This document shows positions 1-64,000 of a stretch of 64,000 nt of DNA, one piece after another. The notes under the pieces were generated by a model. The model made no database searches, was not told the origin of the DNA, and was given only the letters and a program-made list of their open reading frames with translations. Within the stretch, counting starts at the first letter, position 1, and each line of letters begins with the position of its first letter. Position numbers and translations under genes: made by a program. Origin of the DNA: Curtobacterium sp. UNCCL20 (GTDB lineage Bacteria; Actinomycetota; Actinomycetes; Actinomycetales; Microbacteriaceae); NCBI RefSeq assembly GCF_900101675.1, contig NZ_FNKG01000001.1, positions 1,223,378-1,287,377 on the forward strand, given 5' to 3'.

Positions 1-366
1 CTCGGTGCACCGTGCGCGGCGGAGCGCCTCGTCGACGGGCATCGGACGACGGTGCGCGGCGGCCACGAGGGCGACGGCGTCGCGGACGGTCATGTCCGGC
101 AGCAGCGCGCCGCCCTGCAGCATCGCGCCGACCCGGCCGGCGACGACCGCCGCCCGGGGGTCCTCGCCGAAGAGCAGCGCCTCGCCGGCGGTCGGTGTGG
201 AGAGGCCGAGCGCGAGGTCGACGGTCGTGGTCTTGCCCGCGCCGTTCGGACCGAGGAGGGCGACGACCTCGCCCGGACGGATCGTCAGGTCGACGCCGTC
301 GACCGCGGCCACGGCGCCGAAGCGCTTGCGGAGCCCACGGAGCTGGATGACCGGAGTGTCGTTCAT
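1..366 (-). CDS. ABC transporter ATP-binding protein (N-terminal part, cut by window edge)
   Basis: Read leftward from the ATG at 366, the first 122 residues of an ABC ATPase run off the left edge. Walker A (GPNGAGKTT) lies at residues 39-47 and the Q-loop glutamine near residue 84 (AMLQGGALLP). The signature motif and Walker B would lie outside the window. The short start-to-Walker A distance and the Q-loop context resemble ATPases that partner ABC-2 type exporters, for drugs or antibiotics; that subtype is inference. It is transcribed divergently from the GAF/phosphatase gene. The permease should follow further left and cannot be seen. Confidence 0.9.
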   Translation of the reverse strand, partial: MNDTPVIQLRGLRKRFGAVAAVDGVDLTIRPGEVVALLGPNGAGKTTTVDLALGLSTPTAGEALLFGEDPRAAVVAGRVGAMLQGGALLPDMTVRDAVALVAAAHRRPMPVDEALRRARCTE

Positions 367-539
367 GTCCTCGAGCCTCGCGCCCGGAGACGGCTCGGAC
401 CTCTGGCGGACGTCACGATCCGGGGGTGACATCTGTCACGGCGGCGGTGGCCGCACGTGCCCGGGGGTGTGCCCCGGCGGGATCCGCGTCCTCCGTACTG
501 GGGACTGGGACTGTCCGGTCGGCGCGTTAGCGTGGACGC

Positions 540-1733
540 ATGCACCTCGACCCCGCCGTCTCCGACCGCCCAGCGGCGGAAGCCGTCCGGCGGGCAGCGC
601 TGCTCGCCGCCCTCGAGGTCGTGGAGAGCGGCCCCGAGGAGCGGTTCGAACGCATCACCCGCATCGCGCGCGAGGCCTTCGGCGTGAGCGGCTCGTTCCT
701 CAACCTCGCCGGCACCGACTCGCTGACGATCAAGTCGCAGCAGTCCGACGCCGTGTTCGGTCCGGTCATCCCCCTGCAGGACACCTTCTGCGGACGGACC
801 CTCGGCGAAGCCGGCCCCGTCGTCGTGCCCGACGCACGTGCCGACGCCCGGTACGCCGACCTGCCGATGGTCCTCGACGACCCCAACGTCCGCTTCTACG
901 CGGGCGTCCCGCTCCGCGTGGGCGACGACGACGTCAAGGTCGGCACGCTCTGCCTCATCGACCCGCAGCCCCGGACCCTCGAACCGGACGACCTCGCGCT
1001 GCTGCAGGAGCTCGGGGTCTGGGCGGAGCGCGAACTCGCCGCCGGCGCCGACGAGGACCGCCTCCGCTCGGTGCTCGCGGGCCTCGAGCCGCACGCCGTC
1101 GAGCTCCCCGGGTACCGCGTCGGCGGGATGTCCGTCCCGCACGGGGTCGTCTCCGGCGACTTCCACGACTGGCAGGTCGACGGGGATGCCCTGTCGGTCA
1201 CCGTCGCCGACGTCATGGGCAAGGGCATGTCGGCCGGGCTCCTCGCCGCCACCATCCGCGGAGCGCTGCTCGCCCGCGCCTCCGAGACGCCGGACCGTGC
1301 CGTCGCCGCACTCGAGACCCAGGTCGGCCCCGACCTCAGCCGCGCCGAGTCGTTCGCGACGCTCTTCCACGGCCGCCTGACCCCGTCGACCGGGCGGATG
1401 GAGTTCACCGACGCCGGCCACGGCCTCGTGCTGCACCTCCGCGCCGACGGCACCGAGGCGATCCTGCGCTCCTACGACCTGCCGATCGGGCTGCACCCGG
1501 TCGGCGCCGACCGGGTGACGGGCTCGCTCGTGCTCGAGCCCGGGGACGCCCTGCTGCTCGTGAGCGACGGAGCGCTCGAGCTCTGGGACTCCACGCTCGC
1601 GTCGCTGTCCGTGCTCGGGTCGGTGTGGCGCGACCAGCCGGTCATCGAGACGTTCCTGGCGCGGGTGCGGTCGCGTGCGGCCTCGCACGACCCGGGGGAC
1701 GACCTGACGGTCGTCGTCGTCGCGCGCGACTGA
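540..1733 (+). CDS. GAF domain / PP2C-type serine phosphatase (RsbU/SpoIIE-like)
   Basis: A 397-residue soluble protein. Residues about 30-170 form a GAF sensor domain. Residues about 190-397 are a PP2C-family SpoIIE/RsbU phosphatase with metal-binding SGDFHD (205-210), ADVMGKGM (223-230), DAGHGL and SDGALELW. Family members dephosphorylate anti-anti-sigma factors in partner-switching stress control. No anti-sigma or STAS gene lies next to it, so its substrate is unknown. A TAGCGT box at 528-533 stands six bases before the ATG, suggesting a leaderless mRNA. The usual GGDF(Y)D is SGDFHD here, still with both acidic positions. Confidence 0.9.
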   Translation: MHLDPAVSDRPAAEAVRRAALLAALEVVESGPEERFERITRIAREAFGVSGSFLNLAGTDSLTIKSQQSDAVFGPVIPLQDTFCGRTLGEAGPVVVPDARADARYADLPMVLDDPNVRFYAGVPLRVGDDDVKVGTLCLIDPQPRTLEPDDLALLQELGVWAERELAAGADEDRLRSVLAGLEPHAVELPGYRVGGMSVPHGVVSGDFHDWQVDGDALSVTVADVMGKGMSAGLLAATIRGALLARASETPDRAVAALETQVGPDLSRAESFATLFHGRLTPSTGRMEFTDAGHGLVLHLRADGTEAILRSYDLPIGLHPVGADRVTGSLVLEPGDALLLVSDGALELWDSTLASLSVLGSVWRDQPVIETFLARVRSRAASHDPGDDLTVVVVARD

Positions 1734-1740
1734 CGCGCGC

Positions 1741-1792
1741 CCGTTCGTCGAGCGGGCACCGTTCGTCGAGCGGGCACCCGTCGTCCCGCTCG
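1741..1792. terminator. Repeat/hairpin between convergent phosphatase and purC
   Basis: Two perfect tandem 18-bp copies (CCGTTCGTCGAGCGGGCA at 1741-1758 and 1759-1776) are followed by a degenerate reversed part. CGAGCGGG (1767-1774) can pair with CCCGCTCG (1785-1792). The site lies between two converging genes, which fits a shared terminator without a U-tract. Confidence 0.5.
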
Positions 1793-1803
1793 GCGCGCGC
1801 GGG

Positions 1804-2673
1804 TCAGGCGCCGAGACGCTCGATGAGCTCGCGGTAGCGCTCCGCCGTCCGGGTGACGATCGCCTCGGGCAGCACCGGCGGCGTTCCCTGCTTGTCCCAG
1901 TTCGCACTGAGCCAGTCGCGGACGATCTGCTTGTCGAACGACTCGGTGCGGTTCCCCGACCGGGCGTCCCAGTAGCGGCTGGAGTCGCTCGTCAGGACCT
2001 CGTCGCCGATCCGGATCCGGCCGGAGGTGTCACGCCCGAACTCGAACTTCGTGTCCGCGATGACGACCCCGCGCTCGGCCGCGATCGCCGCCGCCTCGGA
2101 GTACACCCGCAGCGAGAGGTCCCGCAGCGCCGCTGCCGCCTCGGCTCCGACGAGCGACACCGTCTGCTCGTAGGAGATGTTCTCGTCGTGCTCGCCCTGC
2201 GGTGCCTTGTACGCCGGCGTGTAGATCGGCTCGGGCAGGCGGTCGCCGTTCGACAGCCCCTCGGGGAGCGCGACGCCGCAGACGCTGCCGGACTCCTGGT
2301 ACTCGACCCAGCCGCTGCCGACCAGGTACCCGCGGACGACGCACTCGACCGGGAACATGTCGAGCGGCATCACGTGCATGGACCGCGACGCGACCGACTC
2401 CGGCACCGGGGTGCCGCCGGCGGACGGTGCGATGAGATGGTTCGGGACGTCGGCGAGCCGGGTGAACCAGAAGCGCGACAGGCGGGTCAGGAGCTCACCC
2501 TTGCCCGGGATCGGCGGCTCGAGCGCGAAGTCGTACGCGCTGACCCGGTCCGACGCGACGAGGAGCAGCTCGGTGGCGCTCCGGACGTCGGGGGTGCCGG
2601 TGGGGACGTAGAGCTCGCGGACCTTGCCGGACGAGACGTGCTGCCAGCCGTCGAGCACGGGCGCGGCGCTCAT
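1804..2673 (-). CDS. purC: Phosphoribosylaminoimidazole-succinocarboxamide synthase (SAICAR synthetase)
   Basis: A 289-residue cytosolic enzyme that joins CAIR to aspartate using ATP in de novo purine synthesis. It shows the family N-terminus (WQHVSSGKVRELY), the VECVVRGYLVGSGW segment in the middle and IADTKFEFG further on, and has the normal length for the longer bacterial form. The ATG at 2673 overlaps the purD stop by four bases (ATGA), so the two genes are one translationally coupled operon with purD first. It converges with the phosphatase gene across a hairpin repeat. Confidence 0.97.
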   Translation of the reverse strand: MSAAPVLDGWQHVSSGKVRELYVPTGTPDVRSATELLLVASDRVSAYDFALEPPIPGKGELLTRLSRFWFTRLADVPNHLIAPSAGGTPVPESVASRSMHVMPLDMFPVECVVRGYLVGSGWVEYQESGSVCGVALPEGLSNGDRLPEPIYTPAYKAPQGEHDENISYEQTVSLVGAEAAAALRDLSLRVYSEAAAIAAERGVVIADTKFEFGRDTSGRIRIGDEVLTSDSSRYWDARSGNRTESFDKQIVRDWLSANWDKQGTPPVLPEAIVTRTAERYRELIERLGA

Positions 2674-3938
2674 CGGGTGACCTTCGCGGCGATGTCGGTG
2701 CGGAACTGCGCGCCCTCGAGCGTGATGTCGCCCAGGCCGGCGTAGGCGCGCGATCGTGCCTCGGCGAAGTCGGCGCCGGTCGCGACGACGCTGAGCACCC
2801 GGCCGCCGGTGGCGACGAGCTCGCCGTCGAGGAGACCGGTCGCGGCGTGCGCCACGGACACCCCGTCGCGTGCGTTCGCGGCGTCGATGCCGGTGATGAC
2901 GCGTCCGGTCTTCGGGTTCTCCGGGTAGCCCTCGCTCGCGAGCACCACGGTCACGGCGGCGTCCGGTCGGAACGCCGGCTCCGGCGCGGACCCGAGCTGC
3001 CCGGTCGCCGCGGCGAGCATGAGGCTGCTGAGCGGCGTGGCCAGACGGGGGAGGACGACCTGCGTCTCCGGGTCGCCGAAGCGCGCGTTGAACTCGATGA
3101 CCCGGACGCCCTGCTCGGTGACGATGAGCCCGCAGTAGAGGAGGCCGACGAACGGGGTCCCCTCGTGCTCGAGGCGCCGGACGGTGGGCAGGGCGACCAG
3201 GTCGGTGACCTCGGCGACGAACGCCTGCTCCGACTCCCAGCGGTCGGCGAGCCAGGGCAGCGGCGAGTACGCGCCCATGCCGCCGGTGTTCGGACCGACG
3301 TCGCCGTCGCCCAGGCGCTTGTAGTCCTGGGCGGGGCTGAGCGGGCGGACGTCGTGCCCGTCGCTCAGGAAGAACAGGGAGACCTCTTCGCCGTCGAGGA
3401 ACTCCTCGACCACGACGTGTCCGTGCTGCAGCCAGTAGGTGGCGTGGTCGATCGCGGCCTGGCGGTCCTCGGTGACCAGGACGCCCTTGCCGGCTGCGAG
3501 CCCGTCGGCCTTCACCACGTACGGGGCGCCGAGCTCGTCGATCGCGGCGACGGCTTCCTCGACGGTGCCGGCGTAGACCGGGCGGCCCGTCGGGACCTGG
3601 GCCTCGGCCATGATCCGCTTCGCGAACGCCTTCGAGCCCTCGAGCTGCGCGGCGGCCTTGCTCGGGCCGAACACCGGGATGCCCCTGGTGCGGACCGGAT
3701 CGGCGACGCCCGCGATGAGCGGGGCCTCGGGGCCGACGACCACGAGCTCGACGCCGTTCTCGAGCGCGTACTCGGCGACGAGTGCGCCGTTCGTGGGGTC
3801 GAGCGACACCGTCTCGACGTCGGCGGCGATGCCGGCGTTGCCGGGTGCCACCGTGATGACGTGACCGGCCTGCTCCGCGAGGAGGGCCGTGATGATGGCG
3901 TGCTCGCGGGCACCGGAACCGAGGACGAGGATTCGCAC
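2670..3938 (-). CDS. purD: Phosphoribosylamine-glycine ligase (GAR synthetase)
   Basis: A 422-residue ATP-grasp enzyme that joins glycine to phosphoribosylamine, the second step of purine synthesis. It begins RILVLGSGAREHAI (N-domain) and contains DGLAAGKGV, the GPNTGGMGAYSP loop and the NARFGDPETQ metal/ATP motif. The start is GTG at 3938. TAGGGT followed by six bases directly precedes it, which supports a leaderless transcript. First gene of purD-purC, divergent from the SCP2-like gene. Confidence 0.97.
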   Translation of the reverse strand: MRILVLGSGAREHAIITALLAEQAGHVITVAPGNAGIAADVETVSLDPTNGALVAEYALENGVELVVVGPEAPLIAGVADPVRTRGIPVFGPSKAAAQLEGSKAFAKRIMAEAQVPTGRPVYAGTVEEAVAAIDELGAPYVVKADGLAAGKGVLVTEDRQAAIDHATYWLQHGHVVVEEFLDGEEVSLFFLSDGHDVRPLSPAQDYKRLGDGDVGPNTGGMGAYSPLPWLADRWESEQAFVAEVTDLVALPTVRRLEHEGTPFVGLLYCGLIVTEQGVRVIEFNARFGDPETQVVLPRLATPLSSLMLAAATGQLGSAPEPAFRPDAAVTVVLASEGYPENPKTGRVITGIDAANARDGVSVAHAATGLLDGELVATGGRVLSVVATGADFAEARSRAYAGLGDITLEGAQFRTDIAAKVTR

Positions 3939-3995
3939 CCGATCACCCTACCCAGCCCGACTCGCCGCACGCGATGCGACGGCTAGCCTGTGGAC

Positions 3996-4358
3996 ATGCC
4001 ACCGAGGAGGATCGAGGACGCGGACGGGCGTGCGGCACTCACCGCCGTGCAGCAGGGCAGCGCGGCGCGTCCGGCCCTGGCGACGGCTGTCCGGTGGTCG
4101 CTCCAGCGCCTCGCCGATGACGTGCCGGGCAACAGCGTCGAGGTACGGGTGCCACCGTTCGCGGCGGTCCAGGCCGTGCCCGGCCCGCGGCACACCCGCG
4201 GGACGCCGCCGAACGTCGTCGAGACGGACGCGACGACGTGGCTGGCGCTCGCCACCGGCGCGCTGACCTGGGATGAAGCGGTTGCGCAGTCGCGCGTCAG
4301 CGCCTCCGGATCGCGTGCCGACCTGACGGCGTTCCTGCCGGTCCGACTGGACGTCTGA
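3996..4358 (+). CDS. Sterol carrier (SCP2-like) family protein
   Basis: A 120-residue soluble protein, rich in Ala and Val, whose core (SVEVRVPPFAAVQAVPGPRHTRGTPPNVVETDATTW then LALATGALTWDEAVA in two blocks) matches actinobacterial proteins annotated as sterol carrier family. These have an SCP2-like fold and are often found beside pur genes. Its ligand is unknown. The ATG at 3996 is chosen because TAGCCT (3984-3989) stands exactly six bases upstream. A GTG two codons earlier (3990) is the alternative. Confidence 0.75.
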   Translation: MPPRRIEDADGRAALTAVQQGSAARPALATAVRWSLQRLADDVPGNSVEVRVPPFAAVQAVPGPRHTRGTPPNVVETDATTWLALATGALTWDEAVAQSRVSASGSRADLTAFLPVRLDV

Positions 4359-4411
4359 CGCGACGCACGTCGACGACGCGAGCGCGGTCCGAGCCGACCT
4401 GGCATGCGGAC

Positions 4412-4445
4412 GGGAGGCGCGGTGCGGGCCCGCCACGGGCCTCCA
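4412..4445. terminator. Imperfect GGAGGC hairpin after SCP2-like gene
   Basis: The arms GGAGGCGCGGTGCGGG and CCCGCCACGGGCCTCC form a long hairpin with a few mismatches. It belongs to the same GGAGGC/GCCTCC hairpin type seen at other gene ends in this window. Confidence 0.5.
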
Positions 4446-4497
4446 GGACCCGACCACACGCGTTGCTTAGATCCGCTACGCGAATTAGGTAACGCCT

Positions 4498-4585
4498 ACT
4501 GATGTGACGTCGGCGACCGCTCGCCTACCGTAGAAGTCGCCGGGATTCGGACCCGACCCGAACGGGTCCGAACCCGGCGACAGGG
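4498..4585 (+). ncRNA. Candidate small RNA in the 4359-4698 gap
   Basis: The 340-base gap between two converging genes holds a promoter-like pair, TTGCTT (4463-4468) and TAGGTA (4486-4491), with a 17-base spacer. About 45 bases downstream of the predicted start is a strong hairpin: GTCGCCGGG (4536-4544) and TTCGGACCCG (4546-4555) pair with 4563-4581. No reading frame fits between them. A promoter with its own terminator and no gene suggests a small RNA of about 85 bases. The hairpin could instead serve the SCP2-like gene or the converging regulator. Confidence 0.25.
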
Positions 4586-4698
4586 ACCAAGGTACGCGAC
4601 ATTCGTCACACCGTGTCAACCGGTGCGGCGAGTCGTGCTGCATTCCGCAACGAACCTGCGTGATGCGGCCCGGTCCCGGCGTGCGTGGAGCCCGGCGA

Positions 4699-7284
4699 TC
4701 AGAGCAGCTCGCTGAGCTCCGTGCGTGCGTGCAGGTCCCACTTCGTGAAGACGCGCGACATGTGTGCGTCGATCGTCCGCACGCTCAGTCCGAGCGTCTC
4801 GGCGATCCGCCGGTTGCTGAGGCCCTGCGCCGCCAGGCTCGCGACCTCGTACTCGCGGTTCGTGAGCGGCGTCTTCGTACGCCCGGCAGTCACCGCCATG
4901 CCGTGCGTGGCGAGGACGCCCTGCGCCGCGATGATCCGGGTGCGGTCGTCGGCACGGAGCGCGTCCGCGTACTCGACGATCGCAGCGGCGAGCGGTCCGT
5001 CCACCTTCGCCGCGGCCGCCCGCATCCGCTCGAGCGAGGCGGCGCTGTCGCGCCCGTGGACCATGTCGTTCGTGTAGTGCAGCGTCTGTGCGTACATGAC
5101 GTGCGTCCAGGAGCCGTTCGCGGTGCTGCGCTCGATGATCTCGTCGGCGTGCCGGAGCCCCGCCGGGTTGCCGAGCACGGTCTCGGTCCACGCGATCGTC
5201 ACGGCGACCTGCTCGCCGGTGATCCGCATCGCCCGGAGCGGCGTGGAGCGGGCGCGTTCGAGCGCCGCGGTCGCCTCTTCCGTGCGGCCCGCGTACGCGT
5301 AGGACATCGCGAGCCGCGCCCAGGGGTAGGCCGCGAAGCCGCCGTGGTCGGCGACGTCGTAGCGCTCGCAAGCGGCCGAGAACGCGGCGATCGCGTCGTC
5401 CCAGCGGCGTCGGGCGATGGCGAGGTTGCCGTCGCCGATGAGCTCGAGCGTGAAGTCGTACTTCAGGTACGGGCTGGACCGACGGACCGGCACCTCGGTG
5501 ATCAGGTCGGCGATGTCGCCGCGCCAGACCTGCACCTGGTGCAGGACGGAGACGACCTCGCCGACGCTCCACGGGGCGTCCTCCAGGTGTTCGATCGCCG
5601 TCGCGAGGCAGGCCCGGCCGAAGGCGGCGGCCTCGTCGAGCCGTCCCGCGGTGGCGAGCGCCATCACGGCACAGGGTGCCAGGCAGAGGAAGGAGAAGGG
5701 GACGGTGGCGGCGTGCACGATCCCGGACCGGTCGAGTTCGGCGCGGACCTCGTCGAAACGACCACCCCACCCGATGTGCGCGAGCCGGAGGAGCCGCAGC
5801 CGCTCGGCGCCGTCGGGCGTCACGAACCGTGCGGCGACGTCCGTCAGGGCCACCGCCGCCCCGGGGTCGTCGTCGTGGAACTGGCGGATGTTCGCCAGGG
5901 TCTCGCACGCCTCGATCACGGCGTGGTCGTCGACCTCGTCGGGAGCCGCGCGGACCACGGCCCAGGCGGCCTCGGCGTCGGAGCGGCCGGCCTCGCGCCC
6001 GCTGCTGTAGGAGTGGGCGAGGGACCGGAGGCAGTGTGCGGCGACGCGTTCGGCGGGGCTGAGCGTGGTGCGGAGTGCGGCGGAGGCGAGGGCGATACCG
6101 CTCTCGTGCTCCTGCAGCCGGACGGCGACCTGGCTGGCGTCGAGGAGCTGGTCGACCGGGGGGAGCACCCCGCACTCGAGCGACCACAGCGCCGCCCGGA
6201 GCCGCGCTGCGGGCGAGGAGCCCTCGGGGCGATCGGTGCGGAAGGCGTTGGCGCGGGCGAACAGGGCCGTGCGTCGGGCGACCGGGACGAGCGCTCGGAC
6301 GACCTCGCCGACGAGCGGGTGCGACGGCCGGACGACCGCGGTGCCGTCCTCGAGCGTCTCGACGCGGACGAGCCCGAGTGCCACCACCCGATCGACGTCC
6401 CCGCCGGTGACGAGTCCGAGCAGCCGGGCGAGGGGGATCGGGTCGGCGAGGGCGACGATGTCGACGACGTCGCGGAGGTCCTCCGGCAGCGTGCCGAGCT
6501 CGGTGCGGTACATGTCGGCGAGGCTGTTCGACGCGGTGACCCGCCCCCGCCAGTACCACCCGGACGAGGTCTGTTCGAGGGCGCCCGAGGCGAGTGCTGC
6601 CCGCACGACCTCGCGGACGTAGAGCGGGTTGCCGGCCGTCGCCCGGTGCACCCGCTCGGCAGAGGCGGTCTCGAGCTGGGCCCCGAGCGCCTCGGCGATG
6701 AGCGACGAGGTCTCGTGCAGGTCGAGCGGCTCGAGGTCGATGCGCTCCAGCAGGTCGTCCTGCCAGAGCGCGCGGAGGGGTTCGGACAGGGCCGCGAAGT
6801 CGCGGCAGGTGAGCACCAGCCGTGCGCCCTGCTCGCGCACGAGCCAGGCGACGTAGCGGGCCGAGATCGCGTCGAGGTGGTCGGCGTCGTCCACGCGCAG
6901 CAGCACGTCGCGGTCGGCGAGGTCCTCGATGGCCTGGAGCCGCTGTTCGGCGCTGCCGCCGTGCACGAGGTCCGTCAGCGAGGTGGGCAGCTCGCCGAAC
7001 CGCTCCGAGACGGCACCGAACGGCATCGACCGGCTCGCGGCCACGGCGGTGATCGGCACCACGACGGTGCGTCCCGTGGGGTCCCGACCGGCGACGCGGT
7101 CGGTGACCCGTGCGGCCGACGAGCTCTTGCCGAGCCCGGGAGCACCGACGAGTGCGACGCTCCACCGGTGCTCGGCCACGACGGAGACGGCGCGGTCCTC
7201 TTCGCGACGCTGGAGGATCGGCCACGCGACGCGGGCGGGCACGCGGGGCGCTCGGCCCCGTCCGGGAGCCATCCGTTCGCGCAT
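4699..7284 (-). CDS. Large LuxR-family regulator with AAA/STAND ATPase domain
   Basis: An 861-residue MalT/LAL-type regulator. Walker A (GAPGLGKSS) is at residues 47-55 and VLLRVDDAD is a likely Walker B. The middle is a long alpha-helical TPR-like region, and the last 55 residues are a LuxR/NarL helix-turn-helix (LTNREYEVASLAAQGLSNRR then IAETLGLSVRTIDAHMSRVF). Such proteins bind ATP and an inducer, oligomerise and activate promoters. The ATG at 7284 is fixed by AGGAGGTGA eight bases upstream, and the longer open frame above it is ignored. No obvious target operon is adjacent. Confidence 0.92.
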   Translation of the reverse strand: MRERMAPGRGRAPRVPARVAWPILQRREEDRAVSVVAEHRWSVALVGAPGLGKSSSAARVTDRVAGRDPTGRTVVVPITAVAASRSMPFGAVSERFGELPTSLTDLVHGGSAEQRLQAIEDLADRDVLLRVDDADHLDAISARYVAWLVREQGARLVLTCRDFAALSEPLRALWQDDLLERIDLEPLDLHETSSLIAEALGAQLETASAERVHRATAGNPLYVREVVRAALASGALEQTSSGWYWRGRVTASNSLADMYRTELGTLPEDLRDVVDIVALADPIPLARLLGLVTGGDVDRVVALGLVRVETLEDGTAVVRPSHPLVGEVVRALVPVARRTALFARANAFRTDRPEGSSPAARLRAALWSLECGVLPPVDQLLDASQVAVRLQEHESGIALASAALRTTLSPAERVAAHCLRSLAHSYSSGREAGRSDAEAAWAVVRAAPDEVDDHAVIEACETLANIRQFHDDDPGAAVALTDVAARFVTPDGAERLRLLRLAHIGWGGRFDEVRAELDRSGIVHAATVPFSFLCLAPCAVMALATAGRLDEAAAFGRACLATAIEHLEDAPWSVGEVVSVLHQVQVWRGDIADLITEVPVRRSSPYLKYDFTLELIGDGNLAIARRRWDDAIAAFSAACERYDVADHGGFAAYPWARLAMSYAYAGRTEEATAALERARSTPLRAMRITGEQVAVTIAWTETVLGNPAGLRHADEIIERSTANGSWTHVMYAQTLHYTNDMVHGRDSAASLERMRAAAAKVDGPLAAAIVEYADALRADDRTRIIAAQGVLATHGMAVTAGRTKTPLTNREYEVASLAAQGLSNRRIAETLGLSVRTIDAHMSRVFTKWDLHARTELSELL

Positions 7285-7393
7285 CCGCCTCACCTCCTCT
7301 GCGTGGGATACCGGTCGGTCTGGAACCATCCTCTCCCGGAACGAGCCGACCGGACAGGCCGGAGCACGTCCCACAGTGGGGGACAATGGAGAC

Positions 7394-7807
7394 GTGAGCG
7401 ACACCGATCGACCCGACGAACGACCGGCCCCGGCGCCGAACGCCGTCTCCTCCTCCGACGAGGTCACGATCCGTCGTGCCCCGAAGTTCGGCGTGTTCAT
7501 CGTGGGCGGCGCGGTCCTCGGCTTCGTCGCGACGCTCATCGTGGTGTCGCTGACCATGAACATCGACCGCGGCGACCAGCAGGAGACCTCGAGCTTCGGC
7601 AGCCTGGTGGGGTACTTCAGCCTGTGGGGCGTCACCATCGGCGCCTTCATCGGCGCCGTCGTCGCGGTCGTCCTCGACCGTGTGTTCTCCCGTCGTTCGG
7701 CCCGCCTCACCGCGGAGCGCGTCGAGGTCGAACTGCCCCCGGAGACGGTGGACGGCGAGATCGAGGACCACGGCGACGCTCCGGAACGCGGCGACCAGAC
7801 GCGGTAG
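7394..7807 (+). CDS. Small two-helix membrane protein
   Basis: A 137-residue protein with GTG start. The N-terminus is polar and Pro-rich. Two hydrophobic segments (about residues 33-53, FGVFIVGGAVLGFVATLIVV, and 70-95, YFSLWGVTIGAFIGAVVAVV) are separated by a short loop, with an acidic cytoplasmic tail. Similar small proteins are common beside purF in Microbacteriaceae, but I know of no function. GACAAT (7382-7387) six bases before the GTG fits a leaderless start. It converges with purF across a perfect palindromic terminator. Confidence 0.8.
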   Translation: MSDTDRPDERPAPAPNAVSSSDEVTIRRAPKFGVFIVGGAVLGFVATLIVVSLTMNIDRGDQQETSSFGSLVGYFSLWGVTIGAFIGAVVAVVLDRVFSRRSARLTAERVEVELPPETVDGEIEDHGDAPERGDQTR

Positions 7808-7825
7808 ACGCGACCCCGTGAACGC

Positions 7826-7861
7826 CGGGAGGCGCGGTGCCAGCTGGCACCGCGCCTCCCG
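7826..7861. terminator. Perfect 36-base palindrome, bidirectional terminator
   Basis: CGGGAGGCGCGGTGCCAG is followed directly by its exact reverse complement. It lies between the converging membrane-protein gene and purF, so it can end both transcripts. Confidence 0.85.
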
Positions 7862-7891
7862 TCCGTGGTCCGTCGCGTTCGCGACCCCCGC

Positions 7892-9349
7892 TCAGCTGAG
7901 CTGGTTGGCCTCGACCCAGGACAGGTACTCCGGGCTGACGGTGCCCGTCACGTACTCGCCCGTGAAGCAGCTCATCTCGAGGTCCGTGACGTCGGAGCCC
8001 TCGATGATCGCATCGCGCATGTCGCCGATCTCCTGGTAGATCAGGTGGTCGCTGCCGAGCACCTTGTTGATCTCCGGGATCTTCCGGTCGTGCGCGATCA
8101 GTTCGGCGCGGGTCGGCATGTTGATGCCGTACACGTGCGGGTACCGGACAGGGGGAGCGGCACTCGTGAACGTGACCTCGTTCGCCCCGGCGGCGCGGGC
8201 CATCTCGACGATCTCCTTGCTGGTCGTGCCCCGCACGATCGAGTCGTCGACGATGAGGATGTTCTTGCCCTTGAACTCGGACGACATCGCGTTGAGCTTC
8301 TGACGGACGGACCGCTTCCGCTCCGCCTGCCCCGGCATGATGAACGTCCGGCCCACGTACCGGTTCTTGTAGAAGCCCTCGCGGTACTCGATGCCGAGCT
8401 TCTGCGCGACCTGCATCGCTGCGGGACGGCTGGAGTCCGGGATCGGCATGACCACGTCGATGTCGCCCGTCGGCGCGTACTGCGCGATGGTGTCGGCGAG
8501 ACGGTTGCCGAGGCGGAGTCGGGCGTCGTACACCGAGATCCCGTTCATCACGGAGTCGGGACGGGCCAGGTAGACGTACTCGAACGAGCACGGCACGAGG
8601 CGCGGGTTCCGCGCGCACTGGCGGGCGTGCATCGTGCCGTCCATCTCGATGAACACGGCCTCGCCCGGGGCGACGTCGCGCACGATCTCGTAGCCGCCGG
8701 ACTCGAGCACCAGGGACTCGGACGCCACGACCCACTCGGACTTGCCGGCGTCGTCGAACTTGTGCCCGAGGATGAGCGGCCGGATGCCGAACGGGTCGCG
8801 GAACGCCAGCAGACCGTGACCGGCGATGGTCGCGATCGCGGCGTACGACCCCTCGACCCGCTCGTGCACGCGCTCGACCGCGTCGAACACCTGCCCCGGG
8901 TCGAGGTCCTTGCCGCGCACCTGCCCCTGGAGCTCGTGCGCGAGCACGTTCACCAGCAGCTCGGTGTCGGAGCTCGTGTTGAGGTGCCGACGGTCGATGT
9001 CGAACAGCTCACGGGTGAGCTCCCGCGTGTTCGTCAGGTTGCCGTTGTGCACCAGGACGATGCCGTACGGCGCGTTCACGTAGAACGGCTGGGCCTCTTC
9101 CTCGTTGCTCGCCGCGCCCTTCGTGGCGTACCGGACGTGGCCGAGGCCCATCGTGCCGAGGAGGGCACGCATGTCACGGGTCCGGAAGGACTCCCGCACG
9201 TGACCGCGGGTCTTGTGCATGTGGTGGATGTGACCCTCGACCGTGGCGATGCCCGTCGAGTCCTGTCCCCGGTGTTGCAGGAGGAGCAGAGCGTCGTAGA
9301 TGGATTGGTTTGCAGGCCCCTGCGCAACGAGGCCGACGATGCCGCACAT
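7892..9349 (-). CDS. purF: Amidophosphoribosyltransferase
   Basis: A 485-residue enzyme that makes phosphoribosylamine from PRPP and glutamine, the committed purine step. The class II glutaminase nucleophile is Cys2, directly after Met (MCGIVGLVAQ), so there is no propeptide. HRGQDSTG follows. The phosphoribosyl half carries VVMPIPDSSRPAA and the PRPP loop ILIVDDSIVRGTTS. It is divergent from purM with a 72-base gap. In many bacteria purF and purM run head-to-tail, so the divergent order is a lineage feature. Confidence 0.97.
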   Translation of the reverse strand: MCGIVGLVAQGPANQSIYDALLLLQHRGQDSTGIATVEGHIHHMHKTRGHVRESFRTRDMRALLGTMGLGHVRYATKGAASNEEEAQPFYVNAPYGIVLVHNGNLTNTRELTRELFDIDRRHLNTSSDTELLVNVLAHELQGQVRGKDLDPGQVFDAVERVHERVEGSYAAIATIAGHGLLAFRDPFGIRPLILGHKFDDAGKSEWVVASESLVLESGGYEIVRDVAPGEAVFIEMDGTMHARQCARNPRLVPCSFEYVYLARPDSVMNGISVYDARLRLGNRLADTIAQYAPTGDIDVVMPIPDSSRPAAMQVAQKLGIEYREGFYKNRYVGRTFIMPGQAERKRSVRQKLNAMSSEFKGKNILIVDDSIVRGTTSKEIVEMARAAGANEVTFTSAAPPVRYPHVYGINMPTRAELIAHDRKIPEINKVLGSDHLIYQEIGDMRDAIIEGSDVTDLEMSCFTGEYVTGTVSPEYLSWVEANQLS

Positions 9350-9421
9350 TCGCGGAGTGCTCCAGACCGTAGAATCGGGTGGTACCGAACAAGTCTGCCA
9401 TGCCCAAGCGGAGGACTACGC

Positions 9422-10516
9422 ATGCCCAACCCGTACGCAGAGGCCGGCGTGGACACCGCTGCCGGTGACCTCGCAGTCGAGCTCATGAAGTCCGCCGTGT
9501 CGGCGACGCACAACACGTCCGTGCTGGGGGGTGTGGGCGGATTCGCCGGACTCTACGACGTCTCGTTCCTGAAGGACTTCGAACGACCGCTGCTCGCCAC
9601 CTCGACCGACGGCGTCGGCACGAAGGTCGCCATCGCGCAGGCGATCGACAAGCACGACACCATCGGCCAGGACCTCGTCGGCATGGTCGTCGACGACATC
9701 GTGGTGGTCGGCGCCACCCCGCTCTTCATGACGGACTACATCGCCTGCGGCCGCGTCGTGCCCGGGCGGATCGCGGACATCGTCGCCGGCATCGCCCGCG
9801 GCTGCGCCGAGACCGGCACCGCGCTGGTCGGCGGCGAGACGGCGGAGCACCCCGGCCTCCTCGGCCCGGACGACTACGACGTCGCCGGTGCCGCGGTCGG
9901 TGCGGTCGAGGCCGGCTCGCAGCTCGGCGCGCACCTCGTGCAGGACGGTGACGTCGTCCTGGCGATCGCGTCCTCCGGGCTGCACTCGAACGGGTACTCC
10001 CTCGTCCGGCACATCCTGTCGTCGCGCGGCGTGGGCTACACGGACACGCTCCCGGAGCTCGGCGGCCTGGTGGGCGAGGCCCTGCTCGAGCCCACCCGCC
10101 TCTACACGGCACCGCTGCTGTCCGTGATCGCCGCGCACCCGGGTGCCGTGCACTCGCTGTCGCACGTCACCGGCGGGGGCATCGCGGCGAACCTCGCCCG
10201 CGTCCTGCCCGTCGGTTCCTGGGTCGAGGTCGACCGCGCCACGTGGGAGCCCCTGCCCGTGTTCCGGGTGCTCGCCGACATGGCCGGCACCCCGATCGAG
10301 GACACCGAGGGCACGTGGAACCTCGGCATCGGCATGTTCGCCGTCGTCTCGGCCGCCGCTGCGTCGGACGTCGTCGCGTCGCTCGGGGCCGCTGGGCTCG
10401 CATCGTGGTCCGTCGGGACGATCTCGACCGGCGCGCGCGACCTCACCGGGTTCGAGCAGGGTGCGAAGGGCGTCGACGGCGGTGCCGTGCGGCTCGTGGG
10501 GAGCTACGCGGGCTGA
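9422..10516 (+). CDS. purM: Phosphoribosylformylglycinamidine cyclo-ligase (AIR synthetase)
   Basis: A 364-residue enzyme that closes the imidazole ring of AIR using ATP. Typical segments are HNTSVLGGVGGFAGLYD, STDGVGTKVAIAQA, MVVDDIVVVGATPLFMTDY, GGETAEHPG and HVTGGGIAANLARVLP. The ATG at 9422 has GGAGG seven bases upstream, whereas an earlier ATG at 9400 is in another frame. A TAGAAT box near 9370 may drive it from the short divergent region shared with purF. Confidence 0.97.
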   Translation: MPNPYAEAGVDTAAGDLAVELMKSAVSATHNTSVLGGVGGFAGLYDVSFLKDFERPLLATSTDGVGTKVAIAQAIDKHDTIGQDLVGMVVDDIVVVGATPLFMTDYIACGRVVPGRIADIVAGIARGCAETGTALVGGETAEHPGLLGPDDYDVAGAAVGAVEAGSQLGAHLVQDGDVVLAIASSGLHSNGYSLVRHILSSRGVGYTDTLPELGGLVGEALLEPTRLYTAPLLSVIAAHPGAVHSLSHVTGGGIAANLARVLPVGSWVEVDRATWEPLPVFRVLADMAGTPIEDTEGTWNLGIGMFAVVSAAAASDVVASLGAAGLASWSVGTISTGARDLTGFEQGAKGVDGGAVRLVGSYAG

Positions 10517-10574
10517 GGCGCACGCTCGGGCTCGCGCTCGTCCCGGGTGTGCGCCTGGCCTGGGTTCCGACGTG

Positions 10575-10616
10575 GAACGACGAGGTCGATGTCGTACGAC
10601 ATCGACCTCGTCGTTC
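10575..10616. terminator. Perfect 42-base palindrome after purM
   Basis: GAACGACGAGGTCGATGTCG plus T is followed by its exact reverse complement, centred on GTCGTACGAC. It is the likely purM terminator. A degenerate relative follows 32 bases later. Confidence 0.75.
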
Positions 10617-10647
10617 GTTGCACACGCTGGTCGTTGCGGTCGCGGGA

Positions 10648-10690
10648 GGACGACAGAACCGATGTCGTGCGACACCGACGATGTCGTTCC
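10648..10690. repeat. Degenerate second copy of the post-purM palindrome
   Basis: GGACGACAGAACCGATGTCG and CGACGATGTCGTTCC form an imperfect inverted repeat that shares the GATGTCG and ACGAC core of the palindrome at 10575-10616. The rest of the 309-base gap holds only the hairpin at 10760-10789. Confidence 0.5.
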
Positions 10691-10759
10691 GCGTCGGCCG
10701 CCAACACCTGCGCATACGAACTGCGCACACGCGAAGACCGCAAGGGCGCTCACGCACAG

Positions 10760-10789
10760 ACGCCGCGCTCCCGAGGGGATGCGCGGCGT
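10760..10789 (-). terminator. Hairpin downstream of the DUF3073 gene
   Basis: ACGCCGCGC (10760-10768) pairs perfectly with GCGCGGCGT (10781-10789) around a 12-base loop, 36 bases beyond the DUF3073 stop. Confidence 0.6.
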
Positions 10790-10825
10790 CGACGCTGAGC
10801 CGTGGTGCTGAGCCGAGGGTGCAGG

Positions 10826-11047
10826 TCAGGCGGACTTGTTCTGGTCCTGTTGGGTCTCGAGCTCGTCGCCCTCGCCGTACTGGTCATCACCGTATTGGTC
10901 TGCCCAGCGGTCGACGTAGGAGTTCTCGTCCGAGTGCTGCCCGGCGGAGAGCTCGCGTTCGAGCGCACCGTAGTTCGTCTCCGGGCTGAAGTACTTCAGC
11001 TCCCGGGCGACCTTGGTGTGCTTTGCCTTCTGACGGCCGCGCCCCAT
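10826..11047 (-). CDS. DUF3073 domain protein
   Basis: A 73-residue protein beginning MGRGRQKAKHTKVARELKYF, the hallmark of the small actinobacterial DUF3073 family. A basic N-terminus is followed by an acidic, Gln/Asp-rich tail (DQYGDDQYGEGDELETQQD). The function is unknown. The ATG at 11047 has GAGGGGG seven bases upstream. The open frame continues upstream without family similarity and was trimmed. It lies close to purF/purM as in many actinobacteria. Confidence 0.9.
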   Translation of the reverse strand: MGRGRQKAKHTKVARELKYFSPETNYGALERELSAGQHSDENSYVDRWADQYGDDQYGEGDELETQQDQNKSA

Positions 11048-11205
11048 GCGTGACCCCCTCGTGATCGGCTCTGGTCCGGTCCTGGCGGGAGAGGAGTCAC
11101 CCGGGGGATCCGAACGGTTTCGTGGTTGAAATCTGCCGATCACTCTACCATGTACCCCGATCTGGACGTCGCCGCGACGGTCCCGCGCACAGCAGAATCG
11201 AAGTG

Positions 11206-12339
11206 ATGACAGACGACGCCCCGCCCCCGGCCGAACAGCACGCCCAGGTCGTGGTGATCGGCGCGGGACAGGCCGGTCTCTCCGTGGGATACCACCTGCG
11301 CCGACTGGGCCTCGAGCCCGGCAGCGACTTGCTGCTCCTGGACCGGGCCCCGAGCACCGGCGGAGCGTGGCAGTTCCGCTGGGAGGCGCTCCGCCTCGGC
11401 GCGGCGCACCGGGTGCACGACCTGCCCGGGATGAACGCGATGGGGCTCCGGTTCGACGACGCCGATCGCGCCCGGCCCGCCCGTGACGTCGTCGGCGAGT
11501 ACTACCGGCGGTTCGAGCAGCACTACGACCTGCGGGTCCGACGACCGGTCGCGGTGTCGTCCGTTTCCCGCATCGACGAGCACGCGGCTCCCGGCGCGTC
11601 GGCGCTCTGCGTCGCCACGCGCTCGGGCGACGGGCGTCCGAGCCGGATCAGCGCAGAGGTGGTGGTGAACGCCTCGGGCACCTGGGGGACGCCGTTCGTC
11701 CCGTGGTACCCCGGCCGTGACGTGTTCCGGGGGCGGCAGGTCGACACGACGGAGTACCGCAGCGCAGCGGAGTTCGCCGGGCAGGACGTCGTCGTGGTCG
11801 GCGGGGGGACGAGCGCGATCGGGTTCCTGCTCGAGTTGGACGGTGTCGCCGCACGCACCCGGTGGTTCACACGGCGCCCGGTGGTCTGGTCGGACTCGTC
11901 GGCGCTCGACGTGGAGTCCGCGGTGGCCGCCGTCGACGAACAGGACCGGGCTGCCCGGGCGGGGGAGACCCTGCCGAGCATCGTCAGCGGTACAGGCGTC
12001 CCGGTGTCGCGGCGGATCCGGGCCGGCATTGACCGCGGCGTGCTCCGGGAGTCCCCGATGTTCGCGCGCCTCGACGAGACCGGCGTGGTGACGGCCGAGG
12101 GAGAGCACGTGCACGCGGACGCCGTGGTGTGGGCGACGGGCTTCCGAGCCGACCTCCGGCACCTCGCGCCGCTGCACCTCCGCACCTCGGCCGGCGGGAT
12201 CGTGGTGGAGGACGGACGATCGGTGGACGAACCGCGACTGTTCCTCGCCGGGTACGGGCCGCAGGCGTCCACGATCGGCGCGAACCGTGCCGGGCGTCGG
12301 ATCGCGCGTCAGGTCACGGACGTGCTCGCGGGCCGCTGA
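11206..12339 (+). CDS. FAD/NAD(P)-dependent oxidoreductase (flavin monooxygenase-like)
   Basis: A 377-residue flavoprotein with two Rossmann motifs: VVIGAGQAGLSVGYHL near residue 14 for FAD and VVVGGGTSAIGFLLEL near residue 197 for NAD(P). The later VVWATGFRADL is typical of flavin monooxygenase and Baeyer-Villiger-like enzymes. The substrate cannot be told. The ATG at 11206 is chosen; a GTG one codon upstream is possible. There is no operon partner, and the gene converges with a DoxX gene. Confidence 0.88.
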   Translation: MTDDAPPPAEQHAQVVVIGAGQAGLSVGYHLRRLGLEPGSDLLLLDRAPSTGGAWQFRWEALRLGAAHRVHDLPGMNAMGLRFDDADRARPARDVVGEYYRRFEQHYDLRVRRPVAVSSVSRIDEHAAPGASALCVATRSGDGRPSRISAEVVVNASGTWGTPFVPWYPGRDVFRGRQVDTTEYRSAAEFAGQDVVVVGGGTSAIGFLLELDGVAARTRWFTRRPVVWSDSSALDVESAVAAVDEQDRAARAGETLPSIVSGTGVPVSRRIRAGIDRGVLRESPMFARLDETGVVTAEGEHVHADAVVWATGFRADLRHLAPLHLRTSAGGIVVEDGRSVDEPRLFLAGYGPQASTIGANRAGRRIARQVTDVLAGR

Positions 12340-12402
12340 CCTCGCACCGAACGAGGCGCGGGCCCTGCATCCGACGCGTGGGCAGGCAGCGGAAGGGTCC
12401 CG

Positions 12403-12843
12403 TCAGGCGGGGAGGGGCTCCTCGACGCCACGGCGACGGCGGGACGCCCGGAGGAACAGCGCGTCGACCGAGATGCGCCCGGGGCCGGTGAGCGCCACCG
12501 CGAGGGACGCCACGGCGAGCACGAGCACGTACTCGAACCCGCCGTCCTGCGAGAAGAAGCCCGCCGTGGCGTGGACGAGGAACCCCGCCACGACCATGTC
12601 GACCGCGAGGAGCGCCCCCACGATCCGGGTGGCGACGCCGAGCACGAGCAGCACCCCGCCGACGAGTTCGAGCCCGACGACGAGGGGCTCCGCGACCTCG
12701 GCGAGCGGGACGCCCATGCCCGAGAAGCCCTGGGTCACCGAGGGGATCCCCTGCGCCGCCTTCTGGGCGCCGTGGGCGATGAACACCACCCCGAGGACGA
12801 TGCGGAGCGCGGTCAGGCCGATGGAGGTCGATGTCGTTCGCAT
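12403..12843 (-). CDS. DoxX family membrane protein
   Basis: A 146-residue protein with four hydrophobic segments and the family pattern (LRIVLGVVFIAHGAQK, GVPLAEVAEPLVVGLELVGG, GFLVHATAGFF). DoxX-like proteins are linked to quinone or thiol redox and membrane-associated oxidoreductase complexes; the exact role is uncertain. The ATG at 12843 is chosen because TAGCTT lies seven bases upstream, the leaderless pattern. The neighbour converging on it is a flavin oxidoreductase, a possible redox partner. Confidence 0.88.
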   Translation of the reverse strand: MRTTSTSIGLTALRIVLGVVFIAHGAQKAAQGIPSVTQGFSGMGVPLAEVAEPLVVGLELVGGVLLVLGVATRIVGALLAVDMVVAGFLVHATAGFFSQDGGFEYVLVLAVASLAVALTGPGRISVDALFLRASRRRRGVEEPLPA

Positions 12844-12930
12844 GGCGACGAAGCTAGCGGTTGACACGTCATCGACGACTCTCGTTCGAGGGACTGCTCG
12901 GACATCACTAGGACATCACCACGACTTGAC

Positions 12931-12963
12931 CAGAACATGCCCAGAACATGCCCAGAACATGCC
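12931..12963. repeat. Three perfect tandem 11-bp repeats
   Basis: CAGAACATGCC occurs three times without a gap, between the DoxX start and the end of the DUF3072 gene. An 11-bp period places each unit on the same DNA face. Two GGACATCAC copies lie just before the array. It is either a protein-binding array or slippage-generated sequence. Confidence 0.85.
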
Positions 12964-12996
12964 CAGCCCGGGGTCCGCAGAAGGGCGGACCCGCTC

Positions 12997-13271
12997 TCAG
13001 GAACCGCTGCCGCGCCCGGTCTGCTGCTGCAGCCGGTCGATGTGCTCGGACGCCTCGGCCTTGGTGAGGTCGGCGGGGAGTTCCTCGCCGGCCTCGCGGG
13101 CGAGGGTGTCGAGGTAGCTGCGCTGCGGGCCGGTCATCGGCTCGTCGCCGGTCACCCAGTCCTCGGGGTCCTTGCTGGCGTCGGTCGACGGGTCGGGCCG
13201 GGGCCGCCGAGGGTCTCCGGGGCGTCGTGCTCGTCGGACGGCGGGGTCTGGGACAGGTCTGCGTCACTCAT
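12997..13271 (-). pseudogene. DUF3072 protein gene interrupted by a frameshift
   Basis: The family core (DPEDWVTGDEPMTGPQRSYL then DTLAREAGEELPADLTKAEA and IDRLQQQTGRGSGS) ends at 12997. No good start lies in its own frame. The expected N-terminus, MSDADLSQTPPSDEHDAPET from an ATG at 13271 with TAGCGT seven bases upstream, is in another frame that stops at 13152. The span is 275 bases, one short of a multiple of three. The junction lies near 13195-13210 in a GGGCCGGGGCC-rich stretch. A one-base deletion, a sequencing error or -1 slippage would all explain it. DUF3072 has no known function. Confidence 0.7.
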
Positions 13272-13344
13272 GGCCGCGACGCTACGCCGGACCCCCGACC
13301 GCGACGCCCACCACCGTGTCCCCCGACCGACCCCGGCGAGACGC

Positions 13345-14100
13345 TCAGTCGGGGACGGGCCGGTACCGCACCAGGTCCGGGCCGATCGAACTCGCCGCGA
13401 TCGGCACAGTCCGCTCGCCCTGACGGATCCAGATCGTCGCTGCCCGCTCGTCGATCCGCTCGACCTCGTGCAGCTCGCCGTCGAGCAGCACCGAGGCGCT
13501 GACGAGCACGTGGCCCGTGGCGGGGCGGGGCGGGAGTCCGACGACGTCGTCGTCGAAGGTCTCGTACCGCCCGGGTGACAGGAACGGCGACACCGGGGCC
13601 GTGACGACCTCGAGGCCCTCGTCGACGGCGCGGACCGAGACGAGCCGGACGGCCTGGTCGGTGGGCAGCGGCACGTCCACGACGGGAGCGTCCGCAGAGC
13701 CGGCCAGTGCGCGGAACGCAGGCCGACCGTCGGGGGCGAGCCGTGCCTCCAGGCCGTCGACGCGGACCCGTCCGCGACCGCGCGAATCCGCGTAGGTGCC
13801 GGGTTCGAGGCCGGAGCGACGCGCCTCGAGACGGGACACGACGACGCGGTCCGGTCGGTACCAGTCGCGGAGGGTGGCGGGGTCCACCCAGCCGATGCTC
13901 GCGGCGCCGCGTGCGAGCGCTGCCGACTCGTCGGCGGCGCGTTCGTCGATCGCGCCGAGCGGGTGCTCACCGCGGACGGGGACCAGCCCTTCGTAGGGGC
14001 CGCTGGCGGAGGGCTCGTGGTCGAGCACCTCGACCCGCTTGGAGACCTTGCCGCCGTGCCCGTCGAACGTGGCGAACGTGCGCAGGTCGGAGATCGTCAT
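13345..14100 (-). CDS. Hypothetical protein, 251 residues
   Basis: A soluble, acidic protein rich in Val, Arg and Asp, with no family I recognise. It seems to be built from two similar beta-rich halves: SRLEARRSGLEPGTYADS near residue 90 and TAPVSPFLSPGRYETFDD near residue 175 both end in a GxY turn. No signal peptide, membrane segment or catalytic motif is visible. The ATG at 14100 has TAGCAT eight bases upstream. It lies downstream of, and in the same direction as, the K+ permease-like gene with a 59-base gap, so co-transcription is possible. Confidence 0.7.
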   Translation of the reverse strand: MTISDLRTFATFDGHGGKVSKRVEVLDHEPSASGPYEGLVPVRGEHPLGAIDERAADESAALARGAASIGWVDPATLRDWYRPDRVVVSRLEARRSGLEPGTYADSRGRGRVRVDGLEARLAPDGRPAFRALAGSADAPVVDVPLPTDQAVRLVSVRAVDEGLEVVTAPVSPFLSPGRYETFDDDVVGLPPRPATGHVLVSASVLLDGELHEVERIDERAATIWIRQGERTVPIAASSIGPDLVRYRPVPD

Positions 14101-14159
14101 GACGTCAGATGCTACGACGCCGGACCGGCGCGACGCACGGCCGGCCGGTCGCGGGTGCG

Positions 14160-16391
14160 CTACGACGCACGGCCGTCGTTCCGCGGCGGTGACGGGACGA
14201 GGACGGACATCTCACCGGTGCACTGGGCCTGGTCGACGCCCTCGGCGGGACCCGCCGGCCGGGTGGCACGACGCGGCTGCAGGCTGTTGCGCTGCGCCGA
14301 CCGGAGCAGCCGGTCGTCCTGTGCGTCGTGCTGGAACACCCCGTCCGGCGAGCGGCGGAGGGCGGGGCGGATCGGCTCACCGCGGCGCTCCTGTCCGGGC
14401 AGCGGACGCGACCGGCGACCGTAGAGCAGCTCCGACGAGTCGAGGAGCCACGGCACGAGCGCGACGGTGACGCCGTGCACGAGCAGCAGCTTCTTGCGGA
14501 TCCGACGGCCGCGGTGGTTGTGCAGGAGCCCCTCCCACCAGTGGCCGACGACGAACACGGGCGTGTAGACGGTGACGACCTCGGAACCGTGCTCGAGCCG
14601 GTGCGCCTTGATGTACTTGATCAGGGGCATCGAGATGTCCCGGTACGGGCTCGGGATCATCGTCAGCGGGACCTCGATGCCGTGCGCCGCCCACTGCTCG
14701 CGGAGCCGTGCGGCATCGGCGTCGTCGATCGCGACGTGCACCGCCTCGAAGCTCGCGTGCTTCGCGGCGATCGCGTAGTCGAGCGCCTTCAGGACGGGCT
14801 TCTGCAGTTTGTTCACCAGGACGATCGCGTGGTCGCCGGTCGCGCCGAACTGGGTCTCGACGTCCGCCTCGATCTCGTGCGAGACGTCGCGGTAGTACCG
14901 GTTCACGCCGAGCATCAGGACGAAGAGGATCGGCATGATGACGAAGACCAGCCACGCGCCGTGGGTGAACTTCGTGATGGTCACGATGACCAGGACGACG
15001 AAGGTGAAGGTCGCGCCGATCGCGTTGATGGTCAGGGAGCGGTACACCTGGCCGCGGTTGAGCGGCTCGCCGTCCTCGACCCCGGCCTCGCCGCGCGCCG
15101 CCATGCCCGCCCGGTCCGCCCGCAGCAGCCGTGTCCAGTGCCGCACCATGCCGCTCTGCCCGAGCGTGAACGACACGAACACGCCGATGATGTAGAGCTG
15201 GATCAGGCTCGTGACGTTCGCCCGGTAGACGATGAGCAGCGCCGCCGCGACGAGCGCCAGCACGATCACGCCGTTCGAGTAGATGAGCCGGTCACCGCGG
15301 GTGGACAGGGCCTTCGGCGCGTACGAGTCGCGCGCGAGGATCGAGCCGAGCAGCGGGAACCCGTTGAACGCCGTGTTCGCGGCGAGGAGCAGCACGGCTG
15401 CCGTAGTGGCCTGGATCACGAAGAACAGGACCGTGTTGTTACCGAACGTCGCTGCCGCGATCTGCGCGATGAGGGACCGCTGCGGCGTCGTGGCGCAGGC
15501 CGCGAAGCCCTGCAGGTCGCAGGCGTTCTCGGCGTAGTGCACCCGGGACAGCAGCGCGAGGGTGATCAGGCCGACGAACAGCACGATCGCGATCGACCCC
15601 ATGAACACGAGGGTCATCTGCGCGTTCTTGACCTTGGGGCGTCGGAAGGCCGGCACGCCGTTGGCGATCGCCTCCACACCGGTCAGCGCGGAACAGCCGG
15701 ACGCGAACGCACGGAGGAGCAGCAGGATGAAGGCTGCCTGCGTCGTGTGCTCGACGTTCTGCGCCGAGTAGGCGGCGGACTCGGCGACCGGGGTGTTCCC
15801 GAGCGCTGCCCGGAACAGGCCGGTGACCACCATCACGAAGACGGATCCGACGAACAGGTAGGTCGGGACGGCGAAGGCCTTGCTGGACTCGCGGACGCCG
15901 CGGAGGTTCGCGGCGGCGAGGAGCACGACGAAGAGCAGTGCGAGCTCCACGCGGAACTCGTTGAGCACCGGCAGCGCCGAGATGATGTTGTCCACGCCGG
16001 AGGCCACCGAGACCGCGACGGTCATCACGTAGTCGACGAGCAGCGCGGACGCGACGACGAGCCCGGCCTTCTCGCCGAGGTTCCGGTGCGCCACCTCGTA
16101 GTCGCCGCCGCCGGACGGGTACGCCTTGATGAGCTGCCGGTAGGACGCGACCACGACGAGCAGGAGCAGCACGACGAGTGCGGCGACCCACGGGGCGAAG
16201 GTGAGGAACGACATCCCGCCGAGCAGCAGGATCATGAGGAGCTCCTGCGGCGCGTACGCCACGGAGGACAGCGGGTCACTCGCGAAGATGGGCAGCGCCA
16301 GGTGCTTCGGGAGGAGCTGTCCTTCGAGCTTCTCGGAGGGGAGTGGATCCCCGATCAGTCGTGCTTTCAACGACCGGATCTCGTTCGTCAC
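14160..16391 (-). CDS. KimA-like APC-superfamily permease (probable K+ importer)
   Basis: A 743-residue protein with about twelve membrane segments in residues 35-460 and a large cytosolic C-terminal domain. The N-terminus (RLIGDPLPSEKLEGQLLPKH, then FASDPLSSVAYAPQE) and YPSGGGDYEVA match the YdaO/KimA group of APC transporters, whose Bacillus member is a K+/H+ symporter. Amino-acid transport is the alternative. The start is uncertain: GTG at 16391, with TAGGTT eight bases upstream, is preferred over the TTG at 16400. It is divergent from the MerR gene. No c-di-AMP riboswitch leader is present. Confidence 0.85.
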   Translation of the reverse strand: MTNEIRSLKARLIGDPLPSEKLEGQLLPKHLALPIFASDPLSSVAYAPQELLMILLLGGMSFLTFAPWVAALVVLLLLVVVASYRQLIKAYPSGGGDYEVAHRNLGEKAGLVVASALLVDYVMTVAVSVASGVDNIISALPVLNEFRVELALLFVVLLAAANLRGVRESSKAFAVPTYLFVGSVFVMVVTGLFRAALGNTPVAESAAYSAQNVEHTTQAAFILLLLRAFASGCSALTGVEAIANGVPAFRRPKVKNAQMTLVFMGSIAIVLFVGLITLALLSRVHYAENACDLQGFAACATTPQRSLIAQIAAATFGNNTVLFFVIQATTAAVLLLAANTAFNGFPLLGSILARDSYAPKALSTRGDRLIYSNGVIVLALVAAALLIVYRANVTSLIQLYIIGVFVSFTLGQSGMVRHWTRLLRADRAGMAARGEAGVEDGEPLNRGQVYRSLTINAIGATFTFVVLVIVTITKFTHGAWLVFVIMPILFVLMLGVNRYYRDVSHEIEADVETQFGATGDHAIVLVNKLQKPVLKALDYAIAAKHASFEAVHVAIDDADAARLREQWAAHGIEVPLTMIPSPYRDISMPLIKYIKAHRLEHGSEVVTVYTPVFVVGHWWEGLLHNHRGRRIRKKLLLVHGVTVALVPWLLDSSELLYGRRSRPLPGQERRGEPIRPALRRSPDGVFQHDAQDDRLLRSAQRNSLQPRRATRPAGPAEGVDQAQCTGEMSVLVPSPPRNDGRAS

Positions 16392-16492
16392 GAGCGGCAA
16401 ACCTACTCATTTCCGGGCGCGAGTCAACACGGGTGGCCGGACCGTTATTCCGCCTTCGCCGAACAACCGCCGCCCGGAACACCGCAGACCCC

Positions 16493-16523
16493 TTGCGGTT
16501 GACGCTGCGTCAACCTCTACGGT
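16493..16523 (+). promoter_or_regulatory. MerR-type promoter and operator
   Basis: TTGCGG (16493-16498) and TACGGT (16518-16523) are separated by 19 bases, the overlong spacer typical of MerR-controlled promoters. The perfect dyad GGTTGACGCTGCGTCAACC (16497-16515) lies almost entirely in the spacer. The -10 box is seven bases before the merR-like ATG, so the gene is probably leaderless and self-regulated. Confidence 0.75.
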
Positions 16524-16530
16524 GACCTGC

Positions 16531-17319
16531 ATGAGGGATTCGACAGACACCGGTGGTGCAGCTGCGAAAGCACCCCACGGCATCGCCGACGTGGCGCGTT
16601 CCGCAGGCGTGTCGAGCCGCACGCTGCGGCACTACGACGCCATCGGGCTGCTGCCCGCGACGGCGGTCGGCGAGGGCGGACTCCGCCGCTACGACGACCG
16701 CGCGCTCGTCCGGCTGCAGCGCATCCTGCTGCTCCGCGGCCTGGGGCTCGGCCTGTCCGAGATCCGCCGGGTCCTCGACGGGGAGCAGGACGACGTCACC
16801 GCCCTCACCGCGCACGTCGCGCTGCTCGAGCGGGAGCGGGACCGGATCGCCCGGCAGCTCGCGGCCGTGCGCACCACCATCACCAGGATCGAGGAAGGAG
16901 TCGACATGAACACCACGGACGCGTTCGACGGGTTCGACCAGACGAGGTTCAAGCGGGAGGTGTCCGAGCGCTGGGGCGCCGACGCCTGGGACCGCGGCGC
17001 ACGCTGGTGGGATTCGAAGGACCCCGCCGCGAAGGAGGCGTTCCAGGCGGAACAGCGCGCGATCGCCCAGGACGCGGCAGCGCTCGCCGCGTCGGGCGAC
17101 GGCCCGGCGTCGGACGCCGGGATCGCGCTGGCGCGGCGGCAGTTCGCGTGGCTGGCCCAGGCGACGCCGCCGGCCGAGCTGACGGCGGACCGGTTCCGCA
17201 CGCTCGCCGACATGTACGTGCAGGACGAGCGCTTCACGCACGCGTACGAGTGGGCCGGCGCGGGGGCGTCGCGTGCGCTGCGGGACGCGATGCACGCGCT
17301 CGCCGACCGCGGGCTCTAG
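16531..17319 (+). CDS. MerR-family regulator with TipAS-like ligand domain
   Basis: A 262-residue protein. Residues about 15-85 are a MerR winged helix (IADVARSAGVSSRTLRHYDA, then GLLPATAVGEGGLRRYDDRA), followed by a dimer coil. Residues about 130-262 resemble the TipAS antibiotic-recognition domain (RFKREVSERWGADAWDRGAR, YVQDERFTHAYEWAGAG). TipA-type proteins bind thiopeptides or other drugs and activate their own promoter, and the upstream region carries the matching 19-base-spacer promoter. It is divergent from the KimA-like gene with about 140 bases between. Confidence 0.9.
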   Translation: MRDSTDTGGAAAKAPHGIADVARSAGVSSRTLRHYDAIGLLPATAVGEGGLRRYDDRALVRLQRILLLRGLGLGLSEIRRVLDGEQDDVTALTAHVALLERERDRIARQLAAVRTTITRIEEGVDMNTTDAFDGFDQTRFKREVSERWGADAWDRGARWWDSKDPAAKEAFQAEQRAIAQDAAALAASGDGPASDAGIALARRQFAWLAQATPPAELTADRFRTLADMYVQDERFTHAYEWAGAGASRALRDAMHALADRGL

Positions 17320-17348
17320 CCAGCGGGAGCGGCACCGCCGGCCCGGCC

Positions 17349-17410
17349 GGAACCAGGTTCCGGACCCCGCACCACGGAACATCGTGGTGTCGTGTCCGGA
17401 ACCTGGTTCC
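17349..17410. terminator. Nested 62-base hairpin between convergent merR-like and padR-like genes
   Basis: GGAACCAGGTTCCGGAC (17349-17365) pairs with GTCCGGAACCTGGTTCC (17394-17410). Inside, CACCACG (17370-17376) pairs with CGTGGTG (17383-17389). A single GCCTGGAGGCGCG element follows at about 17424. Confidence 0.8.
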
Positions 17411-17461
17411 GCGCCGACTGCCTGGAGGCGCGGGGCGCGACCGCCTGTCGGCGCGCGCCCG

Positions 17462-18043
17462 TCAGAGGGACTTGCGCAGTGCCTCCAGGCCGTCCCGCAG
17501 GCGGGTCACGGTGTCACCCGTGAGCGACCCGCGCGTCGCGCGGCGACGCAGGTCCGCACGCACCTGCTGCCGGAACGACGCGAGCGCCATCTCGACGTCG
17601 CGGAGTGCTCGGGCACCTTCGGACGGCACGTCGACGGGCTCGTCGGCGGTCTGCCCGCGGGGTGCCTGGGCGCTGGCGGCGAGGTCGGCGCGGAGGGACC
17701 GCATCGCCTCGCCGACCGAGGCGCGGACCCCGTCGGCGAGGGACTTCACCGAGTCGTTCACACCGTTCTCGACCGCGGCGATCTCGTCAGCGCGGGCATC
17801 GAGCTCGGCCCGGCCGGCCTCGGTGATGGCGTAGACGGTCTTGCGGCCGTCGGCGGACTTCGTGACGAGGCCCTCTTCCTCGAGCTTCGCCAGTCGCGGG
17901 TAGACAGTGCCGGCACTCGGGACGTAGGTGCCGCCGAAGCGGTCGCCGAGGGCCTGGATGACCTCGTACCCGTGCATCGGGTGGTCGGCCAGCAGGACGA
18001 GCAGGTAGAGGCGCAGGTGGCCGTGCGCGAACACGGGACTCAT
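17462..18043 (-). CDS. PadR-family transcriptional repressor
   Basis: A 193-residue protein. Residues about 8-75 form the PadR winged helix (LYLLVLLADHPMHGYEVIQA, GTVYPRLAKLEEEGLVTK). A coiled C-terminal dimer domain follows. The start at 18043 overlaps the end of the DUF4097 gene by four bases, so both form one operon with the regulator second. PadR proteins often repress their own operon in response to envelope stress or drugs. A dyad upstream of the operon is a good candidate site. Confidence 0.92.
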   Translation of the reverse strand: MSPVFAHGHLRLYLLVLLADHPMHGYEVIQALGDRFGGTYVPSAGTVYPRLAKLEEEGLVTKSADGRKTVYAITEAGRAELDARADEIAAVENGVNDSVKSLADGVRASVGEAMRSLRADLAASAQAPRGQTADEPVDVPSEGARALRDVEMALASFRQQVRADLRRRATRGSLTGDTVTRLRDGLEALRKSL

Positions 18044-18885
18044 TCGGGCACCTCGCTGTCCGTGGTCGTGGTGGTCGTGGTCGGTGCGACGGGCGGCGCG
18101 TGCAACACCGCGATGTCGCCGGAGACCGAGTTCACCTTGAGGTCGAGCCACTGCCCGGACAGTTCCCCGCCCTGCTTGACGTACGAGCCGCGGACGCCAC
18201 GGATCTCGGCGTCGTCGAACTGCAGCTTGCCGGACGCGGTGCTGACGGTGCAGCGGTAGGGGACCCCGTCCTCGAGACGGACGCTCACCGAACCGGACAC
18301 GGTGTTGACCCGTGCCGAGTCCGGGGTGCCGTGCAGGTCGAGCACGACGTCGGCGGAGACGCCGTCCGCCGAGAACCGCGGGATCGCACCGGTGGCCACG
18401 ACGTCACCGGACACCGTGTGCACGGTGAGCGCGCCGTCGAGGTCGCGGATGGTGGTGGTGCCGGACACCGCGTTGACGGTCAGGTCACCCACGAGCCCGT
18501 CGACGACGAGGTCGCCGGACACCGTGTTGAGCGTCGCGCCGCGGTCGGTGCCGGAGAGCAGCGCGCCCGCCGAGACCATGCCGAGCGTCACGCCGGCGTC
18601 GCGGGGAACGAGCACGCTGACGTCGGCGTGCGCCTTGCCGCGGAAGGACTTCAGGAACCCGATGGGGTCGTCCCACCGGATCTGGGGGTGGTCGATGGTG
18701 AGCGTGTCGCCGTCCAGCTCGATCTTGAGCGGCTTGCCGGACACGCTGTGCACCTCGACGCGGGCGGTCGGCTCGTCGTGCGCGACGACGTCGACCTGAC
18801 CACCGGCGAGTCCCACGCGCAGCGTGCGGACGATGCCGGTGTCGATCACCTTCGGCTCCTCGACGAGCCATTTCTCCTGGGCCAT
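18040..18885 (-). CDS. DUF4097 beta-helix protein
   Basis: A 281-residue protein without a signal peptide. From about residue 25 it shows repeating short beta strands (LNTVSGDLVVDG, VNAVSGTTTIRD, VHTVSGDVVATG, VNTVSGSVSVRL), the DUF4097 putative adhesin/bactofilin-like pattern. Such proteins often pair with PadR regulators and membrane stress modules; the biochemical role is unknown. The ATG at 18885 has GGAGG seven bases upstream. The C-terminus carries a short Thr run (TTTTTTTD). Confidence 0.88.
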   Translation of the reverse strand: MAQEKWLVEEPKVIDTGIVRTLRVGLAGGQVDVVAHDEPTARVEVHSVSGKPLKIELDGDTLTIDHPQIRWDDPIGFLKSFRGKAHADVSVLVPRDAGVTLGMVSAGALLSGTDRGATLNTVSGDLVVDGLVGDLTVNAVSGTTTIRDLDGALTVHTVSGDVVATGAIPRFSADGVSADVVLDLHGTPDSARVNTVSGSVSVRLEDGVPYRCTVSTASGKLQFDDAEIRGVRGSYVKQGGELSGQWLDLKVNSVSGDIAVLHAPPVAPTTTTTTTDSEVPE

Positions 18886-18901
18886 GTTGCATCCTCCAAC
18901 T

Positions 18902-18941
18902 CGCGATGTATCGCGTCTGTGGCAGACACGTTATATCGCGA
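18902..18941 (-). promoter_or_regulatory. Promoter and probable PadR operator of the DUF4097-padR operon
   Basis: On the minus strand TATAAC (18930-18935) is a good -10 box. The palindrome CGCGATGTATCGCG (18902-18915) lies near the start of transcription, and a related half site, TATATCGCGA, overlaps the -10 region. This patch is far more AT-rich than its surroundings. Binding by the PadR protein is inference. Confidence 0.6.
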
Positions 18942-18961
18942 CCTGGCAGTGCGCAAGAGCG

Positions 18962-19636
18962 TCAGGCGACTTCCGAGACGGAGGCGGGACGCGCCTCCAG
19001 GCCGACGCGTTCGGACGGCGCGACGCTCGTGCGCTCCGGACTCCACGGGAACCGGCGGAACAGGGGCATCAGCGGCTGGACCATCGGACCGATCGCGAAG
19101 GCCGCGACGACCGTACCGACGCCGACGTCACCGCCGAGGAACCAGCCGATCACGACGACCGTCACCTCGATCAGGGTCCGCGCCAGCCACACCGGCCAGC
19201 CGAGCCGCTCGTGCAGGCCGACCATCAGGCCGTCCCGAGCACCCGTGCCGAAGCCCGCACCGATGTAGAACGCGGTGGCGACGGCGAGGAGCAGCAGTCC
19301 GGCGACGAACAGCAGGACGCGGCCGAACAGCTCCGACGGTGTCGGCACCAGCCACAGGACGAGGTCGGCGGACGGCCCGATCGCCAGGGCGTTGAGGAGC
19401 GTCCCGATGCCGGGCTTCTGGCGGAGCGGGATCCAGAACAGCAGGATCACGCCGCTCGACACCACGGTGATGACGCCGAACGACCACGGCACGACGTTCT
19501 CGAGACCCTCGGTGAGGACCGTCCACGAGCTGACCCCGACGACGGCGCGGACCTGCAGCGCGGTGGAGGCGCCGTAGAGGAACAGGCCGACGAAGAGCTG
19601 GGCGAAACGGAGCGTGAGGGCGGTCGAGCGGGGCAT
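18962..19636 (-). CDS. YczE/YitT-type membrane protein
   Basis: A 224-residue protein with five or six membrane helices. FAQLFVGLFLYGASTALQVR at the N-terminus, the GIGTLLNALAIGPSADL loop and the later VGTVVAAFAIGPMVQPL are typical of the YczE family, known from Bacillus as a membrane protein affecting lipopeptide production. It is divergent from a MocR regulator, a recurrent YczE/MocR pairing that suggests MocR controls it. Confidence 0.88.
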   Translation of the reverse strand: MPRSTALTLRFAQLFVGLFLYGASTALQVRAVVGVSSWTVLTEGLENVVPWSFGVITVVSSGVILLFWIPLRQKPGIGTLLNALAIGPSADLVLWLVPTPSELFGRVLLFVAGLLLLAVATAFYIGAGFGTGARDGLMVGLHERLGWPVWLARTLIEVTVVVIGWFLGGDVGVGTVVAAFAIGPMVQPLMPLFRRFPWSPERTSVAPSERVGLEARPASVSEVA

Positions 19637-19653
19637 GGCTCGATGCTGGTGCG

Positions 19654-19680
19654 GATTGGACTGCACGTCGAGAGCCAATC
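19654..19680. promoter_or_regulatory. Inverted repeat in the yczE/mocR divergent region
   Basis: GATTGG (19654-19659) and CCAATC (19675-19680) are separated by 15 bases in the 60-base gap. It is a likely binding site for the MocR protein. The mocR-type gene has TACCGT six bases before its ATG, just beyond the repeat. Confidence 0.5.
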
Positions 19681-19696
19681 CCGGTACCGTGGATCC

Positions 19697-21151
19697 ATGA
19701 TCCCGGTCCTCCTCAGTGCCCGATCCGCCGCGCTCCTCCTCACCGACTGGCGCGCCGGCACCGACGCACCGGCGTACGAGGCGCTGTCCGACGCCCTGCG
19801 TGTCCTGGTGATCGACGGCCGCATCCCGCAGGGTGTGCGGTTGCCGGCCGAACGCGGACTCGCGACCGCGCTCGGCGTCTCGCGCACCACGGTGGCGAAC
19901 GCGTACTCCCGGCTCCGCTCCGACGGCTTCGTCGTCTCGGTCCGGGGCTCCGGCAGTGTCGTGCGGCTGCCCGCAGGGCTCATCGGACGGCCCGACCCGG
20001 AGCGGCTCGGCGGTGTGGTCGAGGACGACGTGCTCGACCTCCGGAAGGCCGCACTCCATGCTGCGCCCGGCCTCGCCGAAGCGGTGGAACGGGCGACGCG
20101 GCACGTGCCCGCGGCGCTCGCCGGGATCGGCTACGACACCGTCGGCGACCCCGGGCTCCGTGCGGCGATCGCCGACCGGTACACCGAGCGGGGGCTGCCG
20201 ACCGACCCGTCGCAGATCGTCGTGACGATCGGCGCACAGCACGCGATCGCCCTGCTCGCCCGGGTGCTCGTCCGTCGCGGCGACGCGGTGCTCGTCGAGT
20301 CACCGACCTACCCGCACGCACACGAGGCGTTCCGCGAAGCCGGCGGGCGGCTGGTCGGCGTCCCCGTCGACGCACGGACCGGGTGGGACCAGGCGGCGCT
20401 CGAGACCACGCTGCGACGGACGGCGCCGGCGGTGGCGTACGTGATGCCGGAGCTGCACAACCCGACCGGGGCGACCATGTCCGGGGCGGCACGGGAGCGG
20501 CTCCTCGCGGTCGCGGCGACCACCGGGACGACGGTGATCGCGGACGAGACGATGGGGGAGCTGCGGATCGACGGGTCGCCGGAGCTGCCGTTGGCGGCGT
20601 GGGGCGGGGGTTCCGGTGCGTCGGTCGTCATGATCGGGTCGGCGGACAAGGTGTTCTGGGGCGGGCTGCGCATCGGGTGGATCCGCGCGTCGCCCGATCT
20701 CCTGCAGCGGCTGCTCCTCGCCCGCCCGACGGGCGACCTCGGCACACCCGTCCTCGACCAGTTGGTCGCCAGGGAGCTGGTCCCACGGACGGCGGCGGTC
20801 CTGGAGGCGCGGCGTACATACCTCCGACAGGGTCGGGACGACGTCGTGGGCGCGTTGCGTGCGCGGCTCCCCGAGTGGGACGTCCCGTCCCCGGCGGGTG
20901 GGTTGACGACGTGGGTGGGCCTCGGGCGTCCGGTGTCGAGCGCGTTGGTGCTCGCCGCGCGGGCCGAGGGGGTGGTGCTCGCGTCCGGAGGGGTGTTCGG
21001 GCCGGACGGCGGGTTCGAGCGGTTCCTGCGCGTGCCGTTCACGATGCCGCCCGCCGACCGCGTCCGGCTCGTCGACGTGCTCGAGCGGTCGTGGGCTCGG
21101 ATCGGTGGTGACGCAGCCGGGGTCCGGGGATCGCTCGCCGCGGTGGTGTGA
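19697..21151 (+). CDS. MocR-family PLP-dependent GntR regulator
   Basis: A 484-residue fusion. Residues about 22-95 are a GntR winged helix (LPAERGLATALGVSRTTVAN). Residues about 115-470 form a fold-type I aminotransferase domain with NPTGATMSG and a PLP lysine in SADKVFWGGLRIGW, where many relatives have SASK. MocR proteins sense PLP, amino acids or amines and usually control a divergent gene, here the YczE protein. The ATG at 19697 has TACCGT six bases upstream. Confidence 0.93.
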   Translation: MIPVLLSARSAALLLTDWRAGTDAPAYEALSDALRVLVIDGRIPQGVRLPAERGLATALGVSRTTVANAYSRLRSDGFVVSVRGSGSVVRLPAGLIGRPDPERLGGVVEDDVLDLRKAALHAAPGLAEAVERATRHVPAALAGIGYDTVGDPGLRAAIADRYTERGLPTDPSQIVVTIGAQHAIALLARVLVRRGDAVLVESPTYPHAHEAFREAGGRLVGVPVDARTGWDQAALETTLRRTAPAVAYVMPELHNPTGATMSGAARERLLAVAATTGTTVIADETMGELRIDGSPELPLAAWGGGSGASVVMIGSADKVFWGGLRIGWIRASPDLLQRLLLARPTGDLGTPVLDQLVARELVPRTAAVLEARRTYLRQGRDDVVGALRARLPEWDVPSPAGGLTTWVGLGRPVSSALVLAARAEGVVLASGGVFGPDGGFERFLRVPFTMPPADRVRLVDVLERSWARIGGDAAGVRGSLAAVV

Positions 21152-21250
21152 CCACTGCGTCCCGCCGTCATCCTGTGGGGTGACGCGCGCGGGCGCTTCT
21201 CGCTCCGCGGGGTGATGCGGCGTGGCCACTCGGCGCGGGACCCTGGGGGC

Positions 21251-21916
21251 ATGGCTGCTCAGACCGTCCACACCGCTGCTCCGCGTCCCGCCACCGGTGC
21301 CGTCGCCGCGGTGCCGGCCGCTGCCCGGGTCTCGATGGCGCTCACGGGCGCGCTGCTCGCCGGCGTCCTCACATCCTTCGGGCAGGCCGTGCCCGGACTG
21401 TCGTCCGTGTCGAACTCCGCGGGCCCCTGGTTCGTGGTGGCCGTGGCCCTCTGCGTCCTCGCCGGGGTCCGTGCCGGCCGCGTCGCGCTGCCGCTCGCGA
21501 TGGCCCTCGGCGTCGTGCTCCTCGAGCTCATGCACGTCGGCTACTGGGCGACGTCCAACCTCCGCGGGTACCCCGACTTCCTGTCGGTCACGAACTTCTG
21601 GGTCCTGATGGGGATCCCGGCGGGGCTGCTCGCCGGCGCCGTCGCCGTGTCCGTCCGTGCGCCGGACGTACGGTGGCGCGGAGCGGCGCTCGGGGTGACG
21701 GCGGCGATCCTCGTCGGCGAGGGCGTCCGGGCGCTGCTCCAGATCGCGGCGACGACCGGGGTGGTCGCCTGGATCGTCGAGATCGCGGTCGGCGTCGCCG
21801 TGCTCGTGTTCAGTGTGCTGACCGCCCGGACGCCGCTCGGCCGCGTCGTGGCGCTCGGGACCGGCGTGCTCGGCACCGTCGGGGTGCTCGCCGCGTACCT
21901 CGCGCTCGGCGGGTAG
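21251..21916 (+). CDS. DUF6518-like membrane protein
   Basis: A 221-residue integral membrane protein with six or seven hydrophobic helices and a short polar N-terminus. The pattern WFVVAVALCVLAGVRAGRVA with ELMHVGYWATSNLRGYPDF and the Gly-rich final helices resembles actinobacterial proteins now called DUF6518; the match is from memory. The function is unknown. It follows the MocR gene by about 100 bases, possibly under separate control. The ATG at 21251 is the first one consistent with a membrane protein start. Confidence 0.7.
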   Translation: MAAQTVHTAAPRPATGAVAAVPAAARVSMALTGALLAGVLTSFGQAVPGLSSVSNSAGPWFVVAVALCVLAGVRAGRVALPLAMALGVVLLELMHVGYWATSNLRGYPDFLSVTNFWVLMGIPAGLLAGAVAVSVRAPDVRWRGAALGVTAAILVGEGVRALLQIAATTGVVAWIVEIAVGVAVLVFSVLTARTPLGRVVALGTGVLGTVGVLAAYLALGG

Positions 21917-22000
21917 CGGGCCGTCCCGACCGGACCGCGGGTTCTCCACGGATCCGTCGGATCGCGTCCGCGCTCGGTCGTCCCCTGGAAAGATCGGACC

Positions 22001-25000
22001 GTGCACCTCCTCTCGGTCTTCAGCCTCCGCAACCGGGCCCTCATCGCGCTCGTCACGATCGTCGTCGCGGTGTTCGGCGCCATCGCGCTGACGAGCCTCA
22101 AGCAGGAGCTCATCCCGAGCGTCCAGTTCCCCCAGGTCGCGATCGTCAGCGCGTACCCCGGTGCCACGCCCGAGGTCGTGTCGAACGACGTCTCCACGAA
22201 GATCGAGCAGGGGATCCAGGCGGTCCCGGACCTCAAGTCCACGACAGCCACCTCGTCCACCGGGCAGAGCGTCGTCTCCGCCGAGTTCGCCTACGGCTCG
22301 AACCTGGCGAGCGCCGAGGACAAGATCCAGACCGTCGTCAACGCGCTGTCGCTGCCGGACTCGGTGCAGACGCAGATCGTGACCGGGTCGTTCGACGACC
22401 TGCCGGTGATCCAGCTCGCGGTGTCGGCGAAGGGCGACCAGGAGCAGCTCGTCGACCGGCTCAACGCGACCGCGATCCCCGACCTCGAGAAGCTCGACGG
22501 TGTGCGCGAGGCCGACGTGTTCGGCAACCCGGGCCGTCGCGTCGTCATCACCCCGGACGAGACGACCCTCGCCGAGCGGGGGCTCTCGCAGACCGCCATC
22601 AAGGACGCCCTCGACGACAACGGCACGCTCATCCCCGGCGGCACGATCACCCAGGACGGCAAGACCCTGTCGGTCCAGAGCGGCGCACGCATCGCGTCCC
22701 TCAGCGACATCGAGGCGCTGCCGCTCACCGGTGGCTCGAGCGCGACGACCATCGGCGACGTCGCGAAGGTCGCGATCAAGGAATCCCCGCGCACCTCGAT
22801 CAGCCGCGTCGACGGCGAGCAGGCGCTCACGATCGCGATCACGAAGACGCAGGAGGCCAACACCGTCGACGTCTCGACCACCGTGCGGGACGCACTGCCC
22901 GGCATCGAGAAGAAGATCACCGGCAACCCGGACTTCACCGTGGTGTTCGACCAGGCGCCCTACATCCAGCAGTCGATCGACTCCCTCGCGGAAGAGGGGC
23001 TGCTCGGCCTCGGGTTCGCCGTCATCGTCATCCTGCTGTTCCTGCTGTCCGTCCGGTCGACGATCGTCACCGCGATCTCGATCCCGACGTCGGTGCTGCT
23101 CGCCGCGATCGGCATGCGCGCGGCGGACTACACGCTGAACATCATCACCCTCGCCGGCCTCACGATCGCGATCGGCCGCGTGGTCGACGACTCGATCGTG
23201 GTCATCGAGAACATCAAGCGGCACCTGCAACCCGGGGTGGACCGACGGCAGGCGGTGCTCGACGGCGTGCGTGAGGTCGCCGGCGCCGTCACCGCGTCGA
23301 CGCTCACCACGGTGGTCGTCTTCCTGCCGGTGGCGTTCGTCGCCGAGCTCGTCGGCGAACTGTTCCGGCCGTTCGCCCTCACCGTGACGATGGCGCTCGT
23401 CGCGTCGCTGCTCGTGGCCCTGACGATCGTGCCGGTGCTGGCGTACTGGTTCCTGCGGCCGCCGAAGGTGCACAAGCACGCGGGCGCTCCCTCGACCGGT
23501 GCGACCGCGACCGTTCCCGAGTCCGCAGCCGACGCGACTGCGGGCACCGTGCCTCCCGGCCCGTCCGCGACCGACGGCGCCCTGACGTCCGCAGCCGACC
23601 TGCACGACGCCGCCGCGCCGGACCGGCTCCGCCGCGGGTACCAACCCGTGCTCCGCTGGGTCCTCCGCACCCCGTGGACCGTGCTGATCCTGGCGATCGT
23701 GGTCCTCGGCGGCACGGCGGCGGCGTTGCCCTTCGTGAAGACGAACTACCTGGGCGACTCCGGGCAGAACACCTTCACGGTGACGCAGGACCTCGCGCCG
23801 GGCTCGAGCCTCGACGTGCAGTCCGACGCGGCGCGCAAGGTCGAGCGGCAGTTGCGCGCGGTCGACGGCGTCGAGACGGTCCAGACCACGATCGGGACGA
23901 GCGGGCAGTCGATCCAGGCGGCGTTCGGCGGGGGAGCGACGGCGTCGATCCAGTACGCGGTGACGACGGACGCCGACGCCGACCAGGCGACGATCCAGTC
24001 GGACACCCGGAAGCGACTCGACGGAATCGACGGCGCGGGCGACGTCACCGTCTCGTCGGCGGGCGGCGGCTTCGGCGGCAGCAGTGACATCGAGGTCGAC
24101 GTCACCGCGCCCACCCAGGCCCAGCTCCGCACCGCGGCCGACCAGGTCCTCCGCGAGATGCGCAAGGTCGACGACACCACCGGGGCGACGAGCAACCTGT
24201 CCTCCGCCGAGCCGTACCTCGCAGTCCGGGTCGACCGGGTGAAGGCCGCGGCGCTCGGCCTCAGCGAGACCCAGGTCGGCGGGATCGTCGCCGCCGCGGT
24301 GTCCCCGCAGGACACCGGCACCGTCGAGATCGACGACGCCTCACTCGACGTCTACATCGCGGATCCGAATCCGCCGACGACCTCGGCCGCGCTCCGAGGG
24401 CTCTCGCTCCCGACGGCGACCGGGCCGGTGCCGCTGTCCCGGGTCGCGACGATCGAGGAAGCCGAGGGACCGACCAGCGTCACGACCTCGGACGCCGTCC
24501 GCACCGCGACCATCACGGTCACCCCGGACGCGACGAACCTCGGTGCCGCCGTGCAGTCGGTGACCAGCGCGGTCGATGCGCTCGACCTGCCCCGCGGCGC
24601 CTCGGCCACGATCGGCGGTGTCGCGTCGAGTCAGTCGTCGGCCTTCAGTCAGCTGCTGCTCGCCGCGCTGATCGCGATCCTCATCGTCTACGTGGTGATG
24701 GTCGCGACGTTCCGCAGCCTGCACCAGCCGCTCGTGCTGCTCGTCTCGGTGCCGTTCGCCGCGACGGGGGCGATCCTGCTGCAGATCGCGTCGGGAATCC
24801 CGATCGGCGTCGCCTCGCTCATCGGCGTGCTCATGCTCGTCGGCATCGTCGTGACGAACGCGATCGTGCTCATCGACCTCGTCAACCAGTACCGGCGGCG
24901 AGGGCTCCGCGTCCGGGAAGCCCTGATCGAGGGCGCCACCCGGCGACTCCGGCCGATCCTGATGACGGCGCTGGCGACGATCTTCGCGCTGCTGCCGATG

Positions 25001-25270
25001 GCCATCGGGCTCACCGGTCGCTCGGGCTTCATCTCGCAGCCGCTCGCGCTCGTGGTGATCGGCGGCCTGGTCTCGTCGACGCTGCTCACGCTCGTGGTGC
25101 TGCCCGCGCTGTACTTCGTCGTCGAGCGGTGGCTCGAGCGCCGTGCCGATCGTCGCGCGGAGCGGGCGGGCGTCGGTGCGTCGTCCGGTTCGTCTGGTTC
25201 GTCCGGCTCGTCCGCGACGCAGGAGGCTGCGACGGCTCCGCCCTCGGCGACTCCGGGGGGTGCTGACTAG
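22001..25270 (+). CDS. RND-family efflux permease (SwrC/AcrB-like)
   Basis: A 1089-residue transporter with the RND plan: helix 1 at residues 10-32, a large extracellular loop (porter domain) to about 330, six helices to about 485, a second loop, then six helices near 880-1060. GRVVDDSIVVIENIKRH carries the helix 4 aspartates of the proton relay, and the second half has LMLVGIVVTNAIVLIDLVNQ. A Ser/Ala/Pro-rich linker fills residues 490-540, and the tail is a Ser-Gly run. Gram-positive homologues export lipopeptides or drugs without outer-membrane partners. The start is GTG. The stop shares CTAG with the converging next gene. Confidence 0.93.
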   Translation: MHLLSVFSLRNRALIALVTIVVAVFGAIALTSLKQELIPSVQFPQVAIVSAYPGATPEVVSNDVSTKIEQGIQAVPDLKSTTATSSTGQSVVSAEFAYGSNLASAEDKIQTVVNALSLPDSVQTQIVTGSFDDLPVIQLAVSAKGDQEQLVDRLNATAIPDLEKLDGVREADVFGNPGRRVVITPDETTLAERGLSQTAIKDALDDNGTLIPGGTITQDGKTLSVQSGARIASLSDIEALPLTGGSSATTIGDVAKVAIKESPRTSISRVDGEQALTIAITKTQEANTVDVSTTVRDALPGIEKKITGNPDFTVVFDQAPYIQQSIDSLAEEGLLGLGFAVIVILLFLLSVRSTIVTAISIPTSVLLAAIGMRAADYTLNIITLAGLTIAIGRVVDDSIVVIENIKRHLQPGVDRRQAVLDGVREVAGAVTASTLTTVVVFLPVAFVAELVGELFRPFALTVTMALVASLLVALTIVPVLAYWFLRPPKVHKHAGAPSTGATATVPESAADATAGTVPPGPSATDGALTSAADLHDAAAPDRLRRGYQPVLRWVLRTPWTVLILAIVVLGGTAAALPFVKTNYLGDSGQNTFTVTQDLAPGSSLDVQSDAARKVERQLRAVDGVETVQTTIGTSGQSIQAAFGGGATASIQYAVTTDADADQATIQSDTRKRLDGIDGAGDVTVSSAGGGFGGSSDIEVDVTAPTQAQLRTAADQVLREMRKVDDTTGATSNLSSAEPYLAVRVDRVKAAALGLSETQVGGIVAAAVSPQDTGTVEIDDASLDVYIADPNPPTTSAALRGLSLPTATGPVPLSRVATIEEAEGPTSVTTSDAVRTATITVTPDATNLGAAVQSVTSAVDALDLPRGASATIGGVASSQSSAFSQLLLAALIAILIVYVVMVATFRSLHQPLVLLVSVPFAATGAILLQIASGIPIGVASLIGVLMLVGIVVTNAIVLIDLVNQYRRRGLRVREALIEGATRRLRPILMTALATIFALLPMAIGLTGRSGFISQPLALVVIGGLVSSTLLTLVVLPALYFVVERWLERRADRRAERAGVGASSGSSGSSGSSATQEAATAPPSATPGGAD

Positions 25271-25602
25271 CGGCGGTACTCGGCGTCGATCGCGGCGATC
25301 GAGTCCTGAGCGGTCGTCGCGGCGGTCGAGCGGGCTGCCTGTGCGACGGTGCGGTCGTCCGGGGTGTCCTCACGCTCGACCGACCGGAACCACGACACGA
25401 GCACGCACGTCAGCGTCACGAGGAACACGATCCCGGCGCCCTGGGACAGCACGGTGAGCTGACCCGTCGCCGCCGAGTACCCGCCGGCGGCCACGGCGGT
25501 GATGAACGACAGGCCCAGCAGGAGCTCGGCGAGCGTCTGCGTGGACGAGTGTCGCTCCCAGCGGGTGTCCGGGCGCACGGATCGGGTCGAGGTGTCGGTC
25601 AC
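25267..25602 (-). CDS. Small membrane protein, 111 residues
   Basis: A GTG-started protein with two membrane helices (LAELLLGLSFITAVAAGGYS and GAGIVFLVTLTCVLVSWF), a charged N-terminus and an Ala/Thr/Asp-rich C-terminal tail. I recognise no family. It converges on the RND gene with four shared bases, both stop codons lying in one CTAG. Its upstream region is the repetitive 25603-25902 stretch, where no normal promoter stands out. Confidence 0.7.
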   Translation of the reverse strand: MTDTSTRSVRPDTRWERHSSTQTLAELLLGLSFITAVAAGGYSAATGQLTVLSQGAGIVFLVTLTCVLVSWFRSVEREDTPDDRTVAQAARSTAATTAQDSIAAIDAEYRR

Positions 25603-25740
25603 CCCCGAAGTCTGCGGGGCCTGAGCTTCCCGCGGCAGTCCCGACTCCGGGTGCCACCCGCCCGGGGCACGCTGCCCGGCGCTGCCCGGCCCGGCAACCG
25701 GCGCCAAAGCGACAGATCCCCGCCGTACTTCCCCGGAGAA

Positions 25741-25857
25741 CTGTCGCTTCGGCGGACAGGACGCGGGGCCTCCTCAGCGCACTGTCGCTTCCGCGCCACC
25801 CTGTCGCTCTCGCGCGACACCGTCGCTTCCGCGCGACACCGTCGCTTCGGCGCCACA
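25741..25857. repeat. Tandem 19-bp repeat array
   Basis: Four contiguous 19-base units (25782-25800, 25801-25819, 25820-25838, 25839-25857) follow the consensus CYGTCGCTTCCGCGCGACA. A fifth related unit is at 25741-25759 and a reversed AAGCGACAG near 25708. Each unit is itself a weak dyad (TGTCGC...GCGACA). No gene lies in this 300-base gap. Confidence 0.8.
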
Positions 25858-25902
25858 CCCAACTGGCCGCCCCCCCGGCCCCCGGCAGCCCGGACCCCCG
25901 CG

Positions 25903-27021
25903 TCAGCCCAACCGGCGGTGCAGGAACGCCACGACCCGGCCGCTCATCGCCTGGTCGAGCTGCGCGATCGAGTGCGCCGTCCCCTCGACGGCCACGAACG
26001 TGACCGGGACATCGTGCTTCCGCAGGGTCTCCGCGAACTCCTGCGACTCCCACAGCGGGATGAACTCGTCCGTGGAGTGCCCGATGAAGAACGGCGCCGT
26101 GTCGTCGGTGACGTGGTACTCCGGCGATGCCCGGGTCGCCGCCGGGCAGTTCGTGTAGGTCCGGCAGCCGAGGTAGAGCAGCTGCTTCCGCTGGAACGCC
26201 GCCGAGACCCCGTCCGCCCGGGTCGAGCGGGTGGTGAGGTTCGTCGGACCGCTCAGGTCGACGACGGCGCGGATCCGGTCACCCTCGGCGTAGGCGGTGG
26301 ACTCGTGGTCGGTGACGGCGAGCATGGCGGCGAGGTTCCCGCCCGCGCTGCCGCCGAACACCCCGACGCGCTCACGGTCGACGTCGTAGGTGGAGAGGGT
26401 CGTCGGCCGGAAGACGAAGTCCAGCGCACGGCGGACGTCGTCGAGGCCGGCCGGGAACGGGTCCGTCGGGGCGAGCCGGTAGTCGACGTTGAAGGTGACG
26501 AACCCCTGGGACGCCAGGTACTTGCAGACGGAGCGGTAGGCCGCGGTGGCCTTGTCACCGTGGGACCAGCTGCCGCCGTGGATCATGAGCACGGCGGGGC
26601 GGGTGCCGTTCGTGGAAGCGGCGGCCGCTGCGGCCGTGTCCGCTGCGGCACGCGACGACGAAGCGGCAGGCGAGGAGGCAGCGGCGGACGACGAAGCGGC
26701 GGGCGACGCGGCAGCAGCAGACGTCGCCGGAGGAGCGGACGACGACGGCGCCACCGTCGGGCCTCCCGAGGGCGTCGCCGTCGCGTCCGGCGCGCTGTCC
26801 GCCGGCAGGCACACGTCGAGCCGCTGCAGGGCATCGGAGCCGTACGGCACGTCGGCGACCACATCGATGCCGTGGTACCGCAGCGACAGCGGGTAGATGA
26901 CGGGCCCCGCGGTCACCGTGCGGTTCTCGTCCCCGACCGGGTCCGAGCTGCACGACGACACCACGCCGAGCGCCACGACCGCGGCGACGAGCGCGAGCAG
27001 CGTGCGACGGCCTGACCTCAT
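25903..27021 (-). CDS. Secreted lipoprotein esterase (alpha/beta hydrolase, BD-FAE type)
   Basis: A 372-residue protein. A lipoprotein signal peptide ends at Cys24 (VVSSC). The hydrolase has HGG (148-150) for the oxyanion hole, the nucleophile elbow GGSAGG (Ser225) and a late catalytic His in EGTAHSIAQ. Residues about 80-138 are almost only Ala, Ser and Pro, inserted between the strand RLDVCLP and the HGG strand, inside the fold rather than at an end. The ATG at 27021 has TACCGT seven bases upstream. The substrate is unknown, likely an ester or acyl group outside the cell. Confidence 0.9.
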   Translation of the reverse strand: MRSGRRTLLALVAAVVALGVVSSCSSDPVGDENRTVTAGPVIYPLSLRYHGIDVVADVPYGSDALQRLDVCLPADSAPDATATPSGGPTVAPSSSAPPATSAAAASPAASSSAAASSPAASSSRAAADTAAAAAASTNGTRPAVLMIHGGSWSHGDKATAAYRSVCKYLASQGFVTFNVDYRLAPTDPFPAGLDDVRRALDFVFRPTTLSTYDVDRERVGVFGGSAGGNLAAMLAVTDHESTAYAEGDRIRAVVDLSGPTNLTTRSTRADGVSAAFQRKQLLYLGCRTYTNCPAATRASPEYHVTDDTAPFFIGHSTDEFIPLWESQEFAETLRKHDVPVTFVAVEGTAHSIAQLDQAMSGRVVAFLHRRLG

Positions 27022-27066
27022 CGGCTCAACGGTAACCCGACGGACGTCGCCCGGCGTCCACCCACA

Positions 27067-27147
27067 GGACGAACCGGACGAACCGGACGAACCGGACGAA
27101 CCGGACGACCCGGTCGAACAGGACGAACCGGACGAACGGCACGAACC
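27067..27147. repeat. 9-bp tandem repeat between esterase and ppk2
   Basis: Nine adjacent 9-base units follow GGACGAACC. The first four are perfect and later ones vary by one or two bases. It fills the promoter region shared by the two divergent genes. It is in frame with ppk2 and would encode Asp-Glu-Pro repeats if translated. Confidence 0.85.
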
Positions 27148-27199
27148 GCGACGAACCACGACGCGGGGTGCCAGGATGAGACTCGACCCTGGAGGACCC

Positions 27200-28054
27200 G
27201 TGAGCCGTCGCAAGGCATGGAACGCCGACCCCGAACCCCTGCTCCGCGTCGAGGAGGGCTTCCGGCTCGACAGTGTCGACCCGGACGACACCCCCGGCTT
27301 CCCGGGCCGCAAGATCGACGGCCTCGAGGCGCTCGCCGCCGGCGCCTCCCGCCTCTCGGCCCTGCAGGAGCGACTCTGGGCCGCGTCGACCGCAGGCGAT
27401 GAGCGCCGCGTCCTCCTCGTCTTGCAGGCGATGGACACCGCCGGCAAGGGCGGCATCGTCTCGCACGTGGTCGGCGCGGTGGACCCGAACGGCGTGCACT
27501 ACGCCGGCTTCAAGGCGCCCACAGCCGAGGAGCGCGAGCACGACTTCCTCTGGCGCGTCGAACGGCAGCTGCCGGGAGCGGGCCAGCTCGGCGTCTTCGA
27601 CCGCTCCCACTACGAGGACGTCCTCATCCAGAAGGTGCGTTCGATCGCTCCGCCGGAGGAGATCGAGCGGCGCTACGGCGCGATCGTCGACTTCGAGGAC
27701 CGGCTCGTCGAGTCGGGTACGAGCATCGTCAAGGTGATGCTGCACATCTCGAAGGACGAGCAGCGCGAGCGCCTCGGTGAGCGCCTGGACCGTCCGGACA
27801 AGCACTGGAAGTTCAACCCGGGCGACATCGACGAGCGGCTGCTGTGGGACGACTACCAGCAGGCCTACCAGACGGTCTTCGACCGGACGTCGACGTCGCG
27901 CGCGCCCTGGTACGTGATCCCGGCGAACCGCAAGTGGTACGCGCGGCTCGCGGTCCAGCAGCTCCTCCTCCGCACGCTCGAGGACATGCAGCTCTCGTGG
28001 CCCGCGGCCGACTTCGACGTGGCCGAGCAGCGCCAGCGGCTCGCGGAGTCCTGA
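27200..28054 (+). CDS. ppk2: Polyphosphate kinase 2 family protein
   Basis: A 284-residue cytosolic kinase that transfers phosphate between polyphosphate and nucleotides. Walker A is in MDTAGKGG (residues 78-85), and GVFDRSHYED (131-140) supplies the Walker B/lid region. The start is a choice between GTG at 27200, with GGAGG four bases upstream, and ATG at 27176, which lacks a clear binding site; GTG is preferred. The upstream 9-bp repeat is in frame but lies before both starts. Neighbours give no pathway context. Confidence 0.9.
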   Translation: MSRRKAWNADPEPLLRVEEGFRLDSVDPDDTPGFPGRKIDGLEALAAGASRLSALQERLWAASTAGDERRVLLVLQAMDTAGKGGIVSHVVGAVDPNGVHYAGFKAPTAEEREHDFLWRVERQLPGAGQLGVFDRSHYEDVLIQKVRSIAPPEEIERRYGAIVDFEDRLVESGTSIVKVMLHISKDEQRERLGERLDRPDKHWKFNPGDIDERLLWDDYQQAYQTVFDRTSTSRAPWYVIPANRKWYARLAVQQLLLRTLEDMQLSWPAADFDVAEQRQRLAES

Positions 28055-28145
28055 CCCCGACACCCGGCCTGGAGGCACGGATCACCCCCGTCGGACAGCA
28101 CCTGTCCCCTGGGGGCTGGTCCCAGTGCGCGTGATCGCGTAGACT

Positions 28146-28320
28146 CGCTCGGTCGGCCTTCGGCGCCGTGACATTGTGATCACGGAGTTTTCGTTTGGGT
28201 GTGTGTTGCTCGAGGGCTGGATTCACGTCGATCCGCGACGGGAAGAACCCCCTCCGCATTCAGCCCCCGCCGATGTCGCTGCCGGGCGCTGCGGTACGTC
28301 TGCACCCCGAGAAAGTAGCC
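28146..28320 (+). promoter_or_regulatory. Long 5' leader of the DEAD-box helicase gene
   Basis: The 266-base gap after ppk2 holds no gene. TAGACT at 28140-28145 is a possible -10 box, giving an untranslated leader of about 170 bases. This is unusual in a region where most genes are leaderless. A T-rich patch (GAGTTTTCGTTTGGG, near 28183) stands out. Long leaders on cold-shock helicase mRNAs often control their own expression; here that is inference. Confidence 0.4.
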
Positions 28321-30468
28321 ATGGCCCCGTACAACAAGGGCGCGGACAACCGCGCCTCCGACCGTGTCCGCCACCCGAACGGCACCCCCGCCGCTCGCAG
28401 CAGCAAGCACCGCGGCTTCCGCGCCGCGGACCCGTCGCAGCCTCGGCAGAAGCAGCGCTGGGACGCCGAGGAGCGTCGTGGTCGCTCGGCCCAGGGCGAG
28501 CGTCCGGCCCGCCCGAACTGGGAGCCGCGTGACGCCGGCGCCCGCCGTCCCGAGCGTGACGACCGCGGTGGCCGCCGGTTCGACCGTGACGACCGCGCTC
28601 CTCGTCGGTTCGACCGTGACGACCGTGCTCCGCGTCGTGACTCGGACGACCGTGCCCCGCGTCGGTTCGATCGTGATGACCGTGCGCCTCGTCGCTTCGA
28701 CCGTGACGACCGTGCTCCGCGTCGTGACTCGGACGATCGTGCCCCGCGCCGGTTCGACCGTGACGACCGTGCGCCGCGTCGGTTCGACCGTGACGACCGC
28801 GCCCCGCGCCGTGACTCGGACGACCGTGCGCCCCGCCGGTTCGACCGTGACGACCGCGCTCCTCGTCGGTTCGACCGTGACGACCGTGCCCCGCGTCGTG
28901 ACTCGAACGACCGTGCCCCGCGTCGGTGCGACCGTGACGACCGCGCTCCTCGTCGGTTCGACCGTGACGACCGTGCCCCGCGTCGGTTCGACCGTGACGA
29001 CCGTGCCCCGAGTCGTGACTCGGACGACCGCCCGCGCCGCAGCTTCGACCGTGACGACCGTGCCCCGCGCCGTGACTCGGACGACCGCCCGCGCCGCAGC
29101 TCCGACCGCGACGACCGCGCCCCGCGTCGGTTCGACCGCGACGACCGCGCGCCGCGTCGGTTCGACCGCGACGACCGCGACCGCGCACCCCGACGCGACG
29201 ACGCAGACCGCAAGCCCTTCGTGCCCGCGGACGACGTCAAGCTCGAGAAGCTCCAGGCCGAGTCCACCATCGCGGCCGACGTCGAGGGCGTGACCTTCGG
29301 CGACCTCGGCATCGGTGGCAACATCTCCCGTGCCCTGGCCGAACTCGGCGCGTCCAGCCCGTTCCCGATCCAGGCGGCGACGATCCCCGACGTGCTCGCC
29401 GGCAAGGACGTCCTCGGCCGTGGCCGCACCGGCTCCGGCAAGACCATCGCGTTCGGTGCGCCGCTGGTCGAGAAGCTCATGGAGCACGGCGGCGGCACCA
29501 AGCGCAAGATGGGCCGCGCCCCGCGTGCGCTCATCCTCGCACCGACCCGTGAGCTCGCCCTGCAGATCGACCGCACGGTGCAGCCCATCGCCCGTTCGGT
29601 GGGCCTGTTCACCACGCAGATCTACGGCGGTGTGCCCTACGGCCGTCAGGAGGGCGCGCTCGAGCGCGGCGTCGACATCATCGTCGGCACCCCCGGTCGT
29701 GTGCAGGACCTCATGAACAAGGGGAAGCTCGACCTCAGCGAGGTCATCATCTCCGTGCTCGACGAGGCCGACCACATGTGCGACCTCGGGTTCCTCGAGC
29801 CCGTGCAGGAGATCCTCTCCGCCACGGCCGAGGTCACCCCGCAGGGCAACCGCGCGCAGAAGCTGCTCTTCAGCGCGACGCTCGACACCCAGGTCGCGGC
29901 GCTCGTCGAGCAGTTCCTGCACGAGCCGTCCGTCCACGAGGTCGCCGGTGAGGACCAGGCGTCCTCGACCATCGACCACCGCGTGCTCGTGGTCGAGCAG
30001 CGCCAGAAGGACCAGCTCCTCGAGGAGCTCGTCGCCGGCGACGGCAAGACGATCGTCTTCGCCCGGACCCGTGCGTACGCCGAGCGCCTCGCCGACCAGT
30101 TCGAGGACGCCGGCATCCGCGCGACCTCGCTCCACGGCGACCTCAACCAGTCGCGTCGCACCCGGAACCTGCAGCTGCTCACGAGTGGCCGGGTGAACGT
30201 GCTCGTCGCGACCGACGTGGCCGCGCGTGGCATCCACGTGGACGACGTCTCGCTCGTCGTGCAGGCCGACGCGCCGGACGACTACAAGGCGTACATGCAC
30301 CGCTCCGGCCGCACGGGGCGTGCCGGCAAGGAGGGCACCGTCGTGACGATCGTCCCGCGCAGCCGTCGCCGCAAGATCGAGGGCATCCTCGAGCACGCGG
30401 AGATCGAGGCGGAGCTCGTCGACGCCGCTCCCGGTGACGGGATCGTCGCGGAGCTCGCCGCGCGGTAG
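28321..30468 (+). CDS. DEAD-box RNA helicase with giant RD-repeat N-terminus
   Basis: A 715-residue ATP-dependent RNA helicase. Residues 78-293 are an arginine/aspartate repeat (FDRDDRAPRR units). The helicase core follows: Q motif region near 325-350, RTGSGKT (369-375), PTREL, TPGR, DEAD (481-484), SAT, ATDVAARGI and HRSGRTGRAG. Such enzymes remodel mRNA and ribosome precursors, often in the cold. The low-complexity region probably binds RNA or drives condensation, but it normally follows the core and is shorter. A weak GAGAAAG lies five bases before the ATG. A perfect palindromic terminator follows. Confidence 0.95.
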   Translation: MAPYNKGADNRASDRVRHPNGTPAARSSKHRGFRAADPSQPRQKQRWDAEERRGRSAQGERPARPNWEPRDAGARRPERDDRGGRRFDRDDRAPRRFDRDDRAPRRDSDDRAPRRFDRDDRAPRRFDRDDRAPRRDSDDRAPRRFDRDDRAPRRFDRDDRAPRRDSDDRAPRRFDRDDRAPRRFDRDDRAPRRDSNDRAPRRCDRDDRAPRRFDRDDRAPRRFDRDDRAPSRDSDDRPRRSFDRDDRAPRRDSDDRPRRSSDRDDRAPRRFDRDDRAPRRFDRDDRDRAPRRDDADRKPFVPADDVKLEKLQAESTIAADVEGVTFGDLGIGGNISRALAELGASSPFPIQAATIPDVLAGKDVLGRGRTGSGKTIAFGAPLVEKLMEHGGGTKRKMGRAPRALILAPTRELALQIDRTVQPIARSVGLFTTQIYGGVPYGRQEGALERGVDIIVGTPGRVQDLMNKGKLDLSEVIISVLDEADHMCDLGFLEPVQEILSATAEVTPQGNRAQKLLFSATLDTQVAALVEQFLHEPSVHEVAGEDQASSTIDHRVLVVEQRQKDQLLEELVAGDGKTIVFARTRAYAERLADQFEDAGIRATSLHGDLNQSRRTRNLQLLTSGRVNVLVATDVAARGIHVDDVSLVVQADAPDDYKAYMHRSGRTGRAGKEGTVVTIVPRSRRRKIEGILEHAEIEAELVDAAPGDGIVAELAAR
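28552..29199 (+). repeat. Coding tandem repeats with an 87-bp super-unit
   Basis: The helicase N-terminus is built from about twenty 27- to 30-base units. Four consecutive 29-residue super-units (starting at residues 87, 116, 145 and 174) each read FDRDDRAPRR twice then DSDDRAPRR. Near-identical DNA makes this stretch prone to expansion and to assembly errors. Confidence 0.9.
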
Positions 30469-30485
30469 TCGCGAGCACAGGACGA

Positions 30486-30523
30486 ACGGGAGGCCCGTGG
30501 CGGATCCGCCACGGGCCTCCCGT
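30486..30523. terminator. Perfect 38-base palindrome after the helicase
   Basis: ACGGGAGGCCCGTGGCGGA is followed by its exact reverse complement. It lies between the converging helicase and DinB genes. Confidence 0.88.
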
Positions 30524-30547
30524 CTGTCCGCATCGCGTCCGGCCGCG

Positions 30548-31057
30548 TCAGCGGTTGAAGAAGAGCAGCCCGCGCACGTAACCGGCCTGACCGGCGTGCT
30601 GCGTGCAGTCGTCGAGGATGCTGACCAGTCGCGCGCCCCTGGTGACCGGCGGGTCCCACGCGTCGTCGACCACCGGGTCGAAGTCGTCCGGCCCGAGCGT
30701 CGACACGTACGCGACGGTGCGCTCGTGCACCGCGCCGAGGTAGCCGAGCAGCAGGTCGGCGGAGGCCCGGACGCGTCCGACGTCGTCGCGGGACATGCCG
30801 TACCCGAGGGCGTCGGCGGGGAACGGCAGGCCGAACCGCTCCACCCAGCCGTCCGCGGTCCAGACCTGCTCGGTGCCGGCGAGGTCGGCGATCTGCGCGT
30901 CCTGCCCGCGGGCGATGTGCCACGCGAGCCAGGCGAGGGTGTTCGCGCCCGCGGCCGGCCGTGCGGCCAGCTGGTCCTCGGAGAGACCGTCCACTGCTCG
31001 CGACACGGTCGCGGGCACGCGGGAGAACGCTTCGATGAGGAGTTCTGAGGGGGTCAT
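30548..31057 (-). CDS. DinB/DUF664 family protein (mycothiol transferase-like)
   Basis: A 169-residue four-helix protein. TLAWLAWHIARGQDAQIADL holds the first metal histidine, and HAGQAGYVRGL near the C-terminus holds another. In actinobacteria this group includes mycothiol-dependent S-transferases acting on electrophiles; the substrate here is unknown. The ATG at 31057 has TAGCGT seven bases upstream. It sits just downstream of the MarR gene on the same strand but has its own promoter. Confidence 0.88.
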   Translation of the reverse strand: MTPSELLIEAFSRVPATVSRAVDGLSEDQLAARPAAGANTLAWLAWHIARGQDAQIADLAGTEQVWTADGWVERFGLPFPADALGYGMSRDDVGRVRASADLLLGYLGAVHERTVAYVSTLGPDDFDPVVDDAWDPPVTRGARLVSILDDCTQHAGQAGYVRGLLFFNR

Positions 31058-31093
31058 GCCGGAGACGCTACGCGGCGTCCCCGACACCCGGCG

Positions 31094-31657
31094 TCACCCG
31101 CTGAGGCCGAGGACCGTCTCCGATCGGACGACTGCGCGGGAGTGCCGGTCGAGGGCGTTCCCGAGCTGGTCGAAGGCCTCAGCGAGTCGCAGGCGGTCGG
31201 CGGGGCTGACCACCTCGCGGAAGGCGGCGCTGTAGACCGCGCCGATCTCCCGGGCGACCGCGGACCCCGACGGGGTGAGGTGGATGAGGATGCTGCGGCG
31301 GTCCTCCGGGTTCGGACGCCGCTCGATGTGTGCGCGCTTCTCGAGCCGGTCGATGAGTGACGTCATCGCCCCGGTGGACAGTTCGAGGTACTCGCCTGCC
31401 TGCTTCGGGGTGACGCCCTGACCGTCGGCTGCCGCGAGGAAGAACACGAACCGGGCGTCCGTGGCCCCGAGCCCCCGCGCCGCACTCTCGTGGTGGAGCA
31501 CCCGTGCGTGCTGCATCTGGAGCACGCGGAACGCGGTCATCAGCTTGCCGAGGTCGGTGTCCGGTGTCGTCTCGGGGATGCTGACGGTGGGGGAGACCGG
31601 AGCCGGGGGCAGCTCCGACGGGAGCTCCTGGGGGAGCGCGGGGGCGGTGTCCGTCAT
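31094..31657 (-). CDS. MarR-family regulator
   Basis: A 187-residue protein with an unstructured Pro/Glu-rich N-terminal extension of about 35 residues before the winged helix (VTPKQAGEYLELSTGAMTSL, IDRLEKRAHIERRPNPEDRR). MarR proteins are small-molecule-released repressors. The ATG at 31657 is taken from codon context, with only a weak AGAAGAG upstream. Divergent from the SipW-dependent secreted protein; the 237-base gap carries an inverted repeat it may bind. Confidence 0.9.
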   Translation of the reverse strand: MTDTAPALPQELPSELPPAPVSPTVSIPETTPDTDLGKLMTAFRVLQMQHARVLHHESAARGLGATDARFVFFLAAADGQGVTPKQAGEYLELSTGAMTSLIDRLEKRAHIERRPNPEDRRSILIHLTPSGSAVAREIGAVYSAAFREVVSPADRLRLAEAFDQLGNALDRHSRAVVRSETVLGLSG

Positions 31658-31737
31658 CGGGCGGCTCTTCTCGAGGTGGGTGATCGCGGGGACGATCGGG
31701 TGGTGACACGGGCATGTCGCCGTGCTGCTCATTGAAC

Positions 31738-31783
31738 AAGCATCTCGGTGATCGAGGTACCCCCAGCAGTGGGGGCGATGCTT
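31738..31783. promoter_or_regulatory. Inverted repeats between marR-like and SipW-dependent genes
   Basis: AAGCATC (31738-31744) and GATGCTT (31777-31783) bracket an inner hairpin, CCCCCA (31760-31765) with TGGGGG (31770-31775). It is a candidate operator for either gene; assignment to the MarR protein is inference. Confidence 0.4.
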
Positions 31784-31894
31784 CACTTGTGACCAGCACG
31801 ACCCCCAAGTAGCTTGATGGTCGTAGCAACCACGGCACCGAAGCGCGACCAACCACCGCGGGTCCGGTGCCACATCTGGATCAGGAGCCCCGCC

Positions 31895-32494
31895 ATGTCT
31901 CGTGTCACCCCTCGCGCCGCCCGTCTCGCGGCCTGGATCGCCATCCCCGCCGCCCTCGTGGCCTCGGGTGTCGTCGTCTCGACGGCGTCCTACTCGGCCT
32001 TCTCGGCCACCACGGTCAACCCGACCAGCAACTGGACCGCCGGCAGCGTCGCCCTCACCGACGACGACAACAACACCGCGCTGTTCACCGCGACGGGCCT
32101 CAAGCCGGGTTCGACCGGTGCGAACTGCATCACCGTCACCTCGACCGGCTCGCTGCCCTCGACAGTGAAGCTCTACGGCACCAACGCCGCGACCACGAAC
32201 GCCCTCGCGTCGAACATCAACCTCACCGTGGAGCAGGGCACCGGCGGCGGCTTCGGCTCGTGCACCGGCTTCACCCCGGCGGCGACGAGCGGCAACCTCT
32301 ACACGGGCACCGTCGCCGGCTTCGGCAGCGCCTCGACCAACTTCGCGACCGGGCTCGGCACCTGGGCCCCGACCGGCAGCGGCTCGGAGTCGCGCGTCTA
32401 CCGCTTCACCTACACGGTCTCGAGCACTGCGCCGAACACCGTGCAGGGCGGCACCGCGGCCCTCGGCCTCACCTGGGAGGCCCAGAACAGCTGA
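31895..32494 (+). CDS. SipW-dependent (TasA/camelysin-like) secreted protein
   Basis: A 199-residue protein. The long signal peptide (residues 1-34, AAWIAIPAALVASGVVVSTA) ends in the motif SYSAFSATTVNPTSNW typical of substrates of SipW-type peptidases. The mature part is Thr/Ser/Gly-rich and beta-strand-like (AGSVALTDDDNNTALF then TATGLKPGSTG). TasA relatives form fibres or matrix. AGGAG lies seven bases before the ATG. The signal peptidase gene follows 119 bases downstream, the usual arrangement. Confidence 0.9.
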   Translation: MSRVTPRAARLAAWIAIPAALVASGVVVSTASYSAFSATTVNPTSNWTAGSVALTDDDNNTALFTATGLKPGSTGANCITVTSTGSLPSTVKLYGTNAATTNALASNINLTVEQGTGGGFGSCTGFTPAATSGNLYTGTVAGFGSASTNFATGLGTWAPTGSGSESRVYRFTYTVSSTAPNTVQGGTAALGLTWEAQNS

Positions 32495-32613
32495 GCGGGG
32501 CCGGCGGCGGCGTGACCACCACGCCGTCCACCTCCCGCCGACGTCCGGGACCGCATCCGTCGCGGTCCCGTCCGTCGCACCCCGAGACAACGCGCCCCCG
32601 GTCGAAGGCAGTC

Positions 32614-33777
32614 ATGACGAGCATCGCAGTGCACGGTGGTCCCACACCGCACGACGCGCTCCGTGACGCCGTCGAGTGGGGGCGCGTCGTCGTCGCCACA
32701 CTCGCCCGCGGCGTCGTCGCGACCCTGCTCGGCCTGGCGCTCTGGGCTGCGGCGCCGGCCGTGATCGGCTGGCAGCCGACGACCGTGATGACCGGCTCGA
32801 TGGAGCCCCGGCTCACCCCGGGCGACGTCGTCGTCTCGCGGCCCGTGCACGCGGACGAGGTCCGGATGGGCAAGGTCCTGCTGGCCGACGACCCGGACCA
32901 GCCCGGGCACCTCCGGATGCACCGGTACGTCGACGACGGTCCGCACGGCACGCTCGTCACGAAGGGCGACGCGAACCCGCAGCGGGACTCGACCTCCCTC
33001 GAACCCTCCGCCGTGCACGGGGTCGCCTTCCTGCGGGTGCCGTTCGTCGGGTCGCCGATCGTCTGGGTCCGCGAGGGCGAGTGGCTCCGCGTCGGGCTGC
33101 TGGCGCTCGGGCTGGTCGCGGTGCTCGCGCTGTGCACGGTCGACGGGTCGCTCCGTCGGCTGGTCCCGACGGACGAGACCGAGGACGAGGACGACTCCGC
33201 GGGTGACGACGACGACGCGGCCCCCGGTGGGGTGGGCGGTGCCGACGACGGCCTGGAGGCACGCGTCGACCCCGCCACGGGCCTCCAGTCCGCGGTGTCC
33301 CCGGGTCCCACCCGCCGTGACGCGCGTCGGCACGAGCGCCGCGCGCGTCGGCTCCGCCGACTGGGCGGTGTGGCGGCCGTCCTCGTGCTCGCGGGCGGGG
33401 CCGGGCTGCTGCTGCCCGGGCAGGCGGTGGCGGCCCCGTGGTCGAGGACCACGGTGAACCCGACGTCGAGCTTCGGGGCGCTGACCGTGCCGCCGGCGAC
33501 GGCACTCCTCTGCACGCCGAACGGTGACGGCAGCGTGAACATCGCCTTCGCGTACGGCGGCCCCGCCGCCACGTCGTTCACCGTGCTCAACGGCACGAAC
33601 GCGCTCGCCACGGGAGCGACGTCGCCGGTCCGGGTCACCGGGTCCGGGCTCCTCAACCTGGGGCAGGTCTACACGGTGACCGTGCGGGTGAACTACCTCG
33701 GGAACTGGACGTCGACGAGCAGTGCCACCGCCCGCATCCAGACCGCCCTCATCGGCACGAACCTCAGCTGCGCCTGA
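32614..33777 (+). CDS. SipW-type signal peptidase fused to a secreted domain
   Basis: A 387-residue protein. Residues 1-175 are an ER/SipW-type signal peptidase I: helix at 25-52, GSMEP with catalytic Ser62, MHRYV with His103 in place of the usual lysine, TKGDAN with Asp119, and a second helix at 158-175. An acidic linker (185-205) and a repeat-derived linker (212-226) follow. Residues 232-275 then look like a second signal peptide (RRARRLRRL, hydrophobic core, AVAAP). The last 105 residues are a beta-rich secreted domain starting RTTVNPTSSF, like the mature start of the neighbouring substrate. A GTG at 33295 could start this part separately. Confidence 0.88.
   Translation: MTSIAVHGGPTPHDALRDAVEWGRVVVATLARGVVATLLGLALWAAAPAVIGWQPTTVMTGSMEPRLTPGDVVVSRPVHADEVRMGKVLLADDPDQPGHLRMHRYVDDGPHGTLVTKGDANPQRDSTSLEPSAVHGVAFLRVPFVGSPIVWVREGEWLRVGLLALGLVAVLALCTVDGSLRRLVPTDETEDEDDSAGDDDDAAPGGVGGADDGLEARVDPATGLQSAVSPGPTRRDARRHERRARRLRRLGGVAAVLVLAGGAGLLLPGQAVAAPWSRTTVNPTSSFGALTVPPATALLCTPNGDGSVNIAFAYGGPAATSFTVLNGTNALATGATSPVRVTGSGLLNLGQVYTVTVRVNYLGNWTSTSSATARIQTALIGTNLSCA
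33251..33290 (+). repeat. GCCTGGAGGC element inside the signal peptidase fusion
   Basis: GCCTGGAGGC (33251-33260) and GGGCCTCCAG (33279-33288) form the same arms used as intergenic terminators elsewhere in the window. Here they are in frame and encode the linker GLEARVDPATGLQS between the two halves of the fused protein. Confidence 0.75.
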
Positions 33778-33838
33778 GTTCTCCACAGGGCACCGCGGGG
33801 CGTCCGGTGATGTCCGTGGCCAGCGCTACCGTGACGGC

Positions 33839-35002
33839 ATGCGCATCCTGCACACCGGCGACTGGCACCTCGGCCGCACGCTGCTGGGCGCTGACCTGCT
33901 CGCACACCAGGCCGCCTTCCTCGATTGGCTGGTCGACCTGGTCCGCGCGCGGTCCGTCGACCTCGTCGTCATCGCGGGCGACGTCTACGACCGGGCGATC
34001 CCGCCGATCGACGCCGTCCGGATGCTGTCCGGCGTGCTCGAACGCCTCGCCCAGACGACGACCGTCGTGCTCACCCCGGGGAACCACGACTCCGCCGCCC
34101 GGCTCGGCTTCGGCGCCGGCGTGATGGACTCCCGTGTGCGGATCCTCGCCGAACCAGCGGGCATCGGCACGCCGGTGCTCGTCGACGACGCCGACGGGCC
34201 GGTGGCGGTCTACGGCATCCCGTACCTGCACCCCGACCTCACGCGCTACGCCCTCGCGGCGGTGCCGGACGAACCCCTCGCCCGGTCGCACCAGGCGGTC
34301 GTCGGCGCGGCGATGGAGCGCGTCCGAGCAGACCTCTCCGGTCGTCCGGGTACGCGGAGCGTCGTCGTGGCGCACGCCTTCGTCGGGGGCACCGAGCCGA
34401 GCGACAGCGAGCAGGACATCCGCGTCGGCGGGGTCGACCGCGTCGCCGAGTCCGTGTTCGACGGCGTCGACTACGTCGCGCTCGGGCACCTGCACGGCCC
34501 GCAGCGCGTGGGCGGGACCGACCGGATCCGGTACGCGGGTTCCCCGCTGGCGTTCTCCTTCGGCGAGCAGCACCAGCGGAAGTCGGTGACGGTCGTCGAC
34601 CTCGATGCGGCCGGAGACGTGACGGCCGAGCTCGTCCCGGCACCGGTACCCCGGCGGCTCGTCGACGTCCGCGGCGGGATCGACGACATCGAGTCCGGTG
34701 TCTTCGCTGCGGCGGCCGACGCCTGGGTCCGTGTCGCCGTGACGGACACCGTGCACCCCGAGCGCATGTACGCCCGGGTGAAGGACCGCTTCCCGCACGC
34801 GCTGGCGATCACCCACGAACCGGCCGACCGCGGCGAGCGTGCCGCGGCGCGTGCGGTCACGGCGACGTCCGATCCGGTCGAGGTGGCCGCCGACTTCGTG
34901 TCCTTCGCCACGGGTGGCGTGGCGAGCGACGACGACCGCGCGATCCTGACCGAGGCGTACGAAGCCGCCGTGCTCGCACTCCAGCGCGAGGGGGACCGCT
35001 GA
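33839..35002 (+). CDS. sbcD: DNA exonuclease SbcCD subunit D
   Basis: A 387-residue Mre11-type nuclease subunit. Phosphoesterase motifs run in order: HTGDWHLG, AGDVYDRA, TPGNHDS, VAHAFVGG and LGHLHGPQ. With SbcC it cuts hairpins and DNA ends blocked by protein. TACCGT (33827-33832) stands six bases before the ATG, the leaderless pattern. The stop overlaps the sbcC start by one base (TGATG), so the two subunits are translationally coupled. Confidence 0.97.
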   Translation: MRILHTGDWHLGRTLLGADLLAHQAAFLDWLVDLVRARSVDLVVIAGDVYDRAIPPIDAVRMLSGVLERLAQTTTVVLTPGNHDSAARLGFGAGVMDSRVRILAEPAGIGTPVLVDDADGPVAVYGIPYLHPDLTRYALAAVPDEPLARSHQAVVGAAMERVRADLSGRPGTRSVVVAHAFVGGTEPSDSEQDIRVGGVDRVAESVFDGVDYVALGHLHGPQRVGGTDRIRYAGSPLAFSFGEQHQRKSVTVVDLDAAGDVTAELVPAPVPRRLVDVRGGIDDIESGVFAAAADAWVRVAVTDTVHPERMYARVKDRFPHALAITHEPADRGERAAARAVTATSDPVEVAADFVSFATGGVASDDDRAILTEAYEAAVLALQREGDR

Positions 35003-37986
35003 TGTACCTGCACCGCCTCGAACTCCGGGCGATCGGTCCCTACCCCGACCTCGTCACCATCGACTTCGCGGCGCTCGCCGCGTCCGGGGTGTTCCTGCTC
35101 GAGGGGCCGACGGGCTCCGGCAAGTCGACGATCATCGACGCCGTCGTGTTCGCGCTCTACGGCAAGCTCGCCGGCGCCGACGCCACCGACGACCGGCTGC
35201 ACAGCCAGCACGCCGACCCCGCGGTCGAACCGTTCGTCGAACTCGTCTTCGAGACCGGTGCGGGGGTCTACCGGGTCCGACGCACCCCGCAGTACGACCG
35301 GCCGAAGCAGCGCGGCAGCGGCACCGTCAAGCAGCAGGCGTCCGCGCAGCTCTTCCGGCTCGCCGGACCCGCCGACGTCTCCGGTGAACCGGTGTCGTCC
35401 CGCATCCCCGAGGTCGGGCTCGAGATCACCCGGATCGTGGGGCTCGACCGCGCCCAGTTCCTGCAGACCGTCGTGCTGCCCCAGGGCGAGTTCGCGAAGT
35501 TCCTCCGCTCTCCGGGGGAAGAGCGCCGGAAGCTCCTGCAGTCCCTGTTCGGCACGCAGGTCTACGACCGCACCGCCGACGAACTCGCCGCACGCCGTCG
35601 CGCCGTGCAGGCCGAGGTGGACGGTGCGGACGCGCGCGTGCGCGATGCGCTCAACCGCTTCGGGCAGGCCGCTGGCGTCGACGAACCCGACGAGTCGAGC
35701 GTCGCCGCGACCGTCAGCAGCCTCCGCGGGGCTGCCGACGCTGCCGAAGCGGACCGTGCCGCCGCCGTACGGACGGCCGCCGCGGCCACCCAGCAAGAGC
35801 AGGCCGTCATCGCCCGGGCCGCCGCCCTCCAGCGCCGCACGGACCTCCTCCGGCGCCGCGGGCTGCTCGACGACGACGCTGCGCGGATCGAGTCCGTCCG
35901 GACTCGTCTGGCCCTCGGCGAGCGGGCCGCGCACGTGACGGCGGTCGCCGACGGTCTCGACACCGCCCGGGCCCGCTCTGCCGAAGCGAGCACGGCGGCT
36001 GACGCCCTCCGCTCCCGACACGACGTCTCCGCCCGGGGCGACTCCCTCGTCCGGCAGTGTGCCGCCGTCACCGAGTGCCTCACCGCGGTGCGCCACCTGC
36101 TCCCGGTCGAAGCCGGTCTGCCCGCTCGCCGCCGTGCCCTCGTCGACGCCGCTGCCCGCGGCGAGGAGCTCGCCGCCCGGCTCACCGAACTCGACGCCGC
36201 GCTCGAGGCCCGTCCCGCCGAACGTGCCCGCATCGTCGAGGACGCCCGCGCCGCGGCTGCGCTCGCCGCCGGGGCCGAGGCCGCCCGCCACGACGTCGAG
36301 CGGGTGGACCGGGTCCGTGCCGACCTGTCCGCCCGGATCGACGCCGAGCGGCGGGTACGCGGCGCCGAACAGGCGAAGACCGACGCCGGAGCCACCGCCC
36401 TCGAGCTCGTGCGGGCGGAGCAGCAGCTCCGGGAGCGCCGCATCGCCGGACTCGCCGGTGAACTCGGCGCAGCCCTCGCACCGGGGGATCCCTGCCCGGT
36501 GTGCGGCTCGCGGGAACACCCCGTCCTGGCGACCCCGCAGGACGACCACCCGACGACGGCGACCGTCGACGCAGCGGCCGCCGCCGCCCGGGGTGCCGAA
36601 CAGGTCCTGGCCGACGCGGTGACGACGCTCGCGCTCGAGCGCGCCGAACTGGCCCGGCTCGAGCACGTCCTCGGTGACACCGACGCCGACACGGTCGACG
36701 CCATGGCCGAAGCCGCCGCCGCCCGGGTCCGCGCCGCGCACGACGCATCGGTCCGGGTCCGCGAGCTCGAGCAGCAGCGCGCTGCACACGACGAGCAGAC
36801 CCGGTCGCTCGAACGCCAGCGCAACGAGGTGGACGCCGAGCGTGCGGTCCTCGCCGGATCGGCCGATTCCGACGCCGAGCGCCTCGAACAGGACGCCGCG
36901 ACCGTGCAGGACGCGGTCGTCCGGGTCACCGAGCACCTCGGTGACGAACCCGGCGCACCGGAGTCGCTGCGGGTCGGTGTCGGGCAGCTCGACGTCCTCG
37001 TCGGACTCCTCGACGAGGTCTCCCGCGCGGACGACCGGGCCGCTGCCGCCGCCGCTGCCGTGCAGGAACGAGTGGCCGACGTCGAGCGCGTCCTGGCCGA
37101 GCAGGAGTTCGACACGGTCGAAGCGGCGCGTGCCGCCGTGCTCGACCGGGCGGACGCCGAGCATCTCCGCGCCGAGGTCGCGACGGCCGACCGGGAACGT
37201 GCCGTGGTCGACGCCGGTCTCGCGGAACCCGCCGTGGTCGCTGCACAGGACGACGACCCCGAACGGCTCGACCTCGACGGAGCCAGGGCCGCGCGCGAGC
37301 GCGCCGCCCTCGCGGCGGACGAGGCCACGCGCATCGCGACGTCGGCGGCCGATCGTGCCGGTGCCTCCGAACGGTGCGCCGCCGACCTCGCCACCGCGAT
37401 GCGCGCCCGGGACGAAACGTCCGCGCGCAGCCGGGCCGTCGTGCGCCTCGCCGACATCGCCGCCGGTGTGCCGGCGGTGAACCCGAGCGGGATCACGCTC
37501 GGCACCTACGTCCTCATGCGCCGGTTCGAGGACGTCGTCGCTGCCGCGAACGACCGGTTGCGGGCGATGCTCGCGGGGCGGTTCACGCTCGAGACCTCCG
37601 ACGAGCGGGAGTCCGGCTCACGTGCCCGGCGGACCGGCCTCGCGCTGGCCGTGCACGACCAGACCACCGACACACGGCGTGCTCCCGGCAGCCTGTCCGG
37701 CGGTGAGACGTTCACGGTCTCGCTCTGCCTGGCACTCGGCCTCGCCGACGTCGTGCAGGCCGAGGCGGGCGGGGTGTCGCTCGGAACGCTCTTCGTCGAC
37801 GAGGGCTTCGGCACCCTCGACCCGGAGACGCTCGACGACGTCATCGGGCAGCTCTCCCGGCTCACCGCGGGCGGGCGGCAGGTCGGGATCGTCAGTCACG
37901 TCGAGGAACTCAAGCAGCGGATCCCGGAGCGGATCGCGGTGCGGCGGACGGCCGAGGGTGGCTCACGGGTGACCACGACGGTGTGA
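35002..37986 (+). CDS. sbcC: DNA exonuclease SbcCD subunit C (Rad50-like ATPase)
   Basis: A 994-residue SMC/Rad50-type ATPase. Walker A (GPTGSGKST) is at residues 35-43. Two long Ala/Glu/Arg-rich coiled-coil arms flank the zinc hook CPVCG near residue 497. The C-terminal lobe has LSGGETF and Walker B LFVDEGFGTLD. The length is normal for the family. It dimerises through the hook and drives SbcD nuclease action on hairpins formed by palindromes, which are plentiful in this genome's gene gaps. Confidence 0.97.
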   Translation: MYLHRLELRAIGPYPDLVTIDFAALAASGVFLLEGPTGSGKSTIIDAVVFALYGKLAGADATDDRLHSQHADPAVEPFVELVFETGAGVYRVRRTPQYDRPKQRGSGTVKQQASAQLFRLAGPADVSGEPVSSRIPEVGLEITRIVGLDRAQFLQTVVLPQGEFAKFLRSPGEERRKLLQSLFGTQVYDRTADELAARRRAVQAEVDGADARVRDALNRFGQAAGVDEPDESSVAATVSSLRGAADAAEADRAAAVRTAAAATQQEQAVIARAAALQRRTDLLRRRGLLDDDAARIESVRTRLALGERAAHVTAVADGLDTARARSAEASTAADALRSRHDVSARGDSLVRQCAAVTECLTAVRHLLPVEAGLPARRRALVDAAARGEELAARLTELDAALEARPAERARIVEDARAAAALAAGAEAARHDVERVDRVRADLSARIDAERRVRGAEQAKTDAGATALELVRAEQQLRERRIAGLAGELGAALAPGDPCPVCGSREHPVLATPQDDHPTTATVDAAAAAARGAEQVLADAVTTLALERAELARLEHVLGDTDADTVDAMAEAAAARVRAAHDASVRVRELEQQRAAHDEQTRSLERQRNEVDAERAVLAGSADSDAERLEQDAATVQDAVVRVTEHLGDEPGAPESLRVGVGQLDVLVGLLDEVSRADDRAAAAAAAVQERVADVERVLAEQEFDTVEAARAAVLDRADAEHLRAEVATADRERAVVDAGLAEPAVVAAQDDDPERLDLDGARAARERAALAADEATRIATSAADRAGASERCAADLATAMRARDETSARSRAVVRLADIAAGVPAVNPSGITLGTYVLMRRFEDVVAAANDRLRAMLAGRFTLETSDERESGSRARRTGLALAVHDQTTDTRRAPGSLSGGETFTVSLCLALGLADVVQAEAGGVSLGTLFVDEGFGTLDPETLDDVIGQLSRLTAGGRQVGIVSHVEELKQRIPERIAVRRTAEGGSRVTTTV

Positions 37987-38005
37987 CCGACGCCGGTGCC
38001 GACGG

Positions 38006-38182
38006 TCAGGGCGACGGCGTGACGTCGACCGTGCCGTCCGGCGGCGGCAGGATGTCGGCGGCGATCCACGGGAACACCCACGTGAACAGCGCGAAGACGA
38101 TCGCGGCGAGGAGCACGAGCAGCTCCAGCACCTTCAGGGCGGCGGGACCGGGCAGGATCCGCCAGACGAACGGGAAGATCAC
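38006..38182 (-). CDS. Tiny membrane protein coupled to the class E sortase
   Basis: A 58-residue protein starting GTG (IFPFVWRILPGPAALKVLEL). One long hydrophobic stretch (residues 15-42) is followed by a short Pro-rich exterior tail (ILPPPDGTVDV). Its start overlaps the sortase stop by four bases (GTGA), a strong coupling signal. I know no family function. It may anchor or modulate the sortase, or simply be the second gene of an operon. Confidence 0.7.
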   Translation of the reverse strand: MIFPFVWRILPGPAALKVLELLVLLAAIVFALFTWVFPWIAADILPPPDGTVDVTPSP

Positions 38183-38994
38183 TTCGACGTCTCCGAGACT
38201 TCCTTCGGGGTGCCCTCGGACGCGGGCATCCAGTACGCGAGCTTGGCGTGCGTGACGTAGCGCTCCTTGGCGGACCACATCGGGTGGCAGGCGGTGAGGG
38301 TGAGCCAGCGGTCGTCGGCGGTGGGTTCCACGCCGGGCTTGTTCGGCACCGGCGCGATGGTCTCGATGTGGTCGGGCGTGACGATCTGCGAGTCGGTGAC
38401 CCGGTACACGTACCAGACGTCGAACTTCGTCTTCGCGTCGGTGACCCGCACGACGATGTCGTCGCCGGTCTTGAGCTCGGCGATCTGGTTGAGCGGCTTG
38501 CCGTAGGTCACCCGGTGCCCGGCGACGGCGAAGTTGCCCTCGGCTCCCGGCATCGCGGTGTCCTGGTAGTGGCCGAGTCCGATCGTGTTGAGCACCTTCT
38601 CGCGATCGGTGCCCTCGCCGATGGGCCGGACGTAGTCCTTGCCGAACCGGGGGATCTGCATCGTGCCGAACACGTCGGTGACGTCCGGTGGCTCGGCGAG
38701 CACGGGCGCTGGCCCGTGGTGCTCGGTACCCGTCCCGGTGGTCGGGGTCGACTTCTGGTGGAGTCCCTCGACGAGCTTCGTCTGCTGGTTCACGGCGACG
38801 ACGTCGGTCCACCACGCCGTCCACACCACGTAGAGCCCGGTGCCGGCACCCGCGATGATCAGGAGCTCGGCGATCAGCGAGACGATGACACCGCCGACGG
38901 TCTGCCGACGACGAGTCGGCCGCTTCGCCCGGTCGGCACCGGCGTCACCGTCGCGGCGGGAACGGCGCGACGGGAGTGTCTCGTGTGCGGTCAC
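38179..38994 (-). CDS. Class E sortase
   Basis: A 271-residue membrane-anchored transpeptidase with a basic cytosolic N-terminus, one helix at residues 35-58 and an extracellular sortase domain. Catalytic residues: His160 in AVAGHRVTYG, Cys236 in TLTACHP and Arg245 in KERYV. TLTAC is the class E form. Class E enzymes in high-GC actinobacteria attach LAxTG-type proteins to peptidoglycan; no such substrate lies in this window. GTG at 38994 has AGGAG four bases upstream. The tiny gene at 38006-38182 is coupled downstream. Confidence 0.92.
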   Translation of the reverse strand: MTAHETLPSRRSRRDGDAGADRAKRPTRRRQTVGGVIVSLIAELLIIAGAGTGLYVVWTAWWTDVVAVNQQTKLVEGLHQKSTPTTGTGTEHHGPAPVLAEPPDVTDVFGTMQIPRFGKDYVRPIGEGTDREKVLNTIGLGHYQDTAMPGAEGNFAVAGHRVTYGKPLNQIAELKTGDDIVVRVTDAKTKFDVWYVYRVTDSQIVTPDHIETIAPVPNKPGVEPTADDRWLTLTACHPMWSAKERYVTHAKLAYWMPASEGTPKEVSETSK

Positions 38995-39090
38995 GTGGCT
39001 CCTGATCCGGGTGGGGTAGTCGGACAGGTCTATCAGACCACGGCGACGGCTCCGTGACGATGTTCTCCACAGCACCGTTACCGTGAGGAG

Positions 39091-39519
39091 ATGCAGCACG
39101 TCATCCGGACCTTCGCCCCCGACGACACCGAGGCGGTCGTCGCCCTGTGGGAATCGTGCGACCTCGTCCGTCCGTGGAACGACCCCCGGCGGGACATCGC
39201 CCGGAAGCTGACCGTGCAGCCGGAGCTGTTCCTGGTCGCCGAGGGGCCGGACGGTGCGGTCGTCGGCGCCGGAATGGCCGGGTTCGACGGGCACCGCGGG
39301 TGGGTGAACTACCTCGCGGTCCGACCCGACCTGCAGGGTTCCGGGCTCGGTCGGGCGATGATGGCGGAGTTCGAGCGGCTGCTGACGGACCTCGGCTGCC
39401 CGAAGCTCAACCTCCAGGTGCGCGCGGGCAACGAGCAGGTGATCGGCTTCTACGAGTCCCTCGGCTTCACCCCGGACCACACGGTGTCGCTCGGGAAGCG
39501 GCTCATCCCCGACGCCTGA
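39091..39519 (+). CDS. GNAT-family acetyltransferase (YpeA-like)
   Basis: A 142-residue GNAT enzyme. The acetyl-CoA loop is VRPDLQGSGLGRAMMAEFER, preceded by WVNYLAV (beta 4). The later LNLQVRAGNEQVIGFYESLG with FTPD is the usual C-terminal signature. It resembles the small YpeA group; the acceptor is unknown. TACCGT (39079-39084) is six bases before the ATG. It is divergent from the sortase operon and ends before a long hairpin. Confidence 0.92.
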   Translation: MQHVIRTFAPDDTEAVVALWESCDLVRPWNDPRRDIARKLTVQPELFLVAEGPDGAVVGAGMAGFDGHRGWVNYLAVRPDLQGSGLGRAMMAEFERLLTDLGCPKLNLQVRAGNEQVIGFYESLGFTPDHTVSLGKRLIPDA

Positions 39520-39565
39520 CCGTCCCGCCCCGCCCGCCCACCCGGCCCCGCCTGCCCGGCCCGCC

Positions 39566-39633
39566 CGAGTCTCGGCCTGAGCGACACTTCTCGCGCGCCG
39601 GTGCCCGAGAAGTGTCGCCCAGCGCGAGACTCG
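39566..39633. terminator. Long hairpin between convergent GNAT and EamA genes
   Basis: CGAGTCTCG (39566-39574) pairs with CGAGACTCG (39625-39633). Inside, GCGACACTTCTCG pairs with CGAGAAGTGTCGC. The core shares the GTCGC/GCGACA motif of the array at 25741-25857. Confidence 0.75.
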
Positions 39634-39676
39634 GCCCAGCGTCGACGGCCAGGGACGGCCGGCCCCGCCCGGGCGG

Positions 39677-40576
39677 CTACGCCAGCGCCAGCCCCACGGA
39701 CGCCGCGAACGCCAGCCCGATCCCGGTCCACTGCACCGGGGTGAGCCGTTCCCGGAGCACCACGCCCGCGAGCACGACGGTCCCGATCGGGTACAGCGCG
39801 TTGAGCACGCTCACGACGGGCAGCGTCACCGGGTCGTCGCTCGAGTGCAGCCCCGCCTGGATGAACACGTTCGCCATCGCGTCGAGGACACCGCAGGCGA
39901 CGACGGTGAGCAGCAGCCGCGTCGGCCACCGGCCGGCGCGTGCCGAACGGACGGCAGGATCGGCACCAGGCCGGACCAACCGTGCCGAGACCACCGCCGC
40001 CGCGCCGAGCAGCACCGCCTGCAGCACCCGCGCGACGACGAGCGGCGCGACACCCGAGTCCGATGGCGTCATGTCGTAGGCGAGCACGATGCCGCCGAAG
40101 CCGCACCCCGCGACCGCAGCCGTGACGAGCCCGCTCACCGTGACGCGCGCGCCCGAGGTGTCCCGCACCGCGGCGACGAGCACCACGGCGACGACGGCGA
40201 CCACGAGTGCGGCGATCGCGAGGCCGGACAGCGCCGTTCCGCGGACCACCGCGACGAGCACGGGCACGACCGCGGCGAACACGGCCGTCAGCGGCGACAG
40301 CACGCTCATCGGTCCGATCGCCAGCGCACGGTAGAGGAGGAGCACCCCGATGCCGCCGGAGGCCCCCGCGACCGCGCCCCACAGCGTGCCGGTCCACGTG
40401 GCGACCCCGCCGACGACCACCAGTCCGACGAGGAGCGGGACGATCCCGACGGCTGCGGCGACGGCCGACACGGTCACCGCGCGGAGACGCTTCGAGGCGA
40501 GGCCGCCCAGGAAGTCGGCGGCCCCGTAGACGACGGCGCCGGACAGGCCGAGGAGCACGGTGAGCACGGCTCCCAT
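39677..40576 (-). CDS. EamA/DMT-family transporter
   Basis: A 299-residue protein with ten predicted membrane helices in two similar halves (GLSGAVVYGAADFLGGLASK at the start; DPVTLPVVSVLNALYPIGTV in the second half). DMT/EamA proteins move amino acids, sugars or other metabolites; the substrate is unknown. The ATG at 40576 leaves only 27 bases to the divergent CPBP gene, so their promoters overlap around GGTACC. Confidence 0.9.
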   Translation of the reverse strand: MGAVLTVLLGLSGAVVYGAADFLGGLASKRLRAVTVSAVAAAVGIVPLLVGLVVVGGVATWTGTLWGAVAGASGGIGVLLLYRALAIGPMSVLSPLTAVFAAVVPVLVAVVRGTALSGLAIAALVVAVVAVVLVAAVRDTSGARVTVSGLVTAAVAGCGFGGIVLAYDMTPSDSGVAPLVVARVLQAVLLGAAAVVSARLVRPGADPAVRSARAGRWPTRLLLTVVACGVLDAMANVFIQAGLHSSDDPVTLPVVSVLNALYPIGTVVLAGVVLRERLTPVQWTGIGLAFAASVGLALA

Positions 40577-40603
40577 CCTGCCCGGACCGGTACCGTGAGC
40601 ACC

Positions 40604-41731
40604 GTGAGCGTTCCCTACCACCGCCTGCCCCGCGTCGATGCACGCTGGAGGTGGTGGCGCCCGCTCGTGGCCCTCGCCTTCCTGGCGGGTTGGTACATCG
40701 CCTCGCAGGTCGTCATCGCCGTCGCGTACTTCCTCCCGATCGGCGCGACGCAGGGTGCGCAGGGGCTGATGGACCTGCAGGACGACCTGGCTTCGGGCGC
40801 CCTCGACCCGACCGACCCGATCGTGCTGTCGATGTCGCTCGTGTCGCTCGTGGTCCTGCTGCCGGGCATCCTGCTCGCGGTGAAGGTCGCGCGGATCGGA
40901 CCGGCGGGCATCCTGTCCTCCACGCGCTTCCGGGTGCGCTGGGGGTGGACCGCGTGGTGCCTCCTGCCGACGCTGGTGATCGCCGCGATCATGTTCTCCG
41001 CGCAGACGGCGGGCATGTTCACGTTCGCCGGCGGCTTCGGTTGGGACCACCGGGCGATCGGGCAGTCGACTGTCTCGCTGAGCACCCTGACGATCACGAT
41101 CGTGCTGGTCCTGCTGCTCGTGCCGTTCCAGGGCGCTGCCGAGGAGTACATCTTCCGCGGGTTCCTGATGCAGACGATCGCTTCGTGGATCCCATGGCGG
41201 ATCGTCGGCACGGTCGTCGCCGTCGCGGTCTCCACCGTGGTGTTCGCGCTGTTGCACATCCCGAACGGCTACAACGTGTGGGGCATCCTCGACGTCGGCT
41301 CGTTCGGCCTGATCGCCGCGATCATCGTGCTCCGCACCGGGGGCATGGAGGCCACCGTCCTGCAGCATGCCTTCAACAACATCATGATCTTCGTGCTGCA
41401 GGCGCCGGGGTGGTCCCGCATCGACCTGACCTCGCAGGACGCGAACGGCACGGTCGGCGGGTGGCTCATCACCCTCGGTACGTCGCTGCTCTACTGGGGC
41501 ATGGTCGAGGTCCTCGCGAAGTGGCGGAAGCTCGACCGTCGGTTCGCGGGCCAGCAGGCACCGCGGTTCCGCGGTGTGGCCCCGGTCTGGGCAGGTGGGC
41601 GCCAGTGGCTCCGGCCTGGAGGCACGGGCTGGGCGGGCGCACCGCCCCGCCTCGACGACACGGCCGGGTCCAGTGCCGTGGGCGGCTCCGCGCCTGTGGA
41701 CAGTTCCGTGGGTGTCGCCGGTCGCCCGTAG
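40604..41731 (+). CDS. CPBP family intramembrane metalloprotease
   Basis: A 375-residue membrane protein. The CAAX/CPBP motifs are AAEEYIFRG near residue 184 (catalytic glutamates), ALLHIPNGYN, and VLQHAFNN. About eight membrane helices are visible. Relatives cleave prenylated proteins or act in bacteriocin self-protection; the target is unknown. GTG at 40604 is chosen because TACCGT is seven bases upstream; GTG at 40595 overlaps that box. The C-terminal cytosolic tail contains a GCCTGGAGGC element. Confidence 0.88.
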   Translation: MSVPYHRLPRVDARWRWWRPLVALAFLAGWYIASQVVIAVAYFLPIGATQGAQGLMDLQDDLASGALDPTDPIVLSMSLVSLVVLLPGILLAVKVARIGPAGILSSTRFRVRWGWTAWCLLPTLVIAAIMFSAQTAGMFTFAGGFGWDHRAIGQSTVSLSTLTITIVLVLLLVPFQGAAEEYIFRGFLMQTIASWIPWRIVGTVVAVAVSTVVFALLHIPNGYNVWGILDVGSFGLIAAIIVLRTGGMEATVLQHAFNNIMIFVLQAPGWSRIDLTSQDANGTVGGWLITLGTSLLYWGMVEVLAKWRKLDRRFAGQQAPRFRGVAPVWAGGRQWLRPGGTGWAGAPPRLDDTAGSSAVGGSAPVDSSVGVAGRP

Positions 41732-41740
41732 GCTCGTGGC

Positions 41741-43567
41741 ATGAGCACCACCCCCGCGCCTGCTGCCGCGCTCGACGTGCTGCGCCGTGTGTGGGGCTAC
41801 GACGACTTCCGGGGCGAGCAGGCCGCGATCATCGACCAGGTGGTCAGCGGTGGGGACGCCCTCGTCCTCATGCCGACCGGTGGTGGCAAGTCCCTCTGCT
41901 ACCAGGTGCCCTCGCTCGTCCGTGACGGCGTCGGCGTCGTCGTGTCGCCGCTCATCGCGCTCATGCAGGACCAGGTGGACGCCCTCGCGGCGAACGGCGT
42001 CAAGGCAGCGTTCCTCAACTCCACGCAGGGGCCGGACGAGCGGACCCGGGTCGAGCGGGCCGTCGTCGCGGGCGAGGTCGACATGCTCTACCTCGCACCC
42101 GAACGACTCCGGCTCGAGTCCACCCGTGCCCTGCTCGACCGCGCACGGGTCGCCCTGTTCGCCATCGACGAGGCGCACTGCGTCGCGCAGTGGGGTCACG
42201 ACTTCCGCCCGGACTACCTCGAACTGAGCGTCCTGCACGAGCGCTGGCCGACCGTGCCGCGCATCGCCCTGACCGCCACCGCCACGCCGCACACCCACCG
42301 CGAGATCTCCGCACGCCTCGGGCTCGACGACGCGGCGCACTTCGTCGCCGACTTCGACCGCCCGAACATCCAGTACCGGATCGAACCGAAGACCGGGGCA
42401 TTGCAGCAGCTCCTCACCTTCATCCGCACCGAGCACAGCGGCGATGCGGGCATCGTCTACTGCCTGTCCCGCAACTCGGTCGAGCGCACGGCGGCCGCAC
42501 TCGCCGAGCAGGGCATCCCGGCACTGCCCTACCACGCCGGCCTCGACGCGAAGGTGCGGGAGCGCAACCAGTCGCGGTTCCTGCGCGAGGACGGCATCGT
42601 CATGGTCGCGACGATCGCGTTCGGCATGGGCATCGACAAGCCGGACGTCCGGTTCGTGGCGCACCTCGACCTGCCGAAGTCGGTCGAGGGCTACTACCAG
42701 GAGACCGGTCGTGCCGGGCGAGACGGGCTGCCCTCGACCGCCTGGCTCGCCTACGGGCTGAACGACGTCGTGCAGCAGCGCCGGATGATCGACCAGTCCG
42801 AGGGCGACGCTTCCCACCGCCGGCAGCTCAGCGCACACCTCGACGCCATGCTCGCCCTGTGCGAGACGATCGAGTGCCGGCGCGTCCGGCTGCTCGCCTA
42901 CTTCGGGCAGGAGTCGACGGCGTGCGGCAACTGCGACACGTGCATCGCCCCGCCCGAGTCCTGGGACGGCACGGTGCCGGCGCAGAAGCTCCTCTCCACC
43001 GTGGTCCGGCTCGACCGCGAGCGCGGGCAGCGGTACGGCGTCTCGCACCTCGTCGACATCCTGGTCGGCAAGCCGTCGCCGCGCGTGCAGGAGCTCCGAC
43101 ACGAGTCCCTCGCGACGTTCGGCATCGGCAACGACCTGGGCGAGGCCGAGTGGCGCGCGGTCGCCCGGCAGCTGCTCGCGCAGGGCTACGCCGCCGTCTC
43201 GGGTGACGGCTTCGGTACCATCGTGCTCAGCCCGACGAGCGCCGACGTGCTCGGGGGCAAGGTCACCGTCCGGATGCGCCGCGACCCGGTGAAGGCACCG
43301 CGTGCCGGTCGCTCCCGTCGCAGCGTCGTGACGGACATGCCACAGGAAGCGGTGGGCCTGTTCGAGGCCCTCCGTGCCTGGCGTGCGGCCCAGGCGCGCG
43401 AGCAGGGCGTCCCCGCCTACGTGGTCTTCAACGACGCCACGCTGCGGGGGATCGCAGCCGTGAAGCCGGCGGACGAGGACCAGCTCGCCGAGATCTCCGG
43501 CGTCGGCGGGGCGAAGCTCGAGCGCTACGGCAAGGCCGTCCTCGACGTGGTCGCCGCGGCGGACTGA
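41741..43567 (+). CDS. recQ: ATP-dependent DNA helicase RecQ
   Basis: A 608-residue 3'-5' helicase. Walker A is MPTGGGKS (44-51), with DEAHC, ATDVA-like VATIAFGMGIDKPDVR, and QETGRAGRDG (motif VI). The RQC zinc cysteines follow (CETIECRR and CGNCDTC). A C-terminal HRDC domain (FEALRAWRAAQAREQGVPAY) completes the classic layout. Its -10 box TAGGCT (41729-41734) overlaps the CPBP stop codon and is six bases before the ATG, so recQ is transcribed from inside the end of its neighbour. Confidence 0.97.
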   Translation: MSTTPAPAAALDVLRRVWGYDDFRGEQAAIIDQVVSGGDALVLMPTGGGKSLCYQVPSLVRDGVGVVVSPLIALMQDQVDALAANGVKAAFLNSTQGPDERTRVERAVVAGEVDMLYLAPERLRLESTRALLDRARVALFAIDEAHCVAQWGHDFRPDYLELSVLHERWPTVPRIALTATATPHTHREISARLGLDDAAHFVADFDRPNIQYRIEPKTGALQQLLTFIRTEHSGDAGIVYCLSRNSVERTAAALAEQGIPALPYHAGLDAKVRERNQSRFLREDGIVMVATIAFGMGIDKPDVRFVAHLDLPKSVEGYYQETGRAGRDGLPSTAWLAYGLNDVVQQRRMIDQSEGDASHRRQLSAHLDAMLALCETIECRRVRLLAYFGQESTACGNCDTCIAPPESWDGTVPAQKLLSTVVRLDRERGQRYGVSHLVDILVGKPSPRVQELRHESLATFGIGNDLGEAEWRAVARQLLAQGYAAVSGDGFGTIVLSPTSADVLGGKVTVRMRRDPVKAPRAGRSRRSVVTDMPQEAVGLFEALRAWRAAQAREQGVPAYVVFNDATLRGIAAVKPADEDQLAEISGVGGAKLERYGKAVLDVVAAAD

Positions 43568-43643
43568 CGACACATTCCGCATCGGGCATGTGGCTGCGAC
43601 GGCCGTCACTACACTCGGAACCTCCCGTCACGAGGAGGCCCGG

Positions 43644-44387
43644 TTGTCCGGTTCGACGAAGTTCACCACCACGCTGAGCCGTGCGGTCGTGACGCCGCTC
43701 GCCCGCATGCTGTGGCGTCCGCGGATCATCGGCCGGAAGAACGTCCCGAAGCGCGGTCCGGTCATCCTCGCCAGCAACCACCGGTCGTTCATCGACTCGC
43801 CCGCGATCACGCTCATGGCGCCGCGGAAGGTCTCGTTCCTCGCGAAGCAGGAGTACTTCACCGGTTCGGGCGTGAAGGGGGCGCTCTCGCGGGCGTTCTT
43901 CGGGGGCATCGGTGCGATCGGTGTCGAGCGCGGCGCGGGGGCGGCGGCGCAGCACGCCCTCGACCTCGGGCTCGAGCGGCTCGAGGCGGGCGAGGCCTTC
44001 GCGATCTACCCCGAGGGCACCCGCTCCCTCGACGGTCGGCTGTACAAGGGGCGGACGGGCGTTGCCTGGCTGGCGTTGACGAGCGGCGCTCCCGTGGTGC
44101 CCGTCGCCCTGACCGGCACCGAGGACGTGCAGCCGGTGGGGTCGCGCCTGCCGAAGCTCGCGCGGGTGACGATCGAGTTCGGGAAGCCCCTCGACCTCTC
44201 CGGCTACGGCGAGGCCTCCTCCGGGCGCGCCCGCCGGCACGCCACCGATGCGGTGATGGCGGCGATCCAGGAGCTCAGCGGACAGGAGTCGGCGAACGCG
44301 TACAACAACCCGCCGGCGACGATCGTGGAGCGGGTACGGCAGGCGCTGCGGCGCGACGACCCGACCCAGGCTGTCGAACCCGACTGA
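43644..44387 (+). CDS. plsC: 1-acylglycerol-3-phosphate acyltransferase-like protein
   Basis: A 247-residue membrane-associated acyltransferase. The HX4D motif is in NHRSFID, and YPEGTRS is the substrate-binding PEG box. It would acylate lysophosphatidic acid or a related lipid. The start chosen is TTG at 43644 with GAGGAGG five bases upstream. A GTG upstream at 43590 is in frame but has no ribosome site and adds residues unlike the family. It follows recQ on the same strand by about 75 bases. Confidence 0.88.
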   Translation: MSGSTKFTTTLSRAVVTPLARMLWRPRIIGRKNVPKRGPVILASNHRSFIDSPAITLMAPRKVSFLAKQEYFTGSGVKGALSRAFFGGIGAIGVERGAGAAAQHALDLGLERLEAGEAFAIYPEGTRSLDGRLYKGRTGVAWLALTSGAPVVPVALTGTEDVQPVGSRLPKLARVTIEFGKPLDLSGYGEASSGRARRHATDAVMAAIQELSGQESANAYNNPPATIVERVRQALRRDDPTQAVEPD

Positions 44388-44412
44388 ACACCCGGGGACG
44401 CAAGACGCACTA

Positions 44413-44441
44413 TTGCACATGTGAAATATCGATGGTTCAAT
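44413..44441 (+). promoter_or_regulatory. Candidate promoter upstream of the 117-residue protein gene
   Basis: TTGCAC (44413-44418) and TTCAAT (44436-44441) are 17 bases apart in an unusually AT-rich patch. The palindrome CACATGTG overlaps the -35 box and could be an operator. It predicts a leader of about 70 bases. Confidence 0.45.
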
Positions 44442-44518
44442 GGAGTCGTGCCCAGGGCACACTCCACCCGCGGTCCGCCCGAGAACGGACCGCCTGACAC
44501 TGATCGGACGTTCGCAGC

Positions 44519-44872
44519 ATGTCCTCCACGCCCCTCTTCGACTCCATCGCCCGCCGCTCCGACCGCCCGGTGCAGACCCACCCGGTGCAGACCTGCCCGG
44601 TGCAGACCCGGGCGACGTTCACCCCCGCTCCCACCTCCCCGATGTCGGCGCCGGTCGCCGCGAGCGAATCGACGCTCGTCCCCGCGGCGCTGGTCCGGGC
44701 GATCGAGGAGATCCCGGCCCGCATGACCGCCGCGCTACCGACCGGCCACGTCGTCTGCGCCGAGCAGCTCGTCCTGGTCGAGGCCGTGGCCGACGCGATC
44801 ACCCGTGCCGTGGTCGACGCCGTGGCGGTCGAGCTCGAGCAGATCGCCCGCGACGGCGTCGTCCGCGTCTGA
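44519..44872 (+). CDS. Hypothetical protein, 117 residues
   Basis: A soluble protein. Residues about 17-32 contain three PVQT repeats (HPVQTCPVQT), which match three 15-bp DNA repeats. The C-terminal half is a likely helix rich in Ala, Val and Glu (LVRAIEEIPARMTAA, LVEAVADAITRAVVDAVAVE). I recognise no family. A candidate promoter lies upstream and the M23 peptidase follows 20 bases later, so it may be the first gene of that operon. No clear ribosome site precedes the ATG, which lowers confidence. Confidence 0.55.
   Translation: MSSTPLFDSIARRSDRPVQTHPVQTCPVQTRATFTPAPTSPMSAPVAASESTLVPAALVRAIEEIPARMTAALPTGHVVCAEQLVLVEAVADAITRAVVDAVAVELEQIARDGVVRV
44566..44610 (+). repeat. Three 15-bp tandem repeats in coding sequence
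   Basis: CCCGGTGCAGACC plus two variable bases occurs three times in a row (44566-44580, 44581-44595, 44596-44610), keeping the reading frame of the 117-residue protein. Confidence 0.85.
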
Positions 44873-44892
44873 TCCCGGGTCCGGCGAACCCG

Positions 44893-46023
44893 ATGACCAC
44901 GACGGACGGGCTGCCGATGCGGCCTCGCGGCGCCGCCCGGGATGCCGCGAACGCCACGGCCGCCGCCACGGCCGCCGCCACGGCCGACGCCGCCGCCACG
45001 GCCGACGCCGCCGCCACGGACGCTGCCCCCGCCACGGCCGCTCCCGGTACCGCTACCGAAGCCGGCGCTGGCCCGCTCCCGACGCGTCGCGCTCGCCGAG
45101 CAGCTGTGACGACCGCGGCGCCCGACGGCGTCACCCCTCGAACCACCGGGTCGGCGGTGTCACCTCCCGCCACCCCGGTCTCCACCGCACCCGACCCGAC
45201 CACGCGCCCGCTGCCGGTCGTCTCCGAGGACGCTGGGCGCGCCTCCGGGCCCGTCACCGCTCCGCTCCCGTCCCGACGCACGCTCCGTCGGGTGCACCGG
45301 ACCACCGCGGCGAGCGGGATGCGGGCGGTCACCCAGGCAGTGACGCTGCCGCTCCGGACGATCGGCAGCGCCGTCGGCTCGGCCAAGGCCGTCCCCGTGA
45401 CGGCGACCGCGGTCGCGGCCTGTCTGTTCGTGAGCGTCGCCACCCCGCAGCCGGCGATGGCGGACACGCCGCAGGTGACCCAGGGGTCCGTCGAGGGGCA
45501 GGACTACGCGGTCGCTGCGGGAGCCGCGACGATCAGCGTGCAGCGGGACGCCTTCGCGATCGGGGTCGTCCCGATCCGGAAGCCGGCGTCACCGCCGCCG
45601 TCGACGTCGGGCGGGCCGACCTCGGTCCGTCCGGTCGCGGGCGACGTCCCCACGGCCGGGGGCTTCGGCTCCCGCTGGGTGCGCGGGTGCGGCGCCTGCT
45701 CGACCGACCACAAGGGGCTCGACTTCGCGGCACCGACCGGCACCGACGTCGTCGCGGCGATGTCCGGAAGGGTCGTGTCCGCCGGGGTGTTCGGCGGGTA
45801 CGGCAACCAGGTCCTCCTGCAGCACGCCGACGGCTCGCAGACCCGCTACGGGCACCTGTCCCGCATCGCTGTCCGCGTCGGGCAGATGGTGCGTGCCGGC
45901 GAACTGATCGGCGCCGTGGGCAGCACGGGCGTCTCGACCGGGGCGCACCTGCACTTCGAGGTCATCGTCGGCGGGACCCCGGTGGACCCGGCCGCGTGGC
46001 TGCAGCACCGCGGGCTCCTCTGA
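44893..46023 (+). CDS. Membrane-anchored M23 (LytM-type) peptidase
   Basis: A 376-residue protein. An Ala/Thr-rich low-complexity head (residues 1-165) precedes the single helix at 167-185 (VTATAVAACLFVSVATPQPA). An extracellular M23 domain follows: His273 and Asp277 in DHKGLDFAAPTG, His321 in RYGHLS and His352/His354 in GAHLHFEV, a full zinc-site set. It probably cuts peptidoglycan cross-links. The long cytosolic head is unusual and partly encoded by short direct repeats. It follows the 117-residue gene closely. Confidence 0.9.
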   Translation: MTTTDGLPMRPRGAARDAANATAAATAAATADAAATADAAATDAAPATAAPGTATEAGAGPLPTRRARRAAVTTAAPDGVTPRTTGSAVSPPATPVSTAPDPTTRPLPVVSEDAGRASGPVTAPLPSRRTLRRVHRTTAASGMRAVTQAVTLPLRTIGSAVGSAKAVPVTATAVAACLFVSVATPQPAMADTPQVTQGSVEGQDYAVAAGAATISVQRDAFAIGVVPIRKPASPPPSTSGGPTSVRPVAGDVPTAGGFGSRWVRGCGACSTDHKGLDFAAPTGTDVVAAMSGRVVSAGVFGGYGNQVLLQHADGSQTRYGHLSRIAVRVGQMVRAGELIGAVGSTGVSTGAHLHFEVIVGGTPVDPAAWLQHRGLL

Positions 46024-46102
46024 CGCGCCGATCCCGCCCCGCGGGGTGCGCGTAGCGTCGTCGGCTGGGCGGCAGGGTGCTGCCCGGGAGACGGAGACGC
46101 AC

Positions 46103-46951
46103 GTGCGGGTGACGGTACTGGGAACCGGGGCGATGGGTGCCGGCGTGGCGGGTTCGCTGCTCCGCGAGGGCCACGAGGTGACGGTGTGGAACCGGAGCGC
46201 CGACCGGGCCGCTCCGCTCGGTGAGCGCGGTGCGACGGTCGCCGACGACGCCGGAGCCGCTGTCGCCGACGCCGAGGTCGTCCTCCTCACGCTCTTCGAC
46301 ACGGACGCCGTGGTGGACGTGCTCGAGGCAGCCGCGGGCGAGGCGCCGACCGACGCCGTGTGGGTGCAGGCGTCGACGATCGGCGTCGCGGGGACCGAGA
46401 CCGTCGTGCAGCTCGCCGGCAAGTACGGCATCACACTCGTCGAGGCGATGATGCTCGGGACGAAGGCGCCCGCCGAGCAGGGGAAGCTGACGATGCTCGC
46501 CGCCGGGCCGACCGACGTCCTCGACCGGATCGACCCGGTGCTCGACGCGATCGGGGCGAAGACCGTCCGCGCGGGGGAGCAGGTCGGCGACGGCACCGCG
46601 CTCAAGCTCGCCGCGAACGCCTGGATCGCCTCGATCACCGCCGCGACCGGACAGTCGCTCGCCGTCGCGAAGTCGCTGGGGCTCGACCCGGCGCTGTTCC
46701 TCGAGGCCATCGCGGGGAGCGCCAGTGACTCCGCCTACGCGCACACCAAGGGGAAGTCGATGATCGACGGGGAGTTCCCCGCCCAGTTCGCGCTCGACGG
46801 TCTGCGGAAGGACATCGACCTGATCACCGAGGCAGCGCGGAGCACCGGCGTCTCGACCGTCCTGCTCGAGGCGCTCGGCCGTGTCTACGCCGACGCCAGC
46901 GCGGCGGGCCACGGCGGTGACGACATCGCCGCCGTCGGCACGGCGTTCTAG
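46103..46951 (+). CDS. NAD(P)-dependent 3-hydroxyisobutyrate dehydrogenase-like oxidoreductase
   Basis: A 282-residue enzyme of the beta-hydroxyacid dehydrogenase family. The nucleotide motif is VLGTGAMGAGVAGSLL at the N-terminus, NRSADR follows strand 2 and suggests NADP, and the catalytic lysine is in ALKLAANAW near residue 171. The substrate is unknown; close relatives include imine reductases and glyoxylate reductases. GTG at 46103 is used, with GGAG about eight bases upstream. Its stop shares a CTAG with the converging gene. Confidence 0.88.
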   Translation: MRVTVLGTGAMGAGVAGSLLREGHEVTVWNRSADRAAPLGERGATVADDAGAAVADAEVVLLTLFDTDAVVDVLEAAAGEAPTDAVWVQASTIGVAGTETVVQLAGKYGITLVEAMMLGTKAPAEQGKLTMLAAGPTDVLDRIDPVLDAIGAKTVRAGEQVGDGTALKLAANAWIASITAATGQSLAVAKSLGLDPALFLEAIAGSASDSAYAHTKGKSMIDGEFPAQFALDGLRKDIDLITEAARSTGVSTVLLEALGRVYADASAAGHGGDDIAAVGTAF

Positions 46952-47169
46952 CGGCTCCGCCGGAGGAACCGTCGGACGGCGTTCGTCAGCCGTCCGACGG
47001 TCTCGTCGTTCATGGTGTTCGCCAGATCGAACGCCTCACGCGCAGGGTCGGCACCCGCACGGATGCGACGGAGGGCAGCGTCCGCCCGGGCTCGGGCATC
47101 GAGCTCCGCGAGGGGCATGTCGTCCTCGGGGTCGTGCGGCGCGGGACCGTCCGTGCCCCTGTCTCCCAT
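46948..47169 (-). CDS. Hypothetical protein, 73 residues
   Basis: A small soluble protein with an acidic N-terminus (GPAPHDPEDDMPLAELDARA) and a basic C-terminus (RLTNAVRRFLRRSR). No family is recognised. Support comes from TAACCT six bases before the ATG (the leaderless pattern) and typical codon use. It converges on the dehydrogenase with overlapping stops in one CTAG. It follows the MarR gene by nine bases on the same strand and may be its operon partner. Confidence 0.6.
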   Translation of the reverse strand: MGDRGTDGPAPHDPEDDMPLAELDARARADAALRRIRAGADPAREAFDLANTMNDETVGRLTNAVRRFLRRSR

Positions 47170-47178
47170 GGGAGCAGG

Positions 47179-47694
47179 TTACGCGGACCGGCGGCGCGCT
47201 GAGTCCACGTCGTCGACGACCCGGACCATCTCGTCGAGGAACGCGACGATCACCGCCATGTCGTCGCTCGACAGGTGGTCGGTCGCCTCGATCGCACGGG
47301 AGTCGAGCTGGTCGATCACGCGCAGTACCTGGCGCATCGACCCACCGGTGGCGGTGAGGATCACACCGCGGCGGTCGTTCGGGTCGGGGTTCCGCTCGAC
47401 GTGTCCACTGCGCACGAGTCGGTCGACGAGCGCGGACGTCGACGCGGCGGTGATGTGGAGCTGCTCGGCGAGGTCCTTCGCGTTGACCGAGCGTCCGGCT
47501 TCCTCGGCGTCGAGGAGTGCACGGAGCGCCAGGAGGGCGTTCTCGCCGAGCCCCAGTGCCTCGCGAGCGCGCCGCTGGGCTGCGGCCTCGGCGCTCCGGT
47601 ACCTGCGCAGTGCGTTGAGCACGTCCACCGCGTCGACCCTGGAATCCTCGGCGTACCAGAATCCCGCGGCACTCGTCGTCACCTCGGAAGTCAT
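47179..47694 (-). CDS. MarR-family regulator
   Basis: A 171-residue winged-helix protein (VNAKDLAEQLHITAASTSAL then VDRLVRSGHVERNPDPNDRR). Two flanking helical segments form the dimer interface. The ATG at 47694 has TAGCAT seven bases upstream, and that box lies inside the palindrome GCTAGAC-N14-GTCTAGC, strong evidence of autoregulation. It is divergent from the alpha-E gene, which may share control. Confidence 0.92.
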   Translation of the reverse strand: MTSEVTTSAAGFWYAEDSRVDAVDVLNALRRYRSAEAAAQRRAREALGLGENALLALRALLDAEEAGRSVNAKDLAEQLHITAASTSALVDRLVRSGHVERNPDPNDRRGVILTATGGSMRQVLRVIDQLDSRAIEATDHLSSDDMAVIVAFLDEMVRVVDDVDSARRRSA

Positions 47695-47703
47695 GGGCAC
47701 AAT

Positions 47704-47731
47704 GCTAGACGCTCTAGTTAGATTGTCTAGC
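47704..47731. promoter_or_regulatory. Palindromic operator of the marR-like gene
   Basis: GCTAGAC (47704-47710) and GTCTAGC (47725-47731) are 14 bases apart, with a second dyad, TCTAGTTAGA (47713-47722), between them. The -10 box of the marR-like gene overlaps the left arm. Confidence 0.75.
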
Positions 47732-47800
47732 GAGTGCGCGGATCGGCGAGCTGCAACACCCGTGACGCGGCGACGAAACACTCCGGCAATCCCCGCTCAG

Positions 47801-47833
47801 TAGGTTCACGACATGCAGGAGCCGACGTGCTGA
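47801..47833 (+). promoter_or_regulatory. Leaderless promoter with six-codon upstream ORF before the alpha-E gene
   Basis: TAGGTT (47801-47806) is six bases from an ATG at 47813, the standard leaderless spacing here. That ATG opens MQEPTC and then stops at 47831-47833, overlapping the GTG (47827) of the alpha-E gene. AGGAG within the short ORF serves as the ribosome site for the GTG. Expression of the short peptide is inference. Confidence 0.4.
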
Positions 47834-48723
47834 GCCGACTCGCGGGGAGCGTCTTCCACGTCGGGAGTTCCGTCGAACGCACCGACGTCGTCGCCCGGAT
47901 GCTCGACGTCTACGTCGCGCGCCGGGAACCGTCCGGTGTCGAGCAGGACCGCGCGGTGGCGGCGGAGCTCCGGGCGGTGGTCGGGTCAGCCGGTCCGGCG
48001 AACGACCCGGACCGCGCCGCGACGATCGACTCGCTCGCGCTCGACCGGCACGAGCCGGCCTCGATCGCGTCCGCCGTCGCCGTCGCCCGGGACAACGCCC
48101 GTCGCGCCCGTGACGTCGTCTCCACCGAGCTGTGGGACTGCCTCAACGTGACGCGCTCGCGGATGCCCCGGAAGGTGGCGCCGGACCGTGCGCACGAGTT
48201 CCTCGGGTGGGTGCGGGAGCGCAGTGCCCTCGCGATCGGGGTCGTCGAGGCGGACGCGAGCCGCGACGAGGTCTGGGAGTTCTTCACCCTCGGTCGCTCG
48301 CTGGAGCGGTGCTCGGCGACGGCGAAGCTCCTCGCGTCGGGCCTCCTCGACCCCCAGTCCGGACCGTCCTGGGCGAACGCGCTCCGGGCGTGCGGTGCCG
48401 GCGAGGCGTTCCAGCGGGGGCGCGACCACCACACGCCGGGTCCGGAGGACGCCGCGGCGTTCCTGCTCCTCGACGAGCACAGTCCGCGGTCGCTGCGGTT
48501 CCTGGCCAGACGGACGGACGAGTGCCTGGCGGACGTGGCGCCGTCGTGCATCGAGGACGAGGTCCGGGCGTTCGTCGAGACACGCGCCCGGCTCGAGTCG
48601 GTGTCCGAGGACACGGCGCTCTTGGCGGCACGGTCGGCGGGGGAACGGTTGGCTGCGGCGGCGGACCGGGTCGTCGCGGCGCTCGACGAACGGGTGTTCG
48701 CCGTCGCCGAGCCGGCCCGCTGA
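47827..48723 (+). CDS. Alpha-E domain (DUF403) protein
   Basis: A 298-residue helical protein. LSRLAGSVFHVGSSVERTDV at the N-terminus is the alpha-E hallmark (normally YWLGRYxERAE), and RRARDVVSTELWDCLN is also typical. In most genomes alpha-E genes stand between a circularly permuted ATP-grasp gene and a transglutaminase-like gene in a predicted peptide-ligation system; neither is in this window. GTG at 47827 has AGGAG six bases upstream. The biochemical role is unknown. Confidence 0.82.
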   Translation: MLSRLAGSVFHVGSSVERTDVVARMLDVYVARREPSGVEQDRAVAAELRAVVGSAGPANDPDRAATIDSLALDRHEPASIASAVAVARDNARRARDVVSTELWDCLNVTRSRMPRKVAPDRAHEFLGWVRERSALAIGVVEADASRDEVWEFFTLGRSLERCSATAKLLASGLLDPQSGPSWANALRACGAGEAFQRGRDHHTPGPEDAAAFLLLDEHSPRSLRFLARRTDECLADVAPSCIEDEVRAFVETRARLESVSEDTALLAARSAGERLAAAADRVVAALDERVFAVAEPAR

Positions 48724-48759
48724 CGGGCCACCGGTCTGCGGGCTCGCGACGCGAGCAGT

Positions 48760-48807
48760 GACGGCCTGGAGGCGCGGGGCGGCGCCGCCCCGCGCCTCCA
48801 GGCCGTC
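48760..48807. terminator. Perfect 48-base GGCCTGGAGGC palindrome
   Basis: The left arm starts GACGGCCTGGAGGCGCGGGG, and the right arm is its exact reverse complement. It lies between the converging alpha-E and MFS genes. This is the best copy of the repeated GCCTGGAGGC element. Confidence 0.9.
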
Positions 48808-48818
48808 GGTGGGTCTCG

Positions 48819-50165
48819 TCAGACCGCGCTGGAGCGGTCGGCGACCGCCTCGTCGCGTTCCAGGTCCTGCCGGAGTGCGGCGCGCGACGCGCGCGTCCCG
48901 ACCACCGGGACCGCGTGCGTGATGGCCAGGTGGAGCCGGTTGTCCGCGTCGTACCGGACCCGGAACCGCTCGTACCGGATGAGCCAGACGAGGGCGATCG
49001 CGAGCGCCACGAACCCGGAGGCCGCGCCGACGGCGATGGCCCACCGGGGTCCCCAGGCGTCGGCGACGGCACCGACGATCGGGGCGCCGATGGGGGTGCC
49101 GCCGGCGAAGATCGCCATGTAGAGCGCCATCACCCGGCCGCGCATCGCGGGCTTCGTCGTGGTCTGCACCAGCGCGTTCGCGGTCGTCATGAACGTCAGG
49201 GAGGCGAGCCCGACGAAGACCAGCACGACCGCGAAGGTCCAGTACGTCGGGGCGACGGCGGCTGCGACGCAGGCCAGGCCGAAGCCGGCGGAGGCGATCA
49301 CGAGGGTGCGCATCCGCGGACGGTCGCGTCGGGCCGACAGCAGCGCCCCCGCGACCGAACCGATCGCCATGACGGAGTTGAGGAGCCCGAACTCGCCGGC
49401 GCCCTTGTGGAACTCGACGCGTGCCATGGTCGAGGTGAAGATCGGGAAGTTCACGCCGAACGTGCCGACGACGAAGATCATGCAGAGCACGACGATGATG
49501 TCCGGCCTCGTCCGCACGTACCGGAAGCCAGCGGTGATCTGGCCCTTGCCCCGCTTCGGCCGGATCCGTTCGGCGAGCTGCGCCGGGTCGACGAACCGCA
49601 GGGCGATGAGGACGGCCAGGAACGAGCCGGCGTTGATGACGAACACCCACCCCGAACCGATCGCGGCGATGAGGACACCGGCGACCGCGGGGCCGATGAG
49701 CCTGGCGGCGTTGAACGACGCGGAGTTGAGCGCGACGGCGTTGGCCACGTTGTCGCCGTGCACCACGTCGGAGACGAAGGCCTGCCGGATCGGGGTGTCG
49801 AACGCGGCGACGATGCCGAGCGCGAGCGCGAACCCGTAGAGCGACCAGATCGTGGCGGTGTCGGTGAGGACCATGACGCCGAGGCCGAGCCCCAGTGCGC
49901 CCATCAGCCCCTGTGTCAGCATGAGCATCTTGCGGCGGTCGAACCGGTCGGCGGCGAGCCCGGTCAGGGGGAGGAGCAGGAGCTGCGGGCCGAACTGCAG
50001 TGCCATCGTGATGCCGACGGCGATGGCGTCGTTGTCCGAGAGCTTCGTCAGGACGATCCAGTCCTGGGCGGTTCGTTGCATCCAGGTGCCGACGTTGGAC
50101 ACCAGGGCGCCGGCGAACCAGATGCGGTAGTTGCGGGCCGACAGGGAGCGGAACATGGCGGTCAC
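48819..50165 (-). CDS. MFS exporter (EntS/DUF894 type)
   Basis: A 448-residue protein with about twelve helices. The N-terminus LSARNYRIWFAGALVSNVGTWMQRTAQDW (read in two parts) and LAADRFDRRKMLML, the loop 2-3 motif, fit the MFS_3 group that exports siderophores or macrolides. GTG at 50165 overlaps the marR-like stop by four bases, so transporter and regulator form one operon. The partner suggests drug-inducible efflux; the substrate is unknown. Confidence 0.92.
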   Translation of the reverse strand: MTAMFRSLSARNYRIWFAGALVSNVGTWMQRTAQDWIVLTKLSDNDAIAVGITMALQFGPQLLLLPLTGLAADRFDRRKMLMLTQGLMGALGLGLGVMVLTDTATIWSLYGFALALGIVAAFDTPIRQAFVSDVVHGDNVANAVALNSASFNAARLIGPAVAGVLIAAIGSGWVFVINAGSFLAVLIALRFVDPAQLAERIRPKRGKGQITAGFRYVRTRPDIIVVLCMIFVVGTFGVNFPIFTSTMARVEFHKGAGEFGLLNSVMAIGSVAGALLSARRDRPRMRTLVIASAGFGLACVAAAVAPTYWTFAVVLVFVGLASLTFMTTANALVQTTTKPAMRGRVMALYMAIFAGGTPIGAPIVGAVADAWGPRWAIAVGAASGFVALAIALVWLIRYERFRVRYDADNRLHLAITHAVPVVGTRASRAALRQDLERDEAVADRSSAV

Positions 50166-50581
50166 TGCTGGGCCAGCCTCCTCATGATCTCGGTGGCGTC
50201 GGTCAGGGTCTGACGCTCGGCGTCGGTGAGCTCGGCGAGACGCGGCGTGAGCCAGCCGTCCCGGCGGCGACGGGTCTCCTCGACGAAGTCGGCACCGGCC
50301 GGGGTCGCCCCGAGGAGCACCTTGCGGCGGTCGTCCCCGTGCCCGACCTTCGACACGAGGCCGCGCTCGAGCAGCACGGCGACGGTCTTCGACATCGACG
50401 GTGGTGTCACCCCGTCCTGCCGGCTGAGGTCGGCGAGGCTCATCGCCCCGTCGCGGTGCAGTCGGGCGAGGGCGGAGAACTGGGCATCCGTCATCGTCGA
50501 GTCGGCCTTCTGCCCGCGGAGCGTCCGGGACAGCCGGTTCACCGCGATCCGGAGGTCGGTCGAGAGGGAGACGTCGAGCAT
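50162..50581 (-). CDS. MarR-family repressor of the MFS operon
   Basis: A 139-residue winged-helix protein (MSLADLSRQDGVTPPSMSKT then VAVLLERGLVSKVGHGDDRR). It is the first gene of the operon with the MFS exporter (GTGA overlap). TAGACT seven bases before the ATG gives a leaderless start, and the dyad AACT-N4-AGTT lies just upstream. It most likely represses its own operon until a drug-like ligand binds. Confidence 0.92.
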   Translation of the reverse strand: MLDVSLSTDLRIAVNRLSRTLRGQKADSTMTDAQFSALARLHRDGAMSLADLSRQDGVTPPSMSKTVAVLLERGLVSKVGHGDDRRKVLLGATPAGADFVEETRRRRDGWLTPRLAELTDAERQTLTDATEIMRRLAQQ

Positions 50582-50593
50582 GATCGTCAGTCT

Positions 50594-50605
50594 AACTCAT
50601 TAGTT
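50594..50605 (-). promoter_or_regulatory. Probable operator of the marR-MFS operon
   Basis: AACTCATTAGTT is a dyad with a 4-base centre, directly beside the TAGACT -10 box on the minus strand. GTTCAGCGAAC follows and may extend the site. Confidence 0.5.
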
Positions 50606-50664
50606 CAGCGAACGAACTGGTTCCGCGGGGAATAGAGGACGCGGGTGTATCGTTCGGGCAGGTA

Positions 50665-50680
50665 GACAACAGGTGTTGTC
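50665..50680 (+). promoter_or_regulatory. Palindromic operator before the SDR gene
   Basis: GACAAC-AGGT-GTTGTC is a perfect 6+6 dyad 16 bases upstream of the SDR ATG, overlapping the expected transcription start. It resembles TetR-family operators. The regulator is not identified; the MarR-type dyad upstream is a different sequence. Confidence 0.6.
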
Positions 50681-50696
50681 AAGAGAGAAGGAGAAC

Positions 50697-51449
50697 ATGT
50701 CCGAGTTCGAGGGCAAGGTCGCCGTCGTCACCGGCGGTGGCAGCGGCATCGGTGAGGCCATCGCGAAGGAGCTCGCCGCGGCGGGCGCGAAGGTCGTCGT
50801 CACCGACATCAAGCTGGACGCCGCCGAGCGCGTCGCGACGTCGATCACCGAGGCGGGCGGCACCGCGAGCGCGTTCGAGGCGAACTCGGCGATCGCCGCC
50901 GACAACGAGCGCATGGTCGCGTTCGCGGTCGACACCTACGGCGCCCTGCACCTCGCCGTGAACAACGCCGGCATCGGCGCCGCACCGCAGCCCATCGGCG
51001 AGTACGACGTCGCCGCCTGGGACCGCGTCCGCTCGGTGGACCTCGACGGGGTGTTCTACGGCCTCCGCTACGAGATCCCCGCGATGCTCGCCGCCGGTGG
51101 TGGCGCGATCGTGAACATGTCCTCCGTGCTCGGCTCGGTGGGCATCGCGCAGAACGCGGCGTACGTCGCGTCGAAGCACGCGCTCGTCGGTCTGACGAAG
51201 GTCGCGGCGCTCGAGTACACGGCCCAGGGCGTCCGCACGAACGCGGTCGGCCCGGGCTTCATCGACACCCCCCTCGTCCGGTCCTCGCTGTCCGCCGAGG
51301 CGCTGTCGGCCCTGGAGTCCGAGCACGCCGCCGGTCGACTCGGCACCGACGCCGAGGTCGCCGCGCTCGTGCTGTTCCTGCTGAGCGACAAGGCGTCGTT
51401 CATCAGCGGGAGCTACCACCTCGTCGACGGCGGGTACAGCGCGCACTGA
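50697..51449 (+). CDS. Short-chain dehydrogenase/reductase
   Basis: A 250-residue classical SDR. Cofactor motif TGGGSGIG is at residues 12-19, with VVVTDIKLD after strand 2 (Asp suggests NAD), NNAG near 88, catalytic Ser in VNMSSVLGSV, YVASKHALVG (Tyr and Lys) and a late GPGFIDTPLV. The substrate cannot be told. AAGGAG three bases before the ATG supports the start. It is divergent from the marR-MFS operon with an operator-like dyad between, so it may belong to a drug or aldehyde response. Confidence 0.92.
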   Translation: MSEFEGKVAVVTGGGSGIGEAIAKELAAAGAKVVVTDIKLDAAERVATSITEAGGTASAFEANSAIAADNERMVAFAVDTYGALHLAVNNAGIGAAPQPIGEYDVAAWDRVRSVDLDGVFYGLRYEIPAMLAAGGGAIVNMSSVLGSVGIAQNAAYVASKHALVGLTKVAALEYTAQGVRTNAVGPGFIDTPLVRSSLSAEALSALESEHAAGRLGTDAEVAALVLFLLSDKASFISGSYHLVDGGYSAH

Positions 51450-51503
51450 CGCCTGCCGCCCGCCGGCGATCGGCTCGTCTTGTCGAACCGGGCGTCCCTG
51501 GTG

Positions 51504-51550
51504 GAAACGGGCGTCCCTGGTCGGAACTCCTGACCAGGGACGCCCGTTTC
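51504..51550. terminator. Strong hairpin with an extra left-arm copy
   Basis: GAAACGGGCGTCCCTGGTC (51504-51522) pairs perfectly with 51532-51550 around a 9-base loop. A partial left-arm copy, CGGGCGTCCCTGGTGG (51489-51504), precedes it, so two alternative hairpins can form. It lies between the converging SDR and phosphate genes. Confidence 0.8.
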
Positions 51551-51597
51551 GTGTTCCTCCCGCCCGTGCACGGGGAACGAACAGCCGCGCGCCCGCC

Positions 51598-51867
51598 TCA
51601 GTGGAACTGGGGGATCGTCATCCAGATGCCGTACAGCACCGCGGCGACGCACACCGCAAAGCACAGCCCGGCCCCCGCGATCGCGAGCGGCGGCGTGTGG
51701 CCGGACCGTGCGGTCTCGTCGGCGTACCCCGTGTGGTCCCCTCCGGCGTCGACGGGCTGCCCCGTCCCGAGCAGCCGCAGGCCGAGCGTGTAGAGCAGCA
51801 CCACGCCGACGGCGGCGACGAACCCGACGCCCGCCACGGTCCCGATGGCTCCGAAGTCGATGTCCAT
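51598..51867 (-). CDS. Small membrane protein downstream of the phosphate transporter
   Basis: An 89-residue protein with two membrane helices (GTVAGVGFVAAVGVVLLYTL and PLAIAGAGLCFAVCVAAVLY), a short polar loop between them and the C-terminal sequence WMTIPQFH. It follows the pit gene by 11 bases with GAGAGGGG as ribosome site, a repeated arrangement in actinobacteria. It may assist the transporter; the function is unknown. Confidence 0.82.
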   Translation of the reverse strand: MDIDFGAIGTVAGVGFVAAVGVVLLYTLGLRLLGTGQPVDAGGDHTGYADETARSGHTPPLAIAGAGLCFAVCVAAVLYGIWMTIPQFH

Positions 51868-51878
51868 GGTGTCCCCTC

Positions 51879-53015
51879 TCAGGCGGAGACCGGCTCGGCG
51901 GCCGGCTCCTCGTCGCGGACGTCGTCAGCGCTGATCGGCTTGCGACGCGCCAGGAAGTAGAACGTCAGCCCCGCGGCGAGTGCGAGCACCGCGACGATGA
52001 CGAGTCCGATGGTCGAGGTGGCGGCGACGGCGGTCGCGAGGGCCCCGACGACGGCGGCTGCCGGCAGCGTGATCACCCAGGCGACGACGATGCGGCCGAC
52101 GACGGACCAGTGCACGTCGGCGAGCTTCTTGCCGAGGCCCGACCCGATGACGGACCCGCTCGTGACGTGCGTGGTCGACAGCGCGAACCCGAGGTGCGAG
52201 GACACGAGGATCGTCGCCGCGGAGCTCGACTCGGCCGCGAAGCCCTGCGGGGACTGCACGTCGGAGATCTTCTTGCCGACCGTCTGCATGATCCGCCAGC
52301 CGCCCACGTAGGTGCCGAGGCCGATCGCCAGCCCGCAGGCCAGGATCACCCAGAGCGCCGGACCCGTGCCCGCCGACTGGTAGTTCGCGGCGATGAGGGT
52401 GAGCGTGATGACGCCCATCGTCTTCTGCGCGTCGTTCGTCCCGTGGGCGAGCGACACCAGCGACGCGGAGATCGTCTGGCCGTGCCGGAAGCCCGTCGCC
52501 GCACCGTGCGTCGTCGCGTTCTTCGTGAGCGTGTACGCGATGTAGGTGGCGACGAGGGCGATCACGCCGGCGATCACCGGGGAGAGCAGCGCCGGCAGCA
52601 CGACCTTCGACACCACCGTGGCCCAGTCGACGGAGTTGATCCCGGCGCCGATGATCGACGCCCCGATCAGCCCGCCGAACAGCGCGTGCGTGGACGACGA
52701 CGGCAGGCCGAAGTACCAGGTGGCGAGGTTCCACAGCACGGCGCCGACGAGTCCCGCGAAGATCATCGTCGGGGAGATGTGGACGCCGTCCTGGCCCTCC
52801 CGGATGATGCCCTGCGAGACGGTCTTGGCGACCTCGGTGGAGAGGAACGCGCCGACCACGTTGAGGACGGCGGAGATGAGCACGGCGGTGCGGGGCTTGA
52901 GGGCACCCGTGGCGACCGAGGTTGCCATGGCGTTCGCGGTGTCGTGGAAGCCGTTCGTGAAGTCGAACACGAGGGCAACGACGATCACCAGCACGACGGT
53001 GACGAGGACGTCCAT
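51879..53015 (-). CDS. pit: Inorganic phosphate transporter (PiT family)
   Basis: A 378-residue permease with about ten helices. Both PiT signature repeats are present: FDFTNGFHDTANAMAT near residue 17 and SLAHGTNDAQKTMGV near 200. It imports metal-phosphate complexes using the proton gradient. The ATG at 53015 has TACCGT seven bases upstream, the leaderless pattern. First gene of a two-gene operon with the 89-residue membrane protein. Confidence 0.95.
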   Translation of the reverse strand: MDVLVTVVLVIVVALVFDFTNGFHDTANAMATSVATGALKPRTAVLISAVLNVVGAFLSTEVAKTVSQGIIREGQDGVHISPTMIFAGLVGAVLWNLATWYFGLPSSSTHALFGGLIGASIIGAGINSVDWATVVSKVVLPALLSPVIAGVIALVATYIAYTLTKNATTHGAATGFRHGQTISASLVSLAHGTNDAQKTMGVITLTLIAANYQSAGTGPALWVILACGLAIGLGTYVGGWRIMQTVGKKISDVQSPQGFAAESSSAATILVSSHLGFALSTTHVTSGSVIGSGLGKKLADVHWSVVGRIVVAWVITLPAAAVVGALATAVAATSTIGLVIVAVLALAAGLTFYFLARRKPISADDVRDEEPAAEPVSA

Positions 53016-53102
53016 GCGCGAGACGGTAGGCCCGCCCCGCACCGGCTGCGTGAACGCCGGGTGAACAGGCTGGACCGCCTCCTGATCTGGGAGGATCGGC
53101 AC

Positions 53103-53972
53103 GTGCCCACCTTCTCCGCAGCACGAGGCGACGCCTCGTTCACCGACGCGCACGGCGTCGAGATCGTCTACTCGACCTGGCGGGCGGCGCGGCCGAAGGG
53201 CATCGTGCAGATCGCGCACGGCGTCGGGGAACACGGGCTCCGGTACGAGCCGCTCGCGCAGGACCTCGTCCGCGCCGGCTACACCGTGCACGTCAACGAC
53301 CACCGCGGGCACGGACGCACCGGTCTCGCGCAGTGGGATGGCGACCACACCAAGCTCGGACGGCTCGGCCCCGGTGGGCTCCGCGCCGCCATCGCCGCCG
53401 TCGAGCAGATGACCGCGGTCGCCAAGGAGGACACCCCGGGCGTCCCGCTCGTGCTCCTCGGGCACTCGTGGGGCTCGCTGATGGCGCAGCGGATCGTGAA
53501 CACCTCGTCGGAGGCCTACGACGGTGTCGTCCTCTCCGCCAGCGCGTACCGGCTGCCCGGGTGGATGAACAGCGGCGACCTCAACGCCCGGCACGCCGGG
53601 TCCGGTCCGACGAAGTTCGAGTGGCTGACCCGTGACCGGGCGATCATCGACGCGATGTCGGTCGACCCGCTCGCGGTCGAGGCGGACGTCATCGGGCTGT
53701 TCGGGCTCGCCGACACGCTGCGGCTGCTCGGCGTGCCGCGGCGGGGCATCCCGCACGACCTGCCGATGCTGCTGCAGGTCGGCTCCGAGGACCCGCTCGG
53801 CGGCCCGCGCTCGATCGAACGGCTCGCGCAGGCCTACCGCCGTCGTGGCCGGCTCTCCGACGTGCAGGTCGAGGTCTACGAGGGCGCCCGGCACGAGGTC
53901 TACAACGAGACCAACCGCGACGAGGTCGTCGCCGACCTGGTCGCGTGGCTCGGTCGGGTCACGTCGCGCTGA
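53103..53972 (+). CDS. Alpha/beta hydrolase (monoacylglycerol lipase-like)
   Basis: A 289-residue serine hydrolase without a signal peptide. The oxyanion region is QIAHGVGEHGLRYEPLA, followed by NDHRGHGRTG, the nucleophile elbow LGHSWGSLMAQ, and a late His in YEGARHEVYNE. These features match the Hydrolase_4 / lysophospholipase group. GTG at 53103 has GGAGG eight bases upstream. It is divergent from pit, with the pit promoter between. Confidence 0.9.
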   Translation: MPTFSAARGDASFTDAHGVEIVYSTWRAARPKGIVQIAHGVGEHGLRYEPLAQDLVRAGYTVHVNDHRGHGRTGLAQWDGDHTKLGRLGPGGLRAAIAAVEQMTAVAKEDTPGVPLVLLGHSWGSLMAQRIVNTSSEAYDGVVLSASAYRLPGWMNSGDLNARHAGSGPTKFEWLTRDRAIIDAMSVDPLAVEADVIGLFGLADTLRLLGVPRRGIPHDLPMLLQVGSEDPLGGPRSIERLAQAYRRRGRLSDVQVEVYEGARHEVYNETNRDEVVADLVAWLGRVTSR

Positions 53973-53986
53973 CGCGACCGAGGGAC

Positions 53987-54029
53987 GGCCTGGAGGCGCG
54001 TGGCGGACACGGCCACGCGCCTCCAGGCC
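53987..54029. terminator. GGCCTGGAGGC hairpin after the hydrolase
   Basis: GGCCTGGAGGCGCGTGGC (53987-54004) pairs perfectly with 54012-54029 around a 7-base loop. It is another member of the repeated element family. Confidence 0.88.
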
Positions 54030-54083
54030 GCCGTCGTCCCGGCCCACCGCCGGACCGTCACCGGACCGGAATAGGGTTGCGAC

Positions 54084-55133
54084 ATGCACGGTGAGTACAA
54101 GGTCCCCGGAGGGAAGCTGGTCGTCGTCGACCTCGAGGTCGTCGACGGTGTGATCCAGGGGTTCCGCCTGGCCGGGGACTTCTTCCTCGAACCGGACGAC
54201 GCGCTCCCGCTCATCGACCAGGCCGTGAACGGTCTGCCGTCCACCACCGACGCCGCGGGCATCGCTTCGGCGGTCCGCACCGCCCTGCCCGAGGACGCCG
54301 TCCTGCTCGGCTTCACCCCCGAGTCCGTCGGGGTCGTGGTCCGCCGCGCCCTGTCCCGCGCCTCCACGTGGCGCGAGTACGACTGGGAGATCGTCCACGA
54401 GGGACCGATCAGCCCGAACGAGCACCTCGCGCTCGACCAGGTCCTCACCGAGGAGGTGGGCGCCGGACGCCGCGGTCCGACCCTCCGCATCTGGGAATGG
54501 GACCAGCCGGCCGTCGTCATCGGGTCGTTCCAGTCACTGAAGAACGAGGTCGACCCCGAGGGTGCGGCGAAGTACGGCGTCGAGGTCGTCCGGCGCATCT
54601 CCGGCGGCGGTGCGATGTTCATGGACGCCGGAGCGGTCATCTCGTACTCGCTCTACGTCCCCACCGACCTCGTGCAGGGCATGACCTTCGCCGACTCCTA
54701 CGCGTACCTCGACGAATGGGTGATCGAGGCGCTGAAGTCCCTCGGCATCGAGGCGTACTACCAGCCGCTCAACGACATCTCCTCGACGAAGGGGAAGATC
54801 GGCGGCGCCGCCCAGAAGCGACTCGGCACCGGGGCGCTCCTCCACCACGCCACCATGAGCTACGACATGGACGGCGAGAAGATGGTGCAGGTGCTGCGCA
54901 TCGGCCGCGAGAAGATGAGCGACAAGGGGACGACCAGTGCTGCGAAGCGCGTCGACCCACTGCGGTCACAGACCGGGCTGAGCCGGGCCGAGATCATCGA
55001 CCGGCTCATCGCGACGTTCACGCGCATGTACGGGGCGCACGAGGGGCACGTGACCGAGGCCGAGCGGGCGCGCGCGCAGGAGCTCGTGCGCACGAAGTTC
55101 CAGACGCAGGAGTGGCTCGAGCGGGTGCCCTGA
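54084..55133 (+). CDS. lplA: Lipoate-protein ligase with accessory domain first
   Basis: A 349-residue enzyme. Residues 1-90 resemble the small LplB/accessory C-domain of lipoate ligases (YKVPGGKLVVVDLEV, LAGDFFLEPDD). Residues 100-349 are the biotin/lipoate ligase fold with RRISGGG (170-176) and the later SSTKGKIGGAAQKR lysine loop. It would load lipoate on 2-oxoacid dehydrogenase and glycine cleavage proteins. Accessory before catalytic domain is the reverse of E. coli LplA. TAGGGT six bases before the ATG gives a leaderless start. Confidence 0.9.
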   Translation: MHGEYKVPGGKLVVVDLEVVDGVIQGFRLAGDFFLEPDDALPLIDQAVNGLPSTTDAAGIASAVRTALPEDAVLLGFTPESVGVVVRRALSRASTWREYDWEIVHEGPISPNEHLALDQVLTEEVGAGRRGPTLRIWEWDQPAVVIGSFQSLKNEVDPEGAAKYGVEVVRRISGGGAMFMDAGAVISYSLYVPTDLVQGMTFADSYAYLDEWVIEALKSLGIEAYYQPLNDISSTKGKIGGAAQKRLGTGALLHHATMSYDMDGEKMVQVLRIGREKMSDKGTTSAAKRVDPLRSQTGLSRAEIIDRLIATFTRMYGAHEGHVTEAERARAQELVRTKFQTQEWLERVP

Positions 55134-55174
55134 GCCGCAGCCGCGGGCGGGCTGCTGTCGTCAGCGGCTCATCG

Positions 55175-56692
55175 TCAGTGGCCGTCGTCCTCGGTGGCGT
55201 CGTCTGCGTCCGGCGCGTCGACGTGCTGCATCGCGGTCCCGACGGACCATCCCGGGCCCGACCGGATCGGACCGAGCGCGACGTACGAGCCCGAGTACGT
55301 GACCTCGTCCTCGTCCTCGAAGCCGTCGTCGCCCTCCTCGTCGGGGTCCGCGGGGTTCCGGGTGCCGAGCAGCTTCCGCGTCAGCGCCGAACGCTCGGTG
55401 AGGAGCGAGTCGAGCGCCGCCCGCAGGTCGACGTCGTGCGGGTCCGCACGACGCAGGGCCGCGCCGAGGACGCTCCGCCGCATCAGCTCCTTCGCGAACG
55501 AGCCCGTCGTGCCCTCCGCACGCTCGGCCGCCTCGGCGAGGGCGTCCTCGGAGAACGGCAACGCCGACGCGTACCGCCGGAACAGCCGCACCCGCTCGGG
55601 CAGGTCGGGCAGCGGGATCTCGACGGCGAGGTCGACACGGCCGGGACGGTCCGCGAGGGCACGCTCGAGGACGGACACCCGGTTCGTGGTCATCACGAAC
55701 GCGACGTCCGCGTCCCCGTCGAGCCCGTCGAGGGCGTCGAGCACCTCGAACAGCAGCGGCTGTGGGGAGCTGTGCCGCTCCATGGCGACGAGGTCGATGT
55801 CCTCGAGGACGACGATCGACGGCTGGAACGTCCGGGCGATCTCGGCTGCGGCGCCGATCGCGGAGATGCTCGACCCGGTGAGCAGGATCGCCGTGACCCC
55901 GGGCGTCCGCGCGAGCAGGTGCCGGATGGTGAGGGTCTTGCCGGTGCCGGGTGGCCCGTACAGCAGGACACCACGCTTGAGGTGCTGCCCGGCTGCGAGG
56001 AGCGCCTCCCGCTGCTCACCGATCCCGACCACGTGGTCGACCACCTCGTCGAGCACACCGTCGGGGAGCACCACCGCGTCCGCGTCGACGTCCGGTCGTC
56101 GGAGGAACGTGGCGCCGGCGTCCGACCCGTACTCGGACTGGACGAACGACAGCACCTGACCGCGCAGCACGCTCCGCTCGATCATCAGCGCCCGCAGGCG
56201 GAGCAGGAACGCCGACGAGGCCTCCTGGTCGGGGGAGAGGATCTCGAGCGACGCCTGCGCCCGGCCGTACTCGGGCTTGGCGGATCGCTGGACGACGGCG
56301 ACCGGAGCGCCGTCGAACCGGAGGAGTCGCAGGCCGAACGACACGACCCGCCGGGACGTGTCAGCACTCGTCGCCCGGGTCGCGTAGCTCACCGGACCCG
56401 GCGCCCAGCGGGAGTGCGGGTTCGCGATCAGCTCGCTCACCGAGCTGTGGAAGCGGCTGTCGTCACCGGCGATGCCGACGAGGGCGTCGGGAACGCCGCC
56501 GGACAGTTCGTCGAGGGCGATGTCGGCGTCGACGAGCCGGTGGTCCGGGAAGTCCTCGGTGACCACGGGCACCGTCTGCGGGTCGACCCCGATGTGGTCG
56601 CGGATGCGTTCGCCGATCGGGGTGAGCACCGCCTGCTGCTCGGCGGCGGCGAGTTCGTTCGCCTTCTCGATGTAGCGAGCGAAGGCCCGCAT
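55175..56692 (-). CDS. AAA-type ATPase with unknown N-terminal domain
   Basis: A 505-residue protein. Residues 1-200 match no family I know and probably form an adaptor or substrate domain. The AAA module shows Walker A GPPGTGKT (246-253), Walker B VVLEDIDLV (295-303), sensor TTN near 335 and an arginine-finger region ALADRPGRVD. The C-terminal tail is highly acidic. It may remodel a protein complex; no client is evident. The ATG at 56692 is the first good start. It is divergent from a small membrane protein that could be a partner. Confidence 0.8.
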   Translation of the reverse strand: MRAFARYIEKANELAAAEQQAVLTPIGERIRDHIGVDPQTVPVVTEDFPDHRLVDADIALDELSGGVPDALVGIAGDDSRFHSSVSELIANPHSRWAPGPVSYATRATSADTSRRVVSFGLRLLRFDGAPVAVVQRSAKPEYGRAQASLEILSPDQEASSAFLLRLRALMIERSVLRGQVLSFVQSEYGSDAGATFLRRPDVDADAVVLPDGVLDEVVDHVVGIGEQREALLAAGQHLKRGVLLYGPPGTGKTLTIRHLLARTPGVTAILLTGSSISAIGAAAEIARTFQPSIVVLEDIDLVAMERHSSPQPLLFEVLDALDGLDGDADVAFVMTTNRVSVLERALADRPGRVDLAVEIPLPDLPERVRLFRRYASALPFSEDALAEAAERAEGTTGSFAKELMRRSVLGAALRRADPHDVDLRAALDSLLTERSALTRKLLGTRNPADPDEEGDDGFEDEDEVTYSGSYVALGPIRSGPGWSVGTAMQHVDAPDADDATEDDGH

Positions 56693-56889
56693 GAGGTCGC
56701 GGTCAGCGTCGTCCTGGCACGCCGGCGACCGACGCGACAGGGCAAGAACGTGGTCGGCCGCCCGGGGAGGGGGTCCCGAGCGGCCGCACACCCAGTGTGG
56801 GCGTCCTCCTGGTGAACGACGTGTGCGGATCACGAGAATCCTCCGCGCGGCTGATGTCCGGCCCGCGGAGCCCACGTAGCCTCGACAGC

Positions 56890-57219
56890 GTGAACTGGTT
56901 GATCCTCCTGGGGGCGGTGGCCGCCGCGGCCGTCGTGATGTGGATCGCCGATCGTGTGGGGTGGATCGACCTGTCGAACAAGGCCACACGCAGCGGCGGA
57001 TCCGGCGGCGTGATCTCGATGATGGACGAGGTGTTCGCGCCCACCCGTCACGAGACGCAAGCGGCGTACGAACGGCAGTCGCGCCTCCCGAGGGAGGCAC
57101 CGACGCCGGCCGACGACGACCACGACCTGCTGAGCGGCACCGTCCTCATCAAGGTGCCCGCGGTCCGCGGCGCCGGCCGGCACGAAGCGCGCGCCGGGAC
57201 GCACGACCGCAGCTACTGA
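56890..57219 (+). CDS. Small single-helix membrane protein, 109 residues
   Basis: The N-terminal helix (residues 2-22, NWLILLGAVAAAAVVMWIAD) is followed by a polar cytoplasmic domain with a Gly/Ser patch and an Arg/His-rich end. No family is recognised. GTG at 56890 has TAGCCT (56877-56882) seven bases upstream, so the start is well supported. It is divergent from the AAA ATPase with about 200 bases between, and could be its membrane anchor; this is inference. Confidence 0.75.
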   Translation: MNWLILLGAVAAAAVVMWIADRVGWIDLSNKATRSGGSGGVISMMDEVFAPTRHETQAAYERQSRLPREAPTPADDDHDLLSGTVLIKVPAVRGAGRHEARAGTHDRSY

Positions 57220-57254
57220 CGCCGTGTCCCGACCGCACGTCGCGGGGAGCGCGG

Positions 57255-57539
57255 TCAGCGCGTCGTGAGCTCCTGGTAGTCCGGGTGCCGCTCGATCCAG
57301 GCCTTCACGTAGCTGCACTGCGGCACGACGCGGAGTGACCCGGACCGCACGTCGTCGAGCGCGTGCTCGACGAGGATCGATGCGTGGCCACCACCGCGGT
57401 GCGACGGATCGACCTCGGTGTGCACGAACCGGATCTCGTCGCCGTCGACCTCGTACGCCGCGAACCCGATCACCTCGCCGTCCTCGACGAGGGAGTACTG
57501 GTGCTTGTCGGTGTCGTTGCGGACCTCGGGTGATGCCAT
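57255..57539 (-). CDS. Small GNAT-type acetyltransferase (YjdJ-like)
   Basis: A 94-residue protein of the short GCN5-related family. Core pieces are YSLVEDGEVIGFAAYEVDGD, IRFVHTEVDPSHRGGGHASI (acetyl-CoA loop) and a C-terminal CSYVKAWIERHPDYQELT. This length and ending are typical of the YjdJ/N-acetyltransferase YJDJ group. The ATG at 57539 has TAGCGT seven bases upstream. Target unknown. Confidence 0.92.
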   Translation of the reverse strand: MASPEVRNDTDKHQYSLVEDGEVIGFAAYEVDGDEIRFVHTEVDPSHRGGGHASILVEHALDDVRSGSLRVVPQCSYVKAWIERHPDYQELTTR

Positions 57540-57611
57540 GGCGACGACGCTACGCCGGACCTCCCGAAGAAGGGCCTGTGTGACCGCTGTGCGCCGGGCT
57601 AGGGTCGCACC

Positions 57612-59045
57612 GTGCGCCACGAGACGACCACGCCGTTCCGCTTCCGGACCCCGCCCGGATGGCCGACGCCGTCCGACGAGTGGGTGCAGCTCCACCAGGC
57701 CGCCGAGCCGGCCGTGGGCTGGTCGCCCGCCCCGGAGGTCCCGCCGGCACCCGCGGAGTGGGTGTTCTGGCGGACGGTGCCCGGCGTCTTCCGCACCTAC
57801 CTGCCCGCCGGCGCCCGGAGGCTCCGACTCACGCAGCGCATCGGGCTGGCGGTCGCGCTCGTGTCGTTCGTCGCCGTGCTGGTGGTCGCCGCGCTCGGCG
57901 GCCCGGCGGTGCTCGGCCTCGCACCGCTCGTCGCCGGCCTCGCGGTCGTCGTCGTGACGGCATCGCGACACGGTGACCTCGCCGCGCGGACCGCGGTCTC
58001 GATCCGTGACGACGCAGCCGTGTGGCGGCGCACCGAGCTCCCGGTCCGAGCCGGGGCCGCACGCCCGGACCTCGGCGCCACCGAGGCGCTCGCCGCGTGG
58101 GACGCTGCGGCGTGGGGACTGCCGGTGGCGAGGCCGCTCGAGACGACCCCCTCGCTGCCCCCGGCGGCACCCGCCGGACGCTCGTCGTCGCCGTCCGCGG
58201 TTCCCGCATCGTTCCGGCGGAGCGCCCGGCTGGCGTTCGGTGTCACCGCGGGCGCGGCCGCGTTCCTGCTGGTGGTCGGTGCGACCGCGGTCGGTGCTCC
58301 GGTCGTGCAGACCGTGCAGGCCCACGCCGCCGGACAGACGCTGGCGCACGGGCTCCAGGGCGACGACGGCAGCGACCCGGGCAGCGACCCTGGCAGCGAC
58401 CCCGCCGGGCCGAGCGCAGCTCCCGAGGACGGCTCCGGTGCTGACGACTCGTCCACCTGGACGTCCGACGACGGCGCGACCACCGCGACGTTCATCGGCG
58501 ACGACGACGGTTGGCAGGCGAGCTGCGGCGCGATCGACTTCACCGACGGCTGCTGGGCGTGGGAGGTCGACAGCGAGTGCGACGGCCCCGCGACGATCAG
58601 GATGGGCTTCTCGGACACCGTCGGGGGCGGTGACGTCCGGACCGACACCCGCACGGTGCAGCTCGACTCCAGGTACCCGCTGGTCCTCACCGAGCAGGGC
58701 ACCGAGGACTACAGCGGGATCGAGGACGTCACCTGCGACACCACCCCGAAGAGCCCGGTCGGGACGACGAAGACCCTGCTCGACTCGGACGAGCAGGACG
58801 CGGACGGCTCCTGGCCGGACGGTTGCGTGGACTACGGGTGCTCGGGCTGGGAGCTCACGTCCGAGACCGACTGTGCGTCGGCGACCGTGCAGTTCGCGGT
58901 CGACGAGGAGGTGGCATCGCTGCCGGGGCCGCACGAGTTGGTCGTCACGACGCGGCTCCGTGCCGGGCAGCCCGTCGACGTCTGGGCGGCGGGGACGTGG
59001 TCGTCCGACGACGACGCCCGGCTCGAGTCGGTGACCTGCGGCTGA
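57612..59045 (+). CDS. Membrane-anchored protein with Cys-rich exterior domain
   Basis: A 477-residue protein of no family known to me. Residues 1-75 are cytosolic. Two helices (LRLTQRIGLAVALVSFVAVL and LAPLVAGLAVVVVTA) lie near 78-118, and a third (AGAAAFLLVVGATAVGAP) near 215-235. The exterior part has a Gly/Ser/Asp linker with repeated DPGS units, then a beta-rich domain with about ten cysteines that probably pair. GTG at 57612 has TAGGGT six bases upstream. It lies between a GNAT gene and the methyltransferase, with no shared operon evident. Confidence 0.72.
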   Translation: MRHETTTPFRFRTPPGWPTPSDEWVQLHQAAEPAVGWSPAPEVPPAPAEWVFWRTVPGVFRTYLPAGARRLRLTQRIGLAVALVSFVAVLVVAALGGPAVLGLAPLVAGLAVVVVTASRHGDLAARTAVSIRDDAAVWRRTELPVRAGAARPDLGATEALAAWDAAAWGLPVARPLETTPSLPPAAPAGRSSSPSAVPASFRRSARLAFGVTAGAAAFLLVVGATAVGAPVVQTVQAHAAGQTLAHGLQGDDGSDPGSDPGSDPAGPSAAPEDGSGADDSSTWTSDDGATTATFIGDDDGWQASCGAIDFTDGCWAWEVDSECDGPATIRMGFSDTVGGGDVRTDTRTVQLDSRYPLVLTEQGTEDYSGIEDVTCDTTPKSPVGTTKTLLDSDEQDADGSWPDGCVDYGCSGWELTSETDCASATVQFAVDEEVASLPGPHELVVTTRLRAGQPVDVWAAGTWSSDDDARLESVTCG

Positions 59046-59087
59046 GGCGTCACGGCTCCCGGCTCGCCCGTGCAGCAGAATGGTCGC

Positions 59088-60029
59088 GTGCACAGCGGAG
59101 ACGATCGCGGCCCGGACCGGGTCGTCCAGGGGGACAACCTCGACGTGCTCCCGACCCTCGCCGACGGCTCGTTCACGCTCGTCTACCTCGACCCGCCGTT
59201 CAACACCGGCCGCTACCAGCGTCGGCACGCGAGCACGGCGGTCGCAGCGGACGCCGGCACCGACGTCACCGGCCCGGCCCCGACGGGCCCGACCCCGGCC
59301 CTGGTCCCGCGCGCTCGCCCCGAGACCCGCGTCTCCGGCTTTCGCGGCCGCACCTACGAGCGCATCCGCGGCGACCTGATGCGGTTCGACGACCGGTTCG
59401 ACGACTACTGGTCGTTCCTCGAGCCCCGACTGCTCGAGGCGTGGCGACTCCTCGCCGACGACGGCACCCTCTACCTGCACCTCGACTACCGCGAGTCGCA
59501 CTACGCCAAGGTCCTGCTCGACGCGCTGTTCGGGCGTGACGCGTTCCTCAACGAGATCGTCTGGGCGTACGACTTCGGCGCGAAGTCACGGTCCCGGTGG
59601 CCGACCAAGCACGACACGATCCTCGTCTACGTGAAGGACCCCTCGCGGTACTGGTTCGACTCCGAGGCCGTGGACCGTGAGCCCTACATGGCCCCGGGTC
59701 TCGTCACACCCGAGAAGCGGGAGCGCGGCAAGCTCCCGACCGACGTGTGGTGGCACACGATCGTGTCGCCGACGGGCAGGGAGAAGACGGGCTACCCCAC
59801 GCAGAAGCCGGAGGGGGTGCTCCGCCGGGTCGTGCAGGCGTCCTCGCGCGAGGGCGACTGGGTCCTCGACTTCTTCGCCGGCAGCGGGACCACCGGGGCG
59901 GTCGCCCAGGCGCTCGGCCGCCGGTTCGTGCTGGTGGACGACAACCCCGTCGCGATCGACGTGATGCGTCGTCGGCTGCCGTCGGCGTCCTTCGAGATCG
60001 TGGAACCGCCCGCCGCCTCCGCTGGCTGA
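59088..60029 (+). CDS. Orphan DNA methyltransferase (N4/N6, type II-like)
   Basis: A 313-residue beta-type methyltransferase. Catalytic motif IV DPPFNTG is at residues 35-41, followed by a long insertion, and the SAM motif DFFAGSGTTGAVAQALGR is near 260-275, the order typical of the beta class. DPPF favours adenine-N6. No restriction enzyme or specificity subunit is adjacent, so it may be a regulatory or protective orphan. GTG at 59088 is chosen (CAGAAT six bases upstream); GTG at 59070 is in frame. Confidence 0.92.
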   Translation: MHSGDDRGPDRVVQGDNLDVLPTLADGSFTLVYLDPPFNTGRYQRRHASTAVAADAGTDVTGPAPTGPTPALVPRARPETRVSGFRGRTYERIRGDLMRFDDRFDDYWSFLEPRLLEAWRLLADDGTLYLHLDYRESHYAKVLLDALFGRDAFLNEIVWAYDFGAKSRSRWPTKHDTILVYVKDPSRYWFDSEAVDREPYMAPGLVTPEKRERGKLPTDVWWHTIVSPTGREKTGYPTQKPEGVLRRVVQASSREGDWVLDFFAGSGTTGAVAQALGRRFVLVDDNPVAIDVMRRRLPSASFEIVEPPAASAG

Positions 60030-60065
60030 GCGGGGCGACGGGCGGTCGGGTGCCGAGGTGGTCGG

Positions 60066-62438
60066 CTACTCGGCCGAGTGACGGCCGTGCGCGTGTTCGT
60101 CCGGCCGGGAGGCGCGGCTCGGGTCTGTCTCGTCGGCCGCGGTCGCGTCGCTGGTCGCCGCGGCGTGCGCCGCGCGCGTCCGGATCGCACCGGTGGTCGC
60201 CGGGGGTTCGTCGACCGGGGCAGCGGCCGAGTGCGCACCGTGCGTGGTCGCGTTCGGCAGCGGCGCCCGGGTGTCGTCGGCGGACCGCGGTCGGGGCGAG
60301 ACGTCCGGGGACGTCGGCACGACCGCCATCGACCCGGTGTCCGGCGAGACGAGCGAGCCCGTCCCGGCGGCGGCACCCTGGGCGTCGACGCTGAGCCGGT
60401 CGGCGTCGTCCTTGGCGGCGTTCGCCTGCTCCTGCAGGGCCGAGACCTTGCGGAGCGGCGGCACCCGGAAGAACCAGGTCAGGACGAACGCGAGCAGGAT
60501 CACCGCGAGTCCGACGTAGTACACGACGACGGCGGAGTCGCTGAAGCCGACGAGGAACGGCCGGGTCAGGCGCTTGTCGGCCCCGTTGAGGAACGAGGTG
60601 TCGCTCGTGGCGGCACTCGTCGACGAACTGGCCTTCGAGTCGCCGCTCTTCAGCTGCTTCACCAGCGTCGGCGCGACCTCGTCGACGACGTTCTGGCGCT
60701 GGTCGGCGTTCGAGTAGTCGACCTGGAGCGTGCCGTCGACGACCTCGGCGTTCGCCTTGGACGCGGCGGTCTCGAGCGCCTGCTGTTCGGCTGCGGGCTT
60801 GGCCGCGGCGACCTGCTGCGCGATGACGTCGTCGGCCGATGCCGCCGGGACCTTGCCGGCGGCGACCTGCGCCTGCACGCCAGCCGTGACCTGCTGGGTG
60901 ACCGCGTCGTCCGCGGCCTGCTTCGCCTGGACCGCACCCTTGTTCAGGCCGTCCTGCACGTTCTGCTTCACCGGGTCGACGATCTTGCCCCAGATCTGGT
61001 CCATCACGCCCTTGTTCTCGGAGGCGTTCGCCACCGAGGGGGTGAGGGCCGCGTTGAGGGCGGGCTTGAGATCGCTCTCGTTCTGCATCGCCGTCGTGAT
61101 GTTCGTCGGCATGAGCGTGAACAGCACGGACAGCAGCACGGCGGTACCCATGGTGCCGCCGATCTGGCGGAAGAACGTGGCCGCACTGGTCGCGACCCCG
61201 ATGTCCCGGGGGCTGACGGAGTTCTGCGCCGCCAGGGTCAGGGTCTGCATGAGCTGCCCGAGCCCGAGGCCGATCCCGAACATGCCGAGCATGAGGAACC
61301 AGAGCGGGCGGTCCGCGGTGAGGAAGGTCAGCACCGTGAAGCCGATGGCCGTGAACGCGGTGCCCGTGATCGGGAACACCTGGTAGTTGCCGGTGCGCGA
61401 GATGATCTGACCCGAGGCGATCGAGGAGATCATCAGGCCGAGCACCATCGGGAGCATCGCGAACCCGGACTCCGTCGGGGTGACGCCCTTCACGATCTGC
61501 AGGTACAGCGGGATCGTCAGCATCGCGCCGAACATGCCGAAGCCGACGAGCACCGACAGCACCGCGGACATCGAGAACACCCGCGAACCGAAGAGCTTGA
61601 GCGGCAGGATCGCGTCGTCCTTCATCGCGCGTTCGACGAAGATGAAGGCGATCAGTCCGGCAGCGCCGATGCCGTAGCAGGCGAAGGCGCCCGCCGAGCT
61701 CCAGCCCCATTCGCGGCCCTGCTCGGCGATGAGGAGCAGCGGGACGAGGGTGACGATGACGAGGCTCGCGCCCCACCAGTCGATGCGGGGCTTGCCGCGG
61801 TCGCCGAACTTCGGCAGGTGCAGGAACGTCAGCACCATGAAGAGCGCGATGACACCGATCGGGACGTTGATCAGGAAGACCCAGCGCCAGCCGGAGATGA
61901 AGAGGAGCTCGTTCGCGCCGGCGAAGACACCGCCGACGAGCGGGCCGATGACGCTCGAGATGCCGAACACCGCCAGGAAGTAGCCCTGGTACTTCGCACG
62001 CTCCCGCGGGGCGAGCATGTCGCCCATGATCGCGAGGGGGAGCGACATCAGGCCGCCGGCGCCGAGGCCCTGCAGCGCACGGAAGCCGGCGAGCATGAGC
62101 ATCGAGGTGGAGAACGACGCGGCGAACGAGCCGACGATGAAGATGCCGATCGCCGTGATGAACAGCGGGCGCCGGCCGAAGATGTCGGACAGCTTGCCGT
62201 AGATCGGCGTGGTGATCGTCGACGCGATGAGGTACCCGGTGGTGACCCAGGCCTGTTGGTCGAGGCCGTGCAGGTCGTCACCGATCGTGCGGATCGCGGT
62301 GCCGACGATGGTCTGGTCGAGGGCGCCGAGGAACATGCCGGCCATCAGGCCGTAGATCACCAGCAGGATCTGCCGGTGGTTCATCACGGCGCTGGACGAC
62401 GTGGTCGGTGCCGCGGGTGCGGTCGCGGTCTGGGTCAT
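60066..62438 (-). CDS. DHA2-family drug:proton antiporter with long extracytoplasmic loop
   Basis: A 790-residue EmrB/QacA-like MFS protein. LDQTIVGTAIRTIGDDLHGL and GRRPLFITAIGIFIVGS mark the N-terminal half, and fourteen helices are expected. Between the last helices is a loop of about 150 residues rich in Ala, Gln and Lys (near 470-620), and the C-terminal tail is long and His/Ala/Asp-rich. Long loops occur in several actinobacterial members. GGGAG precedes the ATG by about nine bases. A strong palindrome in its promoter shows control by an unknown repressor. Confidence 0.93.
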   Translation of the reverse strand: MTQTATAPAAPTTSSSAVMNHRQILLVIYGLMAGMFLGALDQTIVGTAIRTIGDDLHGLDQQAWVTTGYLIASTITTPIYGKLSDIFGRRPLFITAIGIFIVGSFAASFSTSMLMLAGFRALQGLGAGGLMSLPLAIMGDMLAPRERAKYQGYFLAVFGISSVIGPLVGGVFAGANELLFISGWRWVFLINVPIGVIALFMVLTFLHLPKFGDRGKPRIDWWGASLVIVTLVPLLLIAEQGREWGWSSAGAFACYGIGAAGLIAFIFVERAMKDDAILPLKLFGSRVFSMSAVLSVLVGFGMFGAMLTIPLYLQIVKGVTPTESGFAMLPMVLGLMISSIASGQIISRTGNYQVFPITGTAFTAIGFTVLTFLTADRPLWFLMLGMFGIGLGLGQLMQTLTLAAQNSVSPRDIGVATSAATFFRQIGGTMGTAVLLSVLFTLMPTNITTAMQNESDLKPALNAALTPSVANASENKGVMDQIWGKIVDPVKQNVQDGLNKGAVQAKQAADDAVTQQVTAGVQAQVAAGKVPAASADDVIAQQVAAAKPAAEQQALETAASKANAEVVDGTLQVDYSNADQRQNVVDEVAPTLVKQLKSGDSKASSSTSAATSDTSFLNGADKRLTRPFLVGFSDSAVVVYYVGLAVILLAFVLTWFFRVPPLRKVSALQEQANAAKDDADRLSVDAQGAAAGTGSLVSPDTGSMAVVPTSPDVSPRPRSADDTRAPLPNATTHGAHSAAAPVDEPPATTGAIRTRAAHAAATSDATAADETDPSRASRPDEHAHGRHSAE

Positions 62439-62454
62439 GACAGGGTCTCCCGAA

Positions 62455-62477
62455 AACTTTGCGCTGGCTGCAAAGTT
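62455..62477 (-). promoter_or_regulatory. Operator of the DHA2 exporter
   Basis: AACTTTGC (62455-62462) and GCAAAGTT (62470-62477) form a perfect 8+8 dyad with a 7-base centre, 16 bases before the exporter start. No regulator gene is adjacent. Confidence 0.8.
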
Positions 62478-62562
62478 ACATCTGCCGCAAGTGGTTGGTC
62501 ACGTCGGGGAGGGTTCCTGAGTGGATCGGCAGCACCCGCTCCGGAACAGTAGGGTCGCCGTC

Positions 62563-63300
62563 ATGAGCACGCCCGACGCCGTCACGGTACGCCCGAGCGC
62601 GGTGGCCGGTTCCCGGCCGGCCGTGATCGTCCTGCCGGGCGGCGGCTACGAGGAGCACGGCCGGGCGAGCTCGGAACCGATGGCGGACTGGTTCGCGGGC
62701 ATCGGCGTGCACGCGTTCCTGTTCCGCTACCCGCTCCGGACGCCCGACCGCCGCGGGCCGCTCCACCCGGAACCGATCGACGCGACCCGGCGCGTGTTCG
62801 CCTGGCTGCGCGACGGCGCCCCCGGCTCCGGGCTGTCCGTCGACACCGAACGGATCGGGGTCGTCGGGTCGAGCGCCGGCGGACACCTGGCCGCGTGCCT
62901 GGCGAACGGCATCGACGACCCGACACTCGACCGCCCCGCGTTCTGCGTCCTCAGCTACCCGGTGATCAGCATGGAGACCCCGACCCGCCCGCGTCCGCTG
63001 GTGGGGCTCCTCGGCGAGGGATCGTCGTGGCGCGAACGCCGGGAACTGTCGATGGAGACCCGGGTCGACCGACGGACCCCGCCGACCTTCGTGTGGACGA
63101 CCGCCGACGACCGGATCGTCCGCGCGACGAACGCACTGTCGTACGCGGACGCGCTCGTCCGGAACGAGGTGGACGTCGAGGTGCACGTCTTCCCGCACGG
63201 ACGCCACGGGCTGGGGACCGCGGTCCGTGAACCGCACACCTCCCAGTGGACGCGTCTCTGCGAGAACTGGTTGCGGTACCAGCGCGTGCTGACCGACTGA
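62563..63300 (+). CDS. Alpha/beta hydrolase (BD-FAE / xylan esterase-like)
   Basis: A 245-residue cytosolic hydrolase. The oxyanion strand is VIVLPGGGYEEHG, the nucleophile elbow is VGSSAGGHLAACLA, the acid lies near FVWTTADDRIV and the catalytic His in FPHGRHGLG. Relatives deacetylate carbohydrates or hydrolyse small esters. The ATG at 62563 has TAGGGT seven bases upstream. It is divergent from the exporter; a role in detoxifying the same compounds is possible but unproven. A half copy of the GCCTCCAGGC element follows at about 63309. Confidence 0.9.
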   Translation: MSTPDAVTVRPSAVAGSRPAVIVLPGGGYEEHGRASSEPMADWFAGIGVHAFLFRYPLRTPDRRGPLHPEPIDATRRVFAWLRDGAPGSGLSVDTERIGVVGSSAGGHLAACLANGIDDPTLDRPAFCVLSYPVISMETPTRPRPLVGLLGEGSSWRERRELSMETRVDRRTPPTFVWTTADDRIVRATNALSYADALVRNEVDVEVHVFPHGRHGLGTAVREPHTSQWTRLCENWLRYQRVLTD

Positions 63301-63329
63301 GGCGATCCGCGCCTCCAGGCCGCCCTCGG

Positions 63330-63995
63330 TCAGGCCGCGGCAGCCTGCTCGAGCGCCTGCTGGAACCGTTCGTCGACCTCGATGCGCATCGCACCGGTCT
63401 CCTCGTCGAAGCCGGACGCGGCGCTGACCCGCCCGTTCCGCGAGAAGAAGAGCAGCGGACTGAGCACGCCGCCGGGCAGGCCGCGGCCCGTGTCGGTGAG
63501 GACCTGCACGAGCATGCCCGCCAGGGTCTGCACCGCTCGGATGCTGTCCGCGTCGCGGATCGGTACGGCGAGCAGCAGGTGGCGGTGCGGCACGGCGAAC
63601 ACGGTGCCGTACGGGGCCGCGCCGAACACGGCCGGCAGGTTCACGGCCTTGGACGCCACGAAGAGCGACTCGCCCTCGACCACGAAGACGCCCGGGGCGA
63701 GCTCGGTGTGCTCGTCGACCGGCTCGTCGTCGGTGTTGAGCTGCCCGATCGCGAAGAGCTCGTCGACGCCGAGGGGCAGGGCCGACAGGGTCGGGGTGGA
63801 GATCGTGCTCACCATCGTCGGGTAGTCGACGCAGAGCCCGAGGACGAGACCCGGCGCGAACGGCCTGGCGTACGACAGGTCCGTCGGGTCGGACGGCACG
63901 CCGCTGTCCTCGGCGAGCACCCGAAGGCGGATCCGGTCGCGCAGTTCGTCGGGGCCGAGCTCCTCGACCGGCGGCTCGCTGTACGCCTGGATCAT
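63330..63995 (-). CDS. Hypothetical protein, 221 residues (start at window edge)
   Basis: A soluble protein ending at 63330. The ATG at 63995 is five bases from the window edge, so an upstream start is possible. Segments such as VDYPTMVSTISTPTLSALPL, VVEGESLFVASKAVNLPAVF and FAVPHRHLLLAVPIRDADSI weakly recall DUF1444 (YtpQ) proteins; this is a by-eye impression. No signal or membrane segment. It converges with the esterase gene. Confidence 0.7.
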   Translation of the reverse strand: MIQAYSEPPVEELGPDELRDRIRLRVLAEDSGVPSDPTDLSYARPFAPGLVLGLCVDYPTMVSTISTPTLSALPLGVDELFAIGQLNTDDEPVDEHTELAPGVFVVEGESLFVASKAVNLPAVFGAAPYGTVFAVPHRHLLLAVPIRDADSIRAVQTLAGMLVQVLTDTGRGLPGGVLSPLLFFSRNGRVSAASGFDEETGAMRIEVDERFQQALEQAAAA

Positions 63996-64000
63996 GCGGT

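Follow-up and report, generated by a model that had tools for sequence, protein, structure and literature searches.

In TasA filaments, the N-terminus of the mature protein (F29, I32, F39) is described as a strand entering the following subunit, and TapA, an Ig-domain protein with a disulfide and a TasA-like N-terminus, starts the filaments (available parts of PMC9674648 and PMC10151520). TasA carries Phe at P2' and is processed by SipW, a signal peptidase of the ER type (PMC10269814, in part). According to the same part of that source, an aromatic residue at P2' occurs in 0 of 143 verified LepB-cleaved E. coli proteins and marks sites that are poorly handled by LepB, a P-type enzyme. The stop codon of tapA and the start codon of sipW overlap in B. 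subtilis, and the authors see in this a hint of association (PMC10151520, in part).

SipW-TasA filament systems are already known; the fused architecture and the swappable heads described here appear to be new. Among the matches listed from the open PMC literature, a collection without subscription papers and preprints, there was no report of TasA-type filaments in actinobacteria or of a fusion between a signal peptidase and its substrate, and no match in it for SipW with LamG or for signal peptidase with LamG and Microbacteriaceae. The locus lies in a 64,000-nt stretch of the genome of Curtobacterium sp. UNCCL20, referred to here as the window. Its analysis suggests an unfamiliar way of building and tipping surface fibres in soil and plant actinobacteria.

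Architecture of the locus

The features of the gene pair are summarized in Table 1. The fused gene is a single open frame without internal stop, and the fused layout proposed in the initial annotation is confirmed by the same layout in 24 of 24 related loci of other assemblies. An attenuator between the two genes was considered and rejected: hairpins are present, but their z is only -1.73 and 8 of 200 shuffles are equally stable, which does not make them clearly special. No sigma-70-like promoter was found.

Two observations concern the surrounding DNA. An ORF resembling a class E sortase by eye (TLTACHPMWSAKERYVTHAKL) lies on the minus strand at 38179-39480, approximately 4.5 kb downstream of the pair. 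A DEAD-box helicase gene at 28195-30468, also recognized by eye, contains about 20 copies of a 30-bp repeat (28573-29177) that encodes RDDRAPRR-like units.

Table 1. Features of the gene pair, numbered from the first nucleotide of the window.
Feature	Position	Strand	Remarks
TasA-like filament protein gene	31895..32494	+	199 aa; SipW-type signal; predicted cut ASYS^AFSATTVNPTSNW
Intergenic gap, 119 nt	32495..32613	+	Two strong predicted hairpins
Fused gene (signal peptidase, second signal peptide, secreted cargo)	32614..33777	+	387 aa
S26/SipW (ER-type) core, residues 20-182	32671..33159	+	TIGR02228, SEC11C profile, hydropathy
Catalytic Ser62 codon	32797..32799	+	Invariant in 32/32 rows
Catalytic His103 codon	32920..32922	+	Invariant in 32/32 rows
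Asp119 to Asp125 codons, two candidates for the catalytic Asp	32968..32988	+	Both invariant in 32/32 rows
Linker, residues 183-245, acidic then basic, predicted cytoplasmic	33160..33348	+	Charge counts
Second signal peptide, residues 246-273, ends AVA, predicted cut A273/A274	33349..33432	+	
Proposed donor-strand segment of cargo, residues 274-289	33433..33480	+	Anchors W276 and F287
Cargo, beta-rich domain, residues 290-387	33481..33774	+	Cys300 and Cys386 conserved in the sandwich-like type

Distribution of the fusion

The nearest relatives of the fused gene are from Curtobacterium: L005-L021 make up 17 of the 24 loci that the genome scan gave, and their best segment is 53 to 77% identical. 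All 24 loci of the genome scan are fused (18 from Curtobacterium, five from Frigoribacterium and one from Arthrobacter cupressi), one of which, L019, starts at a contig end and is without the first residues of the protein. When 249 genomes of the family were searched with a catalytic profile, 35 matches formed the upper tier (> 85 bits), and each of the 35 has a second signal and cargo in a tail of more than 150 residues, in line with the S26 plus C-terminal architectures that the initial annotation had proposed to look for in the family. The best match has no such cargo behind it in the 13 lower-scoring family loci that were examined (L060-L062, L069-L078).

Nineteen of 345 genomes gave a strong match in the class search. 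Twelve of the 18 class loci L079-L096 are fused (L079, L081-L090, L092) and five are plain; L094, where the profile match falls at an odd ORF place, was left out of the fused set and counted as plain, and L091, cut by a contig end, is in neither count. In the phylum search, 69 of 396 genomes match a broader profile, and the 28 loci examined comprise 8 fused and 20 unfused ones. Plasmid copies in Arthrobacter relatives are fused in both cases examined, of three listed; the fusion explains why such proteins have been annotated by their cargo alone, these two as 'glycosyl hydrolase' and 'Ig-like domain-containing protein'. The 66 fused loci referred to below stem from the genome-scan, family and class searches (24 + 42 further), the window's own locus and duplicates of loci already retrieved (L031-L035) being left out of the fused counts.

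L075 has a second, weak S26 gene at 3599-4501 (36.8 bits), with a signal ending TTAAFTD in its tail, and from this case the fusion may extend to more distant SipW groups. In the same genome as the window, an S26-like ORF of 333 aa (L062 1872-2870, C6 near 841 kb) has a different tail, with extra hydrophobic stretches around a TITNTASPTG segment. A second SipW gene of this genome is unfused and is accompanied by three separate substrates of the SipW type (L104, C4:359900-364600), whose signals contain TYALWN, TFALWN and AWALWA, so that fused and unfused SipW systems may run side by side in one genome. One of the three has an Ig-like tail that starts ALTC and ends VRCGA like the fused cargo; kinship between the two was rejected, the similarity (3.4 bits) being not significant.

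The peptidase core

The initial annotation had named Ser62, His103 and Asp119 as marks of a SipW/ER-type peptidase. All three are found at these positions (S62 in T-G-S-M, H103 in M-H-R, D119 in K-G-D-A-N) and are invariant both in a close alignment of 22 rows and, together with D125, in a divergent alignment of 32 fused peptidases (32/32 rows), each alignment including the window protein. As a catalytic triad, Ser62 and His103 stand, whereas D125 appears likelier than D119 to be the catalytic Asp, because it is D125 that pairs with the last Asp of GDNNxxDD when human SEC11C is aligned (E 2.6e-13), and this Asp we take to be the triad residue of that enzyme.

The ER-type assignment is supported by the invariant Ser-His dyad, found instead of the P-type Ser-Lys, and by a profile of 32 fused cores, for which human SEC11C of the ER signal peptidase complex is the best solved relative (2.6e-13) and bacterial P-type enzymes reach only 0.055 or worse. 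The window protein falls below the cut-offs of TIGR02228, the archaeal-type signal peptidase I (47.2 bits, cut-off 51.85), of SipW NF046067 (32.2 bits, cut-off 190) and of Pfam S26 (14.8 bits, cut-off 22.9), and would best be described as a divergent, ER-type-like peptidase, with no claim to membership of the SipW equivalog. Hydropathy predicts membrane helices at about residues 25-43 and 158-176 of the core and a third at about 250-268.

The joint between peptidase and cargo

The charged linker and the n-h-c second signal of the initial annotation are both present. Residues 178-233 contain 3 K/R and 15 D/E, and a basic stretch at 234-250 (10 K/R, 2 D/E) is followed by a hydrophobic core (250-268) and then AVA^APW. 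From this charge pattern we infer, by the positive-inside rule, that the linker lies inside and the C-terminal domain outside. The predicted mature cargo, A274-A387, has 114 aa and 11.4 kDa, which agrees with the fragment of about 11 kDa expected earlier.

A cleavage pattern, defined as small-x-small, one residue, an optional P/G/S/A and then F, W or Y, follows the second signal in 65 of 66 fused loci, compared with a mean of 13.0 and a maximum of 22 in 500 shuffles, a control that is post hoc since the pattern was written after the sequences had been viewed. A second anchor is located 9-11 residues past the aromatic in 60 of the 66 (shuffles: mean 8.1, max 17). Two earlier, stricter tests, a position matrix and an automatic cleavage-site picker, gave weaker results. 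The picker performed poorly, with an aromatic at P2'/P3' in 30/66 loci and at P1' in 2, against 2/17 control signal-like N-termini, and was replaced.

At least 38 of the 66 loci have the aromatic at P2' and 27 have it at P3'; in 21 of these 27, including the form of the window protein, it is preceded by Pro. Among the fused loci of the phylum set, 7/8 have an aromatic at the cleavage zone. The aromatic P2' matters because the 143 verified LepB substrates of E. coli are without it and TasA, a SipW substrate, has it.

The TasA-like neighbour and the shared segment

A TasA-like homologue lies directly upstream of 64 of the 66 fused genes. Within this neighbour family, Pfam M73/camelysin is matched by 20 of 32 members at E 0.1 (best 3.8e-6) and the NCBIfam TasA model by 8 of 32 (best 1.4e-5). 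The window neighbour itself matches neither at 0.1 (M73 12.4 bits, E 0.15) and matches BhsA at 0.0033, below the BhsA cut-off. For its predicted model, the best structural match in Foldseek is the TasA fibre 8aur, with FimA pilins coming after TasA in the list; by predicted fold, the neighbour is a TasA-family protein. A PDB sequence search with the TasA-like profile gave no TasA at E up to 10, and its best match, MS2 coat protein (4e-4), was taken as chance.

F36 and W47 of the neighbour are invariant in 32 rows. The TasA-like alignment (A5) is without L052, L054, L057 and L059, L054 for an in-frame stop and the others dropped untested. The TasA-like partner gene of L054 has one in-frame TAG, from decay or from sequencing error in a draft genome. 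Some modules have two TasA-like subunits: the additional gene lies farther away on the upstream side of the fused gene in L082 and on its downstream side in L089, L052 and L106.

It had been noted earlier that RTTVNPTSSF in the cargo resembles ATTVNPTSNW in the neighbour. Seven of the ten residues are identical. The 10-mer as such varies even among Curtobacterium loci, and what holds over 67 loci is a 13-residue segment that is common to cargo and neighbour beyond order-shuffled controls. The anchors W276 and F287 of the cargo are 11 apart, the same spacing as F36 and W47 in the neighbour. Over the 12 residues past the aromatic, cargo and same-locus neighbour score 19.6 (BLOSUM62) compared with 1.46 +/- 0.79 (max 3.81 in 500) for reordered cargo residues, in a test that covers the 67 pairs with both anchors found among 74 fused loci (66 + 8 from the phylum search), is anchored on the post hoc cleavage pattern with the aromatic itself left out, and on the TasA-like side uses an anchor in which the next residue is set to S/T and the choice at the fourth residue on is restricted. 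Outside Curtobacterium and Frigoribacterium, the result is alike for LamG loci (28), non-LamG loci (15) and class/phylum loci (15). The substrate-like nature of the C-terminal half, resembling the SipW-type neighbour at its start, is upheld and, like the SipW/ER-type peptidase and the second signal peptide, conserved well beyond this genome.

Cargo scores 25.2 against its own partner and 20.0 +/- 0.85 against the partners of other loci (0/2000; 62 pairs), a preference that could stem from genome kinship. A fixed-length position matrix from TasA-like N-termini gave a mixed result and was set aside (28/66 above the 99th percentile of shuffles; 12/1539 control ORFs above the fused median). Signal peptidases are known to read a few residues past their cut. 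Because the similarity extends to about P14', beyond those residues, the segment favours docking over mere peptidase recognition; common descent is also compatible with it.

Cargo domains and their exchange

Behind the second signal of the 66 fused loci are found two-cysteine sandwich-like domains (as in the window), LamG, ice-binding-like domains, Ig repeats and unassigned domains, with GH26, RCC1 and a WD40-like propeller plus fn3 in further loci. The Pfam searches covered 20 fused proteins and the two plasmid ones, and the other labels were assigned by eye. Pfam confirmed LamG in six (L040, L044, L048, L084, L106, L108), an ice-binding domain in all three run (L053, L055, L057), Big_7 Ig in two (L092, P0004), GH26 in P0003, RCC1 in L107 and WD40-like plus fn3 in L114. 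Cargo matches of L054 are all under cut-offs, and no cargo family was found by Pfam in L042, L052, L058, L110, L111, L112 and L116. Several other cargo types match non-Ig Pfam families. The sandwich-like cargo gave nothing significant in Pfam or PDB sequence searches (PDB best 0.23), with an fn3 match in only 1 of 22 members at 0.068; C300 and C386 are invariant within this type.

A quick tree was made from the peptidase core, with 27/67 inner branches open, cargo labels by eye and L056 excluded for its partial peptidase. On it, no fewer than 8 changes of cargo label are required, where the minimum for 6 labels is 5; a LamG member adjoins the Curtobacterium sandwich group. Mean identity within Curtobacterium is 83% for the peptidase core and 53% for the cargo (17 rows), and the TasA-like neighbour is 87% identical (5 rows). 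Judged by these sequences, the joint of second signal and cleavage zone is constant while the cargo changes wholesale.

Proposed mechanism and alternative explanations

The reading that we favour, and consider reasonably probable, is that of two genes forming a module for surface filaments of the TasA/TapA kind, in which the fused peptidase releases a TapA-like subunit that starts or tips the filament. The first gene would provide the major TasA-like subunit, and the second an ER-type (SipW) signal peptidase in one chain with the minor, TapA-like subunit. This chain would insert N-in, with helix 1, the catalytic domain outside, helix 2 leading back in and the linker inside, and the second signal would thread the cargo out across the membrane. 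The attached peptidase domain, or that of a sister copy, would cut after AVA, a site that the housekeeping enzyme probably handles badly. The cut would free the 11.4-kDa cargo, whose new N-terminus A-P-W, with F 11 residues on, would be the donor strand that enters the groove of the TasA-like subunit, placing the cargo at the start or tip of the filament. The same peptidase would also trim the TasA-like subunit. The cargo domain would be an exchangeable working head, sandwich-like here and LamG, ice-binding-like, Ig, GH26, RCC1 or propeller elsewhere. One chain would fix the ratio of enzyme to minor subunit and place release where the filament subunits get trimmed.

The initial annotation had proposed a built-in maturation switch, an idea that gained no support. 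The evidence points to delivery of an initiator or tip subunit of the filament, since it is the donor-strand region of TasA-type filaments that the shared segment matches, and the neighbour belongs to the TasA family by predicted fold. A broader proposal, to which we give even chances, is an Actinomycetota-wide donor-strand system whose tip adhesin or initiator is the autocleaved C-terminal half of its own peptidase; a 13-residue plug would let almost any head (lectin, ice-binding, glycosidase, Ig, propeller) swap in, and one precursor would yield one peptidase and one tip.

Cutting in cis, by a sister copy and by another peptidase look alike in sequence. It is conceivable, if rather unlikely, that the cargo is released by housekeeping signal peptidase I or a separate SipW, the fusion only coupling expression and the segment serving peptidase recognition. 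The genome does have two strong S26 matches, presumably P-type (E 6.7e-45 and 1.2e-44), and the unfused SipW lies beside three SipW-type substrates (one over the TIGR04088 cut-off, one under, one by eye); by eye, however, these substrates read -ALW-, unlike the AF/PW sites of the fused loci. An aromatic P2' makes a poor LepB site (PMC10269814, in part), with the window protein having its aromatic at P3', and the reach of the similarity to about P14' also speaks against this reading. The fused enzyme can probably cut its cargo loose itself.

We give a slightly smaller chance to the second hydrophobic segment being an uncut membrane anchor, with the peptidase acting only on the neighbour and the C-terminal domain as a fixed display that holds the filament to the cell. 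The linker (median 54 residues) and hydrophobic stretch could serve for this, and colocalisation of TapA with the membrane has been reported (PMC10151520, in part), but an anchor needs no small-x-small before an aromatic, which is kept in 65/66 despite wholesale cargo change, and only with a free N-terminus could the shared segment past the site work as it does in TasA. That the cargo is additionally translated by itself from a start codon within the gene, which would make the fusion unimportant, is very improbable: an in-frame ATG lies between core and second signal in 15/66 loci, and only 2/66 have ATG, GTG or TTG there with a Shine-Dalgarno-like stretch. An assembly or frameshift artefact joining two genes has a negligible chance and is refuted by the uninterrupted frame from peptidase through signal to cargo in the 24 genome-scan loci of other assemblies and in 42 further loci, of which L056 looks frame-shifted inside the cargo.

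Significance and comparison with known systems

If the favoured reading of a filament module is true, TasA-type filaments would be added to actinobacteria, including plant-leaf and soil genera, and a signal peptidase would be found to carry its own substrate, a form absent among the literature matches listed. With the fused gene, the cutting of a substrate in cis could be tested directly. Heads that are exchanged in nature behind a single short plug at the N-terminus would amount to a surface-display system ready for use.

We know of no fused peptidase in the archaeal bundling pili of Pyrobaculum (7ueg). Chaperone-usher pili (FimA, PapA) are assembled by a chaperone and an usher; the module proposed here would be like them in its donor-strand pilin logic, with no common descent claimed. 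SipW (NF046067) and TIGR02228 proteins are alike in the Ser-His-Asp layout and in the two membrane helices predicted here, whereas the window protein is below both cut-offs and has an extra linker, signal and cargo. In Bacillus cereus, sipW-tasA, calY and CapP comprise SipW-processed TasA-family proteins and a TapA-like helper as well, but in separate genes (PMC13082335, in part).

The tapA-sipW-tasA operon of Bacillus subtilis shares with this locus an ER-type signal peptidase, a TasA-family subunit with an aromatic P2' and a minor subunit with a TasA-like N-terminus, which in TapA precedes an Ig domain with a disulfide. At the cleavage site, TasA has Phe at P2', and the window protein departs from it with the Pro form and its aromatic at P3'. 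The cargo would be TapA-like in role, with no claim to TapA membership. The gene order differs, the domain of the minor subunit is exchangeable in the fused system, and peptidase and minor subunit, which are separate genes in B. subtilis, are one protein here.
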